DNA of 64,000 bases from Rhodovulum kholense. Lineage in GTDB: Bacteria > Pseudomonadota > Alphaproteobacteria > Rhodobacterales > Rhodobacteraceae. The stretch covers positions 124,001-188,000 of the forward strand of contig NZ_QAYC01000008.1 in the NCBI RefSeq assembly GCF_003053725.1. Reading direction: 5' to 3'. Made by a program: the position numbers and the translations under genes. Below the pieces are notes generated by a model. It did no database searches and was not told the DNA's origin. It saw only the letters and a program-made list of their open reading frames with translations. This document shows positions 1 to 64,000 of the stretch, one piece after another (position 1 is the first letter of the stretch; every line of letters starts with the position of its first letter).

Positions 1-2
1 AG

Positions 3-506
3 ATCATCGACCAGGTCCATGCGGGCTATGTGATGGACGCGACCGGCCTTGCGGCCAATCTGGGCAATGCGCGGGCCGCCAATACCGTGTTGCTGGGCGC
101 GCTGTCGACCGCGCTCGATTTCCCCGAAGAGGCCTGGGCGCAGGTCATCGCCGCCACCGTCCCGCCCAAATCGGTTCAGATCAACGCCCGGGCCTTCGCC
201 GAGGGCCGGGCCTGGGCGCTGGGCGGGACCAAGCGGATCGACGTCACCGCCAGCGGGCTGCAGAAATCCCGCGCCGAGGTGCATCACCCGCAGGTCGAGA
301 CCGTGGTCGAGATCACCGCCGACTGGTGCAAGGGCTGCGACATCTGCGTGAAAAGCTGCCCCGAACGCTGCCTGCGGCTGAACGACCAGCTCAAGGCCGA
401 ACTGGCGCTGCCCGATCTGTGCACCGGCTGCCAGCTCTGTTCCTGGCTGTGCCCCGACATGGCGATTTCCGTCACCAATACGCCCGTTCAGGAGGCCGCG
501 TCATGA
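3..506 (+). CDS. 2-oxoacid:ferredoxin oxidoreductase, fused gamma (C-terminal part) and ferredoxin (delta) subunit, 5'-truncated
   Basis: The reading frame is open from the window edge, so the true start lies upstream; a GTG at 30 is only an internal codon. The first ~75 residues match the C-terminal end of the gamma (PF01558-type) subunit of pyruvate/2-oxoacid oxidoreductases (VLLGALS, INARAFAEG). The rest is a ferredoxin domain with two [4Fe-4S] motifs, CKGCDICVKSCP and CTGCQLCSWLCP. In this family the gamma subunit helps assemble the complex and the ferredoxin module carries electrons away from the thiamine-diphosphate site. Its TGA overlaps the ATG of the alpha subunit (ATGA), so the two are translationally coupled. 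A second gamma gene lies at 2527. The substrate cannot be read from the sequence. Confidence 0.85.
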   Translation: MIDQVHAGYVMDATGLAANLGNARAANTVLLGALSTALDFPEEAWAQVIAATVPPKSVQINARAFAEGRAWALGGTKRIDVTASGLQKSRAEVHHPQVETVVEITADWCKGCDICVKSCPERCLRLNDQLKAELALPDLCTGCQLCSWLCPDMAISVTNTPVQEAAS

Positions 507-1678
507 CCGCCCCGTCCCTCGCTGCTGCGCCGCCCGCCCTGACCGGCCGCCGCAACCTGGAAGGCAACGAAGCCTGTGCCCTGGGCGCGATCCGCGCCGG
601 ATGCCGGTTCTTCGCGGGCTATCCGATTACGCCCTCGTCCGAGGTGGCCGAGACCATGGCCCGCGAGCTGCCGAAAGTCGGCGGCACCTTCATCCAGATG
701 GAGGACGAGATCGCCTCGATGGGCGCGGTGATCGGCGCCTCGATGGGGGGCGTGACGGCGATGACCGCGACCTCGGGTCCGGGGTTTTCGCTGAAACAGG
801 AAAACCTCGGCTATGCCTGCGGCGCCGAGATCCCCTGCGTGATCGTCAATGTGATGCGGGGCGGGCCCTCGACCGGGATGCCCACGCGCCCGGCGCAGGG
901 CGACATCCTGCAGGCACGCTGGGGCACCCATGGCGACCATGCGGTGATCGTGCTGGCCCCGGCCTCGGTCGGCGAGGCCTATTCCGAGACGATCCGCGCG
1001 GTCGAGCTGTCTGAAACCCTGCGGGTGCCGGTCGTGGTGCTGCTGGACGAGGTGATCGGCCATCTGACCGAAACCGTCGATCTGGGTGCCGTGCCCGAGA
1101 CGCCCGGGATCGCCCGGCCCTTCGCCACCGGCCCGCGCGAGGGCTTCCTGCCCTATGCCGAAACCGCCGATCTGGTGCCGCCGATGCCGCGCCCGGGCGA
1201 CGGCTATCGCAGCCATTGCACCGGCCTGACCCATGGCCCGGACGGCTTTCCGACCCAGAACCCCGCCGTCGCCGCCGCCGCGCTGACCCGAACGACCGAC
1301 AAGCTGGTCCTGCACCGCGCCCGGATCGAAAGCTGGCGCGAGCAGGCGACCGAGGATGCCGATCTGCTGATCGTCGCCATCGGCATTTCCGCCCGCGCCG
1401 CGCGGCAGGCGGTGAAGGATTTGCGCGCCGAGGGGCTGAAGGTGGGGCTGTTCCGGCCGGTCACGCTCTGGCCCTTCCCCGAGACGCCGCTGCGCGAGGC
1501 GGTGGCGGCGGCGGGCACGCGCAAGGTTCTGGTGCCCGAGATGAACCAGGGCCAGCTGGTGCTGGAGGTCGAGAGGGTGCTGGCGGGCCGGGCCGAGGTC
1601 GCCGGGCTGTCCCGCATCGATGGCGAGACCCTGACCCCGGACGAGATCGCCGGGGCGGCGCGGGAGGCGCTGAAATGA
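503..1678 (+). CDS. 2-oxoacid:ferredoxin oxidoreductase alpha subunit (KorA/VorB-like)
   Basis: This 391-residue protein has the pyruvate:ferredoxin oxidoreductase alpha-subunit pattern: GYPITPSSE near residue 40, FIQMEDEIAS near 70, ATSGPGFSL near 93 and GPSTGMPT near 125. These are hallmarks of the KorA/VorB type, which binds the 2-oxoacid and, with beta, decarboxylates it oxidatively to an acyl-CoA. The ATG at 503 is chosen because a strong AGGAGG lies just upstream and the codon overlaps the previous stop. The product is presumably a cytoplasmic complex with the flanking genes. KorA is usually tied to 2-oxoglutarate. Here the position next to a phenylacetate cluster makes an aryl 2-oxoacid such as phenylpyruvate equally plausible; that is inference. 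Confidence 0.88.
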   Translation: MTAPSLAAAPPALTGRRNLEGNEACALGAIRAGCRFFAGYPITPSSEVAETMARELPKVGGTFIQMEDEIASMGAVIGASMGGVTAMTATSGPGFSLKQENLGYACGAEIPCVIVNVMRGGPSTGMPTRPAQGDILQARWGTHGDHAVIVLAPASVGEAYSETIRAVELSETLRVPVVVLLDEVIGHLTETVDLGAVPETPGIARPFATGPREGFLPYAETADLVPPMPRPGDGYRSHCTGLTHGPDGFPTQNPAVAAAALTRTTDKLVLHRARIESWREQATEDADLLIVAIGISARAARQAVKDLRAEGLKVGLFRPVTLWPFPETPLREAVAAAGTRKVLVPEMNQGQLVLEVERVLAGRAEVAGLSRIDGETLTPDEIAGAAREALK

Positions 1679-2523
1679 AGGACACCAAGACCGAAAGCGC
1701 CGCGAGCTTCGATGTCAACGACTACCTGCGGCAGGACCGGATGCCGCATTTCCTCTGCCCCGGCTGCGGCCACGGCATCGCACTGCGGGCGCTGCTCTGG
1801 GCGGTGCATGAACAAGGCATCCCGAAGGACCGGCTGGCGGTCGTCTCGGGCATCGGCTGTTCGGGGCGCTTGTCCGCCTATATCGACGCCAACACCTTCC
1901 ACACCACCCATGGCCGGCCGCTGACCTTCGCCACCGGGCTCAAGCTTGCGCGGCCCGACCTGCATGTCATCGTCATCACCGGCGACGGCGACTGTCTGGC
2001 CATCGGCGGCAACCATCTGATCCATGCCTGCCGCCGCAATCTCGACATCACCTGCGTGATGCTGAACAACGAGATCTACGGCATGACCGGCGGACAGGTC
2101 TCGCCGATGACGGCCGAGGGGCGGTTCACCACCACGACGCCCGAGGGCAATACCGAGCCCAATTTCGACGCCTGCGCGCTGGCCGCCGCGGCCGGGGCCA
2201 GCTTTGTCGGGCGCGAGGTGACGGCGCAGGTGCTGGCCCTGAAGACGCTGCTGGGACAGGCCATCGCGCATGAGGGCTTTTCCTTCGTCGAGGTGCTGTC
2301 GGACTGCACCGAGATCTATGGCCGCAAGAACGATCTTGGCGCCTCGCCCGAGATGATGCTGGCCAAGAAAAGCGCGATGCGACCCTATGCCTATCGCAAC
2401 ACGGTCGATGTGCCGTTCCGGCCGAACGCGCTGCGGACCGGCGTCCTGACCCGGACCGACCGGCCCGAATACGGCGCCGCCTGGCGCGCCATGGCCGCCC
2501 GTATCCGGAACGAGGAGCACTGA
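1675..2523 (+). CDS. 2-oxoacid:ferredoxin oxidoreductase beta subunit (KorB-like), thiamine-diphosphate binding
   Basis: The 282-residue product carries the thiamine-diphosphate/Mg motif GDGDCLAIGGNH followed about 25 residues later by LNNEIYGMTGGQ, as in beta subunits of 2-oxoacid:ferredoxin oxidoreductases. An N-terminal CPGCGHG and a SGIGCSGR motif supply conserved cysteines that ligate an iron-sulfur cluster in this family. Its ATG overlaps the alpha-subunit stop (ATGA), so alpha and beta are probably made in equal amounts. Length and motifs are normal, with no sign of decay. Together with 503-1678 it forms the catalytic core. Confidence 0.9.
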   Translation: MKDTKTESAASFDVNDYLRQDRMPHFLCPGCGHGIALRALLWAVHEQGIPKDRLAVVSGIGCSGRLSAYIDANTFHTTHGRPLTFATGLKLARPDLHVIVITGDGDCLAIGGNHLIHACRRNLDITCVMLNNEIYGMTGGQVSPMTAEGRFTTTTPEGNTEPNFDACALAAAAGASFVGREVTAQVLALKTLLGQAIAHEGFSFVEVLSDCTEIYGRKNDLGASPEMMLAKKSAMRPYAYRNTVDVPFRPNALRTGVLTRTDRPEYGAAWRAMAARIRNEEH

Positions 2524-2526
2524 GCG

Positions 2527-3057
2527 ATGGAGATCCGTTTCAGCGGCAGCGGCGGGCAGGGGCTCTTGCTGTCGGCGCGCATCCTTGCCGCGGCGCTGAC
2601 CGAGGCCGGGCTGACCGTCGCGCAGTCGAACGCCTACGAGCCCGTCTCGCGCGGGGGGCTGTCGCGCTCCGATCTGGTGATCGGCGAGGGCGAGGCCGAT
2701 TACCCGCTGGCCCGACGGCTCGATGTGCTGCTGATCCTCGACGAGGCGGCGGCCACGGTCTCGACCGGGCTTCTGACCCCGGCCTCGCTGGTCCTGTGCG
2801 ACGCCGAGCGCGTGACGACGCCGCCCCGGGGTCCGTTCCGCACGCTCTGCCTGCCCTTCACCGAAACCGCGCGCACCCTCGGCAACCCCCGCGTGACGAA
2901 TATCGTCGCGCTCGGCGCGCTGACCGCGCAGGCGTCCATCTGCCCGCCCGAGCAGCTGCTGGCCGCAATCGTCGCCCAGACCCCTGCCCGGTTCGAGCGG
3001 CTGAATCGCGAGGCTTTCGCGGCGGGACTGGCGATGGGCGAGACCGAACCGGCCTGA
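2527..3057 (+). CDS. 2-oxoacid:ferredoxin oxidoreductase gamma subunit (KorC-like)
   Basis: This 176-residue protein begins with the gamma-subunit signature IRFSGSGGQG and contains SRGGLSRSDLVI and NIVALGAL, typical of the PF01558 domain. It starts 3 nt after the beta subunit stop, behind a GAGGAGC ribosome site, and ends the operon. The gene at 3-506 already contains a gamma module, so this locus encodes two gamma-type subunits. One may belong to a second substrate form or to a heterotypic complex. The downstream gene is convergent, only 6 nt away. Confidence 0.87.
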   Translation: MEIRFSGSGGQGLLLSARILAAALTEAGLTVAQSNAYEPVSRGGLSRSDLVIGEGEADYPLARRLDVLLILDEAAATVSTGLLTPASLVLCDAERVTTPPRGPFRTLCLPFTETARTLGNPRVTNIVALGALTAQASICPPEQLLAAIVAQTPARFERLNREAFAAGLAMGETEPA

Positions 3058-3063
3058 GGGCGC

Positions 3064-4998
3064 TCAGCCCCGGCCGGTCCAGTGCATCGGCCCGCCCTTC
3101 GCGCGGGGAAAGCCATAGCCGTGGATCTCGACCAGGTCGATCTGGGCCGCGGTCTCGGCGATGCCTTCGGACAGGATCGCCGCACCCTCGTCGGCCATGG
3201 CGCCGACCAGCCTCTCGGCAATCGCTTCGGGCGCGGGCACCTCGCCCCCGGCGATCCGGTCCGCCAGAAGCCGCGCGACCGCGTCCGAGGCGACCGGCCT
3301 GCGGCCGCCCTCGGGATAGTCGTACCAGCCGCCCCCGGTCTTCTGGCCCTTGCGCCCGGCGCGGACGAGGATGTCGGCCAGCGTTTCGGGCACATCCCGG
3401 CCCTCGGCACGGGCCGCCTCGCGTTGCAGGAAGGCGATGTCGAGCCCGCCCAGATCCTGCGCCTCGAACGGCCCCATCCGGAAGCCGAAGCCGCGCATCG
3501 CGGCATCGACCCCCGCCACCGGCACGCCCTCGGCCAGCAGATCCTCGGCCGCCGCGCGATAGCGTTTCAAGATGCGGTTGCCGATGAAGCCCTCGCAGAT
3601 CCCGGCCCGGACCGGCATCTTGCCAAGCCGCCGCGCCAGGTCGAAGGCCGTCGCCAGAACCTCGGGCGCGGTGCCGGGCAGCGGCACAATCTCCAGCAGC
3701 TTCATCACATGGGCCGGGCTGAAGAAATGCAGTCCGATCAGGCGCTCGGGCGCGGGCATCCCCTCGGCGAGACAGCGCGGGTCGAGATAGGAGGTATTGG
3801 TGGCCAGGATCGCGTCGGGGCGGCAGACCCGGGCCAGGTCGTCAAAGACCGCCCGCTTGACCGCCAGATCCTCGAAAACCGCCTCGATAGCCAGATCGAC
3901 ATGGCCCAGCGCCGCATGGTCATCGGTGCAGACCAGCCCGTCCGACAACGCCCCGGCCTCGGCCCCGGTCAGCTTGCCGCGCGCGGCCGCGCCCTCGAAG
4001 ATACGCGAAACGGCGGCATGGGCGCGGGCGGCGGCACCGGCGTCGCGCTCGATCAGCGTCACCGGCATCCCCGCCATGCGGAAGGCCGCGGCGATGCCCG
4101 CCCCCATGGTCCCGCCACCGACCACCCCGACCGAGCCGATACCGCGCGGCGCGACACCCTTCAGCGCGGCAGGACGAAGCGCCGCGCGTTCGGCAAAGAA
4201 GACATGGCGCAACGCCGCCGCCTCGGGACTGTCGCGCAGCGCGAGGAACGTGGCGCGCTCGAAAGCCATCGCCTCGTCGAAGGGCAGTTCGGTCGCCTTG
4301 CGCACCGCCTCGAGCGCCCGAAGCGGTGCCGTCTCGCCCGATTTTTCCAGCCGCGCGCGGCTTTCGGCCCAGTAGCTGTCGGGCCGGGTCTCGACCGGGC
4401 GAGCCGAGACCGGCTCGGGCAGCGGCCCGCCGATCATCGAGGCGGCGTAAGAAACCGCCGCGCCGCGCAGATCGCCCGTGACCATCGCATCGACCAGCCC
4501 CAGCCGCAGAGCCTCGGGCGCGGGCACGGGTTTGCCCGAGGTGACCATCTCGACCGCAGCCTCGACGCCCGCGAGGCGGGGCGTGCGCACCGTGCCCGAG
4601 GCGCCCGGAATGACGCCCAGACCGACCTCGGGGAAACCCACCCGCGCCTCGGCATCGATCAACCGGAACCGGCAGCCAAGGGCGATTTCCAGCCCGCCCC
4701 CCAGCGCCGCGCCGTGAATGGCGGCGGTCCAGGGCTTGGCGGCGGCCTCGATCCGGGCGACCAGATCGGGCAGGTGCGGCGCGACCGGCGGCAGGCCGAA
4801 TTCCTTGACATCGGCCCCGGCGATGAAGCTGCGCCCGGCGCAGACCAGCACCACGGCGCGAATCTCGGGGTCGGCGTCAAACGTCTCGACCGCCTCCCAA
4901 AGCGCGCGGCGCACCTCGGCCGAGATCGCGTTGACGGGCGGGTTGTCGAGGGTCGCGACGGCAATTTCGCCCTCGCGGTCGATGGTCAGTGCGGACAT
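3064..4998 (-). CDS. fused enoyl-CoA hydratase / 3-hydroxyacyl-CoA dehydrogenase (FadB-like multifunctional enzyme)
   Basis: The 644-residue protein has an N-terminal crotonase domain (about 1-190: AGRSFIAGADVKEF, IHGAALGGGLEIALGCRFR) and then an NAD-binding 3-hydroxyacyl-CoA dehydrogenase domain. The latter has VVGGGTMGAGIAAAF near residue 290, LHFFSPAHVMKLLEIV near 420 and a C-terminal helical half. It would hydrate enoyl-CoA intermediates and oxidise the 3-hydroxyacyl-CoA. In this island no separate paaF (hydratase) or paaH (dehydrogenase) occurs, so I infer that this protein covers both steps of phenylacetate beta-oxidation. It is co-directional with the ABC importer and starts 6 nt after the stop of the LivF-like gene. 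Confidence 0.88.
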   Translation of the reverse strand: MSALTIDREGEIAVATLDNPPVNAISAEVRRALWEAVETFDADPEIRAVVLVCAGRSFIAGADVKEFGLPPVAPHLPDLVARIEAAAKPWTAAIHGAALGGGLEIALGCRFRLIDAEARVGFPEVGLGVIPGASGTVRTPRLAGVEAAVEMVTSGKPVPAPEALRLGLVDAMVTGDLRGAAVSYAASMIGGPLPEPVSARPVETRPDSYWAESRARLEKSGETAPLRALEAVRKATELPFDEAMAFERATFLALRDSPEAAALRHVFFAERAALRPAALKGVAPRGIGSVGVVGGGTMGAGIAAAFRMAGMPVTLIERDAGAAARAHAAVSRIFEGAAARGKLTGAEAGALSDGLVCTDDHAALGHVDLAIEAVFEDLAVKRAVFDDLARVCRPDAILATNTSYLDPRCLAEGMPAPERLIGLHFFSPAHVMKLLEIVPLPGTAPEVLATAFDLARRLGKMPVRAGICEGFIGNRILKRYRAAAEDLLAEGVPVAGVDAAMRGFGFRMGPFEAQDLGGLDIAFLQREAARAEGRDVPETLADILVRAGRKGQKTGGGWYDYPEGGRRPVASDAVARLLADRIAGGEVPAPEAIAERLVGAMADEGAAILSEGIAETAAQIDLVEIHGYGFPRAKGGPMHWTGRG

Positions 4999-5004
4999 GT
5001 CGGA

Positions 5005-5706
5005 TCAGATCCCCAGATAGGCTTCGCGGATGCGCGGATCGGCGATCAGCGCCTCGGCCGGCCCCTCCATCGCGATCCGCCCGGTTTCCATCACATAGCC
5101 CCGGTCGGCGACCTTCAACGCCCCGAAGGCATTCTGTTCGACCAGCAGCACGGTCACCCCCAGCGCCTTGAGCCCGGTGACCACGTCGAAGATCTGCTGC
5201 ACCAGCAGCGGCGCCAGACCCATCGAGGGCTCGTCAAGCAGCAGGCAGGCGGGGCGCCCCATCAGCGCGCGGGCGATGGCCAGCATCTGCTGTTGCCCGC
5301 CCGACAGCCCACCGGCGGCCAGGTTGCGTTTCTCGCGCAGCACCGGGAACAGGGCGAAGGCCTCGTCCATGTCGCGGGCCACGCGGTCGTCGTCGTAAAG
5401 AAAGGCGCCAAGCCGCAGGTTTTCCTCGACCGAGAGATTGGTGAAGATCTGCCGCCCCTCGGGCGAATGCGCCAGCCCGTGGCGCAGCCGCTTGTGCGGG
5501 GGCGTGGTCACATAGGTCTCGCCGCGAAAGACGACGCGGCCATCGGTGATCGGCTGGATGCCCGACAGACAGCGCAGAAGGGTGGTCTTACCCGCGCCAT
5601 TGGCGCCGACGACGGTGACGATCTCGCCCGAATTCACGGTCAGGTCGATGCCATGCAGCACCTCGATCCGGCCATAGCGCGCGCGCAGGTTCTCAACCGT
5701 CAGCAT
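5005..5706 (-). CDS. livF: LIV/HAAT-type ABC importer ATPase (LivF family)
   Basis: The 233-residue ATPase shows Walker A GANGAGKT near residue 35, the signature LSGGQQQ near 138, and Walker B LLLDEPSMGLAP. HSPEGRQIFTNLSVEEN is characteristic of LivF. It is the second ATPase of a five-gene branched-chain amino-acid/aromatic-acid family importer. Its ATG lies 14 nt inside the end of the LivG-like gene, showing tight coupling. The symbol denotes family only: because the operon sits among paa genes, the cargo may be phenylacetate or another aromatic acid rather than a branched-chain amino acid (inference). Confidence 0.9.
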   Translation of the reverse strand: MLTVENLRARYGRIEVLHGIDLTVNSGEIVTVVGANGAGKTTLLRCLSGIQPITDGRVVFRGETYVTTPPHKRLRHGLAHSPEGRQIFTNLSVEENLRLGAFLYDDDRVARDMDEAFALFPVLREKRNLAAGGLSGGQQQMLAIARALMGRPACLLLDEPSMGLAPLLVQQIFDVVTGLKALGVTVLLVEQNAFGALKVADRGYVMETGRIAMEGPAEALIADPRIREAYLGI

Positions 5707-6484
5707 GGGCGGCCCCCTCGACTGCGACGGGCGCGCCCAGATAGGCGGCGATCACATCGGGGTGACGGCTGACCGTAGCCGGGTCGCCCTCGGCGATCTT
5801 CTCGCCATGATCGAGGACCACGATATGGGTCGAGATACGCATCACCAGCTTCATGTCATGCTCGACCAGCAGGATGGCGATGCCCGATTGTGCCATCCCG
5901 GCGATCAGGCGGTCGATTTCCTCGGTCTCGACCGCGTTGCACCCGGCGGCGGGTTCGTCCAGCAACAAGAGCCGCGGCGCAGTGGCCAGCGCGCGGGCGA
6001 TTTCCAGCCGCTTGAGCGCACCATAGGACAGCTCGCCCGCCTCGCGATCGGCTGCGCGGTCGAGCCCGACCCGGGCCAGCAGATCGCGCGCGCCCGCAAG
6101 CGCCTCTGCCGACCGGCGGCGCGCGCCCGGCAGCGCCAGCAGGTCGGCCAGCAAGGCCCCGCGTTCGCGCAGATGAAACCCGGTCGCGGCGTTTTCCAGC
6201 ACGCTCATCGCCGGAAAGATCTGCAGGTTCTGGAAGGTGCGCGAAAGACCACGGCGGGCCAGAAGATGCGGCGCCATGCCGGTCACGTCCTCGCCGTCAA
6301 GCCGCACCCTTCCCGCGCCGGGCAGATAGACGCCCGAGATCATGTTGAACAGCGTGGTCTTGCCCGCCCCGTTCGGCCCGATGATCGACACGATCTCGCC
6401 CGGCGCGACAGTGAGGCCCACATCATGGACGGCGCGCACGCCGCCGAACGCGATGCCCAGCCCCTCGACCGACAGAAGGCTCAT
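5693..6484 (-). CDS. livG: LIV/HAAT-type ABC importer ATPase (LivG family)
   Basis: The 263-residue product begins MSLLSVEGLGIAFGG and has Walker A GPNGAGKT, the LivG-specific LSRTFQNLQIF, and Walker B LLLLDEPAAGCN followed by a switch region (LVEHDMKLVM). The signature loop is ELSYGALKR, normal for LivG, where GG is replaced. The start at 6484 is chosen because its ATG overlaps the stop of the permease gene (ATGA). It hydrolyses ATP together with the LivF-like partner to drive import across the inner membrane. Confidence 0.9.
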   Translation of the reverse strand: MSLLSVEGLGIAFGGVRAVHDVGLTVAPGEIVSIIGPNGAGKTTLFNMISGVYLPGAGRVRLDGEDVTGMAPHLLARRGLSRTFQNLQIFPAMSVLENAATGFHLRERGALLADLLALPGARRRSAEALAGARDLLARVGLDRAADREAGELSYGALKRLEIARALATAPRLLLLDEPAAGCNAVETEEIDRLIAGMAQSGIAILLVEHDMKLVMRISTHIVVLDHGEKIAEGDPATVSRHPDVIAAYLGAPVAVEGAAHADG

Positions 6485-7437
6485 TCGCCCCTCCCCCTCA
6501 GCTTGCGCGCCAGCGACGGGATCAGCCCCTCGGGCAGGAAGATCATGACAAGGATCATCACCGCGCCCAGCACCATCTGTTCGTAGTCGGCAAAGACCGT
6601 CAGCACCTGCGGCAGCAGCGTCAGGATCACCGCGCCGAAGATCGCGCCGATGACCGAGCCGACGCCGCCCAGCACCGCCATGGTGACCATCTCGATCGAA
6701 TGCATGAAGCCCGCCACATCGGGCGTGATGAACCGGTTCTGCATCGCCAGCAGAGAGCCCGCGACCGAGGCATAGACCGCCGAAATGGTGAAGGCCTGCA
6801 GCTTCAGCCGCGCGACGTCGATGCCAACCGTCCGCGCCGCCACCTCGGACCCGTGCAGCGCGCGGAGCGCCCGGCCGGTCGGGCTGGCCTGCAGGTTCAG
6901 CGCGGCCCAGGCGCCGATCAGCAGGCACAGCCCGCAGCACCAGTACCAGAACTCGCCCCCGGTCAGCTTCAGCCCCAGATCCTTCAGGAGATCGCGCAGC
7001 CCCGGATCGGGCACCGGCATGCCGTCGGGCCCGCCCGTCAAGGCGCGTTCGTTGCTGAGGACCATGGCGACCAGGATGCCGAAGCCGAGGCTTGCCACGG
7101 CCAGATAATAGCCCTTGAGCCTGAGGATCGGGCGGCCCACGAGCCAGGCCACCGCGGCCGAGACGAGGGCGCCGAGGACCACCGCCAGCAGCGGATGCAG
7201 CCCCAGATGCCCCGGCGCCAGTGCCGAGGCATAGGCGCCGATCCCGGCGAACCCGGCATGGCCGAGGCTGATCTGCCCGGCATAGCCCGTCAGGATCACG
7301 ATGCCGATCACCGCCAGCCCGTTGACGAAGATCAGCGCGCCCACCCGGAAGTAGTAGCCCGAGGGAAAGAACAGCGGCAAAAGCGCGATCAACAGGAAGA
7401 GGATCAGAAGCTGGGTCCATTTCGCGGAAAGGCGCAT
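6481..7437 (-). CDS. livM: LIV/HAAT-type ABC importer permease (LivM family)
   Basis: The 318-residue membrane protein has multiple hydrophobic helices and the LivM loop ILTGYAGQISLGHAGFAGIGA near residue 55, then GPDGMPVPDPGL. A GTG at 7446 overlapping the previous stop is an alternative start that adds three residues. I prefer the ATG at 7437 because a GAGAGG sequence sits about ten bases upstream of it. It should form the translocation channel with the LivH-like permease. Confidence 0.88.
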   Translation of the reverse strand: MRLSAKWTQLLILFLLIALLPLFFPSGYYFRVGALIFVNGLAVIGIVILTGYAGQISLGHAGFAGIGAYASALAPGHLGLHPLLAVVLGALVSAAVAWLVGRPILRLKGYYLAVASLGFGILVAMVLSNERALTGGPDGMPVPDPGLRDLLKDLGLKLTGGEFWYWCCGLCLLIGAWAALNLQASPTGRALRALHGSEVAARTVGIDVARLKLQAFTISAVYASVAGSLLAMQNRFITPDVAGFMHSIEMVTMAVLGGVGSVIGAIFGAVILTLLPQVLTVFADYEQMVLGAVMILVMIFLPEGLIPSLARKLRGRGE

Positions 7438-7442
7438 GCCGG

Positions 7443-8315
7443 TCACACCCTCTCGGTCCCGGCGCGGCCGAAAAGGCCCTGCGGCATGGCGAACAGGACG
7501 CCGAGGATGACCACGAAGGCCACCGCCTCCTTGTATTGCGAACTGACATAGCCCGCCGTCAGCGCCTCGAAGAGCCCCAGCAGCAGCCCGCCCGCCAGCG
7601 CCCCCTTGGGATTGCCCATGCCGCCCAGCATCGCAGCGGCGAAGCCCTTCAGCGCAAGGCCGACGCCCACATCGTAGCTGACCAGCGTGATCGGGGTGAC
7701 GAGAACGCCTGCCAGCGCGCCGATCGCGGCCGACAGCCCGAAGGCCAGCGTCATCACCCAGCCGGTATTGATGCCCACAAGTTGCGCCGCCGTCCGGTTG
7801 TTCGAGGTCGCCAGCACCGCCTTGCCGGTCAGCGTGCGGGTGAAGAAGGCCCAGAGCCCGACGAAGACCGCCAGCGCCCCGCCGATCACCCAGAGGCTTT
7901 GCGGCAGGATTGTCGCGCCCATGACCCGGATCGGATCGTCGCCCGAAAAGGCCGGCAGCCCGTGCAACTGCTTGTCGAAGATCAGTTGGGCCGCGCCCCG
8001 GATCAGGATCGAGGCGCCGATGGTGATGATGATGACCGACACCACCGGCGCGCCGCGCGCGGGCTCGATGGCCAGCCGGTTCAGCGCGACCCCCAGCGCC
8101 GCGGTTGCCAGGATCGCCCCCAGCGCCGCCAGCGGCAGCGGCAGCCCGGCCAGATGCGCGAAGACGGTGATCATGCCCCCCAGCATGACGAATTCGCCCT
8201 GGGCGAAGTTCACCACGTCGGAGGCGTTGTAGATGATGGTGAAGCCGAGAGCGACCAGCGCATAGACCGCGCCGACCGTCACCCCGGAAAAGACAAACTG
8301 CATCAGCGCGTCCAT
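7443..8315 (-). CDS. livH: LIV/HAAT-type ABC importer permease (LivH family)
   Basis: The 290-residue permease starts MDALMQFVFSGVTVGAVYAL and contains YNASDVVNFAQGEFVMLGG, the hallmark of LivH proteins, plus KAVLATSNNRTAAQLVGI and AAMLGGMGNPKGALAGG near the C-terminus. The ATG at 8315 follows a GGAG ribosome site about 7 nt away. The frame stays open further upstream through the 15-bp repeat tract at 8385-8444, but that extension encodes repetitive Ser-Thr-Glu-Ile-type sequence and is not part of the family. It is separated from the binding-protein gene by those repeats. Confidence 0.9.
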   Translation of the reverse strand: MDALMQFVFSGVTVGAVYALVALGFTIIYNASDVVNFAQGEFVMLGGMITVFAHLAGLPLPLAALGAILATAALGVALNRLAIEPARGAPVVSVIIITIGASILIRGAAQLIFDKQLHGLPAFSGDDPIRVMGATILPQSLWVIGGALAVFVGLWAFFTRTLTGKAVLATSNNRTAAQLVGINTGWVMTLAFGLSAAIGALAGVLVTPITLVSYDVGVGLALKGFAAAMLGGMGNPKGALAGGLLLGLFEALTAGYVSSQYKEAVAFVVILGVLFAMPQGLFGRAGTERV

Positions 8316-8384
8316 GGACGTCTCCGTGCCTCGGGCGTTCGGGGAAGGGGGCGGCGCGATCCCGGCGCCGCCCGGGGGGGCCTC

Positions 8385-8444
8385 GGTCGAAAGGATCTCG
8401 ACCGACCGGATCTCAGTCGACGGGATCTCAGTCCACGGGCACCC
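8385..8444. repeat. four degenerate 15-bp tandem repeats between livH and the binding-protein gene
   Basis: Units on the plus strand are GGTCGAAAGGATCTC, GACCGACCGGATCTC, AGTCGACGGGATCTC and a diverged AGTCCACGGGCACCC, starting at 8385, 8400, 8415 and 8430. The last copies run into the stop codon of the binding-protein gene (8428-8430). A related 15-bp pair occurs at 13104. Function is unknown; in this place it could set mRNA stability between a highly expressed binding protein and its permease. Confidence 0.8.
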
Positions 8445-9570
8445 AGCCGCCGTCCCGAATCTCGAGCAGGCGGAAGGCCGACAGGTCCAGCCCCAGATGG
8501 TCGTCGGCGCTGAAGCTGTAGGTGCCGGTGGTGCCGACCAGCCCCGAGGTCGCCTCGAGCGCGTCTCGGATCGCGGCCGGATCGGTGCCGCCCGCCCGCG
8601 AGATGGCATCGATCACCAGCGCGAAGGCGTCATGGGCATAGCCGCCGAAGGTCGAGACCTCCATGCCATAGGCGGCCTCGAACTCGGCCTTGTAGGCCTG
8701 CACCACGGCGCGCTGCGGATCGTCCTCGGCCAGCTGGCCCGCGATCAGCAGCGCGGTGCCCGGCAGCCGCAGCCCCTCGGCCGCGTCGGCGCCCGCAAGC
8801 TCGATGAAGGCGTCCGAGGCCACCCCGTGCGACTGGTAGAAGGGCAGGTCGATGCCAAGCTGATGGTAGTTGCGGGTGACGATGGCCGGGCCCTGGCCGA
8901 AGCCCGGGTTCAGCACCGCCTGCACGCCCTCGGTGCCCCGGATCTTGGTCAGCTGGGGCGTCATGTCGGCGTCCTTCGGCCCGTAGGTCTCATCGGCGAC
9001 GATCTCGATGCCGAACTGGCCCACCACGTCCTTGCACTGGGCCTGCATCGAGGCCCCGAACCCGTCCGTGCCCGAAATCATGCCGATCTTCTCGATGCCG
9101 CGCGCCGCCATGTCGGTGAAGATCTTCTCGCAGGCCATGCGGTCGGTATGGGGGGTCTTGAAGACGAAGGGTCGCACCGGATCGATGATGCTGACCGCAC
9201 CCGCCAACGACACGAAGGGGATCTCGTTATCCTCGGCAACCGACAGGATCGACATGGTCGTGCCGGTGGTCGAACCGCCGATGATCGCCACCACCTCGTC
9301 ATCCTCGACCAGCCGGGTTGCGAAGGTCAGCGCCTTGTTCGGATCGCCGCCATCGTCATACAGCACCAGCTCGACCGGCTCGCCATCAATGCCGCCCGCG
9401 GCATTCCGCGCCTCGACCATCATTTCCAGCGTCTTGGCCTCGGGATCGCCCAGAAACGAGGCGGGGCCGGTGGCCGACAGGCTTGCGCCCAGCCGGATCT
9501 CGGCAAGGCCCGGGCCGGCCACGCCAAGCGCGGCGATCAGCGCCAGGGCTGTCGTCGTGAGGGTCTTCAA
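8428..9570 (-). CDS. livJ: periplasmic substrate-binding protein of LIV/HAAT-type ABC importer
   Basis: This 380-residue type I periplasmic binding protein has a Sec signal peptide (about residues 1-22, ending GPGLA) and then EIRLGASLSATGPASFLGDP, the usual start of a LivJ-like mature protein. The start chosen is TTG at 9570, because GGGAGGA lies 7-8 nt upstream and it gives a clean signal peptide. The frame continues upstream to 9660 without signal-peptide character. It would deliver the ligand to the permease genes downstream. Neighbouring paa genes suggest an aromatic acid ligand, which the sequence alone does not prove. Confidence 0.87.
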   Translation of the reverse strand: MKTLTTTALALIAALGVAGPGLAEIRLGASLSATGPASFLGDPEAKTLEMMVEARNAAGGIDGEPVELVLYDDGGDPNKALTFATRLVEDDEVVAIIGGSTTGTTMSILSVAEDNEIPFVSLAGAVSIIDPVRPFVFKTPHTDRMACEKIFTDMAARGIEKIGMISGTDGFGASMQAQCKDVVGQFGIEIVADETYGPKDADMTPQLTKIRGTEGVQAVLNPGFGQGPAIVTRNYHQLGIDLPFYQSHGVASDAFIELAGADAAEGLRLPGTALLIAGQLAEDDPQRAVVQAYKAEFEAAYGMEVSTFGGYAHDAFALVIDAISRAGGTDPAAIRDALEATSGLVGTTGTYSFSADDHLGLDLSAFRLLEIRDGGWVPVD

Positions 9571-9701
9571 GGTCCTGTCCTCCCAGATCAGATCTTTTTG
9601 GTCTTGCGCTCCCGGCGGAACGAAATCGCGTCGCACCAAGGGCCGATGCGCGCGGGCCATGCCACGGCCAACGCCATCCTTCCCACACGGCCGTGCCGAT
9701 C

Positions 9702-9730
9702 TTTCCCCCGATCCTCCTGACGGATATTAT
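9702..9730 (+). promoter_or_regulatory. predicted sigma70-type promoter of paaG operon
   Basis: TTTCCC (9702-9707), a 17-bp spacer and TATTAT (9725-9730) lie about 55 bp upstream of paaG. The same arrangement (TTCCCA, 17 bp, TATAGT) is found in front of paaJ, which supports both. The start site would fall inside the palindrome that follows. Confidence 0.5.
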
Positions 9731-9732
9731 TG

Positions 9733-9746
9733 ACCGACCGGACGGT
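9733..9746. promoter_or_regulatory. palindromic operator candidate in the liv/paaG divergent region (TetR/PaaR-type)
   Basis: ACCGACCGGACGGT is palindromic at 12 of 14 positions and contains the core ACCGNNCGGT (9737-9746). It begins 2 bp after the -10 box of the paaG promoter. The same core, ACCGTTCGGT, occurs at 21932-21941 at nearly the same distance from the -10 box of paaJ. I infer a shared repressor site, most simply for the TetR protein at 12430-13026. Confidence 0.6.
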
Positions 9747-9784
9747 TTATGCAAGAAGATTTTGAGGAAGACGGGAGGAGAGAG

Positions 9785-10579
9785 ATGGCAGACTCGCACA
9801 GCGTTCTGGCGACGCTGGACCGGGGTGTGCTTCGGCTGGTGCTGAACCGGCCAGAGAAGCTTAACGCCTTCAACGAGGACATGCATAGGGCGCTCCGGTC
9901 GCAGCTGGACCGCGCGCATGAGGACGCTGCGGTCCGGGCGGTGCTGCTGACCGGGGCCGGGCGCGGCTTTTCGGCGGGGCAGGATCTGGGCGACCGCGAT
10001 CCGCGCCGGGGTGGGCCGCCGCCCGATCTGGGCCATACGCTCGAGACCTTCTACAACCCCACGCTCCGCCGTCTGCGCAGCCTCGAAAAGCCGGTGATCT
10101 GCGCGGTGAACGGGGTCGCCGCCGGGGCCGGGGCGAATATCGCGCTGGCCTGCGACATCGTGCTGGCCGCGCGCTCGGCGAGATTCATCCAGGCCTTCTC
10201 GAAGATCGGGCTGGTGCCCGATGCCGGGGGCAGCTGGTCGCTGACCCGGATTCTGGGCGAGCCGCGCGCCAAGGCGCTGGCGATGACCGCCGAGCCCTTG
10301 CCCGCCGACACCGCCGCCGAATGGGGGCTGATCTGGAAGGCGGTCGAGGACGAGGCGCTGATGGACGAGGCGACCGCGCTGGCCGAACGGCTGGCCGCGG
10401 GCGCGACGCTGGGGCTCGGGCTGACCAAGCGGCTGATCCAGGCCGCCTCGGGCGGCAGCTTCGATGCGCAGCTCGATCTGGAACGCAACGCCCAGCGCCG
10501 CGCCGGGCAAAGCGCCGATTATGCCGAAGGCGTCGCCGCCTTCCTGGAGAAACGCGCGCCCGTCTTCCGGGGCCAGTAG
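9785..10579 (+). CDS. paaG: 1,2-epoxyphenylacetyl-CoA isomerase (PaaG)
   Basis: The 264-residue crotonase-fold protein contains LTGAGRGFSAGQDLGDRD, AVNGVAAGAGANIALACDIV and FSKIGLVPDAGGSWSLTRIL, the pattern typical of PaaG, with the Asp of PDAGGSW in the catalytic region. PaaG converts the ring 1,2-epoxide of phenylacetyl-CoA to the oxepin. The start at 9785 is set by the GGGAGGAGAG immediately upstream; an in-frame ATG at 9749 overlaps the operator region and is less likely. It heads a four-gene plus-strand operon with paaI, paaK and a TetR gene. Confidence 0.92.
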   Translation: MADSHSVLATLDRGVLRLVLNRPEKLNAFNEDMHRALRSQLDRAHEDAAVRAVLLTGAGRGFSAGQDLGDRDPRRGGPPPDLGHTLETFYNPTLRRLRSLEKPVICAVNGVAAGAGANIALACDIVLAARSARFIQAFSKIGLVPDAGGSWSLTRILGEPRAKALAMTAEPLPADTAAEWGLIWKAVEDEALMDEATALAERLAAGATLGLGLTKRLIQAASGGSFDAQLDLERNAQRRAGQSADYAEGVAAFLEKRAPVFRGQ

Positions 10580-10595
10580 GTTGGAGGCCCCCGAA

Positions 10596-11042
10596 ATGAA
10601 ACCTGAAATGACCCCGCAGGAGCTGGCCGAGGCCTGCGCCGCCGCGATGTGGAACGACGACAGCGCGGCCCGGCGGCTCGACATGCGGCTGGACCACATC
10701 GCGCCCGGGCAGGCGACGCTGTCGATGACCCTGACCGAGGCGATGACCAATGGCCATGGCATCGCCCATGGCGGCTACATCTTCACCCTGGCCGACACCG
10801 CCTTCGCCTATGCCTGCAACAGCTATGACGCGGTGACCGTGGCCCAGCATTGCGCCGTCACCTATCTGGCGCCCGGCCATGTCGGCGACCGGCTGACCGC
10901 CACCGCGCGCGAGCTGTCGCGCAGCGGGCGGTCGGGCCTCTACGATGTGCGCATCACCAATCAGGACGGAACCGCCATCGCAGAATTCCGCGGAAACTCG
11001 CGCACGATCCGGGGCCATCTGCTGCCCCGGTCAGATGCCTAG
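10596..11042 (+). CDS. paaI: hydroxyphenylacetyl-CoA thioesterase (PaaI)
   Basis: The 148-residue hotdog-fold protein has MTNGHGIAHGGYIFTLADTA near residue 48, the PaaI signature including the Gly-His-Gly-Gly stretch, and AQHCAVTYLAPGHVGDRL. PaaI clears dead-end ring-hydroxylated CoA esters to release trapped CoA. The ATG at 10596 follows TTGGAGG by about 8 nt; a second ATG four codons later is possible. It lies 16 nt after paaG. Confidence 0.9.
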   Translation: MKPEMTPQELAEACAAAMWNDDSAARRLDMRLDHIAPGQATLSMTLTEAMTNGHGIAHGGYIFTLADTAFAYACNSYDAVTVAQHCAVTYLAPGHVGDRLTATARELSRSGRSGLYDVRITNQDGTAIAEFRGNSRTIRGHLLPRSDA

Positions 11043-11066
11043 ACCTGGGCCGAAAGGGAGGACCCA

Positions 11067-12377
11067 ATGACCGATCTGACCCCGACGAAGGACATCCTCG
11101 ATCCGATCGAGACCGCCTCGCGCGACGAGATCGAAGCGCTTCAGTTCCATCGCATGAAGCGGACGCTAAAGCACGCCTACGAGAATTCCGCCTTCTACCG
11201 CAAACGCTTCGACAATCATGGCGTGCATCCCGAAGAGCTGCACTGCCTCGCCGATCTGGCCCGCTTCCCGTTCACGACCAAGTCCGACCTGCGCGACAGC
11301 TATCCGTTCGGCATGTTCGCCACCCCGCGCGAAAACCTGGTGCGCATCCATGCCTCGTCGGGCACCACCGGCAAGCCCACGGTCGTCGGCTATACCCAGC
11401 ACGATATCGACGTCTGGGCCGACCTGATGGCCCGGTCGATCCGCGCCTCGGGCGGGCGCAAGGGCGACATCGCCCATGTCGCCTATGGCTACGGGCTTTT
11501 CACCGGTGGGCTCGGCGCGCATTACGGCGCCGAGCGGCTGGGCTGTACCGTGGTGCCGATGTCGGGCGGCATGACCGAACGCCAGGTCACGCTGATCCAG
11601 GACTTCCGCCCCTCGATCATCCTGGTCACGCCCTCCTACATGCTGTCGATCCTCGACGAGTTCCGCCGCCAGGGGATCGACCCGCGTGCCAGCTCGCTCA
11701 AGGTCGGCATCTTCGGCGCCGAGCCCTGGACCAACGCCATGCGCCGCGAGATCGAAGAGGCCTTCGACATGCATGCGGTCGACATCTACGGCCTGTCCGA
11801 GGTGATGGGGCCGGGCGTCGCCTGCGAATGCGTGGAATCGAAGGATGGGCTGCATATCTGGGAGGATCACTTCTACCCCGAGATCATCGACCCCGAGACC
11901 GGCGCCGTGCTGCCCGATGGCGAGATGGGCGAGCTGGTCTTCACCACGCTGACCAAGGAAGGCTTGCCGATGGTGCGCTACCGCACCCGCGATCTGACCC
12001 GGCTGCTGCCGGGCTCGGTGCGGTCGATGCGGCGGATGGAGAAGATCACCGGACGCAGCGACGACATGATCATCCTGCGGGGCGTCAACGTCTTCCCGAC
12101 CCAGATCGAGGAACAGATCCTGAAATGCTCCGGGCTCGCGCCGCATTTCCAGATCGAGCTGACCCGGCAGGGCCGCATGGACGCGATGACCGTTCATGTC
12201 GAATGCCATGCCAGCCACGGCGCCGCCGAGGCCCGGCGCGCTTCGGCCGACGAACTGGCCCATCACATCAAGTCGGTGATAGGGGTCAGCACCCGGATCG
12301 AGGTGCACGACCCCGAAGGCGTCGAGCGCTCGTCAGGCAAGGCCCGGCGCGTCGTCGACCGCCGGCCGAAGGACTAG
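11067..12377 (+). CDS. paaK: phenylacetate-CoA ligase (PaaK)
   Basis: The 436-residue adenylate-forming enzyme has the PaaK features HASSGTTGKPTVVGYT (AMP binding, about residue 95), IYGLSEVMGPGVA near 245 and a C-terminal TGRSDDMIILRGVNVFPTQIE. It activates phenylacetate with ATP and CoA to phenylacetyl-CoA, the first committed step. A GGGAGGACCC ribosome site precedes the ATG. Length is the family norm and no damage is visible. Confidence 0.94.
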   Translation: MTDLTPTKDILDPIETASRDEIEALQFHRMKRTLKHAYENSAFYRKRFDNHGVHPEELHCLADLARFPFTTKSDLRDSYPFGMFATPRENLVRIHASSGTTGKPTVVGYTQHDIDVWADLMARSIRASGGRKGDIAHVAYGYGLFTGGLGAHYGAERLGCTVVPMSGGMTERQVTLIQDFRPSIILVTPSYMLSILDEFRRQGIDPRASSLKVGIFGAEPWTNAMRREIEEAFDMHAVDIYGLSEVMGPGVACECVESKDGLHIWEDHFYPEIIDPETGAVLPDGEMGELVFTTLTKEGLPMVRYRTRDLTRLLPGSVRSMRRMEKITGRSDDMIILRGVNVFPTQIEEQILKCSGLAPHFQIELTRQGRMDAMTVHVECHASHGAAEARRASADELAHHIKSVIGVSTRIEVHDPEGVERSSGKARRVVDRRPKD

Positions 12378-12429
12378 GCAGGACGGGCGGGGCCGGACCC
12401 CGCCCCCGAACTTGAGAAAGCAGGAGCGA

Positions 12430-13026
12430 ATGGCACGGACACGGGCCGAGGATTTCGAACGGAAACAGCGCAACCTCCTTCTGGACGCGGCGCGCGTCTT
12501 TGCCGAACAGGGCATGGAAAAGGCCTCGATGGCCCAGATCGCGGCCGAGGCCGGGGTCTCGAAGTCCTTGCTGTATCACTACTACCCCAGCAAGGACGCG
12601 CTGATCTTCTCGATCATCGAAACCCACCTGACCGAGCTTGACGATGCACTGGCCGAGGCCGACAGACCGGACGCAGCCCCCGAGGACCGGCTGCGCCTGC
12701 TGGTGCGCACGGTGCTGGAAAAATACCGGGGCGCGGACGATCAGCACAAGGTGCAGCTGAACGCCGCCGCCGCGCTGTCGCCCGACCAGCGCGTGTGTCT
12801 GACCGAGATCGAACGCCGGATCGTACGCCGCTTTTCGTCGGTGCTGACCGAGATCCGGCCCGAGTTGAAAGGCCCGGGCACGATGCTGATGCCGGTGACG
12901 ATGTCGCTCTTCGGGATGATGAACTGGGTCTACATGTGGTTCAAGGAAGGCGGCCCGATCAGCCGCGACGACTATGCCGATCTCGCCACCAGATTGATGC
13001 TGGGCGGTCTCGGGAACCTCGACTGA
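12430..13026 (+). CDS. paaR: TetR-family transcriptional regulator, probable PaaR
   Basis: The 198-residue protein has an N-terminal TetR helix-turn-helix (MAQIAAEAGVSKSLLYHYYPSKDALI, about residues 30-55) and a ligand domain with C-terminal helices. The ATG at 12430 follows AGGAG closely. An upstream TTG at 12412 is possible but would leave out that site. It ends the paaG-paaI-paaK transcript. TetR regulators in this setting (PaaR) repress paa genes until phenylacetyl-CoA binds. The symbol rests on context; the ligand has not been shown here. The likely targets are the palindromes at 9733 and 21931. Confidence 0.75.
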   Translation: MARTRAEDFERKQRNLLLDAARVFAEQGMEKASMAQIAAEAGVSKSLLYHYYPSKDALIFSIIETHLTELDDALAEADRPDAAPEDRLRLLVRTVLEKYRGADDQHKVQLNAAAALSPDQRVCLTEIERRIVRRFSSVLTEIRPELKGPGTMLMPVTMSLFGMMNWVYMWFKEGGPISRDDYADLATRLMLGGLGNLD

Positions 13027-13613
13027 TCCGATCGCGGGCCGGGGCCGGGCCTAAGACGGGGCGCGGCGCGGCCTGACGCTCCGGCGGCCCCGAGGCGCGC
13101 CGGATCTTTCGGGTCGACATCTTTCGGGTCGACCCTCTCCGGACCTGCGGGAAAGACGCGCATGGCTGCGGACCTCGCCTGAAGGCGGTCCCTTTTCCCC
13201 GCGGGTTTTCAGGCAGGACGCAATCCTGAAGTGGGTGCGGGACCGTGCTGACGGTCCACGCCGCCCGATCCACGCTGCGGGCGCGAGATGTCGCGACAGC
13301 CGGGCGGCGTCCGGCGGTCCTTCGCCGGCCCGGCATCGCGGCCGGGGCAGATGGCCGCCTCCCGATCGTCAGCACGCCGCGCGTCCACGCTCCAGCCGCG
13401 CCCGGCGCCATGATCGGACCTCGGGAAAGGGGGGCCGAATTCCATCTCGCGAATGCGCCCGGGGCCGGGACTGCGAGCGGGACCGGGACTGAAACCGGCG
13501 CGTGAAAAGCGCATCGCAGGCGCAGATGGTCGATACGCCAATCGTTATCCATGGTGTTTTGCGCGGATTGGAGTGCTGGCGCGTAGAATCATACCTCATT
13601 TCGGAGAGAAGTC
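13027..13613. other. 587-bp gene-poor region with short tandem repeats
   Basis: Between the TetR gene and the broken VPLPA-CTERM gene no open frame shows a credible domain or ribosome site. The one long minus-strand frame is composed of Arg/Pro/Ala-rich shadow sequence. The tract contains the 15-bp repeat at 13104-13133. Its last ~110 bases are clearly A/T-richer and probably hold the promoter of the gene at 13614 (TAGAAT just upstream). Confidence 0.6.
13104..13133. repeat. perfect 2x15-bp tandem repeat
   Basis: ATCTTTCGGGTCGAC occurs twice in direct succession (13104-13118, 13119-13133). The GGTCGA and GATC elements and the 15-bp period resemble the array at 8385-8444, suggesting a repeat family in intergenic DNA of this genome. 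Confidence 0.8.
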
Positions 13614-13959
13614 ATGAGATCACCTCTTGCTTTGCCTCCGGCCCTCGTGGCGCTGCTTTGCAGCGGCACCGCGCAGGCTTACACCACATACCAGATGCTT
13701 GTCGCATCCCGCGTCAACGAGAGCGCGGGCCGGGAATTCTTCCTGTTCGATTACGCCAGCGAGGCCGACCCGATCGCAGGGACCGTCGATTACAGGGCGA
13801 CGCAGATCAACCTGAACTCGAACCACAAGGCGGTCGGGTTCCTGTCCCATGAGACCGGGTGAGACCGGGTCCGGTCGCGGCACGCCCTCGCCCGTGCGCC
13901 TTCCGGCGTCGGGCTGGCTGCCGGCGGGCGCGGTCGGCCTTCTCGCCCGGCGGGCGCGC
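13614..13959 (+). pseudogene. small exported protein with VPLPA-CTERM-like tail, frameshifted by a 10-bp duplication
   Basis: The frame opens behind GGAGAGA with a clear signal peptide (MRSPLALPPALVALLCSGTAQA) and runs 82 codons to a TGA at 13860. The stop arises inside a perfect tandem duplication of GAGACCGGGT (13851-13860 and 13861-13870). Removing one copy joins the frame to VRLPASGWLPAGAVGLLARR (13894-13953), which resembles the VPLPA-CTERM sorting signal of Rhodobacterales: Leu-Pro-Ala, a Gly-Trp, a hydrophobic helix, and Arg-Arg at the end. The joined frame has no stop soon after the Arg pair, so the tail has also decayed. A short 82-residue secreted product could still be made. Whether any exosortase partner exists cannot be seen here. 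Confidence 0.6.
13851..13870. repeat. 10-bp tandem duplication causing frameshift
   Basis: GAGACCGGGT is present twice head to tail. Ten bases shift the frame by one and create the TGA that ends the upstream frame. An assembly error is possible but would have to mimic a clean duplication. Confidence 0.85.
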
Positions 13960-14118
13960 CTGACCGGCGCCCCTGGCGAACCACGAGACCGGACGCGAAA
14001 CTTGCGTCAGACAGGTCGTTTCGGCCGACCGGAGAAAAGCGCCGTGCGCCCGGCCGTGCCAGGGGACCCGACAGAGCCCCTGGCCGCAGGCGGCAGCCAC
14101 CCCCAGTGGCCCCGTGCC
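13960..14118. other. intergenic region between the broken VPLPA gene and paaZ
   Basis: No gene is seen in these 159 bases. The two flanking genes converge here. G/C-rich inverted segments are present but none is followed by a T-run, so I do not call a terminator. Confidence 0.5.
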
Positions 14119-16185
14119 TCATTCCCCCGTGAGGGGCCAGGTCTTCGCGACCAGCGTCAGGACATCGTAAAGCGCGACTGTCTCGTCCTTCTGGTTGGTC
14201 ACCCGGCAGTCCCAGCGAACCTCGCCATACTCGGCCGTCTCGCGCGGGTTGATCTCCTTGCAGGTCAGGCGGACGCTCAGGCTGTCGCCGAAATAGACCG
14301 GCGTCAGGAAGCGCAGGGTGTCGACCCCGTAATTGGCCAGCACCGGCCCCGGCGCGGGATCGACGAAAAGCCCGGCGGCGAAAGAGGCGATCAGATAGCC
14401 ATGGGCGACGCGATCCTCGAAGAACGGGTTCGCGCGGGCGGCCTCGCTGTCCATATGGGCGTAGAAGCTGTCGCCGGTGAACTCGGCGAAATGCTCGACA
14501 TCGGCCCTGGTCACCTCGCGGGACGCGGTCACGACCTGATCGCCGATCCTGAGCTCGCCCAGCGATTTGCGGAACGGATGCGTCCCCGTTTGCGCCTCGG
14601 CGCCCTCGATCCAGCGGCCGGTGACGGCCGACAGAAGCCGGGGCGCGCCCTGCACCCCCGTCCGCTGCATGTAATGCCGGACCGCGCGCATGCCGCCCAG
14701 TTCCTCGCCGCCGCCAGCCCGGCCCGGCCCGCCATGGACCAGCGGCGCCAGCGGGGAGCCATGCCCGGTCGAGCTTCTGGCCGAAGCACGGTTGCCGATC
14801 ATCACCCGGCCGTGGAACGGCGCCATGCCGATCACCATCTCGGCGGCAAGATCCGGGTCGTTGGTGAAGACCGAGGCGACCAGCGATCCCTTGCCGCGCC
14901 GTGCCAGCGCCACCGCCTCGGCGGCATCGCGATAGGGCATCAGGGTGGCCACCGGCCCGAACGCCTCGACGTCGTGGACGGCCTTTGCCGCGAACGGGTC
15001 GGCGCAATGCAGCAGCACCGGGTTGAGGAAGGCCCCGGCCCCGGCATCGCCCGAGACGACCGACACCGCCTCGGGGTCGCCGCAGACGATTCTGGCGTCG
15101 GCGGCCAGTTCGGCGATGCGCGCGCGCACCTCGGCGCGCTGATCGAGGCTGGCCAGCGGCCCCATCCGCACCTCGGCATCGCCCGGCAGCCCGACCGGCG
15201 TCTTGGCAAAGCGCGCGGCCAGCCCTTCGATCACGGCGTCTTCCAGCCCGGCTGGCACCAGAACGCGGCGGATGGCGGTGCATTTCTGTCCGGCCTTGGC
15301 GGTCATCTCGCGCGCCACCTCGCGGACAAAAAGGTCGAATTCCGGCGTGCCCGGCACCGCATCGGCGCCCAGCACCGAGGCGTTGAGGCTGTCGGCCTCC
15401 ATCGTGAAGCGGGTTGCCTGCGCGACCAGCGCGGGGTGGCGTTTCAGCATCTGCCCGGTCGCGGCCGAGCCGGTGAAGGTCACCGCATCCTGGCCGGTCA
15501 CATGGTCCAGAAGATCCCCGGCCGAGCCCGCGACCAGCTGCAGCGCACCCGCGGGCAGGATCCCGGTCTCGAGGATGCGGCGCACAACCAGTTCGGTCAG
15601 ATAGGCGGTCTGGCTGGCGGGTTTGACAAGGCAGGGCACGCCCGCGATCAGCGAGGGCGCGATCTTTTCCAGCATGCCCCAGACCGGGAAGTTGTAGGCG
15701 TTGATATGGATCGAGATGCCGGTCAGCGGCGTCAGGATGTGCTGGCCCGCAAAGCTGCCGTCGCGCGACAGCGGCTCGACCGGACCTTCGGTCAGCACAC
15801 GGGTATTGGGCAATTCGCGCCGCGCCTTCGAGGCCAGCGTCAGAAGCGTGCCGATGCCGCCCTCGATGTCGATCCAGCCATCGGCGCGGGTGGCGCCGGT
15901 ATGAAGGCTTTCGGCGTAGAACTCTTCCTTCAGCTCCATCAGCCTGAGGCCCAGCGCCTTCAGCATCAGCGCCCGTTCATGGATCGTCATCGCCCGCAGC
16001 GCGGCACCGCCCGTCCGCCGCCCCCAATCCAGCGCCGCGCCAAAATCGAGCCCCTCGGACCCGATCCGCGCCACCGGACGGCCGGTTGCGGCGTCGAGAA
16101 GGGTCGCGCCCTCGCCCGCCCCCGCCTGCCAATGGCCAGAGAGATAGCTTTCGAGGCGGCGGGGAATGGTCGCCGATCCGTCCAT
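14119..16185 (-). CDS. paaZ: oxepin-CoA hydrolase / 3-oxo-5,6-dehydrosuberyl-CoA semialdehyde dehydrogenase (PaaZ)
   Basis: The 688-residue protein joins an aldehyde dehydrogenase domain to a C-terminal MaoC-like hydratase. The dehydrogenase spans about residues 1-520, with [11 protein letters not shown] near 236, catalytic Glu263 in TMEADSLN and nucleophile Cys302 in GQKCTAIRR. The hydratase spans about 535-688, with [14 protein letters not shown] and [16 protein letters not shown]. PaaZ hydrolyses the oxepin ring and oxidises the resulting semialdehyde. Both domains look intact. The ATG at 16185 follows AAGGAGCACCCC. It is the last gene of the paaJ-ABCDE operon. Confidence 0.95.
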
Positions 16186-16199
16186 GGGGTGCTCCTTCG

Positions 16200-16952
16200 T
16201 CAGTTCAGGTTCAGGCGGGTCAGCTCCGCCTCGGCCAGCGCCCGCCACTCGGCCAGCAGTGCCTCGTTCGTCCGGTGTCTCAGCCCCATGCGCCGCAAGG
16301 TTTCGAAGCGGGGCGAGTCCGCCTGCCCGAAGGTGGCGGCGACGCGCGGCATCCAGTAGGCGATGGCGCGGCGCGCCTCGGTCCGGCCTGCCTCGCCCGC
16401 CGTCAGTCTGGCCAGCCCCTCGAGGCCAAGCTCGGCATGGCGGGCCTCGCGCGGGGCGATCTCGCGGATCGCCTCGGCGAAGGGCGTGTACGAGGCGTGG
16501 GCCAGTTCCCCCAGCTGCACCCCGGTCGCAAGCCCCATCAGCACGTTCATCACGACCGCGTCGACCCAACCTTGCAGCGGATAATGGAAGACCGACAGGC
16601 GCATGTCGGCGCCCTGCCGGTGCGCACCGATCTCGGCCTCGCGGGGACCGCGCGCGGCCCAGTCATGGGCTTGCTCATAGCGGGTCTTGTCGGTGCCGAA
16701 GGCGGTCATCAGGTCCAGCACCCGTTCGGCATGATCGGCCTTTTCCAGCACGATCCGGCTGGCGGCGATCCGTTCCCTGATGCCGGGCGCCCGGTTGATC
16801 GCATCGGCAAAGCCCGCCGAGCCCGCCAGTTCGCTGTCGACGAAGGACGACATCAGCCGCAACAGCTCGCCCCGATAGCGCGCGGGCACGTTGGTCGGCG
16901 CGGTCAGCTTGCCACCCCGGGCGAGGTAGTCGTCGAGGCTGATCTCGGTCAT
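16200..16952 (-). CDS. PaaA-like ferritin-fold protein of the paa operon with altered diiron site
   Basis: This 250-residue protein belongs to the phenylacetate catabolic (PF05138-type) ferritin-like family and aligns without gaps to PaaA of this same operon over its first ligand helices. SEVVG of PaaA matches SELAG (Glu41), and RAP...QDEAGH matches RAP...LEKADH. At the position of PaaA Glu89, a metal ligand, it has Lys71, while His74 is kept. A second motif, PREARH (Glu169, His172), matches PaaA EESFH. It starts 7 nt after paaE (ATG at 16952, behind GTGAGGA; an ATG at 16970 overlapping paaE is possible) and precedes paaZ by 14 nt. It is probably a non-catalytic or altered epoxidase partner. 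I do not know a characterised function. Confidence 0.8.
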   Translation of the reverse strand: MTEISLDDYLARGGKLTAPTNVPARYRGELLRLMSSFVDSELAGSAGFADAINRAPGIRERIAASRIVLEKADHAERVLDLMTAFGTDKTRYEQAHDWAARGPREAEIGAHRQGADMRLSVFHYPLQGWVDAVVMNVLMGLATGVQLGELAHASYTPFAEAIREIAPREARHAELGLEGLARLTAGEAGRTEARRAIAYWMPRVAATFGQADSPRFETLRRMGLRHRTNEALLAEWRALAEAELTRLNLN

Positions 16953-16959
16953 GGCGTCC

Positions 16960-18036
16960 TCACTCGTCATAGCTGACCACCAGACGGTCGCTCAGCGGGT
17001 AGCACTGGCAGGTCAGCACATAGCCCGCGCGGACCTCGTAATCTTCCAGCGCATGGTTGGTCAGCATCTCGACCTCGCCCTCCAGCACCTTGGCCCGGCA
17101 GGTCGAACAGACCCCGGCCTTGCAGGAAAAGGGCGCATCGAGATCGGCGGCGATGGCGGCTTCCAGCAGGCTTTGCCCGGTCTTCGGCATGCGAAAGCTG
17201 CGGGTGGTGCCGTCCAGCGTGACGCTGGCTTGGGTCGCATTGGCGGTGTCGGTCTGCGCGACCGAAACCGCCGGACGCCTGGCGCGGCCGGGCTGGGTCG
17301 ACAGGAACAGTTCGAACCTGATCCGGTCGTCGGTCAGCCCGTGCCGGCGCAGCCCGTCGGCCACCGTCAGCATCATCGCCTGCGGGCCGCAGATGAAGGC
17401 CAGATCGACCGAGGCCGCGTCGATCCAGCCGGCGAACAGCCGGTCGATCTTCTGCGCGTCGATCCGGCCGGTGAACAGGTCGATCTCCTGGGTTTCCGAG
17501 CCCAGCACATGGATCACCGCAAGCCGCCCGAGATGGGTGTTCTTCAGGTCTTCCAGCTCTTCGCGGAACATGATCGAGCTGACCTGCCGGTTGGCATAGA
17601 CCAGCGTGACCCGCGCGCCGGGCTCGCGGCTCAGCACCGTGCGGAGGATCGACAGCACTGGCGTGATGCCCGATCCGGCGGCGAAGGCCAGGTAATGGCG
17701 CGCCGCAGTCGGGTCGAGCGGGGCGTGAAACTTGCCCATCGGCGGCATCGCCTCGAGCACGTCGCCGGGCCTGAGGTCCTCGTTCGCCCAGGTCGAGAAG
17801 GCGCCGCCCGCGACCCGCTTGATCCCGACCCGGAGGCAGCCGTCGTCGAGCCCCGAGCAGATCGAATAGCAGCGGCGCAGCTCTTCCCCGTCGAAGGCCC
17901 GGCGGAAGGTCAGGTACTGGCCCTGGGTGAAGGCAAAGGCGGCACGGTCGGCCTCGGCCGGGTCCAGCGTCAGGACCACGGCATCGCGGGTGTCGCGGCG
18001 GATGTCGGTAACGGTCAGCGGGTGAAAACGGGCCAT
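16960..18036 (-). CDS. paaE: phenylacetyl-CoA epoxidase reductase subunit (PaaE)
   Basis: The 358-residue reductase has a ferredoxin-NADP reductase module (RRCYSICS for flavin near residue 55, AAGSGITPVLSIL for nucleotide near 120). Its C-terminal plant-type ferredoxin domain carries the [2Fe-2S] ligands in CKAGVCSTC plus a later Cys in LTCQC. PaaE passes electrons from NADPH to the PaaA diiron centre. The start at 18036 is chosen because GAGGGG precedes it and longer starts would overlap paaD. It lies 11 nt after paaD. Confidence 0.94.
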   Translation of the reverse strand: MARFHPLTVTDIRRDTRDAVVLTLDPAEADRAAFAFTQGQYLTFRRAFDGEELRRCYSICSGLDDGCLRVGIKRVAGGAFSTWANEDLRPGDVLEAMPPMGKFHAPLDPTAARHYLAFAAGSGITPVLSILRTVLSREPGARVTLVYANRQVSSIMFREELEDLKNTHLGRLAVIHVLGSETQEIDLFTGRIDAQKIDRLFAGWIDAASVDLAFICGPQAMMLTVADGLRRHGLTDDRIRFELFLSTQPGRARRPAVSVAQTDTANATQASVTLDGTTRSFRMPKTGQSLLEAAIAADLDAPFSCKAGVCSTCRAKVLEGEVEMLTNHALEDYEVRAGYVLTCQCYPLSDRLVVSYDE

Positions 18037-18047
18037 GGCCGCCCCTC

Positions 18048-18572
18048 TCAGATACATTTGAAATAGTCGAAGGGTTCAAGGCAGTCGCGGCAGCGCCAGG
18101 CGGCCTTGCACGGGGTCGAGCCGAACTGGCTCAGCCGTTCGGTCCGGTCCGAGCCGCAGCGCGGGCAGGCCACCGAAAGCCCGTCCGCGAGGCTGCGCGC
18201 GCGGGCCGCCCCCGGCATCGCGGCACTGCCCGGCACCGGGGGGGCGATGCCGAACGCCCTCAGCTTTTCGCGCGCCTCGGGGCCCAGCCAGTCCGACGTC
18301 CAGGGCGGCGACAGCTGCCGGTCGATCCGCAGCTTGCCGATGCCGCGCTCCCGCAGGGCGCGTTCGATGTCGAGCGTGATGATCCCGGTCGCGGGGCAAC
18401 CCGAATAGGTCGGCGTGACTGTCACCACCAGCGTGTCTCCCTGCCAGGCAACGTCGCGCACGATGCCCAGATCGGTCAGGCTGATGACCGGGATCTCGGG
18501 GTCGGGCAGCTCGGCCAGCCACGCCCAGACCTGCGCCGTCGCGGGCCGGTCCACGGTTTCACCATGTGGCAT
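18048..18572 (-). CDS. paaD: phenylacetyl-CoA epoxidase assembly protein (PaaD)
   Basis: The 174-residue protein has a MIP18/DUF59 domain (LPDPEIPVISLTDLGIVRDV, TPTYSGCPAT) and a C-terminal cysteine-rich tail (CPRCGSD, CRDCLEPFDYFKC). PaaD is needed for iron-site or iron-sulfur maturation of the epoxidase and is not part of the purified complex. The ATG at 18572 overlaps the end of paaC by 14 nt. Confidence 0.92.
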   Translation of the reverse strand: MPHGETVDRPATAQVWAWLAELPDPEIPVISLTDLGIVRDVAWQGDTLVVTVTPTYSGCPATGIITLDIERALRERGIGKLRIDRQLSPPWTSDWLGPEAREKLRAFGIAPPVPGSAAMPGAARARSLADGLSVACPRCGSDRTERLSQFGSTPCKAAWRCRDCLEPFDYFKCI

Positions 18573-19356
18573 CGGGATAGGCCCGTTGCAGGAACTGCAT
18601 CTCGGCCAGCAGAAGGCCCAGCGCCTCGCCATGGACGCCGCTGCGCCCGCCGCTGCGAAAACGCGCCGTGTCGGGCAGGGTCAGCGTCGCCTCGGCCAGC
18701 ACCGCCTCGACCCGCGCGCGCCAGCCCGGTTCCAGCGCCGCCGGATCGGGCGCGATCCCGGCCTCCGCGGCGGCGGCATCGGTCGCGTCGCCCCGGAACG
18801 GCTCGCCGGTGAAGGGCCAGAGCCGGGTCAGCGCGGCCTGCATCCGGGCATGGCTTTCGGGCGTGCCGTCGCCAAGCCCGATCACCAGCGTTTCGGACCG
18901 GTCGAGGTGATAGGCCACCTCTTTCCGGGCCTTGGCGGCGATCTCGGCCACGCGCGGGTCGGTCGAGGCCGCCAGCCCCGCCAGCAGCTCGGCATGCCAG
19001 GCATCGAACAGGAACTGGCGCATCACGGTGACGGCGAAGTCGCGGTTCGGCTGTTCGGCCAGCAGCAGGTTGCGAAACCCGCCCGCATCGCGGCGGAAGG
19101 CCAGCGCGTCGGCGTCGCGCCCCGCGCCCTCGACCTCGGCGGCAAGCCCCAGCCACAGGGTCGCCTGCCCGATCAGGTCGAGCGCGACATTGGCCTGCGC
19201 GATATCTTCCTCCAGCGTCGGCGCGTGGCCGCACCATTCCGACACCCGGTGCCCGAGGATCAGCGCGCTGTCCCCGACCCGCAGCAGCGTCTCGAACAGC
19301 ACGGCATCGGCCGACAGCGTCGTTTCTGGCATTGTCGTTTCTGTCAGAGCGGACAT
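18559..19356 (-). CDS. paaC: phenylacetyl-CoA epoxidase structural subunit (PaaC)
   Basis: The 265-residue helical protein carries the PaaC features GHRVSEWCGHAPTLEEDIA and ANVALDLIGQATLWLGLAAE near residues 25-60, and WHAELL further on. PaaC is the non-catalytic ferritin-like partner that forms the heterodimer with PaaA. Its ATG shares one base with the paaB stop (TGATG). A longer upstream frame exists only as antisense-type noise. Confidence 0.93.
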   Translation of the reverse strand: MSALTETTMPETTLSADAVLFETLLRVGDSALILGHRVSEWCGHAPTLEEDIAQANVALDLIGQATLWLGLAAEVEGAGRDADALAFRRDAGGFRNLLLAEQPNRDFAVTVMRQFLFDAWHAELLAGLAASTDPRVAEIAAKARKEVAYHLDRSETLVIGLGDGTPESHARMQAALTRLWPFTGEPFRGDATDAAAAEAGIAPDPAALEPGWRARVEAVLAEATLTLPDTARFRSGGRSGVHGEALGLLLAEMQFLQRAYPDATW

Positions 19357-19640
19357 CACATGTGCCCCACGTCGTCGGGAATGTCGAAGAAAGTCGGGTG
19401 CCGGTAGACCTTGGCGTTCGAGGGCTCGAACAGCGGCCCCTTGTCCGAGGGCGCCGAGGCGGTGATGTCGTTCGAACGCACAACCCAGATCGAGACGCCC
19501 TCGTTGCGCCGCGTATAGACGTCGCGGGCGTTCTGGATCGCCATTTCGGCGCTTGGCGCGTGCAGGCTGCCGACGTGGCGGTGGTTCAACCCGTGCTGAC
19601 CGCGGATGAAGACCTCCCAGAGGGGCCATTCGCTGGACAT
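19356..19640 (-). CDS. paaB: phenylacetyl-CoA epoxidase bridging subunit (PaaB)
   Basis: The 94-residue protein starts MSSEWPLWEVFIRGQHGLNH and has RRNEGVSIWVVRSNDI and FEPSNAKVYRHPTFFDIP, all typical of PaaB, which bridges PaaAC heterodimers. It has the normal length for the family and sits 30 nt after paaA. Confidence 0.95.
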   Translation of the reverse strand: MSSEWPLWEVFIRGQHGLNHRHVGSLHAPSAEMAIQNARDVYTRRNEGVSIWVVRSNDITASAPSDKGPLFEPSNAKVYRHPTFFDIPDDVGHM

Positions 19641-19670
19641 GTTCTCCTCCCTTGAAACCCTTGAAACCGG

Positions 19671-20654
19671 TTATTCGGCCGCGTGCGCGGCGGCACGCTT
19701 TTCGGCATGGGCCATCAGCCCCTCGCGGACCCAGGCGCCGTCCTCCCAGGCCTCGATCCGCGCCTCCATCCGTTCGGCATTGCAGGGGCCATTGCCCTTC
19801 AGCACCTCGTAGAATTCCGACCAGTCGGGCTGCGAGAAGTCGTAGCCGCCCTTTTCCTCGTTCCAGACAAGGTCCGGGTCGGGGATCTCGAGCCCGAGGA
19901 ACCGGGCCTGCGGCACGGTCTGGTCGACGAATTTCTGGCGCAGCTCGTCATTGGTGTTGATCTTGATCTTCCAGGCCATCGACTGGGCGGAATGGACCGA
20001 GTCCTTGTCGGAAGGTCCGAACATCATCAGCGACGGGTACCAGAACCGGTTCAGCGCATCCTGCGCCATCGCCTTCTGGTCGGCCGTGCCCCGCGCCATG
20101 GTCATCATGATCGAATAGCCCTGGCGCTGGTGAAAGCTCTCCTCCTTGCAGATCCGCACCATGGCCCGGGCATAGGGCCCGTAGGAGGTCCGCTGCAGCG
20201 GCACCTGGTTCATGATCGCGGCGCCGTCGACCAGCCAGCCGACCGCGCCGATATCGGCCCAGGTCAGCGTCGGATAGTTGAAGATCGAGGAATATTTCAT
20301 CTTCCCCGCCAGCAGCATTTCCGTCAGCTCGTCGCGGCTGACCCCCAGCGTCTCGGCGGCGGAATAAAGGTAAAGCCCGTGCCCGGCTTCGTCCTGCACC
20401 TTGGCCAGCAGGATCTGCTTGCGTTCCAGCGTCGGCGCGCGGGTGATCCAGTTGCCCTCGGGCAACTGACCCACGACCTCGGAATGGGCATGCTGGCCGA
20501 TCTGGCGGATCAGCGTTTTGCGATAGCCCTCGGGCATCCAGTCCTTGGGCTCGATCCGCTCGCCCCGGTCGATCCGGTCCTGAAAGGCGCATTCCTCGGG
20601 GGTCATCTCGTCCCGGGCCTTGCCGCCCTCGGATGTCACCATCTGCGCATACAT
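19671..20654 (-). CDS. paaA: phenylacetyl-CoA epoxidase catalytic subunit (PaaA)
   Basis: The 327-residue protein has diiron ligands in the expected places: Glu59 in HSEVVG, Glu89/His92 in [18 protein letters not shown], and Glu172/His175 in [12 protein letters not shown]. It epoxidises the aromatic ring of phenylacetyl-CoA at C1-C2. Substrate contacts typical of PaaA ([20 protein letters not shown]) are present. It follows the thiolase gene by 18 nt and leads paaBCDE. Unlike the paralogue at 16200-16952, no ligand is replaced. Confidence 0.95.
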
Positions 20655-20672
20655 CTTAGCGATCCTCCCTGA

Positions 20673-21878
20673 TCAGACGCGTTCGAGGATAAGGGCAATG
20701 CCCTGGCCCACGCCAACGCACATCGTGCAAAGCGCGTAACGTCCGCCGCTGCGCGCCAGCTGGTTGGCCGCGGTCGCGACCAGCCGCGCGCCGCTCATGC
20801 CCAGCGGGTGGCCGATGGCGATCGCGCCGCCATTGGGGTTCACATGGGGTGCGTCGTCCGGCAGGCCCAGCGCCCGCAGCACCGCCAGCGCCTGCGCGGC
20901 GAAGGCTTCGTTCAGCTCGATCACATCCATCTGCGCCAGATCGAGCCCGGCCTTTTCCAGAACGCGCCGGGTCGCGGGCACCGGCCCCATGCCCATGATC
21001 CGGGGCGGCACGCCCGCCGCGGCCATGGCGACGATACGGGCCCGGGGGGTGAGGCCCTGCGCCACGGCCGCGGCGTCCGACGCGACGATCAGCGCGGCGG
21101 CGCCGTCATTGACGCCGGAGGCGTTGCCCGCGGTGACCGTCAGCCCGGGTCCGTTGACCCCTTTCAGCCCCGCCAGCTTTTCGGCGCTGGTGCCCGGGCG
21201 CGGATGCTCGTCGGTCTCGACCCGCAGCGGCGGGCCCTTGCGTTGCGGCAGCTCGACCGGCACGATTTCCCCCGCGAAGACGCCTGCGGCCTGCGCCGCC
21301 GCCCAACGGGCCTGGCTTTCGGCGGCGAAGCGGTCCTGATCCTCGCGCGAGATGGCGAAGTCCGCGGCCACGTTGTCGGCGGTCTCGGGCATCGAATGGG
21401 TGCCATGGGCCTCTGCCATGCGCGGATTGACGAAGCGCCAGCCGATGGTGGTGTCGTGGATCTCGGCCCGGCGCGAGAAGGCGGTGTCGGCCTTGGCCAT
21501 CACGAAGGGCGCGCGGCTCATGCTTTCGACCCCACCGGCGATCATCAGATCGGCATCGCCCGCACGGATCGTCCGCGCCGCAAGCCCGACCGCGTCCATC
21601 CCGGACCCGCACAGCCGGTTGACCGTGGTGCCCGGCACCTCGACCGGCAGCCCGGCCAGAAGTGCCGCCATCCGCGCGACGTTGCGATTGTCTTCGCCCG
21701 CCTGGTTGGCACAACCGAGGATCACATCCTCGACCGAAGCCCAGTCGACACCGGGATGCCGGGCCATCAGCGCCGCGATCGGCACTGCCGCCAGATCGTC
21801 GGCGCGCAGTCCCGACAGCGCCCCGCCATAGCGCCCGACGGGCGTGCGCAGCGCATCGCAGATGAAGGCTTCGGCCAT
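20673..21878 (-). CDS. paaJ: 3-oxoadipyl-CoA / 3-oxo-5,6-dehydrosuberyl-CoA thiolase (PaaJ)
   Basis: The 401-residue thiolase has the acyl-enzyme Cys in [13 protein letters not shown] near residue 90, [16 protein letters not shown] near 350 and [10 protein letters not shown] near the end. PaaJ carries out two thiolytic cleavages in the lower phenylacetate pathway. The ATG at 21878 follows GGGAGGACC; a longer upstream frame runs through the operator region and is rejected. It is the first gene of the long minus-strand paa operon. Confidence 0.93.
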
Positions 21879-21930
21879 TCGGTCCTCCCAGACGTCAGTC
21901 CCCCGGCCGACTCGCTTCCGCAAATTGATC

Positions 21931-21942
21931 GACCGTTCGGTC
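21931..21942. promoter_or_regulatory. palindromic operator candidate upstream of paaJ
   Basis: GACCGTTCGGTC is a perfect 12-bp palindrome holding ACCGTTCGGT, the same core as the site at 9737-9746. It starts 2 bp downstream of the predicted paaJ -10 box, so a bound repressor would block the start site. Confidence 0.62.
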
Positions 21943-21944
21943 AC

Positions 21945-21973
21945 ACTATAGACAGGAGCGGACCGCATGGGAA
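21945..21973 (-). promoter_or_regulatory. predicted sigma70-type promoter of paaJ operon
   Basis: On the minus strand TTCCCA (21973-21968), 17 bp and TATAGT (21950-21945) form a promoter. It is nearly the same as the one in front of paaG, and the palindrome lies just after the -10 box in both. Confidence 0.55.
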
Positions 21974-22096
21974 GAGCCTTGCCGGAAAATTCGCCGTCCC
22001 GTCCGTTGCGTCACCGAACGAACCGCTTCCGCAAAAACCCGATTTCACCTATCGTATTTTGAATAAATAGATGCGCCCATCGGAAGGTTCCTCCGG

Positions 22097-23872
22097 ATGT
22101 CGCTTGACCAGATCCTGGTTCTCGCCCTGCTCGCCATCGTCTTTCTCAGCTTCATCAAGGAGATATACCCGCCCGAGGTGACCGCTCTGGCGGCCTCGGC
22201 GGCCCTTCTGGCCACCGGAATCATCCAGACCGGCGACTTTCTGACCGTCTTCGGGTCCAGTGCGCCGATCACCATCGCGATGATGTTCATCATCTCGGCC
22301 GCGTTGGAACGCACCGGCGTGCTCGCCGCGCTGGGCGAGTTCATGACCGCGCGGGCCAGGGGGTCCTACCTGCGCGCGCTACTGATCATGATGACCGTGA
22401 CGGTGCTGGCCTCGGCTTTCATGAACAACACGCCGGTGGTGATCCTGCTGGCCCCGGTGATGATCTCGGTCGCCTCCAGCGTCGGCGTCTCGCCGTCGCG
22501 GCTGTTGATGCCGCTGTCCTTCGCGGCGATCTTCGGCGGCACGCTGACCCTTGTCGGCACCTCGACCAACATCCTGATGAGCGGGGTCGCCCGCGACACC
22601 GGCCAGCCGCCGATCTCGATGTTCGAGATGACCCTGCCGGGGCTTGTCTTCGCGCTGGTCGGCATGGCCTACATGACCTTTGCCGGGCGCTTCCTGCTGC
22701 CCGACCGGCAGTCGCTGGCGCATCTGGTCGGGCGCGAGACCCGGCGCCGGTTCCTCGCGCGGCTGCTGATCCCGGCCGAGTCGCGCTATGTCGGCAAGCG
22801 GCTCGACGAGCTGCCCTTCAACACCGCCGAGACCCGCATCCTCGACGTGATCCGGGGCGAGGTCTCGATGCGGCGCAGCCTCGACGGGCTGGTGCTGGAA
22901 CCCGGCGACCGGCTGGTCCTGAAGACCGGCACCGGCGAGATCCTCGGGCTGAAGGAGAACGGTCAGGTGACGTTCCGCGACCTGTCGGACCGGGGGGTCG
23001 AGCCGGTGACCGCCGACCAGACGGTGACGCTCGAGGCCAGCATAGGCCCGAATTCGACCCTGCGCGGGCGTTCCCTGGCCGAAGTGCGACTGCGGCGGCG
23101 CTATGGCGTCTACGTGATGGCGGTGCATCGCGCAGACCGGAACCTGTCGGACCGGATCGACGACATCCGCCTGCAATTCGCCGACACACTGCTGCTGGAG
23201 GGCCCGCCAGAAGGGCTGCGCCGGCTGGTCGAGGATGGCGGAGTTATCAACCTCTCGGCACCCTCCGAACGGCCGATGCGGCGCGCCAGGGCGCCCATCG
23301 CCATCGCGACGATGGTGGCCGTCGTGGGGCTTGCCGCCTTCGAGGTGATGCCCATCGCCGGGCTTGCGGTGATCGGCGCGGTCGTCGTGATGCTGACCCG
23401 TTGCGTCGATCCCGAAGAGGCGTTCAGCGCCATCGACTGGCGCATCCTTTTTCTGATCTTCGGCATGCTGGGGCTGAGCCAGGGGATGGAAGAGACCGGC
23501 ACCGCCAAGCTGATCGTCGATTGGGTCGTCGGGTTGATGGGCGGGTTCGGGCCGCTTGCGATCCTGGCGGCGGTCTATGTGCTGACCAGCGCCCTGACCG
23601 AGATGATCAGCAACAACGCCGTTGCCGTGCTGGTCGGGCCCATCGTGATCGGGCTGGCGGCCCAGCTGGGCGTCGATCCGCGGCCCTTCATCATGGCGGT
23701 GATGTTCGCCGCCTCGGCGAGCTTCGCCACCCCCATCGGCTATCAGACCAACACCTTCGTCTATGGCGCGGGCGGCTACCGGTTCCGCGACTTCCTGAAG
23801 GTGGGGCTGCCGCTGAACATCCTCTTTGCGGTGGTGGCGGTCGGGGTGATCCCGCTGTTCTTCCCGTTCTGA
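22097..23872 (+). CDS. SLC13-family permease with TrkA-C (RCK_C) domains
   Basis: The 591-residue membrane protein has N- and C-terminal blocks of hydrophobic helices. FMNNTPVVILLAPVM near residue 112 and a later EMISNNAVAVLVGPIV carry the Asn/Thr-Pro repeats of the SLC13/DASS fold. Between them (about 205-395) lie two TrkA-C-type regulatory segments (VLEPGDRLVLKTGTGE, FADTLLLEGPPEGL). Such proteins carry anions such as dicarboxylates or sulfate; the cargo is not evident. It is divergent from paaJ and could supply a pathway-related acid, but that is weak inference. Confidence 0.85.
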   Translation: MSLDQILVLALLAIVFLSFIKEIYPPEVTALAASAALLATGIIQTGDFLTVFGSSAPITIAMMFIISAALERTGVLAALGEFMTARARGSYLRALLIMMTVTVLASAFMNNTPVVILLAPVMISVASSVGVSPSRLLMPLSFAAIFGGTLTLVGTSTNILMSGVARDTGQPPISMFEMTLPGLVFALVGMAYMTFAGRFLLPDRQSLAHLVGRETRRRFLARLLIPAESRYVGKRLDELPFNTAETRILDVIRGEVSMRRSLDGLVLEPGDRLVLKTGTGEILGLKENGQVTFRDLSDRGVEPVTADQTVTLEASIGPNSTLRGRSLAEVRLRRRYGVYVMAVHRADRNLSDRIDDIRLQFADTLLLEGPPEGLRRLVEDGGVINLSAPSERPMRRARAPIAIATMVAVVGLAAFEVMPIAGLAVIGAVVVMLTRCVDPEEAFSAIDWRILFLIFGMLGLSQGMEETGTAKLIVDWVVGLMGGFGPLAILAAVYVLTSALTEMISNNAVAVLVGPIVIGLAAQLGVDPRPFIMAVMFAASASFATPIGYQTNTFVYGAGGYRFRDFLKVGLPLNILFAVVAVGVIPLFFPF

Positions 23873-23893
23873 ACGCGGCCGGGAGGGGGCGGC

Positions 23894-24940
23894 TCAGGCC
23901 GTCTCGACCTCGATGGTGACATGCGACAGCCGCGGGAGGTGCATGAGCCGCTTGCGGTAATCCGCAACCGGTCGCGGATCGTCATCGGCAATCGCCACGA
24001 TGGCGGCGCGGTGGCCCGGGCCAAGCTGCCAGACATGCAGGTCGACTACGCGGGCGCCGTCGGTCTCGATGGCGGCACGGATCTTCTGGGGCAGGGTCTC
24101 GGAGCCGGGGACGAAATCGACCAGCACCCCGCCCGCGTCGCGCATCAGCCCGTAGGACCAGCGCGCGATCAGCAATGCCCCCAGCATGCCGATGATCGGG
24201 TCGAGCCAGACCCAGCCGAAGGCCCGCCCCGCGACCAGCGCCGCAATGGCCAGCACCGAGGTCAGCGCATCGGCCAGCACATGCAGATAGGCCGCGCGCA
24301 GGTTGTGATCGACCTCGTGGGCGTGATCATGTCCATGGCTGTGCCCATGATCGTGCCCGTGACTGTGCCCATGATCGTGCGGGCCCTGATGCAGCAGAAC
24401 CGCGCTGCCGACATTGACCGCCAGCCCGATCACGGCAACGGCGATGGCCTCGCCGAAATGAATGCCGACCGGGTTCACCAGCCGCATCAGGCTTTCCCAA
24501 CCGATCAACAGCGCGACGACGCCCAGCACTACCGCGCTGCCGAAGGCCGCCAGATCGCCCAGCTTGCCGGTGCCGAAGGTAAAGCGCGGGTCATGGGCGT
24601 GTCGGCGCGCGACCATGTAGGACACCGCCGCAATCGACAGCGCCGCGGCATGGGTCGCCATGTGCCAGCCATCGGCCAGCAGCGCCATCGACCCGAAGAC
24701 CGTGCCCGCCGCGATCTCGATCACCATCATCGTCGCGGTGATGCCGATCACCAGCCAGGTGCGTCGCGCGTTCCGGTCGTGATCTGCGCCGAGGAACACA
24801 TGATCCGGCCCGCCCGGACCGCGCGGATGGCAAAGACCGGCGGCCGAGCCGTGAGCGTGGCCATGGCCGTGATCGTGATCGTGATCGTGATCGTGAAGAT
24901 GGTCGTGCGGGGAGCCGGAGGTGTGCGGGTGATCGTGCAT
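23894..24940 (-). CDS. dmeF: cation diffusion facilitator, DmeF-like Co/Ni efflux
   Basis: The 348-residue CDF transporter has six predicted membrane segments and the metal-site motif ADGWHMATHAAAL near residue 90, with a matching HVLADALTSV later. It also has very long His/Asp-rich stretches at the N-terminus and in the loop between helices IV and V. Exporters of this DmeF type pump Co(II) and Ni(II) from the cytoplasm. The gene follows the CsoR/RcnR-type regulator gene by 8 nt, as in dmeRF operons. Metal choice is by family resemblance only. Confidence 0.88.
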   Translation of the reverse strand: MHDHPHTSGSPHDHLHDHDHDHDHGHGHAHGSAAGLCHPRGPGGPDHVFLGADHDRNARRTWLVIGITATMMVIEIAAGTVFGSMALLADGWHMATHAAALSIAAVSYMVARRHAHDPRFTFGTGKLGDLAAFGSAVVLGVVALLIGWESLMRLVNPVGIHFGEAIAVAVIGLAVNVGSAVLLHQGPHDHGHSHGHDHGHSHGHDHAHEVDHNLRAAYLHVLADALTSVLAIAALVAGRAFGWVWLDPIIGMLGALLIARWSYGLMRDAGGVLVDFVPGSETLPQKIRAAIETDGARVVDLHVWQLGPGHRAAIVAIADDDPRPVADYRKRLMHLPRLSHVTIEVETA

Positions 24941-24948
24941 GATCTGGC

Positions 24949-25221
24949 CTATTTCAGATAGGTGCGCAGGACCGAGGCAAGCTCTGCGCCGCCCTTTTCG
25001 CGGCCGGTCTCGTCCTCGATCAGGATGACATGGTGGCGAAGGTGGTCCTCGATCAGTTCCTGGGTCAGCCCCGTCGTGGCGCCCCGGACCGAGGCCACCA
25101 GCTGCAGGATCGCGCCGCAGTCCTTCTCGGCCTCGATGGCCCGTTCGATGGCCTCGATCTGCCCCTTCAACCGGCGCACGCGCGCCAGCAATTTGGGCTT
25201 GTCCTTGGTAAGATGCGACAT
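24949..25221 (-). CDS. dmeR: CsoR/RcnR-family metal-sensing repressor, DmeR-like
   Basis: The 90-residue all-helical protein has RVRRLKGQIEAIERAIE, the CsoR/RcnR DNA-binding face. It also has His/Cys ligand positions: an N-terminal His3 (MSHLTKD), Cys in KDCGAILQ, and DHLRHHVI. That pattern is closer to RcnR/DmeR (Ni/Co) than to copper CsoR. The start at 25221 gives the family length; an ATG at 25233 adds four residues. The operator at 25240 lies directly upstream. Confidence 0.85.
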   Translation of the reverse strand: MSHLTKDKPKLLARVRRLKGQIEAIERAIEAEKDCGAILQLVASVRGATTGLTQELIEDHLRHHVILIEDETGREKGGAELASVLRTYLK

Positions 25222-25239
25222 CGGATCGTCCATATAGGT

Positions 25240-25256
25240 ATAGGGGGTACCCCTAT
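25240..25256. promoter_or_regulatory. dmeRF operator candidate
   Basis: ATAGGGG-GTA-CCCCTAT is a perfect inverted repeat with 7-bp arms. G-tract/C-tract centres with flanking AT are typical of CsoR/RcnR-family operators. A TTGATC 17 bp upstream of the site (minus strand) would place the -10 region inside it, so repressor binding should block the promoter. Confidence 0.65.
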
Positions 25257-25392
25257 CATGCGACCCTTGTCGGATCAATCCCCGTCGGCGGGACCCGATT
25301 TCCCATTCCAATTATTGAATTCGTTTGTGGGCGACCTTATCCTTCGCCTGTCCGGGGCAATACGGCCCCGGTCCAGTCAGGGAGACCGGCCA

Positions 25393-25596
25393 ATGACACT
25401 CGACCGCGCCGTGATGATGTTCGCGGGCTTCATGATCCTTCTGTCGCTTGCCCTCGGCACCTGGGCCTCGCCCTGGTGGTACCTGCTGACCGCCTTTGTC
25501 GGGCTGAACATGATGCAGGCCTCGGTCACCGGCTTCTGCCCGGCCGCGATGCTGTTCAAGCGGATCGGCATCCGGCCCGGCACCGTCTTCGTTTAG
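25393..25596 (+). CDS. small DUF2892-type inner-membrane protein
   Basis: The 67-residue protein has two hydrophobic helices and ends with SVTGFCPAAMLFKRIGI, matching DUF2892/YgaP-tail proteins, where the GFCP motif is conserved. GGGAGACC precedes the ATG. Function is unknown; relatives are found fused to rhodanese domains. It is transcribed away from dmeRF. Confidence 0.8.
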   Translation: MTLDRAVMMFAGFMILLSLALGTWASPWWYLLTAFVGLNMMQASVTGFCPAAMLFKRIGIRPGTVFV

Positions 25597-25602
25597 GCCC
25601 CC

Positions 25603-25660
25603 GGGCCTCGACCGAGCCTCGACCAGGCTTCGACCCGGCCCAGGGCTTCGACCGGGCTCC
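25603..25660. repeat. intergenic cluster of degenerate TCGACC repeats
   Basis: CTCGACC or TTCGACC occurs four times within 58 bases (about every 11-17 bp), just after the stop of the DUF2892 gene. It resembles the TCGAC-containing repeats at 8385 and 13104 but has a different period. No hairpin plus T-run is seen. Confidence 0.6.
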
Positions 25661-25744
25661 GGGGTGCGGCACCCCGCCGGCCCCGACGGGGGTGTGCCCG
25701 GCCGCCGGTCGCGCTAGATAGGCGCAGCAGACGGGAGGCGGCCC

Positions 25745-26404
25745 ATGATCTTGTCACTTACCGGCGTCGGCAAGGCCTACGAGACCGGCGGCACCCGGGT
25801 CGAGGTGCTGCGCGGCGTCGATCTTTCGGTCGGCCCCGGCGAGACGGTCGCGCTGACCGGCGAATCCGGGTCCGGCAAAAGCACGCTTCTGCACCTGTGC
25901 GCCGGGCTCGACCGCGCCGACAGCGGCCGGATCGAGGTCGCGGGGCAGGACCTGACCGACGCCCCCGACCCGCGTCTTGCCGCGCTGAGGCGCCAGACCG
26001 TGGGGCTGGTCTTCCAGCAGTTCAACCTGATCCCCTCGCTTGACGTGGCCGCGAACCTCGCCTTCCAGGCCCGGCTTGCCGGACGCCACGACCCGGACTG
26101 GATCGCGGCTTTGGCCAGCCGCCTCGGGCTGTCGGCCCTGATGTCGCGCTATCCCGAACAGCTGTCGGGCGGCCAGCAGCAGCGTGTGGCCATCGGCCGG
26201 GCGCTGGCGATCCGGCCCGCGCTGTTGCTGGCCGACGAGCCCACCGGCAATCTTGACGAGGCCACGGGCGACGCGGTCATGGACCTGATGCTGGAGCTGG
26301 TGTCCGAGGCGGGCGCGGGACTTCTGATGGTGACCCATTCGCCCCGGCTCGCGGCAAGGCTCGGCCGCCGGGTGCATCTTGCGGGCGGGCGGCTCGCGGC
26401 ATGA
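25745..26404 (+). CDS. ABC transporter ATPase, LolD/MacB type
   Basis: The 219-residue ATPase has Walker A GESGSGKST near residue 39, VFQQFNLIPSLDV, signature LSGGQQQRVAIGRA near 140 and Walker B LLADEPTGNLDEATG. This pattern is typical of ATPases that pair with FtsX-type permeases. Its stop overlaps the permease start (ATGA). The three-gene set with 26401 and 28808 resembles the AttEFGH-like arrangement in other proteobacteria. Confidence 0.92.
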   Translation: MILSLTGVGKAYETGGTRVEVLRGVDLSVGPGETVALTGESGSGKSTLLHLCAGLDRADSGRIEVAGQDLTDAPDPRLAALRRQTVGLVFQQFNLIPSLDVAANLAFQARLAGRHDPDWIAALASRLGLSALMSRYPEQLSGGQQQRVAIGRALAIRPALLLADEPTGNLDEATGDAVMDLMLELVSEAGAGLLMVTHSPRLAARLGRRVHLAGGRLAA

Positions 26405-28818
26405 TCCGCACGGCCTTCACCGCGCTTCTGTCGCACTGGCGGCGCCACCCGCTGCAACTGGCGGGCCTGTTCCTGGGGCTGGCGCTTGCCACCGCGCTCT
26501 GGTCGGGGGTGCAGGCGATCAATGCCGAGGCGCGGCAAAGCTACGACCGGGCGGCGGCGGTGCTGTCGCAGGACCGGCTGGAAAGTCTCTCCAAGCGCGA
26601 CGGGCAGAATTTCGACCAGCAGGTCTTTCTGGACCTGCGCCGCGCGGGCTGGCTGGTCTCGCCGGTGCTGGAGGGCCGCTGGTCCCATCGCGGCGTGCCG
26701 GTGCGCATCCTCGGGGTCGATCCCTTCACCCTGCCTGCCGGAAGCCTGCCCGACGCGGTCACCGGACAGGACCGCACGGCCGAGTTCTTCTCGGACCAAG
26801 GGCTGGCCTTCGCCGCCCCCCAGACGGTCGAGGAACTGTCCCGCATCGGCGCCGAGGGCCTGCCGCCGCTGGCTGCAGCCGAGGGCATGGCGCCCGGTAT
26901 CCTCTTCGTCGATATCGGCGTGGCGCAGCGCCTCTTGCGCGCCGAGGGCCAAATCACCCGGCTGCTGGTCGCGCCCGATCAGCCGCTGCGCCAGCGGCCG
27001 CTGGCAGAGGTCGCGCCGACCCTTGCCCGCCAGACCCCGGTCGAGCAGGCCGACATGGGTGCGCTGACCGGCAGCTTTCATCTGAACCTGACCGCCTTCG
27101 GCTTCCTGTCATTCGCGGTGGGGCTGTTCATCGTGCATTCAGCCATCGGGCTCGCCTTCGAACAGCGCCGCCCGATCTTTCGCACGCTGCGCGCCCTTGG
27201 CCTGCCGCTGCGTACGCTGGTGGGCCTTCTGGCGGCCGAGATCATGGGCTTTGCCCTTGTGGCCGGGATCGTCGGCATCGCGCTTGGCTATGTCATCGCG
27301 GCGGGGCTGTTGCCGAACGTGGCGGCGACCCTGCGCGGGCTTTACGGCGCGACCGTCTCGGGCAGCCTGTCGCTGCGCCCCGAATGGGCGCTGGCGGGAC
27401 TGGGCATGGCTCTGGCGGGCGCGGGCGCGGCGGCGGCGCAAAGCCTCTGGCGTCTGGCGCGCATGCCGGTGCTGGCCCCCGCCCAGCCCCGCGCCTGGAC
27501 CCGCGCCTCGGCCCGCAGCCTTGGGTGGCAGACCGGGCTTGCGGGTCTTCTGGCGCTGATCGCCCTGGCCGCCGCGCTCTGGGGCGAGGGGCTGGTGGGC
27601 GGTTTCGTGCTGCTGGGAGCGCTTCTGCTGGCCGCGGCGCTGGTGCTGCCCGGAGCGCTGGCCATTGCACTGGCCCTCGGCGAGCGCCTGTCCAAGGGTG
27701 TCATCGCGCGGTGGTTCTGGGCCGACACCCGCCAGCAACTGCCGGGCCTGTCGCTGGCGCTGATGGCGCTGCTGCTGGCGCTTTCGGCCAATATCGGGGT
27801 CGGCACCATGGTGTCGAGCTTCCGGCTGGCCTTCACCGCCTGGCTCGACCAGCGCCTGCCGTCCGAGCTTTACGTGACTGCCCGCACCGAGGACGAGGCC
27901 CGGCGCCTCGCCGACTGGCTGGCCCCCCGCACCGACGCGCTGCTGCCGATCTGGAAGATCGACGGCACGATCCTCGGCCGCCCGGGCGAGGTCTATGGCG
28001 TCGCCGATCACCGCACCTATCCCGATCACTGGCCGATGCTTCTGGGCGACAAGACCGTCTGGCAGGTGCTGGCCCGAGGCGAGGGCGCCATCGTCAACGA
28101 ACAGCTCTGGCGCCGGGCGGGCCTGCATCTGGGCGATCCGGTGCCGCTGCCGGGCGGCGCGTCCCGGCCGCTGGTGGGGGTCTATGCCGATTACGGCAAC
28201 ACCAGGGGGCAGGTCATTATCGGCGTCGCCGATCTGGTCGCGCTTTATCCCGACATCGACCGGCTGCGCTATGCGATCCGCACCGATCCGGCCAAGGTGC
28301 CCGCGCTGCGCGATGCCATCGAGGACGCATTCCGCCTGCCGCAGGACAACATGATCTCGCAGCAGGAGGTCAAGACGATCTCGCTGATGGTGTTCGAACG
28401 GACCTTTGCCGTCACCGCCGCGCTGAACGTGCTGACCATGGGCGTCGCGGGTTTTGCCATGTTCATGAGCCTGCTGACGCTGTCGACCATGCGGCTGCCG
28501 CAGCTGGCCCCCGTCTGGGCACTGGGGCTGACCCGGGGGCGGCTGGCACGGCTGGAACTGCTGCGCGCGCTCTTGCTGGCCGCGCTGACCATGGTGCTGG
28601 CGGTGCCGGTGGGACTGTTGCTGGCCTGGGTGCTGCTGGCGGTCATCAATGTCGAGGCCTTCGGCTGGCGGCTGCCGATGCATCTTTTCCCGCGCGACTG
28701 GTTGTGGCTGGGGGCGCTGGCGCTGGCCGCCGCCGCGCTGGCCGCCGCCTGGCCCGCCTGGCGTCTGTCGCGCCTCGCGCCGGTCCACCTGCTGAAGGTC
28801 TTTGCCGATGAACGTTAG
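26401..28818 (+). CDS. FtsX-family ABC permease, large (YbbP-like)
   Basis: The 805-residue permease has an N-terminal membrane helix, a periplasmic domain (about residues 45-225), a block of helices, a second periplasmic domain, and a C-terminal FtsX core (AALNVLTMGVAGFAMFMSLL to the end). Such duplicated FtsX permeases act as mechanotransmission machines or lipoprotein/lipid exporters rather than importers. It overlaps the ATPase gene by 4 nt and the next gene by 11 nt, so all three are one transcript. Confidence 0.88.
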   Translation: MIRTAFTALLSHWRRHPLQLAGLFLGLALATALWSGVQAINAEARQSYDRAAAVLSQDRLESLSKRDGQNFDQQVFLDLRRAGWLVSPVLEGRWSHRGVPVRILGVDPFTLPAGSLPDAVTGQDRTAEFFSDQGLAFAAPQTVEELSRIGAEGLPPLAAAEGMAPGILFVDIGVAQRLLRAEGQITRLLVAPDQPLRQRPLAEVAPTLARQTPVEQADMGALTGSFHLNLTAFGFLSFAVGLFIVHSAIGLAFEQRRPIFRTLRALGLPLRTLVGLLAAEIMGFALVAGIVGIALGYVIAAGLLPNVAATLRGLYGATVSGSLSLRPEWALAGLGMALAGAGAAAAQSLWRLARMPVLAPAQPRAWTRASARSLGWQTGLAGLLALIALAAALWGEGLVGGFVLLGALLLAAALVLPGALAIALALGERLSKGVIARWFWADTRQQLPGLSLALMALLLALSANIGVGTMVSSFRLAFTAWLDQRLPSELYVTARTEDEARRLADWLAPRTDALLPIWKIDGTILGRPGEVYGVADHRTYPDHWPMLLGDKTVWQVLARGEGAIVNEQLWRRAGLHLGDPVPLPGGASRPLVGVYADYGNTRGQVIIGVADLVALYPDIDRLRYAIRTDPAKVPALRDAIEDAFRLPQDNMISQQEVKTISLMVFERTFAVTAALNVLTMGVAGFAMFMSLLTLSTMRLPQLAPVWALGLTRGRLARLELLRALLLAALTMVLAVPVGLLLAWVLLAVINVEAFGWRLPMHLFPRDWLWLGALALAAAALAAAWPAWRLSRLAPVHLLKVFADER

Positions 28819-29863
28819 GCCCCTTCTGATCGCGCTGCTGCTGCCGCTTCCGGCCCTCGCCCAGGGCTTTGCCGGGCTCGGCACCACCGAGGACGGCTTT
28901 GCCCTGCCCAGCCCCGACACACGGCTGCAGTTCCCCGCCGATCACGGCGCCCACCCGGATTTCCGGATCGAGTGGTGGTATGTCACCGCCAACCTCAGGG
29001 GCGCGGACGGGCGGGACTACGGCACCCAGTGGACGCTGTTCCGTAACGCGCTGGCGCCGGGCGATCCGGGCGAGGGCTGGCAGACCCGGACTGCATGGAT
29101 GGCCCATGCCGCCCTGACCTCGGCCGAGGACCACCGCACCGCCGAGCGGCTGGCCCGCGGCGGGATCGGGCAGGCAGGCGTCACGCTCGATCCGTTCCGG
29201 GCCGAGATCGACGACTGGGTGATGGTCAGCATCGCCGCCCCCGGCGCCGATCCGCTTTCGGCGCTCAGCCTCACCGCAAACGGCACCGGCTTTGCCTACG
29301 ATCTGGCGCTTGCGGCCACCGGCCCGCTGGTTCTGCAGGGCACGCAGGGCTATTCGGTCAAGTCCGAGGACGGGCAGGCCAGCCATTACTATTCGCAGCC
29401 CTTCTACCGGGTCACGGGCCGTCTGGACTTCCCCGACCGCAGCGTGACGGTCGAGGGCACGGCCTGGCTCGACCGGGAATGGTCCAGCCAGCCGCTGGCC
29501 GAGGACCAGACCGGCTGGGACTGGCTGTCGCTGCATCTCGACGGCGGGGCCAGGCTGATGGTCTACCGGCTGAGGGGCGCCCGGGGCGACTATACCACCG
29601 GCACCTGGATCGCGCCGGACGGCACGCCCACGCCGCTGGCCCCCGGCGAGGTCGAGATGATCCCGGGCACGACCACCCGCGTCGCGGGCCGCGAGATCCC
29701 GACCGCGTGGCGGGTCCGCCTTCCGGCCCGCGATCTCGACATCGCCATCGCGGCGATGCAACCGCAGGCCTGGAACGACACCCGCGTGCCCTACTGGGAA
29801 GGGCCCGTCACCGCCACCGGCAGCCATCCGGGCGAGGGCTATCTGGAAATGACAGGCTACTAG
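28808..29863 (+). CDS. exported lipocalin-like protein of the AttH/CrtC family
   Basis: The 351-residue protein has a short signal peptide (MNVRPLLIALLLPLPALA). A CrtC/AttH-type domain pair follows: RIEWWYVTANLRG and WTLFRNAL early, YYSQPFYRVTGRL and DREWSSQPLAEDQTGWDWLS in the middle, and WEGPVTATG near the end. AttH-like proteins accompany FtsX-type ABC systems; CrtC relatives are hydratases. The partner role here is likely in envelope transport. The ATG at 28808 is inside the permease gene; an upstream TTG adds two residues. Confidence 0.87.
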   Translation: MNVRPLLIALLLPLPALAQGFAGLGTTEDGFALPSPDTRLQFPADHGAHPDFRIEWWYVTANLRGADGRDYGTQWTLFRNALAPGDPGEGWQTRTAWMAHAALTSAEDHRTAERLARGGIGQAGVTLDPFRAEIDDWVMVSIAAPGADPLSALSLTANGTGFAYDLALAATGPLVLQGTQGYSVKSEDGQASHYYSQPFYRVTGRLDFPDRSVTVEGTAWLDREWSSQPLAEDQTGWDWLSLHLDGGARLMVYRLRGARGDYTTGTWIAPDGTPTPLAPGEVEMIPGTTTRVAGREIPTAWRVRLPARDLDIAIAAMQPQAWNDTRVPYWEGPVTATGSHPGEGYLEMTGY

Positions 29864-29866
29864 CCC

Positions 29867-30988
29867 ATGGCCCCGCATCTTGTCTTGATCGGCGGTGGCC
29901 ACACCCATGCGCTGGTCCTGCGCGCGCTGATCGGGCGCCCGGCGACGGGCCTGCGGCTGACGCTGATCGACCCCGAGCCGCGGGCCGCCTATTCCGGCAT
30001 GTTGCCGGGCTTCGTCGCGGGACATTACCGGCTCGACCAGTTGCAGATCGACCTTGCGCGGCTGGCGCGCGCGGCGGGCGCCCGGCTGATCCTCGGCCGG
30101 GCCGACGGGCTCGACACCGGCAACCGGCGCGTCCATGTCGCAGGGCAGACGCCCGTGCCCTACGACATCGCCTCGCTCGATATCGGCATCTCCTCGGACC
30201 TGCCCGGCCTGCCGGGATTTGCCGCCCATGCCGTGCCCGCCAAGCCGCTCGGTCCCTTCGCCGCGCGCTGGCAAGGCTTTGCGGCCGATGCCGCCGCGGG
30301 CCTTGTGGCGCCTCGGGTAACGGTGATCGGCGCGGGCGTGGCGGGGGTCGAGCTGGCGCTGGCCGCGCAGTACCGTCTGGCCGGTACCGGGCGGGTGCCC
30401 CAGATCACGTTGCTGGATGCGACCCCCGAGATCCTGCGCGACGTGCGGCCGCCCGCCCGCGCCGCGATGACCGACCGGCTCGCGCGGCAGGGGATCGTGC
30501 TGCGCACCGGCGTCCGGGTCGCCCGGATCGAGGCGGCGGGCGTGGTGCTGGACAGCGGCGAGCAGATCCCGGCCGCCCTGGTCATCGGCGCGGCGGGCAC
30601 GCGCCCGCAGGGCTGGCTGGCGGGCACCGGGCTGCACCTGACCGACGGCTTCGTGACGGTCGACGAGACCCTGCGCGCGGTCTCGGACCCCGGCGTTTTC
30701 GCGGCGGGCGACTGCGCGCATCTCTCGCACGCGCCCCGGCCCAAGGCGGGCGTCTTCGCGGTGCGCGAGGCGCCGGTGCTGCGCGAAAACCTGATCGCCG
30801 CGCTGACCGGGCGGCCGCTGACCGCCTACCGCCCGCAGAAGGAGTATCTGAAGCTCATCTCGATGGGCGAGAAGCGCGCGGCCGCCGACCGCTGGCCGGT
30901 GCGCATCGAGGGCCGCTGGGTCTGGCGCTGGAAGGACCGCATCGACCGCAGGTTCATGGCGCAGTTCCACGACCGGCCCGGAGCCTGA
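29867..30988 (+). CDS. FAD/NAD-dependent oxidoreductase resembling the N-terminal half of SelD fusions
   Basis: The 373-residue flavoprotein has two Rossmann motifs (LIGGGHTHALVLRAL at the start; VTVIGAGVAGVELALAAQ near residue 148) and GVFAAGDCAHL near 283. Its C-terminus reads YLKLISMGEKRA ... WRWKDRIDRRFM, as in the NDH-like domain that is fused to selenide,water dikinase (SelD) in many proteobacteria. Here the gene ends just after that point and no SelD domain follows; mnmH lies convergent 3 nt away. The product may be a quinone or thiol/selenium oxidoreductase. It starts 3 nt after the AttH-like gene. Confidence 0.8.
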   Translation: MAPHLVLIGGGHTHALVLRALIGRPATGLRLTLIDPEPRAAYSGMLPGFVAGHYRLDQLQIDLARLARAAGARLILGRADGLDTGNRRVHVAGQTPVPYDIASLDIGISSDLPGLPGFAAHAVPAKPLGPFAARWQGFAADAAAGLVAPRVTVIGAGVAGVELALAAQYRLAGTGRVPQITLLDATPEILRDVRPPARAAMTDRLARQGIVLRTGVRVARIEAAGVVLDSGEQIPAALVIGAAGTRPQGWLAGTGLHLTDGFVTVDETLRAVSDPGVFAAGDCAHLSHAPRPKAGVFAVREAPVLRENLIAALTGRPLTAYRPQKEYLKLISMGEKRAAADRWPVRIEGRWVWRWKDRIDRRFMAQFHDRPGA

Positions 30989-30991
30989 CGC

Positions 30992-32053
30992 CTAAAGCTG
31001 CGCCAGCGCGTCGATTTCGGCCATCAGTCCGGGCAGCGCCGCCGCCAGCGCGGCGGGGTCGAGCCCGTCCAGCGTCACGCGGCGCGTCGGCCGGTCCTCG
31101 AACCGCGCGCGCTGGCGCCCGTAGCGCGGGTCGTAATGGTCGGCCATCAGCCCTGCAGCCAGGGTCTCGAACGCGCCCTCGGCGGCCAGCGCGCGCCAGG
31201 CCTCGATCCGGCCGCGCGGATGCTGCGGCGCCAGCCCGTCGATGGTGGCCAGAAGCCGCGCCGGGTCATCGGTCACGTCCCGGTAGCGCCGCGCCAGATA
31301 GGCCGCGCGCGCCGCCAGCGGCACCGACAGCTCCAGCCGGGGTGCGGCCTTCATCGCCTCCCACAGCCCCCGGGGCAGGTTGAGATGGCCGATCTTGCTC
31401 GATTCCGCCTCGATCACCACGGGGCGCAGCGGATCGAGCGCGGCGCGGGCCATCGCCAGCGCCGTCTCGAACCCCTTCTGCGCGGGCTGGCCGCCCGGCA
31501 TCGCACCGAAAAGCGACCCGCGATGGTTGGCAAGGCCCTCCAGATCCAGCACCTGCACCCCGGCCGCGCGCAGCAGGCCGAGGATCTCGGTCTTGGCGGT
31601 GCCGGTATTGCCGTCGAGCAGAACCGCCGGCGCCGGCCAGGGCTGGTCGTAAAGCGCCTCCTGCACCAGCCGGCGATAGCTGCGCCAGCCGCCTTCGATC
31701 GTCTCGGCGCGCCAGCCGATCTGGCCGAGGATCAGCGCGAAAGACCCCGAGCGCTGGCCCCCGCGCCAGCAATAGACCAGCGGGCGATAGCTCTTGGGCT
31801 TGTCGGCCAGCGCGGTCTCGATATGCATCGCGGCGTTCCGCGCGACGAGGGCGGCGCCGATCTTGCGGGCCAGAAACGGGCTTTGCCTGGTGTAGATCGT
31901 GCCGACCCGCGCGCGCTCCTCGTTCGACAGGATGGGCAGGGAAATCGCGCCGGGAATGTGATCCTCGGCGTATTCCGCCGGCGAGCGCACGTCGAGGATC
32001 TCGTCGAAATCGAGCGCCGCAAGATCGGTGAGGGAAGCAAGCGAAACCGGCAT
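30992..32053 (-). CDS. mnmH: tRNA 2-selenouridine synthase (MnmH/SelU)
   Basis: The 353-residue protein has an N-terminal rhodanese domain (DVRSPAEYAEDHIPGAISLP; Cys95 in YCWRGGQRSGS) and a C-terminal P-loop domain with LLDGNTGTAKTEIL (Gly148-Thr155). MnmH replaces sulfur with selenium, by way of geranylation, at 2-thiouridine 34 of Lys, Glu and Gln tRNAs. The Walker A shows Ala153 where a Gly is usual; whether that is common in this clade I cannot say. No selD occurs in the window. Confidence 0.93.
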   Translation of the reverse strand: MPVSLASLTDLAALDFDEILDVRSPAEYAEDHIPGAISLPILSNEERARVGTIYTRQSPFLARKIGAALVARNAAMHIETALADKPKSYRPLVYCWRGGQRSGSFALILGQIGWRAETIEGGWRSYRRLVQEALYDQPWPAPAVLLDGNTGTAKTEILGLLRAAGVQVLDLEGLANHRGSLFGAMPGGQPAQKGFETALAMARAALDPLRPVVIEAESSKIGHLNLPRGLWEAMKAAPRLELSVPLAARAAYLARRYRDVTDDPARLLATIDGLAPQHPRGRIEAWRALAAEGAFETLAAGLMADHYDPRYGRQRARFEDRPTRRVTLDGLDPAALAAALPGLMAEIDALAQL

Positions 32054-32266
32054 GGACCTGTTCTAGGACCGGCCGGGCCTTCCGGGAAGCGGTATTCGCG
32101 GCCCCCCATTGGCCAGAGCAGGACGGCGCGGGGACCGTGCCCGGCACCATTTCCGCAATATCTTGTGGAAAACCCCGGCATCGCACCGATATGAAGGGCG
32201 GCGCGCTTGACAGGCCCGGGCCTTGCCCGAAGGATCGCAAGACCACGCGGAATCAGGAGACCCCGT
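32054..32266. other. intergenic region between mnmH and smc
   Basis: These 213 bases separate divergent mnmH and smc and should carry both promoters. No gene is visible. A moderately A/T-rich stretch lies at 32150-32200. Confidence 0.5.
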
Positions 32267-35200
32267 TTGCGTTTCACCCGGCTCAGGCTGAACGGCTTCA
32301 AGAGCTTCGTCGATCCCACCGATCTGGTGATCGCCGACGGCCTGACCGGCGTCGTCGGGCCGAACGGCTGCGGCAAGTCGAACCTGCTTGAGGCGCTGCG
32401 CTGGGTGATGGGCGAGAACCGTCCGACCGCGATGCGTGGCGGCGGCATGGAAGACGTGATCTTCGCGGGCACCTCGACCCGCTCGGCGCGCAATTTCGCC
32501 GAGGTCAGCCTGCAGATCGACAATGCCGACCGGCTGGCGCCTGCGGGCTTCAACGACAGCGACATGCTGGACGTGATCCGCCGCATCACCCGCGACGCGG
32601 GCTCGGCCTATAAGCTCAACGGCAAGGACGTGCGCGCGCGCGACGTGCAGATGCTGTTTGCCGATGCCTCGACCGGCGCAACCTCGCCCGCGCTGGTCCG
32701 GCAGGGCCAGATTTCCGAACTGATCAACGCCAAGCCGCGCGCCCGGCGCCGCATCCTCGAGGACGCGGCCGGGATCGCGGGGCTTTACCAGCGCCGCCAC
32801 GAGGCGGAACTGCGGCTGAACGCGGCCGAACAGAACCTTGCCCGGGTCGATGACGTGCTGGAACAGCTGGCCCAGCAACTGGCGCAACTGGCGCGGCAGG
32901 CGAAACAGGCCGCGCGCTACCGCGCCATCGCCGAAGAGCTGCGCCGGGCCGAGGGCACGCTGCTGTTCCGCCGCTGGCAGGAGGCCGATACCGCCCGCGC
33001 CGCCGCCGAAGCCGCGCTGACCGAACGCACCCGCGAGGCCGGCCGCGCCGAGACCGCCGCGCGCGAGGCCGACCGGCTGCGGACCGAGGCCGACACCGCC
33101 CTGCCCGCGCTCCGCGAGGAAGAGGCCATTGCCGCCGCCGTGCTGCAACGCCTGAGCGTGCAGCGGGACGCGCTGGTGCAGGAAGACGAGCGCGCGCGCC
33201 AGGCGATCCAGACCCTGACCGGCCGGATAGACCAGATGACCCGCGACATCGAGCGCGAGGCGGCGCTGAACCGCGACGCGGGCGAGACGCTGGAACGGCT
33301 CGAGACCGAGGCCGCCGAGCTGTCGGCCGAGCATGAGGGCCATGACGCCGCGCTTGACGAGGCGGCCGAGGCCGCTCATGCCGCCGCCGAGGTGCTGCGC
33401 GACCGCGAAGAGGCGCAAAGCCAGATGACCGAGGACATGGCCCGACTGGTCGCGCGCCATCAGTCGGCCCAGCGCCTGCGCGAGGACGCGGCCCGCACAC
33501 TGCAACGCAACGAGGACGAGGCCGCCAAGGCGCGCGCCACCGTCACTGCCGCCGACGCGAACCTTGCCACCGCGCGTACCGCGATGGACGAGGCCGCCGC
33601 CCGGCAGGATGCGGCCCAGGACACGGCCGAAGAGGCCGAGGCGCGGCTGATCGCGACCGACGAGGCCCGGGCCGAGATCCAGTCCCGCGAGGCCGAGGCG
33701 CGGGCGCAGAAATCCTCGGCCGAGGGCGAGGCCGGGGCGTTGAGGGCCGAGGTCGGGGCGCTGGCCCGGCTGGTCGAGCGCGACACCGCCGAAGGCGGCC
33801 AGATCCTCGATCTGCTGGGCGTCGACAAGGGCTATGAAAAGGCGCTGGGTGCGGCGCTGGCCGACGATCTGCGCGCGCCGGTGGTGCGGGACGGCGCGGC
33901 CTCGGGCTGGCTGGCGCTGCCGCCCTACCCGTCCGAGCCGCCCCTGCCCGAGGGGGCGGCGCCGCTGTCGGCCCATGTCGCGGTGCCCGAGGCGCTGATC
34001 CGCCGGATCGGCCAGATCGGGCTGGTGCCCGATGCCGAAACCGGGGCGCGGCTGCAACCCGCTCTTGGCCCCGGCCAGCGGCTGGTCAGCCCGGCGGGCG
34101 ATCTCTGGCGCTGGGACGGGTTCCGCGCCGCCGCCGCCGATGCGCCCAGCGCCGCGGCGCTCCGGCTGCAACAGCTGAACCGTCTGGCCGAGCTTCGGCG
34201 CGATCTGGACGAGGCCGAGATACGGGCAGAGACCGCGTCCGAGGCGCATGAGGCGCTGTCGCGCGAGCTGCAGGCCGCGACCGAGGCCGACCGCGCCGCC
34301 CGCGAGGCCCGCCGCGAGGCCGACCGCGCGCTGGCCGATCTGGGCCGCGCCCTGTCGCGGGCCGAGGCCGACCGCCAGATGGCCGAGAGCCGGCTTGAAA
34401 CCGCGCGGATGGCGGTGCTGCGCCACGAGGACGAGGCGACCGGCGCGCGTCTTCGGCTGAGCGAGGCCGAGGGGCAACTGGCCTCGCTGGGCGATCTCGA
34501 TGCGGCGCGGGCGCGGCTGGAAGACGTGCGCACCACGGTCGAGGCCGCGCGGATGACGATGATCGCCCGCCGCGCCGCCCATGACGAGCTGAAACGCGAC
34601 GGCGAGGCGCGCACCAAGCGGCTGGCGCAGATCGCGCGCGAGGCCCAGACTTGGCGCCAGCGGCTCGACACCGCCGGAACCCGCGTCGCCGAGCTTGAAA
34701 GCCGCAGGGCCGCGTCCGAAGAGGAGCTCGACCGCGCCGCCGCCCTGCCCGAGGAAATCGCCGAACGCCGCGAGGATCTGGCCGGTCAGATCGAGACCGC
34801 CGAGACCCGGCGCGCCGCCGCCGCCGAAGCGCTGGCCGCGGCCGAGACCCGGGCCCGCGAGGCCGATCATGCCGCCCGCGAGGCCGAGCGCCGGGCGGGC
34901 GAGGCCCGCGAGGCCCGCGCCGCGACCGAGGCCCGCGCCGAGGCCGCCCGCGAGACGGTGGCCCAGGCCACCGCCCGGATCGCCGAAGAGCTGGAAACAA
35001 CGCCCGCCGACCTGCTGGACAAGCTGGGCGACGACCCCGACCGGATGGCGTCGGCCGAGACGATCGAGCATGAGGTGACCCGGCTCAAGCGTCAGCGCGA
35101 GGCGCTGGGCGCGGTCAACCTGCGCGCCGAGGAGGATGCGCGCGCGGTGCAGGAAGAACATGACACCCTCACCGCCGAAAAGCATGACCTCGACGAGGCG

Positions 35201-35725
35201 ATCCGCACGCTGCGCGCAGGCATCGCCAGTCTCAACCGCGAGGGCCGCGAGCGGCTTCTGACCGCGTTCGAGCAGGTGAACGCGAATTTCGCGCTGCTGT
35301 TCACCAACCTGTTCCGCGGCGGCGAGGCCCGGCTGGTGCTGGTCGAATCCGACGATCCGCTGGAGGCCGGGCTGGAAATCATGTGCCAGCCGCCGGGCAA
35401 GAAGCTGTCGACCCTGTCACTGCTGTCGGGGGGCGAACAGACGCTGACCGCACTGGCGCTGATCTTCGGCGTCTTCCTGGCCAATCCGGCGCCGATCTGC
35501 GTGCTCGACGAGGTCGACGCGCCGCTTGACGATGCCAACGTCACCCGGATGTGCGACATGCTGGACGAGATGACCCGGCGCACCGACACGCGCTTCCTGA
35601 TCATCACCCACCACGCGGTGACCATGAGCCGGATGGACCGGCTGTTCGGCGTCACCATGGCCGAACAGGGCGTGAGCCAGCTCGTGTCGGTCGATCTGAA
35701 GAAGGCCGAGGCCCTCGTCGCCTGA
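32267..35725 (+). CDS. smc: chromosome segregation ATPase SMC
   Basis: The 1152-residue protein has a Walker A [20 protein letters not shown] near residue 30. Two long Glu/Ala/Arg-rich coiled coils follow, separated by a hinge near 505-640 ([23 protein letters not shown]). The C-terminal head has signature [13 protein letters not shown] near 1053 and Walker B [16 protein letters not shown]. I take TTG at 32267 as the start: AGGAGA lies about 7 nt upstream and the protein then begins [14 protein letters not shown] as other SMCs do. A frame extension upstream to 32207 lacks similarity. SMC condenses and resolves the chromosome with ScpAB, which are not in the window. Confidence 0.95.
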   Translation: [1152 protein letters not shown]

Positions 35726-35801
35726 CCTCGGCCGCGGGGTTGACAGCCGCACCGCGCGGCGTCCTGATGCGCGCCGACCCCGCGCCCCGCAGGAGGTGTT
35801 G

Positions 35802-36284
35802 ATGCGTCCGTCCCGTCGTCTTGTCGCGGCCTGTCTTTTGGGCGCCCAGATCCTTCTGGCCGGACCGCTGCAGGCCTCGGAACCGGTGCGCGCCGCCGAT
35901 CCCGACCAGGTGCTGGGCGTGCTGCGCGATGCAGGCTTCACCGCCAGCATGGGCGTCGACACCCAGGGCGACCCCAAGATCGAGGCCCGGGTTCGCGGCA
36001 CCAATTTCACCGTGCTCTTCTACAAGTGCAGCTCGAACGGCAATTGCGGCGCGGTGCAGTTCATCGCCCGCTATGCGCTGCAACAGCCACTGGACCCGGA
36101 CGCCATGAACCGCTGGAACAACGCCCAGATGTTCGCCAAGGCCGTGGTCAACGACGCGGGCGAACCGGCCCTGATCGTCGACGTCAACCTCGACCATGAC
36201 GGGATGGGCTACCGCAACTTCCTGAATATCTGCGAGATCTGGTCCGAAGCCCTGCAGGTCTTCGAGGAATTCATCGGCTTCTGA
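35802..36284 (+). CDS. exported YbjN-domain protein, copy 1
   Basis: The 160-residue protein has a Sec signal peptide (MRPSRRLVAACLLGAQILLAGPLQA) and a YbjN (PF10722-type) domain with FTVLFYKCSSNGNCGAVQF and NRWNNAQMFAKA. AGGAGG ends 5 nt before the ATG at 35802. Its molecular function is not known; YbjN relatives affect stress responses and may act as chaperone-like folds. A paralogue follows at 36377. A TTGACA box lies 62 nt upstream of the ATG. Confidence 0.87.
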   Translation: MRPSRRLVAACLLGAQILLAGPLQASEPVRAADPDQVLGVLRDAGFTASMGVDTQGDPKIEARVRGTNFTVLFYKCSSNGNCGAVQFIARYALQQPLDPDAMNRWNNAQMFAKAVVNDAGEPALIVDVNLDHDGMGYRNFLNICEIWSEALQVFEEFIGF

Positions 36285-36291
36285 AGTGCAG

Positions 36292-36325
36292 GGCCGGAAC
36301 TGTCGCCCGGTTGACAGTTCCGGCC
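36292..36325. terminator. 13-bp perfect inverted repeat between the two YbjN genes
   Basis: GGCCGGAACTGTC and GACAGTTCCGGCC pair perfectly around an 8-nt loop, starting 8 nt after the first YbjN stop. No T-run follows, so termination would be imperfect. The right arm also contains TTGACA (36311-36316), which could be the -35 box of copy 2. The element may be an attenuator or operator instead. Confidence 0.55.
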
Positions 36326-36376
36326 GCGACCGGCACTGCCTCGGCACAGACTGCTCAAGACCAAGGAGACCTTTCG

Positions 36377-36877
36377 ATGACATGCCCGTTTTCCGCCCGC
36401 CGGACCCTTTCCCGCTGTGCGCCGAGCCTGTTGGCCCTGTCGTGTTGGGCGGGAGCGGCATCGGCCGATGTCATCGCCTCGGACCCCGATACGGTGCTGA
36501 AGGCGCTCCGCGCCGAAGGCCTGGCGGCGACGATGGAAACCGACGATCTCGGCGACCCCAAGATCGTGACCCATCTGACGGGAAAGTCGAACACCGAATT
36601 TTCGGTGCTGTTCTACGGCTGCACCGACAATACCGACTGCAGCTCGATCCAGTTCTACGTCGCTTATGACATGCCCGACCCGGTCACCGCGCTGAAGATG
36701 AACCAGTGGAACCGCGAATGGCTGTTCACCAAGGCCACGCTTGACGACGAGGGCGATCCGGGCCTTGAGATGGACGTGATCCTGGCCGATCCGGGGGTCG
36801 ACGACAAGCTGTTCGCGACGACCGTCGACCTGTGGCGCCAGTCGATCGACGCCTTCGAGGATTTCATCGACTGGTAA
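36377..36877 (+). CDS. exported YbjN-domain protein, copy 2
   Basis: The 166-residue product again has a signal peptide (ending CWAGAASA) and the YbjN pattern: FSVLFYGCTDNTDCSSIQF, MNQWNREWLFTKA. It is clearly homologous to the preceding gene in the same order of motifs, including two cysteines spaced alike (YKCSSNGNC / YGCTDNTDC). An AAGGAGA site precedes the ATG at 36377. TTGACA lies 66 nt upstream, as for copy 1. The two genes look like an old tandem duplication. Confidence 0.87.
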   Translation: MTCPFSARRTLSRCAPSLLALSCWAGAASADVIASDPDTVLKALRAEGLAATMETDDLGDPKIVTHLTGKSNTEFSVLFYGCTDNTDCSSIQFYVAYDMPDPVTALKMNQWNREWLFTKATLDDEGDPGLEMDVILADPGVDDKLFATTVDLWRQSIDAFEDFIDW

Positions 36878-36923
36878 GGCGCGGGCCGGGCGCCCACGGG
36901 CTGGCCGCTGCCTGAGGCGGCGG

Positions 36924-38117
36924 TCAGAGCCGGTCCAGAAGCGCGCGCGTCGGCCAGGAATCGGCCGGAAGGCCCAGCCGGATCTGTTCGGTCTGCACCG
37001 CCTCGCGGGTCTTTTCGCCAAGGATGCCGTCGATCCCGCCGACGTCATGGCCGCGCCGGGACAGTTTCTGCTGCAGCGCCTTCATCTCGGACCCTGAAAG
37101 CCCCGGCTCGGGGGCGCGCGGGTCGAAGATCGGCGCGCCCTCGAAACGGGTTGCCAGATAGGCCGCGGTCGTCACGTAGACGAGGCTCTGGTTCCACTCG
37201 AAATAGACGCGGAAATTGGGGTAGGCGAGGAAGGCCGGGCCGTTCCGCCCCATCGGCAGCAGCACCGAGGCCGAAAGGTTGCCTGGGCCCAGGCTGCCAT
37301 TGCGCGCCCGCACGCCCAGCCGCGCCCAGTCCGACACGCGCTTGCCGTGGTCGAGCCCGATCTCGGCCCAGTCGAGATTGGCCGGAATGACGATTTCCTG
37401 CAGCCAGGGCTCGTTCGCGCGCCAGCCGAGCCCCTTCAGCATCTTCGCGGCCGACATCAGCGCATCGGGCGCCGAGGTCTTCAGCAGCACATGCCCGTCG
37501 CCATCGCCATCGACGCCGTTTTCAAGGATGTCGGCGGGCAGCATCTGCACCTGACCGATCTCGCCCGCCCAGGCACCGGTGGTGCGGGCCGGGTCGAAAT
37601 CGCCGCGTTCGTAAAGCGTCAGCGCCGAGAAGACCTGCGGCCGGAACAGGTCGGGCCGCCGGCAGTCATGGGCCAGCGTGACCAGAGCGTTCAGCGTGTT
37701 GAAGTCGCCCTGGACCGCCCCGAAATCGGTTTCGAGGGCCCAGAACGCCAACAACACGCCGCGCGAGACGCCGTAGGTCCGTTCGATTTTATCGAACACG
37801 GCGTCATAGCGGGCGGCGTTCTGCCGCCCGTTGTCCAGCCGCGATTGGCTGATCAATCGTCGCGAGAAATCGATGAAATCCCGCTGAAACACCCCCTGCG
37901 CCCGGTCTGCCCGGATCACCGCAGGGTCCTGCCGCACGCCGGCAAGGAAGGTCCGCGCCGCCCCGGCATCGTGGCCCCGGCGCACCGCCTCGTCGCGAAG
38001 CCCCGCCACGAAGCCGCCGAAATCGCCGCCGCAGGCCGCCCAGGCCCCGCCGGGCGCCCCGGAGGCAAGACCCAGCGACAGCAGGCAGAGAACGGGCAGG
38101 GACGGCGACAGGCGCAT
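36924..38117 (-). CDS. lytic murein transglycosylase, MltB-like, with C-terminal peptidoglycan-binding domain
   Basis: The 397-residue protein has a signal peptide (MRLSPSLPVLCLLSLGLASG...GGAWA) and an SLT_2 catalytic domain with the Glu in FWALETDFGAVQGDFNT near residue 137. WAGEIGQVQMLPADIL follows, and residues about 340-397 form a PG_binding_1 domain (GLSGSEMKALQQKLSRRGHD). It cleaves glycan strands in the periplasm. The start at 38117 is preferred over ATG 38135 or TTG 38144 because GGAG lies 8 nt before it and the signal peptide is then compact. Confidence 0.9.
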   Translation of the reverse strand: MRLSPSLPVLCLLSLGLASGAPGGAWAACGGDFGGFVAGLRDEAVRRGHDAGAARTFLAGVRQDPAVIRADRAQGVFQRDFIDFSRRLISQSRLDNGRQNAARYDAVFDKIERTYGVSRGVLLAFWALETDFGAVQGDFNTLNALVTLAHDCRRPDLFRPQVFSALTLYERGDFDPARTTGAWAGEIGQVQMLPADILENGVDGDGDGHVLLKTSAPDALMSAAKMLKGLGWRANEPWLQEIVIPANLDWAEIGLDHGKRVSDWARLGVRARNGSLGPGNLSASVLLPMGRNGPAFLAYPNFRVYFEWNQSLVYVTTAAYLATRFEGAPIFDPRAPEPGLSGSEMKALQQKLSRRGHDVGGIDGILGEKTREAVQTEQIRLGLPADSWPTRALLDRL

Positions 38118-38196
38118 GAAAAGGCTCCGGACCATTTTAGACAAAATCGTTTTACGGCCGTCACCTTACCAAGCTGTTACCGGCAGACAAGCTGGC

Positions 38197-39186
38197 TCAG
38201 GCGGCTTTCAGCCGGTCGCGCCCATGCGGTTCAGTCCAGTCGATCCGCGGATTGATCGGGATGATCCGGTTCGGATTGATGGTGTCGTGGCTGTAGTGGT
38301 AGTGCCGCACGATATGGTCGAAATGCACCGTCGCGGCCACGCCCGGCCATTGGTACAGCTCGCGCGCATAGGCCCAGAGATTGGGCATGTCGATCAGCCG
38401 GTTGCGGTTGCACTTGAAGTGCAGGTGATAGACCGGATCGAAACGCAGGAGCGTGGTGAATAGCCGCCAGTCGGCCTCGGTGATCCGCTCGCCCATCAGG
38501 TAGCGGCGGGTCGCAAGCCGCTTCTCCAGCCAGTCGAGACTGTCAAACAGGGCCCGCACCGCCTCGTCATAGGCCTCCTGCGAGGTGGCGAACCCGGCCT
38601 TGTAGACGCCGTTGTTGACGCTGTCGTAGACCCGCGCGTTGATCTCGTCGATGCCGTCGCGCAGGTCTTCGGGCCAATAGTCGTCGCGATTGCCGGTCAG
38701 GCCGTCGAAGGCCGAATTGAACATGCGGATGATCTCGGACGATTCGTTCGACACGATTGTCTGGCGCTGCGTGTCCCAGAGCACGGGCACCGTCACCCGG
38801 CCCGAAACATCCGGTTTCGCCCTGGTGTAGATGTCGCGCAGGAAGGGCATGCCATAAAGCCTGTCGCCGGTCGCGCCGGGAAAGCCGGTGTCGAAGGTCC
38901 AGCCATCGTCCAGCATGTCGGGATGCACCACCGAGACGCCGATATGCGGCTCCAGCCCCTTCAGCGCGCGGAAGATCAGCGTCCGGTGCGCCCAGGGGCA
39001 GGCATAGGAGACGTAAAGATGATAGCGCCCGCTTTCGGCAGCAAAACCGCCCGAGCCGCTGGGTCCCGGGGCGCCGTCGGACGTGATCCAGTTGCGAAAG
39101 CCCGCGGTCGAGCGGACGAAGCGCCCGCCATGGCTCTCGGTGTCGTACCAGCCGCTCTCCCAGCGGCCATCCATGAGATATCCCAT
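38197..39186 (-). CDS. glutathionyl-hydroquinone reductase (YqjG/Xi-class GST)
   Basis: The 329-residue protein has the CPWA active-site motif in YVSYACPWAHRTLIF near residue 47. Downstream elements NESSEIIRMFN, RRYLMGERITEADWRLF and YHYSHDTINPNRIIP are characteristic of Xi-class GSTs. It removes glutathione from glutathionyl-hydroquinones, using Cys. The start at 39186 follows AAGGAGGAGAT. Such enzymes help clear quinones formed in aromatic metabolism, but the link to the paa island is only suggestive. Confidence 0.93.
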   Translation of the reverse strand: MGYLMDGRWESGWYDTESHGGRFVRSTAGFRNWITSDGAPGPSGSGGFAAESGRYHLYVSYACPWAHRTLIFRALKGLEPHIGVSVVHPDMLDDGWTFDTGFPGATGDRLYGMPFLRDIYTRAKPDVSGRVTVPVLWDTQRQTIVSNESSEIIRMFNSAFDGLTGNRDDYWPEDLRDGIDEINARVYDSVNNGVYKAGFATSQEAYDEAVRALFDSLDWLEKRLATRRYLMGERITEADWRLFTTLLRFDPVYHLHFKCNRNRLIDMPNLWAYARELYQWPGVAATVHFDHIVRHYHYSHDTINPNRIIPINPRIDWTEPHGRDRLKAA

Positions 39187-39285
39187 ATCTCCTCCTTCTG
39201 TTTCGGGAAGAGATAGCGGCCCGCGCGGCCCCGGCATCGCCTCTGGCCGCGCATGGCCCCTGCGTCACCGCACGGGGCTTTGGGG

Positions 39286-40461
39286 CTATTGCAGGTCGGC
39301 GAAGGCCTTCTGCAACCGCTCGACCGCCTCGGCGACGCGGGCCCTCGGGGTCGCGATGTTGAAGCGCAGGAAGGCCTCGCCGCCGGTGCCGAAGCTGGCC
39401 CCGTGATTCACCGCGATCTTCGCGTCCGCCTCGACCCGGCGGGTGAATTCCTCGGACGACATGCCGGTGCCCGAGGCATCGACCCAGGACAGGTAGGTGG
39501 CCTCGAGCGGCATCGACGACAGCCCCGGGATCGCGTTGAGCCCCTCGTCGAACAGCACCCGGTTGCCATCGAGATAGGTCATCAGCGCGTCGATCCAGCC
39601 CGCGCCCTCGGGCGAATAGGCGGCGGTTGCCATGATCATGCCGAAGGAGTTCGCCGACAGGCCCAGCGCCGCCATCCGGGCCGCGAAGCGCGCGCGCAGC
39701 GCCGGGTCGGGCACGATCACGTTGCCGGTATGGGTGCCCGCGATGTTGAAGCTCTTGGTCGTGGCGGTCAGCATGACCAGCCGGTCGCGCACGCTGTCGT
39801 CGACCAGATCCATGACCGTGTGGCGCGGCGCGCCCGGATAGACCAGGTCGTGATGGATCTCGTCCGAGACCAGCACCAGATCATGGCGTTTCGCGAAATC
39901 GGCGACGCCCTGCAATTCGTCGCGGGTCCAGACCCGGCCGCCGGGATTGTGCGGCGAACACAGGATCACCATGGTCTCGGCCCCGGTCATCTGCGCGTCA
40001 TAGGCCGCGAAGTCCATTTCATAGCGGCCGTCCCGGTTGACCAGCGGGCATTCGACGACCACGCGCCCCGCCGCCCGGATCACCCGGGCAAAGGCGTGAT
40101 AGACCGGCGTGAACAGCACCACCCCGTCGCCCGGCGCGGTGAAGGCGTCGACGCAGATCGCGGTGCCGTTCACAAGCCCGTGCGTGGTGAAGATCGCGGC
40201 CGGATCGACCTTCCAGCCATGGCGGGTCTGCATCCACCAGCCGATCGCCTCCTTGTAGGCCCGGTCGTCGCCGAAATAGCCGAAGATCCCGTGATCGAGC
40301 ATGCCACGCAGCGCCTCGGCCACGCAGACCGGCGGGCGGAAGTCCATGTCCGCGACCCACATCGCCAGCCCGTCCGCCGCCGGAACGCCATAGATCGGCT
40401 CCATCATGTCCCATTTCGAGGAATGGGTGCCGCGGCGGTCGATGATCTCGTCGAAATTCAT
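39286..40461 (-). CDS. PLP-dependent aminotransferase/cystathionine beta-lyase (MalY/PatB-like)
   Basis: The 391-residue fold-type I PLP enzyme has VADMDFRPPVCVAEALRG near residue 40, CSPHNPGGRVWTRDEL near 165, SDEIHHDLVYPG near 200 and the PLP lysine in TATTKSFNIAGTHTGN near 235. MalY/PatB enzymes cleave C-S bonds of cystathionine. The ATG at 40461 follows CAGGAGCGCC. It is convergent with nothing and lies divergent from the deformylase cluster. Confidence 0.9.
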   Translation of the reverse strand: MNFDEIIDRRGTHSSKWDMMEPIYGVPAADGLAMWVADMDFRPPVCVAEALRGMLDHGIFGYFGDDRAYKEAIGWWMQTRHGWKVDPAAIFTTHGLVNGTAICVDAFTAPGDGVVLFTPVYHAFARVIRAAGRVVVECPLVNRDGRYEMDFAAYDAQMTGAETMVILCSPHNPGGRVWTRDELQGVADFAKRHDLVLVSDEIHHDLVYPGAPRHTVMDLVDDSVRDRLVMLTATTKSFNIAGTHTGNVIVPDPALRARFAARMAALGLSANSFGMIMATAAYSPEGAGWIDALMTYLDGNRVLFDEGLNAIPGLSSMPLEATYLSWVDASGTGMSSEEFTRRVEADAKIAVNHGASFGTGGEAFLRFNIATPRARVAEAVERLQKAFADLQ

Positions 40462-40596
40462 GGGGCGCTCCTGTCTTGCGCGCGTCAAGCTAGCGACTTG
40501 GCGCCCCAGCGCAAGGTCTCTGCCCGGTCCGGGCCGATGCCTGAGCCTGACACGCCGCATTGCGCGGCGGCGCGGCTTCGCCTAAATCCGACGATC

Positions 40597-41118
40597 ATGA
40601 GCATTCGACCGATCCTGATCCATCCCGACCCGCGCCTCAAGACGGTGGCCGACCCGGTGTCGGACATCACCGCCGAGCTGCAGAAGCTTGCCGAGGACAT
40701 GCTGGAAACCATGTATGACGCGCCGGGCATCGGGCTCGCCGCGCCGCAGATCGGCGTGCTGTCGCGGCTGATCGTCATGGACTGCGCCAAGGACGAGGGC
40801 GCCCGGCCCCAGCCCTTCGCGATGTTCAACCCCGAGGTCGTCTGGGCCTCGGACGACAAGAACATCCACGAAGAGGGCTGCCTGTCGATCCCCGAGACCT
40901 ATGCCGAGGTCACCCGCCCGGCCGAGGTGATCGTGCGCTGGACCGACCCGTCGGGCGATCCGAAGGAAGACAAGTTCACCGGGCTCTGGGCGACCTGCGT
41001 CCAGCACGAGATCGACCATCTCGACGGCAAGCTCTTCATCGACTATCTCAAGCCGCTGAAGCGTCAGCTCATCACCCGCAAGATGGTCAAGCTCAAACGC
41101 GAACGGGGCCGGGCGTGA
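40597..41118 (+). CDS. def: peptide deformylase, active copy 1
   Basis: The 173-residue protein has all three deformylase motifs: GIGLAAPQIG near residue 44, EEGCLSIP with metal ligand Cys95, and QHEIDHLDG with His137, Glu138 and His141. It removes the N-formyl group from nascent proteins using Fe(II) or Zn. The start at 40597 lacks a strong ribosome site, but the protein begins MSIRPILIHPDPRL as expected. It leads a run of four overlapping genes ending in fmt. Confidence 0.95.
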   Translation: MSIRPILIHPDPRLKTVADPVSDITAELQKLAEDMLETMYDAPGIGLAAPQIGVLSRLIVMDCAKDEGARPQPFAMFNPEVVWASDDKNIHEEGCLSIPETYAEVTRPAEVIVRWTDPSGDPKEDKFTGLWATCVQHEIDHLDGKLFIDYLKPLKRQLITRKMVKLKRERGRA

Positions 41119-41609
41119 GCGTCCTGCCGATCCTGCACTGGCCGGACCCGCGTCTTGCGACGCCCTGCGAGCCGGTCGGGCAGGTGACGCCGGAAATCGC
41201 GCGTCTGGCGCAGGAAATGCTCGACACCATGTACGCGGCGCCCGGGCGCGGGCTGGCCGCGCCGCAGGTCGGCGTGCTGAAACGACTGTTCGTGATGGAC
41301 GTCAACGGTGCCGCCGGGCCGCGCAGCCCGCGGATCTTCGTCGACCCGGTGATCGAGGAGCGCGCCGCCGACACCATGACCGGCCCCGAGGGCTGCCTGT
41401 CGCTGCCCGGGATCGTGGCCGAGGTCGAGCGGGCGATCGAGATCACCCTGCGGTGGACCGATCTCGACGGCACCCGTCGGCGCGAGGTGCTGTCGGGCAT
41501 CTCGGCGGTCTGCGCCCAGCACGAGATCGACCATCTCGACGGCATAGTCACCCTGAACCGGGTCGATGCCGGCCAGCGGTCCGAACTGGAAGCGGCCTAC
41601 GGCGCATGA
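41115..41609 (+). CDS. def: peptide deformylase, probable active copy 2
   Basis: The 164-residue paralogue starts at GTG 41115 that overlaps the previous stop (GTGA). It keeps Cys94 in PEGCLSLP and HEIDH (His136, Glu137, His140). The first motif reads GRGLAAPQVG, with Arg in place of the usual Ile/Val. All catalytic residues are present, so activity is likely, perhaps with different substrate range. It is shorter at the C-terminus than copy 1. Confidence 0.9.
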   Translation: MSVLPILHWPDPRLATPCEPVGQVTPEIARLAQEMLDTMYAAPGRGLAAPQVGVLKRLFVMDVNGAAGPRSPRIFVDPVIEERAADTMTGPEGCLSLPGIVAEVERAIEITLRWTDLDGTRRREVLSGISAVCAQHEIDHLDGIVTLNRVDAGQRSELEAAYGA

Positions 41610-42109
41610 TCCGCCCGATCCTGCACTGGCCCGACCCGTGCCTGGCCACCCCGGCCGCGCCGGTCGAGGCCGTGACCGACGAGATCCGCGCGATCTGGGC
41701 CGACATGATCGACACCATGGAGGCGATGCCCGGCCATGGCGTCGGGCTGGCCGCGAACCAGATCGGTGTGCTGCTGCGCCTTGCGGTCCTCGACTGCAAC
41801 GAGACACGCGGCGCGGCCGTCCGGCTGGCCAATCCCGAGATCGTGGCCGCCTCGGACGATCTGTCGGCCTATGACGAGGCGAGCCCCTGCCTGCCCGGGG
41901 TCGATGCCACGATCACCCGGCCCGCCCGGGTCACGGTGCGCTTCCTCAATGAGCAGGGCGAACCCGAGACGCGCGAATTTTCCGGTCTCTGGGCGACATC
42001 GGTGCAGCATCAGATCGACCATCTTGCGGGGCGGATGTATTTCGACACCCTCTCGAGGCTGAAACGCGACCGCCTTCTGAAGAAGGCCCGGAAACTGGGG
42101 AAACGCTGA
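41606..42109 (+). CDS. peptide deformylase-like protein with lost catalytic residues, copy 3
   Basis: The 167-residue protein keeps the deformylase fold and length but not the site. Motif 1 is [10 protein letters not shown] (Asn for Pro). Motif 2 is DEASPCLP, where the Cys ligand position holds Ser93 and a Cys appears two residues later. Motif 3 is QHQIDHLAG, with Gln136 in place of the catalytic Glu. The two His residues remain. The frame is intact and coupled by ATGA to copy 2 and TGATG to fmt, so it is expressed and probably selected for another role. Confidence 0.85.
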
Positions 42110-43008
42110 TGCGGGTGACGTTCATGGGAACGCCGGACTTCTCGGTGCCGGTGCTCGACGCGCTGGTCGCGGCAGGCCACGAGATCGCCTGCGTCTACAC
42201 CCAGCCGCCCCGCCCCGCAGGCCGCGGCAAGAAGGACCGCCCGACGCCGGTGCACGCCCGCGCCGAAGAATTGGGGCTGATGGTCCGTCACCCGAAGACG
42301 CTGAGGACCGAGGAACAGGACATCGCCTTCGCCGCGCTCGACCCCGATGTGGCGGTCGTGGTGGCCTACGGGCTGATCCTGCCGCGCCAGATCCTCGAGG
42401 CGCCCTGCCGGGGTTGCCTGAACATCCATGCCTCGCTCTTGCCGCGCTGGCGGGGCGCCGCGCCCATTCACCGCGCAGTCATGGCGGGCGATACCGAAAC
42501 CGGCGTCTGCATCATGCAGATGGAGGAAGGGCTCGATACCGGGCCGGTGCTGTTGCGCGAAACGACGCCCATCGGCCCCGAGGAGACCACGGGCGAGCTG
42601 CATGACCGGCTGTCGGCCATGGGCGCCCGGCTGATCGTCGAGACGCTCGAAAAGTTGCGCGATCTGCCGCCCGAGGATCAGCCCGAGGACGGCGTGACCT
42701 ATGCCGCCAAGATCGACAAGACCGAGGCGAAGGTCGACTGGACCCGCCCTGCCCCCGAGGTCGCGCGCCATGTCAACGGGCTCTCGCCCTTCCCCGGCGC
42801 CTGGTGCAATGTCGCGGGCGAACGGCTGAAGCTGTTGCGCGCCCGCGCGGTCGAGCGGTCTGCGAACCCCGGCACGGTCCTGGGCGGGCTCACCATCGCC
42901 TGCGGCGAGGGCGCGGTCGAGATCCTGGAGGCCCAGCGCCAGGGCAAGCGCCCGATGAGCACCGCCGAGATCCTGCGCGGCTTTCCGCTGCCCGAACGGC
43001 TGGACTGA
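42109..43008 (+). CDS. fmt: methionyl-tRNA formyltransferase
   Basis: The 299-residue protein begins [16 protein letters not shown], has [22 protein letters not shown] (about residues 107-128) including the tetrahydrofolate-binding loop, and a C-terminal OB-like domain. It formylates initiator Met-tRNA, the reaction that deformylase later reverses. Its ATG shares a base with the copy-3 stop. Confidence 0.97.
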
Positions 43009-43047
43009 GACAGGCGCGCGTGGCGCAAGGCGGCGCCCTGCGGACAA

Positions 43048-43105
43048 GGGATCGGGCACAGGCCCCGCAGCCCGAAGCCACGGCTTGCAAGACCTGTGCC
43101 ATCCC
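43048..43105. terminator. long imperfect stem-loop between convergent fmt and catB
   Basis: GGGAT-cg-GGCACAGG (43048-43062) pairs with CCTGTGCC-ATCCC (43093-43105), a 13-bp stem with a 2-nt bulge and a 30-nt loop. It ends 4 nt before the catB stop. It could end transcription from both sides; no T-run is present. It was checked as an integron attC site and lacks the GTTRRRY/RYYYAAC cores. Confidence 0.5.
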
Positions 43106-43109
43106 CGGC

Positions 43110-43742
43110 TCAGGCGCGGATATGCGCCTGCCAATGCAGGTAAAGCCCTTCGACATCGCCGCTTGTCAGCATCGGCATCGCATCCCTCAGCTGGTCCTCG
43201 GACCAGTCCCACCACCGCATCTCCTGCAGAAGACCGACGATCCTGTCCTCGAACCTCTTGCGGAGGGTCCGCGCCGGGTTACCCGCCACGACCGCATAGG
43301 GCGCGACATCGCGGGTCACCACCGCGCGGGTGCCGATCACGGCGCCGTCGCCGATTGTCAGCCCCGGCAGCACGACCGCCTCGGCCCCGATCCAGACATC
43401 ATTGCCGATGACCGTGTCCCCGGACGGACGATAGCCGTTCCGGGCACCGCCGAAGGCTTCGACCTCCGGCATCCAGTAGAACGGAAAGGTGCTGATCCAG
43501 TCGCTGCGATGGCCCTGATTGCCTGCCATGATGAAGGCCGCGCCGGTTCCGATCGAACAGAAGCTGCCGATGAGAAGGCGGTCGACGCCCTCGTCGGGCA
43601 GCAGGTAGCGAGCACAGTCATCGAAGCTGTGGCCATGGTAGTAGCCTGAATAGTAGCTGTGTTTTCCGACCTTGATGTTCGGGTTGGTCACCTGACGATC
43701 GAGCGTGATGCCCCGGAAGGGGCTTTCAAATACATTGTCCAT
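43110..43742 (-). CDS. catB: CatB-type (xenobiotic) acetyltransferase, left-handed beta-helix
   Basis: The 210-residue protein closely follows type B chloramphenicol acetyltransferases: [20 protein letters not shown] near residue 20, [20 protein letters not shown] near 58 and [15 protein letters not shown] near 115 with hexapeptide repeats. [18 protein letters not shown] lies near the C-terminus. The His of YHGHS and hexapeptide turns are present. It would acetylate chloramphenicol or a related hydroxyl compound; in environmental bacteria the natural substrate is unknown. No integrase or cassette features flank it. Confidence 0.92.
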
Positions 43743-44027
43743 TTGCCGTTCCCTGAATGAGCGGGTCTTGCGCGCATGCGCGAAAACGGCGCCGTCGCCA
43801 GAAGCAACGCGCCGAAGCCCCGCGTCGAAGCGCAGGGCGCCATTCAGATGGTTCGGTCGGCCGACTTCACGGCATGCCCCCGGAACGCTGAAACAAGGTC
43901 CGCGTCAAGCATAGATGATCCGCGACTGCGCGCAAGCCGATGGGGGCGTGTGCCATTCCGCCCCCAAACCCCGGACCCGACCGGTCTGCTCTGGCAAAGA
44001 CTCTCGTCGCGCCCCATATTGCGGCGC

Positions 44028-44267
44028 ATGGGCATGGTCTTTCTTCTCATCGTCGGCGCTGCGGCCGGTTTTCTGGCCACCCGTATCATGCGGGTCGAGG
44101 CCGATGTGCTGACCACGGTCGCGCTGGGCGTGCTGGGCGCGCTGATCGGCGGGGTGCTGATCCGCATCCTGCTGACCATCACCGGCGCGATGGCGGGACT
44201 GGTCGGCGCGGTGCTGGGCGCGATGGCGCTGATCTGGGTCTACCAGACCTATATCGGGCGGCGCTGA
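44028..44267 (+). CDS. small hydrophobic protein, GlsB/YeaQ/YmgE-like
   Basis: The 79-residue product is almost entirely three membrane helices with Gly-rich faces (GVLGALIGGVLI, MAGLVGAVLGAMAL), as in the transglycosylase-associated/GlsB family. The function of such proteins is unclear but they are often stress-induced. ATG 44028 or 44034 may start it; no strong ribosome site is seen. It converges on the next gene with a 2-nt gap. Confidence 0.65.
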   Translation: MGMVFLLIVGAAAGFLATRIMRVEADVLTTVALGVLGALIGGVLIRILLTITGAMAGLVGAVLGAMALIWVYQTYIGRR

Positions 44268-44269
44268 GG

Positions 44270-45316
44270 CTAGAGGCTCGCCTCGACCCGGAACCCTTCG
44301 GGAATGTCGTCCCGGCCCTCCAGCACCAGCGCGGCCATCAGTTCGCCGACCTTCGGCGCAAGCCCGATGCCGATCTTGAAGCCGCCATTGGCCACGAACT
44401 GCCCCGGCCGTCCGGGCCAGGGGCCCAGCATCGGCGCGATGGTCTTCGCGCGGGGACGCACGCCCGCCCAGCGCTCGACCACCTCGGCCCCCGCCAGCGC
44501 CGGACAGACCGCCCGCGCCCGGGCGATCACCGCATCGAGCCGCGCATCGGTGCTGTAGGGATCGTCGAACTCGCGTTCCGAGGTCGAGCCGACGGCGACC
44601 GTGCCATCGGCATGGGGCACGATCAGCACGCCATCGGCATAGACCTGCGGTACCGCGCCTGCCCCATGGGCAAGGATCGCCGCCTGTCCCTTGACGCCGC
44701 TGCCGACCTGATGCCCCAGATCGGCCGACAGTTCGGCCAGTCCCGGATAGCCCGTGGCCCAGATCGCCAGCCCCTCAAGCGGCCCCTCGGCCCCGCAGGA
44801 CACCTCGCCGCCCAGCGCACGGATCGCCTCGGCCAGCGCGGCACAGGCGGCGCGTGGCGCGATCCGCGCCGACAGCGTGTCATGGACCAGCCAGCCCGAG
44901 GGCGCCTCGGGCACAAGGCCCGTCGCCTCGGCCGCCCGGATCACCCGCCAGGCCGCGCGCCCCCGCCAGAGCGTTTCGGCCTCGACGGCGCGGGCCCTGG
45001 CGCGGGCCAGAGCCTTGTCGTCGGCAACCGGCTGATAGCGCCCGACCCGGCCATAGCCCGTGCTCCGGCCGCTTGTCGCCTCGACCTCTGCCCAGAAGGG
45101 TTCTGCCGCGATCAGGCTTTCGAACTGGAACTGTTTCTTGGGGTTCCACTGCTCGGGCACATGCGGACTGAGCGCGCCGACCGGCGTGCCGCTCGCCCCC
45201 GCCCCGGGATGCGACCATTCGACCACGCGGACCCTTGCGCCCCGGCGCGCGCAGGCATAGGCCGAGGACAACCCGAATACCCCTGCCCCCATCACGGTCA
45301 CGTCCACCGGTGCCAT
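44270..45316 (-). CDS. FAD-dependent oxidoreductase of DAO type, MnmC(C)-like
   Basis: The 348-residue protein has the GxGxxG motif in VTVMGAGVFGLSSAYACARRG, then GAGASGTPVGALSPHVP, which resembles the flavin domain of MnmC (GASG..GAL.P). GFKIGIGLAPKVGELMA lies near the C-terminus. In E. coli the MnmC C-domain oxidises cmnm5(s2)U34 to nm5(s2)U34. Here that domain would be a separate gene placed divergently against the methyltransferase half. A generic amino-acid oxidase role cannot be excluded. Confidence 0.75.
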   Translation of the reverse strand: MAPVDVTVMGAGVFGLSSAYACARRGARVRVVEWSHPGAGASGTPVGALSPHVPEQWNPKKQFQFESLIAAEPFWAEVEATSGRSTGYGRVGRYQPVADDKALARARARAVEAETLWRGRAAWRVIRAAEATGLVPEAPSGWLVHDTLSARIAPRAACAALAEAIRALGGEVSCGAEGPLEGLAIWATGYPGLAELSADLGHQVGSGVKGQAAILAHGAGAVPQVYADGVLIVPHADGTVAVGSTSEREFDDPYSTDARLDAVIARARAVCPALAGAEVVERWAGVRPRAKTIAPMLGPWPGRPGQFVANGGFKIGIGLAPKVGELMAALVLEGRDDIPEGFRVEASL

Positions 45317-46041
45317 CGCGTCCGCCCTTCTGCCCTGACGAGTCCGCTCGCGGTCTAGGCGATCCGCTGCCCCAAGGCCAGCGGGCAGAGATCGACTGGC
45401 GCGAGGGCGGCGTGCCGGTCTCGGTGCGCTTCGACGATCCGTATTTCTCGATTGCCGACGGCCTTGCCGAAACCCGGCATGTGTTTCTGACCGGCAACGG
45501 CCTGCCCGACCGGTTCGTGCCCGGCTTTCACATCGCCGAGCTGGGCTTCGGCACCGGGCTGAACCTGCTGGCGGCGCTGATCGCCTGGCGGGCAGCCGGG
45601 ATGCCCGGGCCGCTGCGCTTTACCAGCTTCGAGGCCTTCCCGATGGCCCCCGAGGCGATGGACCGCGCGCTGTCGGCCTTCCCCGAGGCCCGCGCCGTGG
45701 CCGACCCGCTGATCGCCGCCTGGGCCGAGGGCGCCCGGAAGATCGAGACCGAGGACCTGATCGCCGAGATCGTCGAGGGCGATGCGCGCGAGACGCTGCC
45801 GCGCTGGCCGGGCCGGGCCGATGCCTGGTTTCTCGACGGCTTCTCGCCCGCGAAGAACCCCGAGCTCTGGTCGCCCGAGCTGATGGCCGAGGTCGCGCGC
45901 CACACCGCCCCGCGAGGAACGGCCGCCACCTATACCGCGGCCGGATTCGTCCGGCGCGGCCTGACCGAGGCCGGCTTCGAGGTGACCCGCCAGCCCGGCT
46001 TTGGCCGCAAACGCCACATGACCACGGCCCGCCTGAGATGA
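45310..46041 (+). CDS. mnmD: tRNA (5-methylaminomethyl-2-thiouridylate) methyltransferase, MnmD
   Basis: The 243-residue protein has SAM motif IAELGFGTGLNLLAAL, the diagnostic DAWFLDGFSPAKNPELWS and PGFGRKRHMT near the end, as in the N-terminal half of MnmC. It methylates nm5(s2)U34 to mnm5(s2)U34. The start is uncertain: no ATG lies in frame before the conserved region, GTG 45310 overlaps the divergent gene by 7 nt, and CTG 45367 would give 224 residues. No ribosome site supports either. It is followed after 10 nt by an EamA gene. Confidence 0.88.
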   Translation: MPSRPPFCPDESARGLGDPLPQGQRAEIDWREGGVPVSVRFDDPYFSIADGLAETRHVFLTGNGLPDRFVPGFHIAELGFGTGLNLLAALIAWRAAGMPGPLRFTSFEAFPMAPEAMDRALSAFPEARAVADPLIAAWAEGARKIETEDLIAEIVEGDARETLPRWPGRADAWFLDGFSPAKNPELWSPELMAEVARHTAPRGTAATYTAAGFVRRGLTEAGFEVTRQPGFGRKRHMTTARLR

Positions 46042-46051
46042 CCGCCCGCCC

Positions 46052-46927
46052 ATGACCCAGCAGAACACCCGGCTTGGCATCACGCTGATGATCGCCACGA
46101 CCTTCGTCTTTTCGGCGCAGGACGTGCTGTCGCGGCATCTGGCCGATCTTTACAACATCCCGATGGTGGTGATGATCCGCTACTGGTTCTTCGCCGCCTT
46201 CGTGCTGGTGCTGGCGCGGCGCAACGCGGGCAGCCTGGCGGCGGCGGCCCGCACCCGGATGCCGGTGCTGCAGACCCTGCGCGGGCTGGTGCTGGTGGCC
46301 GAGATCTGGGTGATGATCGCGGCCTTCACCCTTCTGGGCCTGATCGAAAGCCATTCGGTCTTTGCCTCCTACCCGCTGATGGTGGCCGCGCTTTCGGGGC
46401 CGGTGCTGGGCGAAAAGGTCGGCTGGCGGCGCTGGACCGCGATCGGCGTCGGTTTCATCGGCGTGCTGGTCATCCTAGCGCCGGGGGTGCGGGTGTTCTC
46501 GCCGCTGGCGCTGATCCCGCTGACCGCGGCGATCCTGTTCGCCGTCTACGGGCTGCTGACCCGCTATGTCGCCCGCGAGGACAGCGCTGCGACCAGCTTC
46601 TTCTGGACCGGCACGGCCGGGGCGGTCGCGGCCACGCTGGGCGGGGTCTGGAGCTGGGAGCCGATGACCGCCGTCGACTGGGGCTTCATGGCCGGGCTGT
46701 GCGTCTCGGGCGCGCTCGGGCATTTCCTGCTGATCAAGACCTACGAGGTGGCCGAGGCCAGCGCGGTCCAGCCCTTCGCCTATCTGCAACTCGTCTTCGC
46801 CTCGGTCTTCGGGCTGACCGTGTTCCACGAGACGCTGCGCGCCAATGTCGTGGCGGGCGCGGTGATCGTGGTGGGTGCGGGGCTCTTTACCGCCTGGCGC
46901 GAACGGGTGCGTGCCAGGCGCGGCTGA
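46052..46927 (+). CDS. EamA/DMT-family transporter
   Basis: The 291-residue protein has ten hydrophobic helices in two EamA repeats (LMIATTFVFSAQDVLSR early; FAYLQLVFASVFGLTVFHE late), matching the DMT superfamily. These export amino acids, nucleosides or other metabolites; no substrate is evident. The short gap to mnmD suggests one transcript. Confidence 0.9.
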   Translation: MTQQNTRLGITLMIATTFVFSAQDVLSRHLADLYNIPMVVMIRYWFFAAFVLVLARRNAGSLAAAARTRMPVLQTLRGLVLVAEIWVMIAAFTLLGLIESHSVFASYPLMVAALSGPVLGEKVGWRRWTAIGVGFIGVLVILAPGVRVFSPLALIPLTAAILFAVYGLLTRYVAREDSAATSFFWTGTAGAVAATLGGVWSWEPMTAVDWGFMAGLCVSGALGHFLLIKTYEVAEASAVQPFAYLQLVFASVFGLTVFHETLRANVVAGAVIVVGAGLFTAWRERVRARRG

Positions 46928-47162
46928 GGCAGCCCGTCTTTCAGACCATGGTCTGGCTTGGCCGTCCCGGCCGTGGCCCCTACCCTGCCGCCCAGGTCGA
47001 TGAGGGAGGAGCCATGCGCGACATCGACCCCGATGCCGGACCCGACCCGCCGCAGCGGCCCTTGGCCGCTGTTCCTTTCTCTTTGCCATGCGGCGGCATG
47101 CGGCCCCCGGCCGAACGGCTCCTCCGAAGATCCGGAGAAACCGGAAGCAAGGGAGGAAACCA

Positions 47163-48962
47163 ATGCTCGATACCACCAATGCCGACCGCGTCTCGGCGGT
47201 TCTTGCCGCATTCGGAGACGCGCTGGACCAGGGCGACATCGACCGCGCGGTCGGGATGTTCACCGAGGATTGCTACTGGCGCGATCTTGTCAGCTTCACC
47301 TGGAACATCCGCACCGTCGAAGGCCCGCAGGAGGTCGCCGCGATGCTGCGCGACCGACTGGCCGCGACCGGGCCCAAGGGCTGGACGCTGGCCGAGGGCG
47401 AGATCCCGACCGAAGAGGACGGCATCACCACCGCCTGGATCCGGTTCGAAACCGGGCTTGCCCGCGGCTACGGGCTGATCCGTCTGAAAGACGACCGGAT
47501 CTGGACGCTTCTGACCACCATGGTCGAGCTGAAGGGCCATGAAGAGCCCAAAGGCATCCACCGGCCGCTGGGGGCGAAGCACGGCGCGGGCAAGGACCGC
47601 CTCAGCTGGAAGGAAGAACGCGAGGCCGAAGAACAGGCGCTGGGGCGCACGGTGCAGCCCTATGTACTGATCGTCGGCGGCGGACAGGGCGGCATCGCGC
47701 TGGGCGCCCGCCTCAGGATGCTGGGCGTGCCGACGATCATCGTCGAGAAGAACGACCGGCCCGGCGACAGCTGGCGCAAGCGCTACAAGTCGCTCTGCCT
47801 GCACGATCCGGTCTGGTACGACCACCTGCCCTATATCAAGTTCCCCGACACCTGGCCGGTGTTCAGCCCCAAGGACAAGATCGGCGACTGGCTGGAAATG
47901 TACACGAAGGTCATGGAGCTGACCTACTGGACCCGCTCGACCTGCACCTCTGCCAGCTATGACGAGACCGCGAAGGAATGGACGGTCACCGTCGACCGCG
48001 ACGGCGAAGAGGTCGTGCTGCGCCCGCGCCAGCTGGTGCTGGCGACCGGCATGTCGGGCAAGCCCAACATCCCCGACTTCCCCGGGCGCGACACCTTCCG
48101 GGGCGATCAGCACCACTCCTCGCAGCATCCCGGCCCCGATGCCTATCGCGGCAAGTCCTGCGTGGTGATCGGGTCGAACAACTCGGCCCACGACATCGCC
48201 GCGGCCCTTTGGGAACATGATGCCAAGGTGACCATGGTGCAGCGGTCCTCGACCCATATCGTGCGCTCGGACACGCTGATGGAAATCGGGCTTGGCGGGC
48301 TTTATTCCGAACAGGCGGTGCAGGCGGGCATCACCACCGAAAAGGCCGACCTGATCTTCGCCTCGATCCCCTATGCCATCCTGCACGAATTCCAGATCCC
48401 GCTTTACGAACAGATGCACGAGCGCGACCGGGGCTTCTACGAGGCGCTGGAAAAGGCCGGGTTCTGGCTCGACTGGGGCGAGGACGGATCGGGGCTCTTC
48501 ATGAAATACCTGCGCCGCGGGTCGGGCTATTACATCGACATCGGCGCGAGCCAGCTGATCATCGACGGCGAGATCGCGCTGAAACGCGGACAGGTGACCG
48601 AGATCGTCGAGGATGGCGTCATGCTGGAGGACGGCACGCATCTGAAGGCCGATCTTATCGTCTATGCCACCGGCTACGGGTCGATGAACGGCTGGGCCGC
48701 CGACCTGATCGGGCAGGATGTGGCCGACAAGGTCGGCAAGTGCTGGGGGCTCGGGTCCGACACCCCCAAGGACCCCGGCCCCTGGGAGGGCGAACAGCGC
48801 AACATGTGGAAACCCACCCGGCAGGAGGGGCTGTGGTTCCATGGCGGGAACCTGCATCAGTCGCGCCATTATTCGCAGTTCCTGGCGCTGCAGCTGAAGG
48901 CACGGATGGAGGGTCTGCCGGTCGAGCCCTGGGGCGTGCCCGAGGTCCATCATCTGGGCTGA
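47163..48962 (+). CDS. flavin-containing monooxygenase with N-terminal NTF2/SnoaL-like domain
   Basis: The 599-residue protein has an N-terminal SnoaL/NTF2-like module (about residues 1-125: VLAAFGDALDQGDIDRAVGMF). An FMO-type domain follows, with FAD motif VLIVGGGQGGIALGARL near 170, NADPH motif CVVIGSNNSAHDIAAAL near 338 and YATGYG near 500. Such enzymes oxygenate amines, sulfides or ketones; the substrate is open. The ATG at 47163 follows GGGAGGAAACC. The NTF2 fusion is shared with a subset of bacterial FMOs. Confidence 0.9.
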   Translation: MLDTTNADRVSAVLAAFGDALDQGDIDRAVGMFTEDCYWRDLVSFTWNIRTVEGPQEVAAMLRDRLAATGPKGWTLAEGEIPTEEDGITTAWIRFETGLARGYGLIRLKDDRIWTLLTTMVELKGHEEPKGIHRPLGAKHGAGKDRLSWKEEREAEEQALGRTVQPYVLIVGGGQGGIALGARLRMLGVPTIIVEKNDRPGDSWRKRYKSLCLHDPVWYDHLPYIKFPDTWPVFSPKDKIGDWLEMYTKVMELTYWTRSTCTSASYDETAKEWTVTVDRDGEEVVLRPRQLVLATGMSGKPNIPDFPGRDTFRGDQHHSSQHPGPDAYRGKSCVVIGSNNSAHDIAAALWEHDAKVTMVQRSSTHIVRSDTLMEIGLGGLYSEQAVQAGITTEKADLIFASIPYAILHEFQIPLYEQMHERDRGFYEALEKAGFWLDWGEDGSGLFMKYLRRGSGYYIDIGASQLIIDGEIALKRGQVTEIVEDGVMLEDGTHLKADLIVYATGYGSMNGWAADLIGQDVADKVGKCWGLGSDTPKDPGPWEGEQRNMWKPTRQEGLWFHGGNLHQSRHYSQFLALQLKARMEGLPVEPWGVPEVHHLG

Positions 48963-48989
48963 GACCCCGGGGGTCCTGAAGGCGGGCGC

Positions 48990-50915
48990 TCAGTTCGCCT
49001 TCAGCTCCTTCGACAGGGTGACGGCACCTGTCCGGCCCGCCAGCCGCGCGCGGTAGATCGGCAGGGCCTCGGTGACCCGCATCACGTAGTTGCGGGTCTC
49101 GGTGAACGGGATCAGCTCGATCCAGTCGATCACGTCGACCCCGGCCGCGCGCGGATCGCCCTGTTCAGACACCCAGCGATGCGCCCGGCTGGGCCCGGCA
49201 TTGTAGGCTGCGGCGACCAGCACCGGGTTGGGGCCGAATTCCTCGACCAGATGCGCCAGATAGGCCGCACCGAGACGCGCGTTATAGGACGGATCGGCGG
49301 TCAGGGCGGAACTGGAATAGCGCACCGACAGCTCGTCGGCCATCGCCTTGGCGGTGGTCGGCATCAGCTGCATCAGCCCCAGCGCCCCGGCGCCGCTGGC
49401 GACGGAGGGGTCGAACTCGCTTTCGCGGCGCACGATCGACAGCACCAGCTCGGTCGGCACCGGGTGCCGGGTGCGGGCGATCTCGGTCACCGGGAAATAG
49501 GCCTCGACCATGACATTGCCGGTCTCGGCGGCGGTCTTGGCGATGCGCAGCGCGACATGGTGGTCGTTCAGTTCCAGCGCCAGCCCCGCCAGCGCGCGCT
49601 GCCCGGCCGGATCGGCGCTTTCGGCCAGATGGGTCAGGAACATCTCGACCAGATTCTGTTCGCCCGCCTCGTGCAGAAGAAAGGCGGCCGAAACCACCGA
49701 GCTGCGCGCGAAAGGCTGGGCGCGCCAGTCGGGGTAATAGTCACGCCCGGCGAGCGAGGGGTCCATGGCGATGCCGCCGCGCTCGGCCGCGAGAAGCCCG
49801 TAAAAGCTGGTCTGGAACTGGGCGCCCATCGCATAGGCGGCGCGGGCCTCCTGCGGATGGCGCATCGCCTCGAGCGCGCGGCCTTCCCAGTAGCCGGCGC
49901 GGCCCAGGCTGATCGGGGTCCGGACCGCCGCCTCGAAGGCGCGGAAATGGGTCAAGGCGGTCTCGGGCTTGTCGAGGAAGCGCAGCGCGATGAAGCCCGA
50001 CAGCCATTCCAGTTCGGCATAGCTTGCGCCCGCGCTCAGATGGTGGCGCGAGGCGAGGCGATAGGCGAGCTTCGGGTTGCCCTCGCGCAGCACCTGATGA
50101 GCATAGTACCGCCGCCACCCGGCCCAGAGCGCCGGGCGTCCGAGGCTTTGGGCCGACGTGCTGCGCTCGTCCAGAAGCGCGATGGCATCCTCGCCCCGGC
50201 CCTTGCGGGTGCGCCACATGAAGCGTTCATAAGCGAGGCCCGGATCGTTCCGAAGCGAGGTCGGCACCGCCGCGATCCGGGCGTCGACCCCCGGGTCCTG
50301 ATTGCGGAGCGCTATCCGCGCCGCGGCAAGCTTCTGCCAGCCTTCGGGCACGAGGCTCAGCATCCGCCCGGCCGAAATGTCGTGCCCCTCCCACAGAAGC
50401 GTGTCGAGCCGGGCCACATGCTGCCCGGCCAGCGTGCGGCCGAACCGCGCCAGAAGCGCCGACTGTGCGGCTTCGGACAGCGGCAGGCTTTGCCAGGCCG
50501 CCACCGCCGCCGCCTGGGCCTCGCCGGTCCGGCCCAGCGCCGCCTCGGCCTCGACCAGCCGCAGCGCGCCCTCGCCCGTGACCGGGGCCCGCCCGCCGAA
50601 GAAGGCCACCACCGCCGCCGGATCGTCTCCGGCCCCAATCGCGCCCTCGCCCGAGGTCCGCACCTTGTCGAGCCCGGGCCAGTCGGGATTGCGGGCCAGA
50701 AAGGCACGGTAGTCGTCAAGGCTGCCCTCGCCCGCGCGCAGCCTGCGCCACTCGACGATGTCGAGCGCGACCTGACCGGCCGGACGGGCCAGTTGACGGG
50801 CCTCGGCCCAGCGGTCGGCGCGAACGGCGACCATGGCCTTGGCAAGGGCGGTGGGCTCGGCCGCGAGGACCGGAGCAGCCAGTGAAATCAGGAAAAGCAG
50901 GATCAGGGCACGCAT
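48990..50915 (-). CDS. slt: soluble lytic murein transglycosylase (Slt70-like)
   Basis: The 641-residue protein has a signal peptide ([18 protein letters not shown]), a long alpha-helical superhelix (about 25-470) and a C-terminal lysozyme-like domain. That domain has catalytic Glu in [11 protein letters not shown] and [17 protein letters not shown], then [13 protein letters not shown]. It cleaves peptidoglycan to 1,6-anhydro products. The start at 50915 gives the signal peptide; a longer frame upstream does not. It is divergent from dapA. Confidence 0.9.
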
Positions 50916-51093
50916 GTCGGGGCTGGGTCGGCAAAGGGCGATTGGCAAGGTCTCACGCAGCGGTCTATGCGGGCAATTCACAAACTTGGCAACGGGCGGC
51001 CGGCGCTATAGGGTCCGGCGCGCTGCGCGGGCGCACGACTCGCGCCAAGGCTATCAGAACAGGCCATCGAACACAGATGAAAAGGAGCGTGTC

Positions 51094-51969
51094 ATGATAA
51101 AAGGGTCCCTTCCAGCCCTGGTGACGCCGTTCAAGGACGGCGCCGTGGATTTCGACACGCTCAAGCGTCTGGTCGACTGGCAGCTGGCCGAAGGCAGCCA
51201 TGGCTTCGTCCCGGTGGGCACCACCGGCGAAAGCCCCACGCTCAGCCATGCCGAGCATGAGGCGGTGATCGAGGCGGTGGTCAAGACCGTCGACGGCCGG
51301 GTGCCGGTGGTGGCGGGCGCGGGCTCGAACAACACCTCCGAGGCGGTGCGCTTCATGCAATATGCCGAAAAGGTCGGGGCCGATGCCGCGCTGGTGGTCA
51401 CGCCCTATTACAACAAGCCGACCCAGGCGGGCATGATCCGGCATTTCACCGAGCTGCACGACTGCTGCGAGTTGCCGATTATCATCTACAACATCCCCGG
51501 CCGGTCGGTCGTCGACATGACCCCCGAGACCATGGGCGAGCTGGCGAAGCTGCCCCGGATCATCGGCGTCAAGGACGCGACCGGCGATCTGTCCCGCGTG
51601 CCGAAACAGCGGATCACCTGCGGCCCCGACTTCCTGCAGCTGTCGGGCGAGGACGGCACCGCGCTGGGCTTCAACGCCCATGGCGGGCGGGGCTGCATCT
51701 CGGTCACCGCGAACGTGGCGCCCCGGCTTTGCGCCGAGTTCCAAGAGGCGACTCTTGTGGGCGACTATGTCAAGGCGCTGGAGCTGCAGGACCGGCTGAT
51801 GCCGCTGCATATCGCGATCTTCCTCGAACCGGGCGTCGCCGGGGCGAAATACGCGCTGTCGCGGCTGGGCAAATGCAGCGAAGAGGTCCGCTCGCCGCTG
51901 GTCGGACTGACCGAGGGCACCAAGGACCGGATCGACGCCGCCATGCGGCATGCCGGGCTCTTGAACTGA
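51094..51969 (+). CDS. dapA: 4-hydroxy-tetrahydrodipicolinate synthase
   Basis: The 291-residue protein has [14 protein letters not shown] near residue 46, [11 protein letters not shown] near 106, YNIPGRS near 135 with the catalytic Tyr, and [10 protein letters not shown] near 160 with the Schiff-base Lys. It condenses pyruvate with aspartate semialdehyde in lysine and peptidoglycan-precursor synthesis. AAAAGGAGC precedes the ATG at 51094. Confidence 0.97.
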
Positions 51970-51998
51970 GCGGGCCGGACGGGCTGCGTCCCGGCGAG

Positions 51999-52454
51999 GT
52001 GGCGGCCGGGGATCTCGGCCCCGCCGACGGTCCGGCGCTGCGCGTCATCGGCCGGGCACGGACGCCCTGGGGCCCCGAAGACTGCCCCAAGAATATCCAT
52101 CGGGCGCGCGAACGGGGCGCGCCCGCCATCCTTGAGATCGATCCGGTCTTCGCACCGGCGCTGTCAGGGCTTGCGGTCGGTCAGCCGGTGATCGTGCTGT
52201 ACTGGATGGACCGGGCGCGCCGCGACCTGCTGGTGCAGGCGCCGCGCCATGTGGACGGTCCGCGCGGAACCTTCGCGCTGCGCTCGCCGAACCGGCCCAA
52301 CACCATCAGCCAGTCGACAGTGACCATTACCGCGCTCGATCTGCGCGCCGGGAGCGTAACCGTCGATGCGCTCGACTGCTTCGACGGCACGCCGCTGCTT
52401 GACATCAAGCCCTGGCTTGCGTCGGTCGACCTGCCGCCGGGAACGGCTGATTAG
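51999..52454 (+). CDS. TrmO/TsaA-like SAM-dependent tRNA t6A37 methyltransferase family protein
   Basis: The product (151 residues from GTG 51999) has VIGRARTPWG, CPKNIHRARERG, QPVIVLYWMDRARRD and FALRSPNRPNTISQSTV, matching the TsaA/TrmO beta-barrel family. TrmO methylates N6-threonylcarbamoyladenosine 37. The start is uncertain: the frame is open into dapA, and a CTG at 51966 overlapping the dapA stop would add eleven residues including LRPGE. Neither has a good ribosome site. It appears translationally linked to dapA. Confidence 0.78.
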   Translation: MAAGDLGPADGPALRVIGRARTPWGPEDCPKNIHRARERGAPAILEIDPVFAPALSGLAVGQPVIVLYWMDRARRDLLVQAPRHVDGPRGTFALRSPNRPNTISQSTVTITALDLRAGSVTVDALDCFDGTPLLDIKPWLASVDLPPGTAD

Positions 52455-52457
52455 GGC

Positions 52458-52937
52458 CTACTCGACCATCACCTCGATCGGCTCTGACATGACCGGCGGA
52501 TCGTGGGGCACGTGGTTCGCGTCGCCCAGGAGCAGCCAGAGCGTATGCGGACCAGGTTCAAGCTCGATCGTGGTTTCGGTCTGGCCGCCGCCGAAATGGA
52601 TGTGATGGTCGTCTGCCGGAACAGCCTGCGAGAAATCGAAGCCCTCTTGCGGCGCGTCGACGATCAGGTGGTGATGGCCGCTGGCGGGCGCGTCGGTGCC
52701 GGCCGGCACCACCTCCATGCCCTCGATGCCGAAGACGACCGACAGCGGCGAGGACACCGTGGCGCCATCTTCAGGACTGACGATGAACACCCGCGCGCCG
52801 TCGGGCGAGGGCGTCCGGTGGTCATCGGCCAAAGCCGGAACCGCCAGCGCCGTCAGCGCGGCAAATGCCAGGGACGGAACCAGACAAGAGACCGCGAACG
52901 GCTTGGCTGGGGACAGAGTGGCGGGGCGAGCGTACAT
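52458..52937 (-). CDS. exported DUF4399-domain protein
   Basis: The 159-residue protein has a signal peptide (to ALTALAVPALA) and a DUF4399 domain with VFIVSPEDGATVSSPLSVVFGI, HHHLIVDAP, HIHFGGGQTE and HTLWLLLGDANH. The His-rich loops suggest metal binding. Function is unknown. The ATG at 52937 follows AAGGGAGGACC. It converges with the TrmO-like gene. Confidence 0.87.
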   Translation of the reverse strand: MYARPATLSPAKPFAVSCLVPSLAFAALTALAVPALADDHRTPSPDGARVFIVSPEDGATVSSPLSVVFGIEGMEVVPAGTDAPASGHHHLIVDAPQEGFDFSQAVPADDHHIHFGGGQTETTIELEPGPHTLWLLLGDANHVPHDPPVMSEPIEVMVE

Positions 52938-53065
52938 GGGGTCCTCCCTTCCTGTGCAGGCCTGCGGGGCGCGGTCCGGTCGCCCGGACCGGGCCCGGTC
53001 AGGAGCTAGCCCGGACCGGCACCGGATCAATCCGGCGTGCAATCGGCGAGGCTGGAGGAAACCCC

Positions 53066-53117
53066 TGGGGCGCACCGGTCACACCAACCGAAGTCACCAT
53101 TCACGTGGTGCGCCCCA
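53066..53117. repeat. 11-bp perfect inverted repeat with 30-nt loop
   Basis: TGGGGCGCACC (53066-53076) and GGTGCGCCCCA (53107-53117) are exact reverse complements. No T-run follows on either side, so it is not a plain terminator. Confidence 0.75.
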
Positions 53118-53272
53118 AGTAACATTGCACTTGCTACAGGCCAGATACGCGACCCTTCACACAGGATCGGTAACAACACGTCGATCCATAACTCCGATAT
53201 GGCGCTTCGATTCGGACCGCAGTCGGGAAGAATTATGATCAAATTTGATATGTCTTCGACGGACCGACAAAC

Positions 53273-53287
53273 GTGACCCTGGGTCAC
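53273..53287. promoter_or_regulatory. 15-bp palindrome upstream of smpB, operator candidate
   Basis: GTGACCC-T-GGGTCAC is perfectly symmetric around one base, about 230 bp before smpB. Its size and symmetry fit a dimeric regulator site; the regulator is not known. Confidence 0.45.
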
Positions 53288-53514
53288 TTTGGACAACCGT
53301 TTCCGCCAGAGCCCGCAGCCGCGGGCCGAGGCGCCGTTTCGGGCGCTGAGGCCCCGAGTCCGTTTCGGGGGCGGAAACTGTGACGCTGCCCGGATGTTGC
53401 CACAATCGCACCGCGCAATTCCGAAACGCTGCGTTTCGCGAAATGCAACATAAGCTGCGGCCGAGGGCGGGCGCCCTTTCATGGCGGCCCGCGATAGCCT
53501 ATATCGCCTCCACC

Positions 53515-53991
53515 ATGGCCAATGCGAAGTCCGACCCGAACTACAAGGTGATCGCCGAGAACCGGCGGGCCCGTTACGATTACGCGATCGAGGACGACCT
53601 CGAATGCGGGATCATGCTGCAGGGCTCCGAGGTCAAGTCGCTGCGCGAGAACGGCGCCAACATCGCCGAAAGCTATGCCTCGGTCGAGGACGGCGAGCTG
53701 TGGCTGGTCAACGGCTATGTCCCGCCCTTCGAACAGGCCCGCACCTGGGGCCATGAGGAACGCCGCAAGCGCAAGCTTCTGGTCAGCCGCAAGGAAATGG
53801 CTCGGCTCTGGTCCGACACCCAGCGCAAGGGCTACACGCTGGTGCCGCTGGTGCTGTACTTCAACCACAAGGGGCTGGTGAAGCTGAAGATCGGCATCGC
53901 CAAGGGCAAGAAGACCCAGGACAAGCGGGAAACCGAAGCCAAGCGCGACTGGCAGCGCCAGAAGGCCCGGCTTTTGAAGGACCACGGCTGA
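53515..53991 (+). CDS. smpB: SsrA-binding protein SmpB
   Basis: The 158-residue protein has the SmpB core: [67 protein letters not shown], and a basic C-terminal tail. With tmRNA it rescues stalled ribosomes. ATG 53515 is chosen by the conserved [11 protein letters not shown] start; no tmRNA gene was found near it. Confidence 0.96.
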
Positions 53992-54060
53992 CACCCGCCT
54001 TGCCTCGGCACGGGCGCCGTTCTAAGGGAAACGGTGTCTGCGCAGCCGGAGGGGGAGGTC

Positions 54061-54933
54061 ATGAGCTACGACGATCCGAAAACGCTGGTCTCGACGGACT
54101 GGCTTGCGGCGCATCTGAACGATCCCGATCTGAGGATCCTCGATGCCTCCTGTCGACCGGTCTTTGCCACCGACACCCCGCGCGATCCCCGCGCCGAGTA
54201 TCAGGCGGCCCATATTCCCGGCGCGCGCTTCTTCGATATCGACGAGATTTCCGACCAGCGGTCGACCCTGCCGCACATGGCCCCGCCGCCCGAGAAGTTT
54301 ATCAGCCGCCTGCGCGCCATGGGCGTGGGCGACGGCCATCAGGTGGTGGTCTATGACAGCGCGGGCCTGTTCTCGGCCGCCCGGGTCTGGTGGACCTTCC
54401 GGCTGATGGGCAAGACCGATATCGCGGTGCTGGATGGCGGCTTTCCGAAATGGCGGGCCGAAGAGCGCCCGGTCGAGGACCTGCCGCCGATGGTGCGCGA
54501 CCGCCACATGACGGTTCAGCGCCAGGCCGGGCTGGTCAAGGACGTGACCCAGGTCGCGGCCGCCTCGAAGCTTGGCGATTACGAGATCGTCGATGCCCGC
54601 GGGGCCGCGCGCTTCGAGGGCAAGGACCCGGAACCGCGGCCGGGGCTGCGCTCTGGCCATATTCCCGGCTCGAAGAACGTGCCCTTCGCGACCCTGCTGA
54701 ACCCCGATGCCACGATGAAAAGCCCCGAGGCGCTGAAAGCCGTGTTCGAGGCCGCCGGGGTCGACCTGAAAAAGCCGGTCATCACCTCCTGCGGCTCGGG
54801 CGTGACGGCCGCCATCCTCAGCCTCGCGCTCGAGGTGATCGGGCATCGCACCCATTCGCTCTATGACGGCTCGTGGTCGGAATGGGGCATGTACGGAGAC
54901 CTTCCGGTCGAAACGGGACCTGCACGATGCTGA
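54061..54933 (+). CDS. sseA: 3-mercaptopyruvate sulfurtransferase-type enzyme (SseA)
   Basis: The 290-residue protein has two rhodanese domains; the second carries the catalytic loop ITSCGSGVTA near residue 245. CG[S/T]GVTA is the mercaptopyruvate type rather than CRxGxR. GAARFEGKDPEPRPGLRSGH is also typical. The ATG at 54061 follows GGGGGAGG. It overlaps the aminotransferase start by 7 nt, so the two are co-expressed; the transaminase could supply mercaptopyruvate from cysteine (inference). Confidence 0.9.
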   Translation: MSYDDPKTLVSTDWLAAHLNDPDLRILDASCRPVFATDTPRDPRAEYQAAHIPGARFFDIDEISDQRSTLPHMAPPPEKFISRLRAMGVGDGHQVVVYDSAGLFSAARVWWTFRLMGKTDIAVLDGGFPKWRAEERPVEDLPPMVRDRHMTVQRQAGLVKDVTQVAAASKLGDYEIVDARGAARFEGKDPEPRPGLRSGHIPGSKNVPFATLLNPDATMKSPEALKAVFEAAGVDLKKPVITSCGSGVTAAILSLALEVIGHRTHSLYDGSWSEWGMYGDLPVETGPARC

Positions 54934-56111
54934 ACCGCCTTTCCCCGCAAAGCCCTGACAAGATCATCGGGCTGATGCAGCAATTCCGCGCGGACCCGCG
55001 CACGGACAAGATCGACCTCGGCGTCGGCGTCTATCGCGACGCCGAGGGCCGGACCCCGGTGATGCGGGCGGTCAAGGCGGCGGAAGAGACCCTGTGGCGC
55101 ACTCAGGACAGCAAGGGCTATGTGGGCATCGAGGGCGATCCGGCCTTTCTCGACGCGATCCGGACGCTGGTCCTGGGCGAGGCCGTGCCCGCGGGCCGCG
55201 TCGCCGCGGTGGCGACCCCCGGCGGCACCGGCGCGGTGCGGCAGGCGCTGGAGCTGGTGCGGCTTGCCGACCGCAAGGCGCGGGTCTTCATCCCGGCGCC
55301 CTCCTGGCCCAACCATGCCGCCATCGTCAATTTCCTGGGGCTCGGCGAAGTCGCCTACCGCTATTACGACGCCGGGGCGCATGCGCTCGACATCTCGGGC
55401 CTTCTGGCCGATCTCGAGACCACCGGCCCGGGCGATGTGGTGATCCTGCATGGCTGCTGCCACAACCCCACGGGCGCCGAGCTGACGCCGGCGGACTGGG
55501 CCGCGATTGCCGAGATCCTGGGCCGCACCGGCGCGCTGCCGCTGGTCGATCTGGCCTATCTGGGCTTCGGCGCCGGGCTTGAGGCCGATGCCGCCGGGCT
55601 GCGGCTGCTGGCCGGGGCGCTGCCCGAGATGCTGGTCTCGGTCAGCTGTTCGAAGAATTTCGGGCTGTACCGCGAACGCGTGGGAGCGGTGCTGGCGCTG
55701 ACCCCGGACGAGACCGCGCGCGAGCTGGTGCGAGGGAACCTCTCGAACCTCAACCGCCAAAACTTCGCCTTCCCGCCCGATCACGGCGCGCGCGTGGTGA
55801 CCGCGATCCTTGGCAATGCCGAGCTTCGGGCCGACTGGGCCGCCGAGCTGGAAACCATGCGCAGCCGGATCGAAACCCTGCGCCGAACGCTGGCCGACCG
55901 GCTGCGCGAAACCAGCGGGTCGGACCGCTTCGCCTTCCTCGCCGGGCAGAAGGGGCTTTTCTCGCTGATCGGCGCGACCCCGGACCAGGTCGCCGCGATG
56001 CGCGAGACCCATGGCGTCTATGTGGTCGGCGACGGGCGGATCAACCTTGCCGGGCTGTCGGAGACCAATATCCCGAAAGTGGCCGAGGCGATGCTGGCGG
56101 CCGGGCTCTAG
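54927..56111 (+). CDS. aromatic/aspartate aminotransferase, fold-type I (TyrB/AspC family)
   Basis: The 394-residue protein has IDLGVGVYRDAEGRTPVMRAV near residue 28, HGCCHNPTGAELTPADW near 173, and the PLP lysine in SVSCSKNFGLYRERVG near 233. These are the TyrB/AspC class features. The RERVGAV and NFAFPPDHGAR segments are the usual substrate-binding ones. It probably uses aromatic amino acids and 2-oxoglutarate; if so it would produce phenylpyruvate, but the paa genes are far away. Confidence 0.88.
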   Translation: MLNRLSPQSPDKIIGLMQQFRADPRTDKIDLGVGVYRDAEGRTPVMRAVKAAEETLWRTQDSKGYVGIEGDPAFLDAIRTLVLGEAVPAGRVAAVATPGGTGAVRQALELVRLADRKARVFIPAPSWPNHAAIVNFLGLGEVAYRYYDAGAHALDISGLLADLETTGPGDVVILHGCCHNPTGAELTPADWAAIAEILGRTGALPLVDLAYLGFGAGLEADAAGLRLLAGALPEMLVSVSCSKNFGLYRERVGAVLALTPDETARELVRGNLSNLNRQNFAFPPDHGARVVTAILGNAELRADWAAELETMRSRIETLRRTLADRLRETSGSDRFAFLAGQKGLFSLIGATPDQVAAMRETHGVYVVGDGRINLAGLSETNIPKVAEAMLAAGL

Positions 56112-56146
56112 CCCGCCCCGTCCAGCGCGGCACAGGCACAAAAGGA

Positions 56147-56171
56147 AACGGCGGGGAACTTCCCCGCCGTT
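56147..56171 (-). terminator. rho-independent terminator of glnK-amtB
   Basis: AACGGCGGGGA and TCCCCGCCGTT form a perfect 11-bp stem with a 3-nt loop. Read on the minus strand it follows the amtB stop by about 28 bases and continues into TTTCCTTTT. It also ends the plus-strand aminotransferase transcript, though the T-run is on the minus side. Confidence 0.75.
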
Positions 56172-56198
56172 CGCATTCTTGAGGACCCGGGTCGCGGC

Positions 56199-57548
56199 TC
56201 AGCTGTGGTAGGCCGACTCGCCGTGGCTGGTGAGGTCGAGGCCCTGACGTTCGCTGTCGGTATCGACACGCAGGCCGACGATCATGTCGACGATCTTGTA
56301 GGCGATCACCGAAACCACACCGCACCACACGATGGTGACCAGCACGGCCTCGGCCTGAACGATCGTCTGACCGATGGTCGAGTAGTCCTCGCCGCCCTGA
56401 CCGCCGAACATCGAGCCGCCGAAGAGGCCGGTGCCCAGCGCGCCGACGATGCCGCCGATACCGTGCACGCCGAACACGTCCAGCGCGTCGTCATAGCCGA
56501 ACTTGGCTTTCACGGTCGCCACGAAGAAGTAGCAGATCGGCGACACGATCAGGCCCAGCAGGATGGCACCGATCGGACCCAGCTGGCCGCAGGCCGGGGT
56601 GATCGCGACGAGGCCCGCAACCATGCCCGAAGCGGCCCCCAGCATCGAGGCCTTGCCACGGGTCAGCGCCTCGACGGCCGACCAGGACAGGATCGCGGCG
56701 GCGGTGGCAACGAAGGTGTTGATGAAGGGCAGGCCGGTGAAGCCGTTGGCTTCGAGGTTGGACCCGGCGTTGAAGCCGAACCAGCCGATCCACAGCATCG
56801 AGGCCCCGACCATGGTCAGCGTCATCGAGTGGGGCGCCATGTTCTCTTTGCCAAGCCCGATGCGGGGACCGACCATGATGGCACCGACCAGCGCCGCGAT
56901 CCCGGCGTTGATGTGGACCACGGTCCCGCCGGCGAAGTCCAGCGCGCCAAGGTTGAACAGCAGGCCCGCTCCGTCCCAGACCATGTGGGCCACCGGGAAG
57001 TAGCAGAAGGTCGTCCAGATCGCGATGAAAAGCAGCACGGCCGAAAATTTCATCCGCTCGGCGAAGGCGCCGACGATCAGCGCGGGCGTGATGACGGCAA
57101 AGGTCATCTGGAAGGCGATGAACACGTATTCGGGAATCACCACGCCGTCGGTGAAGGTCGCGGCGGTCGAATCGACGGTGACGCCCGACAGGAACAGCTT
57201 GCCGAAGCCGCCCCAGAACGGAGAGGTGCCGCCGCCGAAGGCGAAGGAGTAGCCCCAGAACACCCAGATCACCATCATCATCGCGGTGATCAGCGTGCAC
57301 TGCATCAGGACGGACAGCATGTTCTTCTGACGCACGAGGCCGCCGTAGAACAGCGCCAGGCCCGGCATGGTCATGAACAGAACCAGGATCGTCGCGGTCA
57401 TCATCCAGGCGGTGTCGCCCTTGTCCATGATCGGCGCGGCTTCGGCGGCGGCCTCGACGGCCGCGGCGGCATCCTGTGCCAGCGCCGGAAGCGCCGCGGC
57501 CGTCGCGGTCAGCGCCGCCAGGCCGAGAATATGTTTGATATTCGCCAT
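56199..57548 (-). CDS. amtB: ammonium transporter AmtB
   Basis: The 449-residue protein has a signal peptide (MANIKHILGLAALTATAAALPALA) and eleven membrane helices. Channel features include FYGGLVRQKNMLS, the first pore His in VAHMVWDG, WIGWFGFNAGSN and the second pore His in FGVHGIGGIVGAL. It takes up ammonium and is blocked by GlnK. The cytoplasmic C-terminal region (VDTDSERQGLDLTSHGESAYHS) is normal. It is downstream of glnK in one transcript. Confidence 0.97.
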   Translation of the reverse strand: MANIKHILGLAALTATAAALPALAQDAAAAVEAAAEAAPIMDKGDTAWMMTATILVLFMTMPGLALFYGGLVRQKNMLSVLMQCTLITAMMMVIWVFWGYSFAFGGGTSPFWGGFGKLFLSGVTVDSTAATFTDGVVIPEYVFIAFQMTFAVITPALIVGAFAERMKFSAVLLFIAIWTTFCYFPVAHMVWDGAGLLFNLGALDFAGGTVVHINAGIAALVGAIMVGPRIGLGKENMAPHSMTLTMVGASMLWIGWFGFNAGSNLEANGFTGLPFINTFVATAAAILSWSAVEALTRGKASMLGAASGMVAGLVAITPACGQLGPIGAILLGLIVSPICYFFVATVKAKFGYDDALDVFGVHGIGGIVGALGTGLFGGSMFGGQGGEDYSTIGQTIVQAEAVLVTIVWCGVVSVIAYKIVDMIVGLRVDTDSERQGLDLTSHGESAYHS

Positions 57549-57581
57549 TTTCGTTGTCTCTCTATCCCTGATACGTCCGCG

Positions 57582-57920
57582 TCACACCGCGTCTTCGTTG
57601 GTTTCGCCGGTCCGGACACGCACCGCCTGGTTCACGTCCAGCACGAAAATCTTGCCGTCGCCGATCTTGTCGGTCTTGGCGGTCTTGGCGATCGTCTCGA
57701 CGACCTGATCGGCCATGGCCGAGGTCACGACGATTTCGAGTTTCACTTTCGGAACGAAGTTCACGGCATATTCCGCACCGCGGTAGATCTCGGTGTGACC
57801 GGACTGCGAGCCGAAGCCCTTGATCTCGGTCACCATCATGCCGCGCACGCCGATTGCGGTGAGGGCTTCCCTCACTTCCTCCAGCTTGAACGGCTTGATT
57901 GCAGCAATGATGAGTTTCAC
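57582..57920 (-). CDS. glnK: nitrogen regulatory protein P-II (GlnK)
   Basis: The 112-residue protein has the T-loop with uridylylation Tyr51 in GHTEIYRGAEYAVNF, and the C-loop KIGDGKIFVLDVNQAVRVRTGE. GFGSQSGH replaces the more common GFGRQKGH, with Ser-Gln-Ser in the ATP-site loop. It senses 2-oxoglutarate and ATP/ADP and controls AmtB. It is placed upstream of amtB as in most proteobacteria. Confidence 0.95.
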   Translation of the reverse strand: MKLIIAAIKPFKLEEVREALTAIGVRGMMVTEIKGFGSQSGHTEIYRGAEYAVNFVPKVKLEIVVTSAMADQVVETIAKTAKTDKIGDGKIFVLDVNQAVRVRTGETNEDAV

Positions 57921-58040
57921 GTTGTGCCCCTCCGTTGAGCAGGTGGCCCCTGCGGGTTTTCACAGCGGCAAGGAAGGGCCGCGAAGCCCACCGGACACAA
58001 GCGGATCGAGGTCAGGAACCGGGCGTGAGGCGGGCGATAA

Positions 58041-58057
58041 TGCACAATTTTTGCACA
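58041..58057. promoter_or_regulatory. TGCACA direct repeat upstream of glnK
   Basis: TGCACA-ATTTT-TGCACA lies about 120 bp upstream of glnK in a short A/T-rich tract. The halves resemble NtrC half-sites (TGCAC) but are direct, not inverted, so NtrC binding is doubtful. Promoters for glnK and for the divergent penicillin-binding protein must lie near here. Confidence 0.35.
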
Positions 58058-58180
58058 GATATGCATCTACGCTGTAATTTCGGGCATTCTGAAAACCCGC
58101 CGCGCGACGCCTTCGACCTCCACAATCCGGCGCGCGCGCGATATGGTGCGGGCAAAAGGCAGACGAGGCAGTCGACGGAA

Positions 58181-60415
58181 ATGGGCAGCACGGGACGCAG
58201 GCCGCCGCCCCTGGTGGCGGATCGGCGCTATCCGAAGAAAACCGCGCGCAAAGCGCAGCCGAGCGGCCGCAAGCCCCGGACCCGCAGCGGCGGGGGCAGT
58301 GGCGGCGGACGGCGGGGCGGGCGCACAAGGCGCGGAAATCCGCTTTTCCGTGCGATCTCGGGCCTCTTTCGCGGCCTCTTCCGGTCGCTTCTGGGCACGG
58401 CGGTGCGGCTGGCGCTGCTGGGCGTTTTCATCATCGGCTGCGGGGTCTTCTACTTCCAGCAGCAACTGCCCGAGATGACGGCGCTTCTTGACGGGCGGAA
58501 TCGCGGCTCGGTCACCCTGCTCGACCGCGACGGCAAGGTCTTTGCCTGGCGCGGCGAACAGTTCGGCGGCCAGATCACCGCCACGACCGTCGCCCCTGCG
58601 CTGAAGAACGCCGTCGTCGCGACCGAGGACCGCCGCTTCTACCGCCATTTCGGCATCAGCCCGCGCGGCATCGCCGGGGCGATTCGGATCAACCTCGCCG
58701 AGGGACGCGGCCCGCTGTCCGGCAACGGCGGGTCCACCATCACCCAGCAGACCGCCAAGCTTCTGTGCCTGGGCGTGCCCTACGATTCGAAGACCTGGAA
58801 GACCGAGGCCGCCTATGAGGCCGACTGCCGCCGCACCACGCTGGGCCGGAAGATCAAGGAAGCCCTCTACGCCATGGCGATGGAGGTGAAGTACACCAAG
58901 GACGAGATCCTGACGATCTACCTCAACCGCGCCTATCTGGGCGCGGGCACGCGCGGCTTCGAGGCCGCCGCCCAGCGCTATTTCGGCAAGTCCGCGAACC
59001 AGGTCAACGTCTCGGAGGCGGCGATGCTGGCGGGGCTCCTGAAGGCCCCCACGACCTATGCGCCTACCAACAACCTGCAACGCTCGCGCGACCGGGCGAA
59101 CCTGATCATCGGGCTGATGCAGGACCAAGGTTACATCACGCCGAAACAGGCCGCCATCGCCAAGGCCAACCCGGCGAAGCTGTCCGAAGCCGCCGAGTCG
59201 CGCGCGGGCGGGTATTTCGCCGACTGGGTGATGGGCGCGGGCCCCGATTTCCTGACCCGCGACACCACCGAGGACGTGATCATCCGCACCACCTTCGATG
59301 CGCGCATCCAGAAGGCGGCCGAAGACGCGCTGAAGGAGGTGTTCGAGACCAAGGTCAAGGACGGCTCGAAGGCCGAGGCCGCGATCATCGTGATGTCGGC
59401 CGACGGCGCGGTCCGGGCCATGGTGGGCGGGCGCCAGACCGCGGTCGGCGGGTTCAACCGCGCGACCATGGCGCTGCGGCAGACCGGGTCGTCGTTCAAG
59501 CCTTTCGTCTATGCCGCGGCGCTCGATCTGGGCTACACCCCCAACGCGACCGTGGTGGACGAGCCCTATACCATCAACGTGCCCGGCTCGGGCCCCTATT
59601 CGCCCGACAATTACGACCACAAGTTCCGCGGCCGAGTGACCCTGACCGAAGCGCTGCAGCATTCGCTGAACATTCCGGCGGTCAAGGTGTCCGAGGCGGT
59701 GGGCCGCGAGAACGTGCGCCGCATCGCCCATGACTTCGGGCTTCAGGCCGATCTGGCCGCGGGCCCCGCGCTGGCGCTGGGGGCCTCTGAATCGACCCTG
59801 ATCAACATGACCGGTGCCTATGCAGGCATCCTCAACGGCGGGTCGAGCGTGACCCCCTACGGCCTGACCGAGCTGCGGCTGAAGGGCGATGACACACCGC
59901 TGATGGGTCAGGAGGGCGGCATGGGCGAACGGGTGATCTCCGAACGCGCGGCCCAAAGCCTCGTCTACATGATGTGGCGCGCGGTCGAGGCGGGGACCGG
60001 GCACCGGGCCAAGCTGGCCGACCGTCAGGTCGCGGGCAAGACCGGCACCACCTCGGCGGCGCGCGATGCCTGGTTCATCGGCTTTTCGGCCGATTACGTG
60101 GCCGGGGTCTGGATGGGCTATGACGACAACACGCCGTTGAAGGGCGTGACCGGCGGCGGCCTGCCCGCCGAGATCTGGCATGAGGCCATGGTCCGGGTCC
60201 ACGAGGGCGTGCCGCCCCGGCCGCTGCCGATGCTGCTGCCCGAAGAGGCGCCGCCGCCCGTCGCCGGCGAGCCCGGCTATCCGGGCCAGTCGGCCGGGCC
60301 CGGGACCGGCGGATGGGGCCAGCAACAGCCTGCGCAGGACAACCGCGACGACGGCGGCAACCTGGCCGAGAACATCCTGCGCAGCGTCCTCGGGGCGTTC
60401 GGCGCCCGAAACTGA
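58181..60415 (+). CDS. class A penicillin-binding protein (PBP1A/1B-like, bifunctional)
   Basis: The 744-residue protein has a basic cytoplasmic tail, one membrane helix (about residues 75-95), a glycosyltransferase 51 domain and a transpeptidase domain. The former has VVATEDRRFYRHFGISPRG near 145 and NGGSTITQQTAKLL. The latter has SxxK in TGSSFKP, SLN in HSLNIPAVK and KTGTTSAARDAWF. A Pro/Gly/Gln-rich tail ends it. It polymerises and crosslinks peptidoglycan. The start at 58181 is chosen because it gives a basic, Gly-rich N-terminus without the non-coding-like stretch before it. Confidence 0.9.
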   Translation: MGSTGRRPPPLVADRRYPKKTARKAQPSGRKPRTRSGGGSGGGRRGGRTRRGNPLFRAISGLFRGLFRSLLGTAVRLALLGVFIIGCGVFYFQQQLPEMTALLDGRNRGSVTLLDRDGKVFAWRGEQFGGQITATTVAPALKNAVVATEDRRFYRHFGISPRGIAGAIRINLAEGRGPLSGNGGSTITQQTAKLLCLGVPYDSKTWKTEAAYEADCRRTTLGRKIKEALYAMAMEVKYTKDEILTIYLNRAYLGAGTRGFEAAAQRYFGKSANQVNVSEAAMLAGLLKAPTTYAPTNNLQRSRDRANLIIGLMQDQGYITPKQAAIAKANPAKLSEAAESRAGGYFADWVMGAGPDFLTRDTTEDVIIRTTFDARIQKAAEDALKEVFETKVKDGSKAEAAIIVMSADGAVRAMVGGRQTAVGGFNRATMALRQTGSSFKPFVYAAALDLGYTPNATVVDEPYTINVPGSGPYSPDNYDHKFRGRVTLTEALQHSLNIPAVKVSEAVGRENVRRIAHDFGLQADLAAGPALALGASESTLINMTGAYAGILNGGSSVTPYGLTELRLKGDDTPLMGQEGGMGERVISERAAQSLVYMMWRAVEAGTGHRAKLADRQVAGKTGTTSAARDAWFIGFSADYVAGVWMGYDDNTPLKGVTGGGLPAEIWHEAMVRVHEGVPPRPLPMLLPEEAPPPVAGEPGYPGQSAGPGTGGWGQQQPAQDNRDDGGNLAENILRSVLGAFGARN

Positions 60416-61030
60416 CCTGTCGCGGCCGACCCGACCTGGCCGCCGAGCCAGTCCGCTCGGCCGCGCGGCCCGTCATGGAATGCAGAGCCGGGGCGGCATT
60501 CCTCGTCGCGGCCGGGGAGGAAGAGACTTTGCCCAGCACATGTCATGAGGCCGCAGAGCGGGAAGCCCTTACCTTCGACGAGCGCTGGCAGTCTGGAAAC
60601 GCCCCGCACGGCGGCGAGGCAGAGCCGCTCCATCGCCTTTCCCATCGTCAGATGCATCGCGCTGACGGCGATGGTCTGGCATGGTCACCCGACCGGACTT
60701 TTCCTCGTCAAACGGGTCGATCCAGGGAACGTCGCCGCCCAGCGAGACGCGTTGCAGGCGGTCTTCAGGCGGAGTCCGGGGCCGGCTGGCCTGCCCATCG
60801 CCGAGAGCCCGGACCAGCCCGACATATAGTCAGCCCGACGCAAGCAGAGCCCCGCGTGCGCCTCAGCTTGAGGTCGAAACCGTGTCGCAGTCTGCTGCGG
60901 CCGACGGGGAGCCTGCGCGTCCCGAAAGAAACTTTCGGGGAAGGCAGGCCCCTCAGCGCGCGGACATGCGCCCGGCCCCGGGGCAGTGCCAAGGGCTTGC
61001 GGAAACCGTCGCCAAGCCGGACGGCCGGTG
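60416..61030. other. 615-bp region without a confident gene
   Basis: One 94-codon frame (60545-60829, +) has fairly ordinary codon use in its second half (AMVWHGHPTGLFLVKRVDPG). It lacks a ribosome site and any family I recognise; it may be a gene remnant. Elsewhere the tract looks like decayed sequence with no terminator or RNA gene visible. Confidence 0.5.
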
Positions 61031-61672
61031 TCAGCCCAGCGATCGAAGGTCGCGGGTCAGCGCGCCAATATCGCCGCGGCGCTTGTCCAGCAGGGCGCCG
61101 ATCTCGGTTCGCTCGCTGGCCAGCATGTTCACACCTTCGATGAAGATGTTGAAGAACTTGTTGCTGCCCGAGCGGTCGGAGACCAGGAACACCACCTCGA
61201 CCGGGGACTGGCCGCGCAGCAGCGCGGTCGACTTGACCTCGTAGAAGTTCTTCACCTGGCGCGCCTGGTTCACCTTGATATCACCGCCGACAAATTCGCG
61301 GAAACGGCGGCCATACTTGCGGGCGATATAGCCCTGGAAGGCATCAGTGAAGGCGCTCAGCTGCGCCGAACTGGCCTGCCGCGCGGCAACGCCCAGAACG
61401 GACCGTGCAATCACCGACACATCGGCATAGCGCGCGAAGATCCGCTCGAATTTCGAGAACATCTGGGCTTCGGATCCGCCCGAATTGATCGCGCTATTGA
61501 TGTCGCCGACCACGCTGTCGATCAGGCGCGAGGCCTCTTCGGTGGTCAGGGCAAGGGCGCGTCCGGGCGTCAGGCCGGACACGGCCAGGGCGGCACCCGC
61601 CGCCAGACCGGTCAGCAACAGGTTGCGGCGGGTCGGGGCGAGGACGGGCTTACTGGGCATTGGGGTCTTCAT
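61031..61672 (-). CDS. mlaC: MlaC/Ttg2D-family periplasmic phospholipid-binding protein, Tat-type signal
   Basis: The 213-residue protein has a twin-arginine signal (TRRNLLLTGLAAGAALAVSG, cut after GRALA) and an MlaC domain: FSKFERIFARYADVSVIARSVLG, FQGYIARKYGRRFREFVGGD and DRSGSNKFFNIFIEGVNML. MlaC shuttles phospholipids between MlaA at the outer membrane and the MlaFEDB transporter in the inner one. It overlaps the end of mlaA by 23 nt (GAGG precedes ATG 61672). No mlaFEDB genes are in the window. Confidence 0.9.
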   Translation of the reverse strand: MKTPMPSKPVLAPTRRNLLLTGLAAGAALAVSGLTPGRALALTTEEASRLIDSVVGDINSAINSGGSEAQMFSKFERIFARYADVSVIARSVLGVAARQASSAQLSAFTDAFQGYIARKYGRRFREFVGGDIKVNQARQVKNFYEVKSTALLRGQSPVEVVFLVSDRSGSNKFFNIFIEGVNMLASERTEIGALLDKRRGDIGALTRDLRSLG

Positions 61673-62417
61673 AGGGATCCTCGTAGGGGTCGAAGTAATC
61701 GGTCTCTTGGTTGCGGCTCAGCTTGTGGCGCCGGCTGTCCAGATAGATCTGGCGCGACTGCGCATAGCTGTCTGCGCTTTCATATAGGACCGAATCTACG
61801 AGATCCGAATTTTCATATCGTGCATCCGCGCCCCGAAGGACGCCGGTGCCGGTCATCACATTGCGCTCTTCGGAGTTGGCCAGGGGGCGCAGCGGGTTCA
61901 TCGCGAAATCGACGGCGCGGCCAACCATGGCGCGTTCGGTCATCGGACCCAGCACCGGGAATTCGACATAGGCGCCCTCGCGCATGCCCCAGACATAGAG
62001 CGTTTCGCCGAAATCGGTATCGACCTTCGTCGCGCCCATCCGCGTGGCCGGGTCGAAGATCCCGCCCAGCCCAACCGTGGTGTTGATCAGGAACCGCGTG
62101 CCGTTCTGCACCGCATCGCCGGGGCGGAACTGCAGCAGGCTGTTGATCATCGCACCGGGCAGCGACAGGTTCGAGGCGAAATTGCTGACGCCGGTCCGGA
62201 CCGGACGCGGCACCGACTTGCCATAGGCGGTCGAGACAGGGCGGAAAACCCCGCGGTCGAGCGACTTGTTGGCCTCGTGAATCTGCCGGTTCCGCGATTC
62301 GTAAGGGTCACGGATCGTGCCGGGCGCCTCGGGGCGCGCGCAGGCGGACAGAAGAAGGACAGTGGAAAGAACCGCAAGACGGCCCGACCACAAGGTGGCT
62401 TTCCGCAAAGACGACAC
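61650..62417 (-). CDS. mlaA: MlaA (VacJ) family outer-membrane lipoprotein
   Basis: The 255-residue protein has a lipobox LLLSAC (Cys about residue 26), RDPYESRNRQIHEANKSLDR, LINTTVGLGGIFDPA and DFGETLYVWGMREGAYVEFPVLG, all MlaA features. It keeps phospholipids out of the outer leaflet. It starts at GTG 62417, with only a weak ribosome site (GGATCC). The C-terminus has a short Asp/Tyr/Glu repeat (YEDPYEDP). Confidence 0.93.
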   Translation of the reverse strand: MSSLRKATLWSGRLAVLSTVLLLSACARPEAPGTIRDPYESRNRQIHEANKSLDRGVFRPVSTAYGKSVPRPVRTGVSNFASNLSLPGAMINSLLQFRPGDAVQNGTRFLINTTVGLGGIFDPATRMGATKVDTDFGETLYVWGMREGAYVEFPVLGPMTERAMVGRAVDFAMNPLRPLANSEERNVMTGTGVLRGADARYENSDLVDSVLYESADSYAQSRQIYLDSRRHKLSRNQETDYFDPYEDPYEDPNAQ

Positions 62418-62594
62418 GAGCTGGATCCAGTCTTATATCGAGACCCAGTCAAGGAACCACGCTCTGGCGCGGATCACAAGAGCCGACGCGCACCGGACGG
62501 CCCCGGCGTTGCAGGAATTTTACGGGTTCCGCCCGGCACGGCGCGGGGGTAGCTTCGGCCCGAACCGACGATCCACCCCTTTCGGAGAGACCAC

Positions 62595-63059
62595 ATGAGC
62601 GGCAAATACGAGGCCAGACTGGCCGAGCTCGGCGTCACCCTTCCCGATGCCCCCGCCCCCGCAGCGAATTACGTGCCCTACGTGACCTCGGGCGCGCTGG
62701 TCTTCGTCTCGGGCCAGGTCTCGGCCCGGGATGGCGCGATGATCCAGGGCAAGCTGGGCGCCGACATGGACGTGGCCGCCGGCGCCGAGGCCGCCAAGGC
62801 CTGCGCGATCTCGCTTCTGGCCCAGCTCAAGGCGGCCTGCGGCGGCGAACTCGACCGGCTGGTCCGGGTGGTCAAGCTGACCGGCTTCGTCAACTCGACC
62901 CCGGACTTCGGCGAGCAGCCCAAGGTGATCAACGGCGCCTCGGACTTTCTGGTCGAGGCGCTGGGCGATGCCGGGCGGCATTCGCGCTCGGCGGTCAGCG
63001 CGGCCTCGCTGCCCTTCGGCGTCGCGGTCGAGATCGAAGGCATCTTCGAAATCGCATGA
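62595..63059 (+). CDS. RidA/YjgF-family protein (154-residue subtype)
   Basis: The protein has LVFVSGQVSARDGAMIQGKLGA near residue 36, LVRVVKLTGFVNSTPDF near 91 and HSRSAVSAASLPFGVAVEIE near 128 with the Arg of RSAVSA. It belongs to the longer YjgF subfamily rather than canonical RidA. RidA enzymes deaminate reactive imines; this subfamily is less studied. It is coupled to the next gene by ATGA. Confidence 0.88.
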   Translation: MSGKYEARLAELGVTLPDAPAPAANYVPYVTSGALVFVSGQVSARDGAMIQGKLGADMDVAAGAEAAKACAISLLAQLKAACGGELDRLVRVVKLTGFVNSTPDFGEQPKVINGASDFLVEALGDAGRHSRSAVSAASLPFGVAVEIEGIFEIA

Positions 63060-63823
63060 GCCCCCTGCCTCCGGCCTTCCTGACGGGCCCCCTCGCCCAC
63101 CGCGCGTTCCATGACCGCGCGGCCGGGCGGCCCGAGAACTCGATCGAGGCGGTGCGCGCCGCCATCGCTGGGGGCTACGGCATCGAAATCGACATCCAGC
63201 CCTCGGCCGACGGCGTGCCGATGGTGTTTCACGACTACGACCTCGCCCGGTTGACGGGCGAGACCGGCCCGGTGACGGGCCGGACCGCGGCCGAGCTGGG
63301 GTCTATTCCGCAGACCGGCGGCAGGCACGGCATCCCGACGCTGACGCAAGTGCTGGACGAGGTCGCCGGGCGCGTACCGCTGCTGATCGAAATCAAGGAT
63401 CAGGACGGGACGATGGGTGCCGATGTCGGTCCGCTGGAACGGGCGGTGGCCGGGGTACTCAAGGGCTATGACGGCCCGATCGCGCTGATGTCCTTCAACC
63501 CGCACAGCGTGGCCGCGCTGGCCGAGGCCGCGCCCGACCGGCCGCGCGGGCTGACGACCTGCGCCTACGAGGCGAAGGACTGGCCGACGCTGCATGCCCC
63601 GGTGCGGGACACGCTGCGCGAGATCCCCGATTACGACCGGGTCGGCGCCTCGTTCATCTCGCATCTGTGGCGCGATCTGGCGCGGCCGCGGGTGGCCGAA
63701 CTCAAGGCCCGGGGCGCTGCGATCCTGTGCTGGACGATCCGCAGCCCCGCCGACGAGGCCATTGCCCGCACGGTCGCCGCGAACGTCACCTTCGAGGGCT
63801 ATGCCGCGGCGCGGCACGCTTGA
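63056..63823 (+). CDS. ugpQ: glycerophosphodiester phosphodiesterase (GDPD)
   Basis: The 255-residue protein has the GDPD core: HRAFHDRAAGRPENSIEAV (catalytic His and Asn-Ser), YGIEIDIQPSADGVPMVFHDYDL (metal Glu and Asp and the second His), LLIEIKDQ, and CWTIRSPADE near the end. It cleaves glycerophosphodiesters to glycerol 3-phosphate and an alcohol. It overlaps the RidA-family gene by 4 nt. No signal peptide, so cytoplasmic as UgpQ. Confidence 0.9.
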   Translation: MSPLPPAFLTGPLAHRAFHDRAAGRPENSIEAVRAAIAGGYGIEIDIQPSADGVPMVFHDYDLARLTGETGPVTGRTAAELGSIPQTGGRHGIPTLTQVLDEVAGRVPLLIEIKDQDGTMGADVGPLERAVAGVLKGYDGPIALMSFNPHSVAALAEAAPDRPRGLTTCAYEAKDWPTLHAPVRDTLREIPDYDRVGASFISHLWRDLARPRVAELKARGAAILCWTIRSPADEAIARTVAANVTFEGYAAARHA

Positions 63824-63871
63824 CCCGGCCCCCGGCGGCCCCACCTCAAGGGGAAAGCCGGGGCAGGACAG

Positions 63872-64000
63872 ATGCGCGCGCGTGAACTCGAGGCAGACCA
63901 GGTCGAGATCGAGGTACTGACCTCGATCGACCAGATCGACGAAAACCAGTGGCAGGCCTGCGCCTGCCCCGAAGCGGCAGATGGCGGCCGTCCCGAAGAT
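63872..64000 (+). CDS. FemAB/GNAT-like (DUF482, peptidogalycan) protein, 3'-truncated
   Basis: Only 43 codons are in the window, beginning MRARELEADQVEIEVLTSID. The segment WQACACPEAADG resembles the start of DUF482/GNAT proteins of Alphaproteobacteria. AGGACAG precedes the ATG. It lies 48 nt after the GDPD gene, probably co-transcribed. The call rests on a short stretch and is tentative. Confidence 0.55.
   Translation, partial: MRARELEADQVEIEVLTSIDQIDENQWQACACPEAADGGRPED

Follow-up and report, generated by a model that had tools for sequence, protein, structure and literature searches.

A lysine in the former iron site of a PaaA/PaaC-fold protein: a putative metal-free pseudo-hydroxylase encoded beside phenylacetate genes in alphaproteobacteria

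Introduction

In PaaA of Escherichia coli, the catalytic subunit of phenylacetyl-CoA epoxidase, the diiron ligands are E42, E72, H75, D126, E155 and H158, and a lysine bridge connects K68 with E49, E72 and D126 (PMC4498308). The PaaA homologue PaaC contains no iron (PMC7497051), and helices B and C of PaaA and PaaC join the two subunits (PMC9493321). An exchange of ligands is described for the class Ie R2 proteins, in which three ligand glutamates are replaced (QSK/VPK), one of them by lysine; these proteins are metal-free, and co-expression of NrdI serves to make a DOPA residue (PMC11846895).

In a survey of 2026 PaaA and PaaC are taken together as a single architecture, a third kind not being mentioned in the part of it that was available (PMC13186573). 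The protein described here, called X, is likewise not mentioned in the available parts of three other papers (PMC9007349, PMC6739347, PMC2653477), and a functional description of it was not found in the literature searched (open-licence papers). X was noticed in a stretch of 64,000 nucleotides from Rhodovulum kholense, in the following called the window. What is new here is that X is, as predicted from its residues, a pseudo-hydroxylase subfamily of PF05138. Many alphaproteobacteria carry the gene beside genes assigned to phenylacetate degradation, and at the position aligned with the iron site the lysine is unchanging.

Gene X and Its Operon

X is encoded on the reverse strand of the window (16200–16952) and is, from its translation and an AF2 model, a PF05138 protein of 250 amino acids and a putative pseudo-hydroxylase. 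Its start codon is the ATG at 16952; an alternative upstream ATG at 16970 would run into paaE. The gene for the reductase, paaE (16960–18057; TIGR02160, 436.7 bits), ends 7 bp upstream of X, and paaZ (14119–16185; TIGR02278, 1002.5 bits) follows 14 bp downstream. The same strand carries paaA, encoding the catalytic epoxidase subunit (19671–20654; TIGR02156, 524.4 bits), paaB (19356–19640; TIGR02157, 142.9 bits), paaC, encoding the structural subunit (18559–19356 with the start as translated; TIGR02158, 268.4 bits), and paaD, the start of which is uncertain (18048–18632; TIGR02159, 187.1 bits). Every member of paaABCDE scores above its family cut-off.

X matches PF05138 (PaaA_PaaC) with 72.8 bits (E 3.3e-20; gathering score 28.5 bits) and falls short of the cut-offs both for PaaA (TIGR02156, 60.6 versus 280 bits) and for PaaC (TIGR02158, 17.9 versus 133.35 bits). 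With PaaA of the same operon it shares 25% identity (BLASTP, E 5e-13), which is far beyond chance. The initial annotation had taken the gene product for an additional protein of this family outside the PaaA-E set, and this is supported.

An 836-aa open frame on the forward strand (13849–16359), antisense to paaZ and X, is probably an effect of the high G+C content and not a gene. Elsewhere on the reverse strand of the window lie a gene for a cation-efflux-like protein with His-rich stretches (23894–24940) and, beside it, one for a small regulator of the metal-responsive type (24949–25311), both judged by eye from their translations.

The orthologue of X in Paracoccus denitrificans PD1222 is PDEN_RS23920 (WP_011751025.1), which is annotated, as are the X proteins in most annotated plasmid records, as "Phenylacetic acid catabolic protein"; a Marinibacterium record names the gene paaA_2.

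The Former Metal Site

In a profile alignment residues 5–88 of X, comprising the first two core helices, lie without gaps on PaaA, and so do the two later ligand helices, X having a 15-residue insertion between the helix pairs. Lys71 of X falls on Glu89 of the window PaaA (E. coli Glu72), His74 on His92, and Glu41, Glu169 and His172 on Glu59, Glu172 and His175, respectively. Pairwise BLASTP alone places a one-residue gap close to Lys71; phmmer of X against PaaA in the PDB gives the same placement as the profile alignment. The gap-free alignment over the ligand helices, with Lys71 on Glu89, is thus as it was first drawn.

Residues were counted in an alignment of 97 X rows and 96 PaaA rows and recounted over 96 distinct X, the rows of L002 and L043 being the same sequence from the same contig; the row of L138 is truncated by the end of its contig and has no C-terminal half, so that late residues are counted over 95. 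Lys71 (codon 16740–16742, like all codons given here on the reverse strand), at the place of the PaaA ligand E72, is invariant (96/96); a survey of its conservation had been set beforehand as a check. At the place of the ligand D126 all 95 sequences with a letter have glycine (Gly140, 16533–16535). Two of the six PaaA ligands are therefore replaced throughout. Glu169 (16446–16448; PaaA Glu155) and His172 (16437–16439; PaaA His158) are found in 95 of 95, Glu41 (16830–16832; PaaA Glu42) in 88 of 96, with Ala in three, Gln in three, Asp in one and Thr in one, and His74 (16731–16733; PaaA His75) in 92 of 96, with Asn in four. The statement of the initial annotation that these four ligands are kept is right for the window protein and wrong for the group as a whole. 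Nor is the exchange of a single residue, which it implied, supported, since D126 and the lysine bridge, both overlooked, are lost as well: K68 is replaced by Ile67 (95/96) and E49 by Phe48 (96/96), and the two other partners by Lys71 and Gly140.

In the X proteins of L137 and L139 neither Glu41 nor His74 is present, yet Lys71, Glu169 and His172 are retained, from which it follows that the constrained set is Lys-Glu-His and not the metal set. Because both residues are missing in these two members, it is very probable that X is a pseudo-hydroxylase that holds no metal, and a site without metal that is closed by a salt bridge would be the simplest reading of the residue pattern. It is very unlikely that X is catalytic through an altered site with either one metal or a mixed pair on Glu41, His74, Glu169 and His172; all four residues are present in the window protein and in most members, but Glu41 and His74 are changed in 8 and 4 of the 96 sequences and Lys71 in none.

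The column of Lys71 is occupied by Glu in PaaA and in two further PF05138 groups, Y and W (see below), and by Leu in PaaC, so among the groups examined a lysine at this column marks X alone. A precedent that had been put forward, a lysine in the vestigial site of E. coli PaaC, has to be dropped, for both the window PaaC and PaaC in the PDB (1otk) have leucine there.

The phenyl-orienting Phe of PaaA (F108) corresponds to Phe122 of X, which is kept in 90 of the 95 distinct X with a letter; Arg101 (96/96) and Arg118 (95/95) are invariant. A ligand-binding role of X would fit the retained Phe equally well. X could then be a protein that binds or handles the reactive epoxide or phenylacetyl-CoA, passing it to PaaG or PaaZ or affording protection, and not a subunit of an oxygenase. 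The epoxide is unstable and is toxic when it accumulates (PMC7497051, PMC9493321), and such a function agrees with the three conserved residues; the Phe is, however, also found at this column in other PF05138 groups, e.g., in W. A handling function is the main alternative to the role proposed below; we consider it unlikely and return to it with the gene neighbourhood.

Predicted Structure

The AF2 model of X, calculated with 56 orthologue rows as input, has a pLDDT of 90.2 and a pTM of 0.88. Its top match in the PDB is PaaA (4ii4_A; TM 0.85, rmsd 2.6), followed by SSO1313 (4mud; TM 0.77) and then by PaaC chains (TM 0.67–0.71).

By our own mapping, helices B and C are probably the two long helices that come first in X. 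With a mean entropy of 0.61 (B), 0.83 (C), 0.96 (E) and 1.13 (F), as compared with 1.19 for the whole protein, B and C vary less than the other two ligand helices of X. In PaaA, taken as control, conservation is the same for B, C and E (0.24, 0.24, 0.23). The conservation of B and C in X is not specific for an interface, since both helices also hold the ligand site; on the far faces, E (0.57) is more conserved than B (0.76), and C (1.11) is about average.

Gene Neighborhood

The neighborhood of X was compared in 97 loci with an X match above 120 bits (87 orthologue rows, the five loci from genomes without a detected epoxidase and five more that were fetched); the counts are over the 97 rows, in which the genome of L002/L043 is entered twice. 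A paaE gene on the same strand lies upstream of X in 92 loci, in 91 within 150 bp and in L004 at 195 bp, and paaZ begins at most 250 bp downstream in 77, part of the remainder being short or cut loci. Of the tight placement between paaE and paaZ seen in the window, the position after paaE is thus the part that recurs, that before paaZ being looser. In two Xanthobacter loci (L028, L036), in Notoacmeibacter (L034) and in a metagenome-assembled genome of the Beijerinckiaceae (L045) X follows paaE and is not followed by paaZ. As paaE is kept where paaZ is absent, X is tied more closely to the epoxidase end of the pathway than to PaaZ, and a role as partner of PaaZ, which we had considered, is weakened. 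The same four loci speak against X as a handler of the epoxide, a function for which the 77 loci with paaZ close behind X would otherwise count.

A second aldehyde dehydrogenase gene, paaN, lies at most 400 bp from paaG in all 32 operon loci that have PaaN at at least 50% identity. It is found, mostly beside a bifunctional PaaZ, in L173 (16273–17922), for example, and in 32 further X loci. In P. denitrificans PD1222 it is likewise near paaG; in the window, inspected by eye, it does not adjoin paaG.

Distribution and Evolution

A scan with one genome per species yielded 229 stretches that encode a relative. The best 80 of these 229, which were kept, are 65–95% identical and come, according to their record titles, mostly from Rhodobacterales and Hyphomicrobiales, but Salinisphaera and Spiribacter are also represented. 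Of 198 genomes sampled from the family to which the window belongs, 90 have a PF05138 match, 38 of them with X and 52 without. Beside X, each of the 38 shows one more PF05138 match, weaker and of the PaaA kind, and the 52 lacking X have only such a weaker match; in the 20 X-less loci that we picked from the 52 and fetched, paaABCDE is present in every case. X is, therefore, dispensable and accessory to paa operons, as 52 of the 90 genomes with a match in this family sample do without it. In wider samples it was found in 9 of 385 genomes of the class (at least 49% identity) and in 6 of 299 genomes of the phylum.

In a tree of PF05138 proteins X forms a clade of its own (support 100/100), separate from those of PaaA, PaaC, Y and W, and a recent duplication of PaaA is rejected on this ground. 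The sister group of X is unsure because long branches meet in this tree. For a tree of PaaA, PaaC and PaaE the 71 X-containing loci in which all three are complete were thinned to 36, and the 20 loci lacking X were all kept; the presence of X changes only 4 times over the tree, compared with a mean of 16.6 when the labels are shuffled. This indicates that X is tied to one operon lineage and was gained or lost a few times. A clean case of absence is L126, in which paaZ directly adjoins paaE.

Between the window and its near relative Rhodovulum visakhapatnamense (L043) the dN/dS of X is 0.26, the highest of six operon genes compared (paaA 0.05, paaE 0.08, paaZ 0.11, paaC 0.12, paaB 0.02). This value, and the absence of X from many paa operons, would be expected of a decaying PaaA paralogue without a role. 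That X is such a relic is nevertheless scarcely credible: against it stands the dN/dS of 0.26 itself, 65 residues are invariant over 87 orthologue rows, the place in the operon is retained over several families and also in Salinisphaera and Spiribacter (L033, L049), and X is one clade outside PaaA.

Genomes in Which X Occurs Without a Detected Epoxidase

In five genomes with X (G291, G299, G334, G395 and G580) PaaA and PaaC were not found, all matches to PF05138 being below 100 bits, and neither was a match to PaaB. In four control genomes PaaA and PaaC score above 300 bits each and PaaB 142–145 bits. The five genomes are drafts of 120–350 contigs with a stated completeness of 90–96%; loss of PaaABC through incomplete assembly is possible for any single genome, but improbable for the five together. 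In the orders of G580, G395, G291 and G334, represented by 4, 2, 1 and 2 genomes, of which 2, 1, 1 and 1 have X, further genomes of this kind were not found.

In all five loci homologues of paaG, paaI and paaK are directly downstream of X, with an extra crotonase gene between X and paaG in L129 and with paaK split over two frames in L132. L129 and L133 additionally have paaH and paaJ; in L133, PaaG, PaaI, PaaK and PaaN are above the NCBIfam cut-offs, and L132 contains a PaaN-like fragment. The position of X just upstream of paaG, apart from the crotonase gene of L129, would suit a handler of the epoxide. Divergent from X is, in five of five loci, a flavodoxin gene recognized by homology, PF00258 being confirmed in the two that were tested. 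A flavodoxin of this type was not found in the remaining X loci examined, i.e., it is a neighbor of X in 5 of 97.

The flavodoxin raises the question whether X, without a metal, could have a redox function in partnership with flavodoxin, in the way of class Ie R2 and NrdI. A ligand Glu is replaced by Lys in both X and class Ie R2 (PMC11846895). The divergent gene in all five loci would agree with such a function, but no such flavodoxin was found in the other X loci examined, and a conserved Tyr is missing at His+4, which we take to be the place of the radical Tyr of R2 and where X has Val78. We regard this as still less probable than catalysis at an altered metal site.

All five genomes encode Y, a PF05138 protein of approximately 270 amino acids (mutual identity 73–93%) with both EXXH motifs in each case. 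In the alignment of Y from L128 the residues E42, K68, E72, H75, E155 and H158 are kept, and Thr stands at D126 and Val at E49. Adjoining Y in all five is the gene of a small protein, YB. Its AF2 model has four helices (pLDDT 80), and matches in the PDB reach no better than E 0.45; YB as a PaaB-like protein or a known electron carrier was discarded, there being no Pfam or NCBIfam match. Another intact Y was not found over 385 genomes of the class, nor an orthologue-grade match in 299 genomes of the phylum. In G337, a genome without X, there is a broken Y in two pieces in different frames with internal stops (C27, 17757–18215). A fair count excludes one genome because the Y query itself comes from these five genomes, and gives four further genomes with Y, all among the eight further genomes with X in 384. 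A co-occurrence of this kind has a probability by chance of about 8e-8, calculated by hand with kinship ignored, G299 and G580 sharing a genus.

The genes of Y and YB lie beside a PaaX homologue in L128 (1771–4187), L130 (9437–12062) and L134 (7887–10400); the PaaX homologue of L128, the one of the three that was tested, scores 319 bits (TIGR02277 cut-off 264.55). In L131 and L132 a PaaX homologue was not found, and Y-YB is there approximately 4–8 kb from X.

Each of the five genomes also encodes one protein of a group W of PF05138 (approximately 240 amino acids), on a contig different from that of X (L144, L147, L153, L156, L157); another W is in L010 (G043). The representative in L147 has all six ligands of the PaaA type. 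W, too, could be a catalytic partner.

The Y-YB pair is a candidate for an alternative phenylacetyl-CoA oxygenase. It is possible, if on the improbable side, that X is a subunit shared by two phenylacetyl-CoA oxygenases, being added to PaaABCDE in most genomes and forming in the five, together with Y as a second diiron-type protein, YB and flavodoxin, an alternative flavodoxin-driven ring epoxidase that feeds PaaG, PaaI and PaaK. The retention of X in genomes in which the search for the usual enzyme was negative hints that the same chemistry has a second route. It also bears on the description of X as a dedicated component of the operon in the initial annotation, a fair guess in view of the recurring tight place after paaE; the protein is accessory, and it is not strictly a component of PaaABCE, as the five genomes have X and no PaaA, PaaB or PaaC was found in them.

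Proposed Role of X

We propose, with a confidence somewhat short of even, that X is a metal-free pseudo-hydroxylase with the PaaA/PaaC fold which acts as an accessory subunit in the oxygenation of the phenylacetyl-CoA ring. The computed basis consists of the predicted fold, the replacement of two of the six ligands throughout the group and of Glu41 and His74 together in L137 and L139, the invariance of Lys71, Glu169 and His172, the single clade and the neighboring paaE or flavodoxin gene. X is taken as a second PaaC-like partner near the electron donor because its iron site is closed and helices B and C vary little. The ammonium group of Lys71 would replace the charge of the metal and hold the buried Glu169 and usually Glu41. 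Via helices B and C, X would pair with a catalytic PF05138 subunit, which in the window operon would be PaaA and in the genomes without a detected epoxidase probably Y. In the complex X might tune assembly, docking of the reductase or flavodoxin, or coupling; it would be an add-on to the oxygenase and not a core part.

Against a role as subunit stand the close operons without X (L126) and its evolution being faster than that of its neighbors (0.26 versus 0.02–0.12). Against Y as the catalytic partner stand the missing Asp126 and Glu49 of Y and the broken Y in G337, which has no X.

X is a conserved extra part of a well-studied catabolic pathway and would be an example from nature of a diiron site in a monooxygenase fold that is shut by a buried lysine. 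From the genomes without a detected epoxidase it seems that phenylacetyl-CoA may be oxidized by other means than the textbook PaaABCE as well. Surveys that take the PF05138 architecture as the mark of PaaA and PaaC, as does, in its available part, that of 2026 (PMC13186573), could miscount X.

Comparison With Known Systems

With PaaA (TIGR02156) X has in common the fold (TM 0.85), the gap-free ligand helices, Glu41, His74, Glu169 and His172, and Phe122 at the place of F108. Unlike PaaA, it has Lys at Glu72 and Gly at Asp126, lacks the lysine bridge, and is without the C-terminal extension (250 versus 327 amino acids).

SSO1313 of Sulfolobus solfataricus (PDB 4mud), a PF05138-like protein of approximately 235 amino acids, represents a short form of the fold (TM 0.77 to X), but has Glu at the column of Lys71 (phmmer alignment). 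We know of no function assigned to it.

NrdI, the partner of class Ie R2, is flavodoxin-like. Class Ie R2 and X have a Lys at a ligand Glu in common, and in five loci flavodoxin is a gene neighbor of X; R2 belongs, however, to a different family, has three glutamates changed, and is the only one of the two for which a partnership, that with NrdI, is proven. The parallel may serve as a lead only.

PaaC (TIGR02158) has the same fold as X, is encoded in the same operon, is of similar length and contains no iron. It differs from X in having Leu where X has Lys at the Glu72 column, and the two form separate clades. Of the systems compared, PaaC is the likeliest model for how X works.
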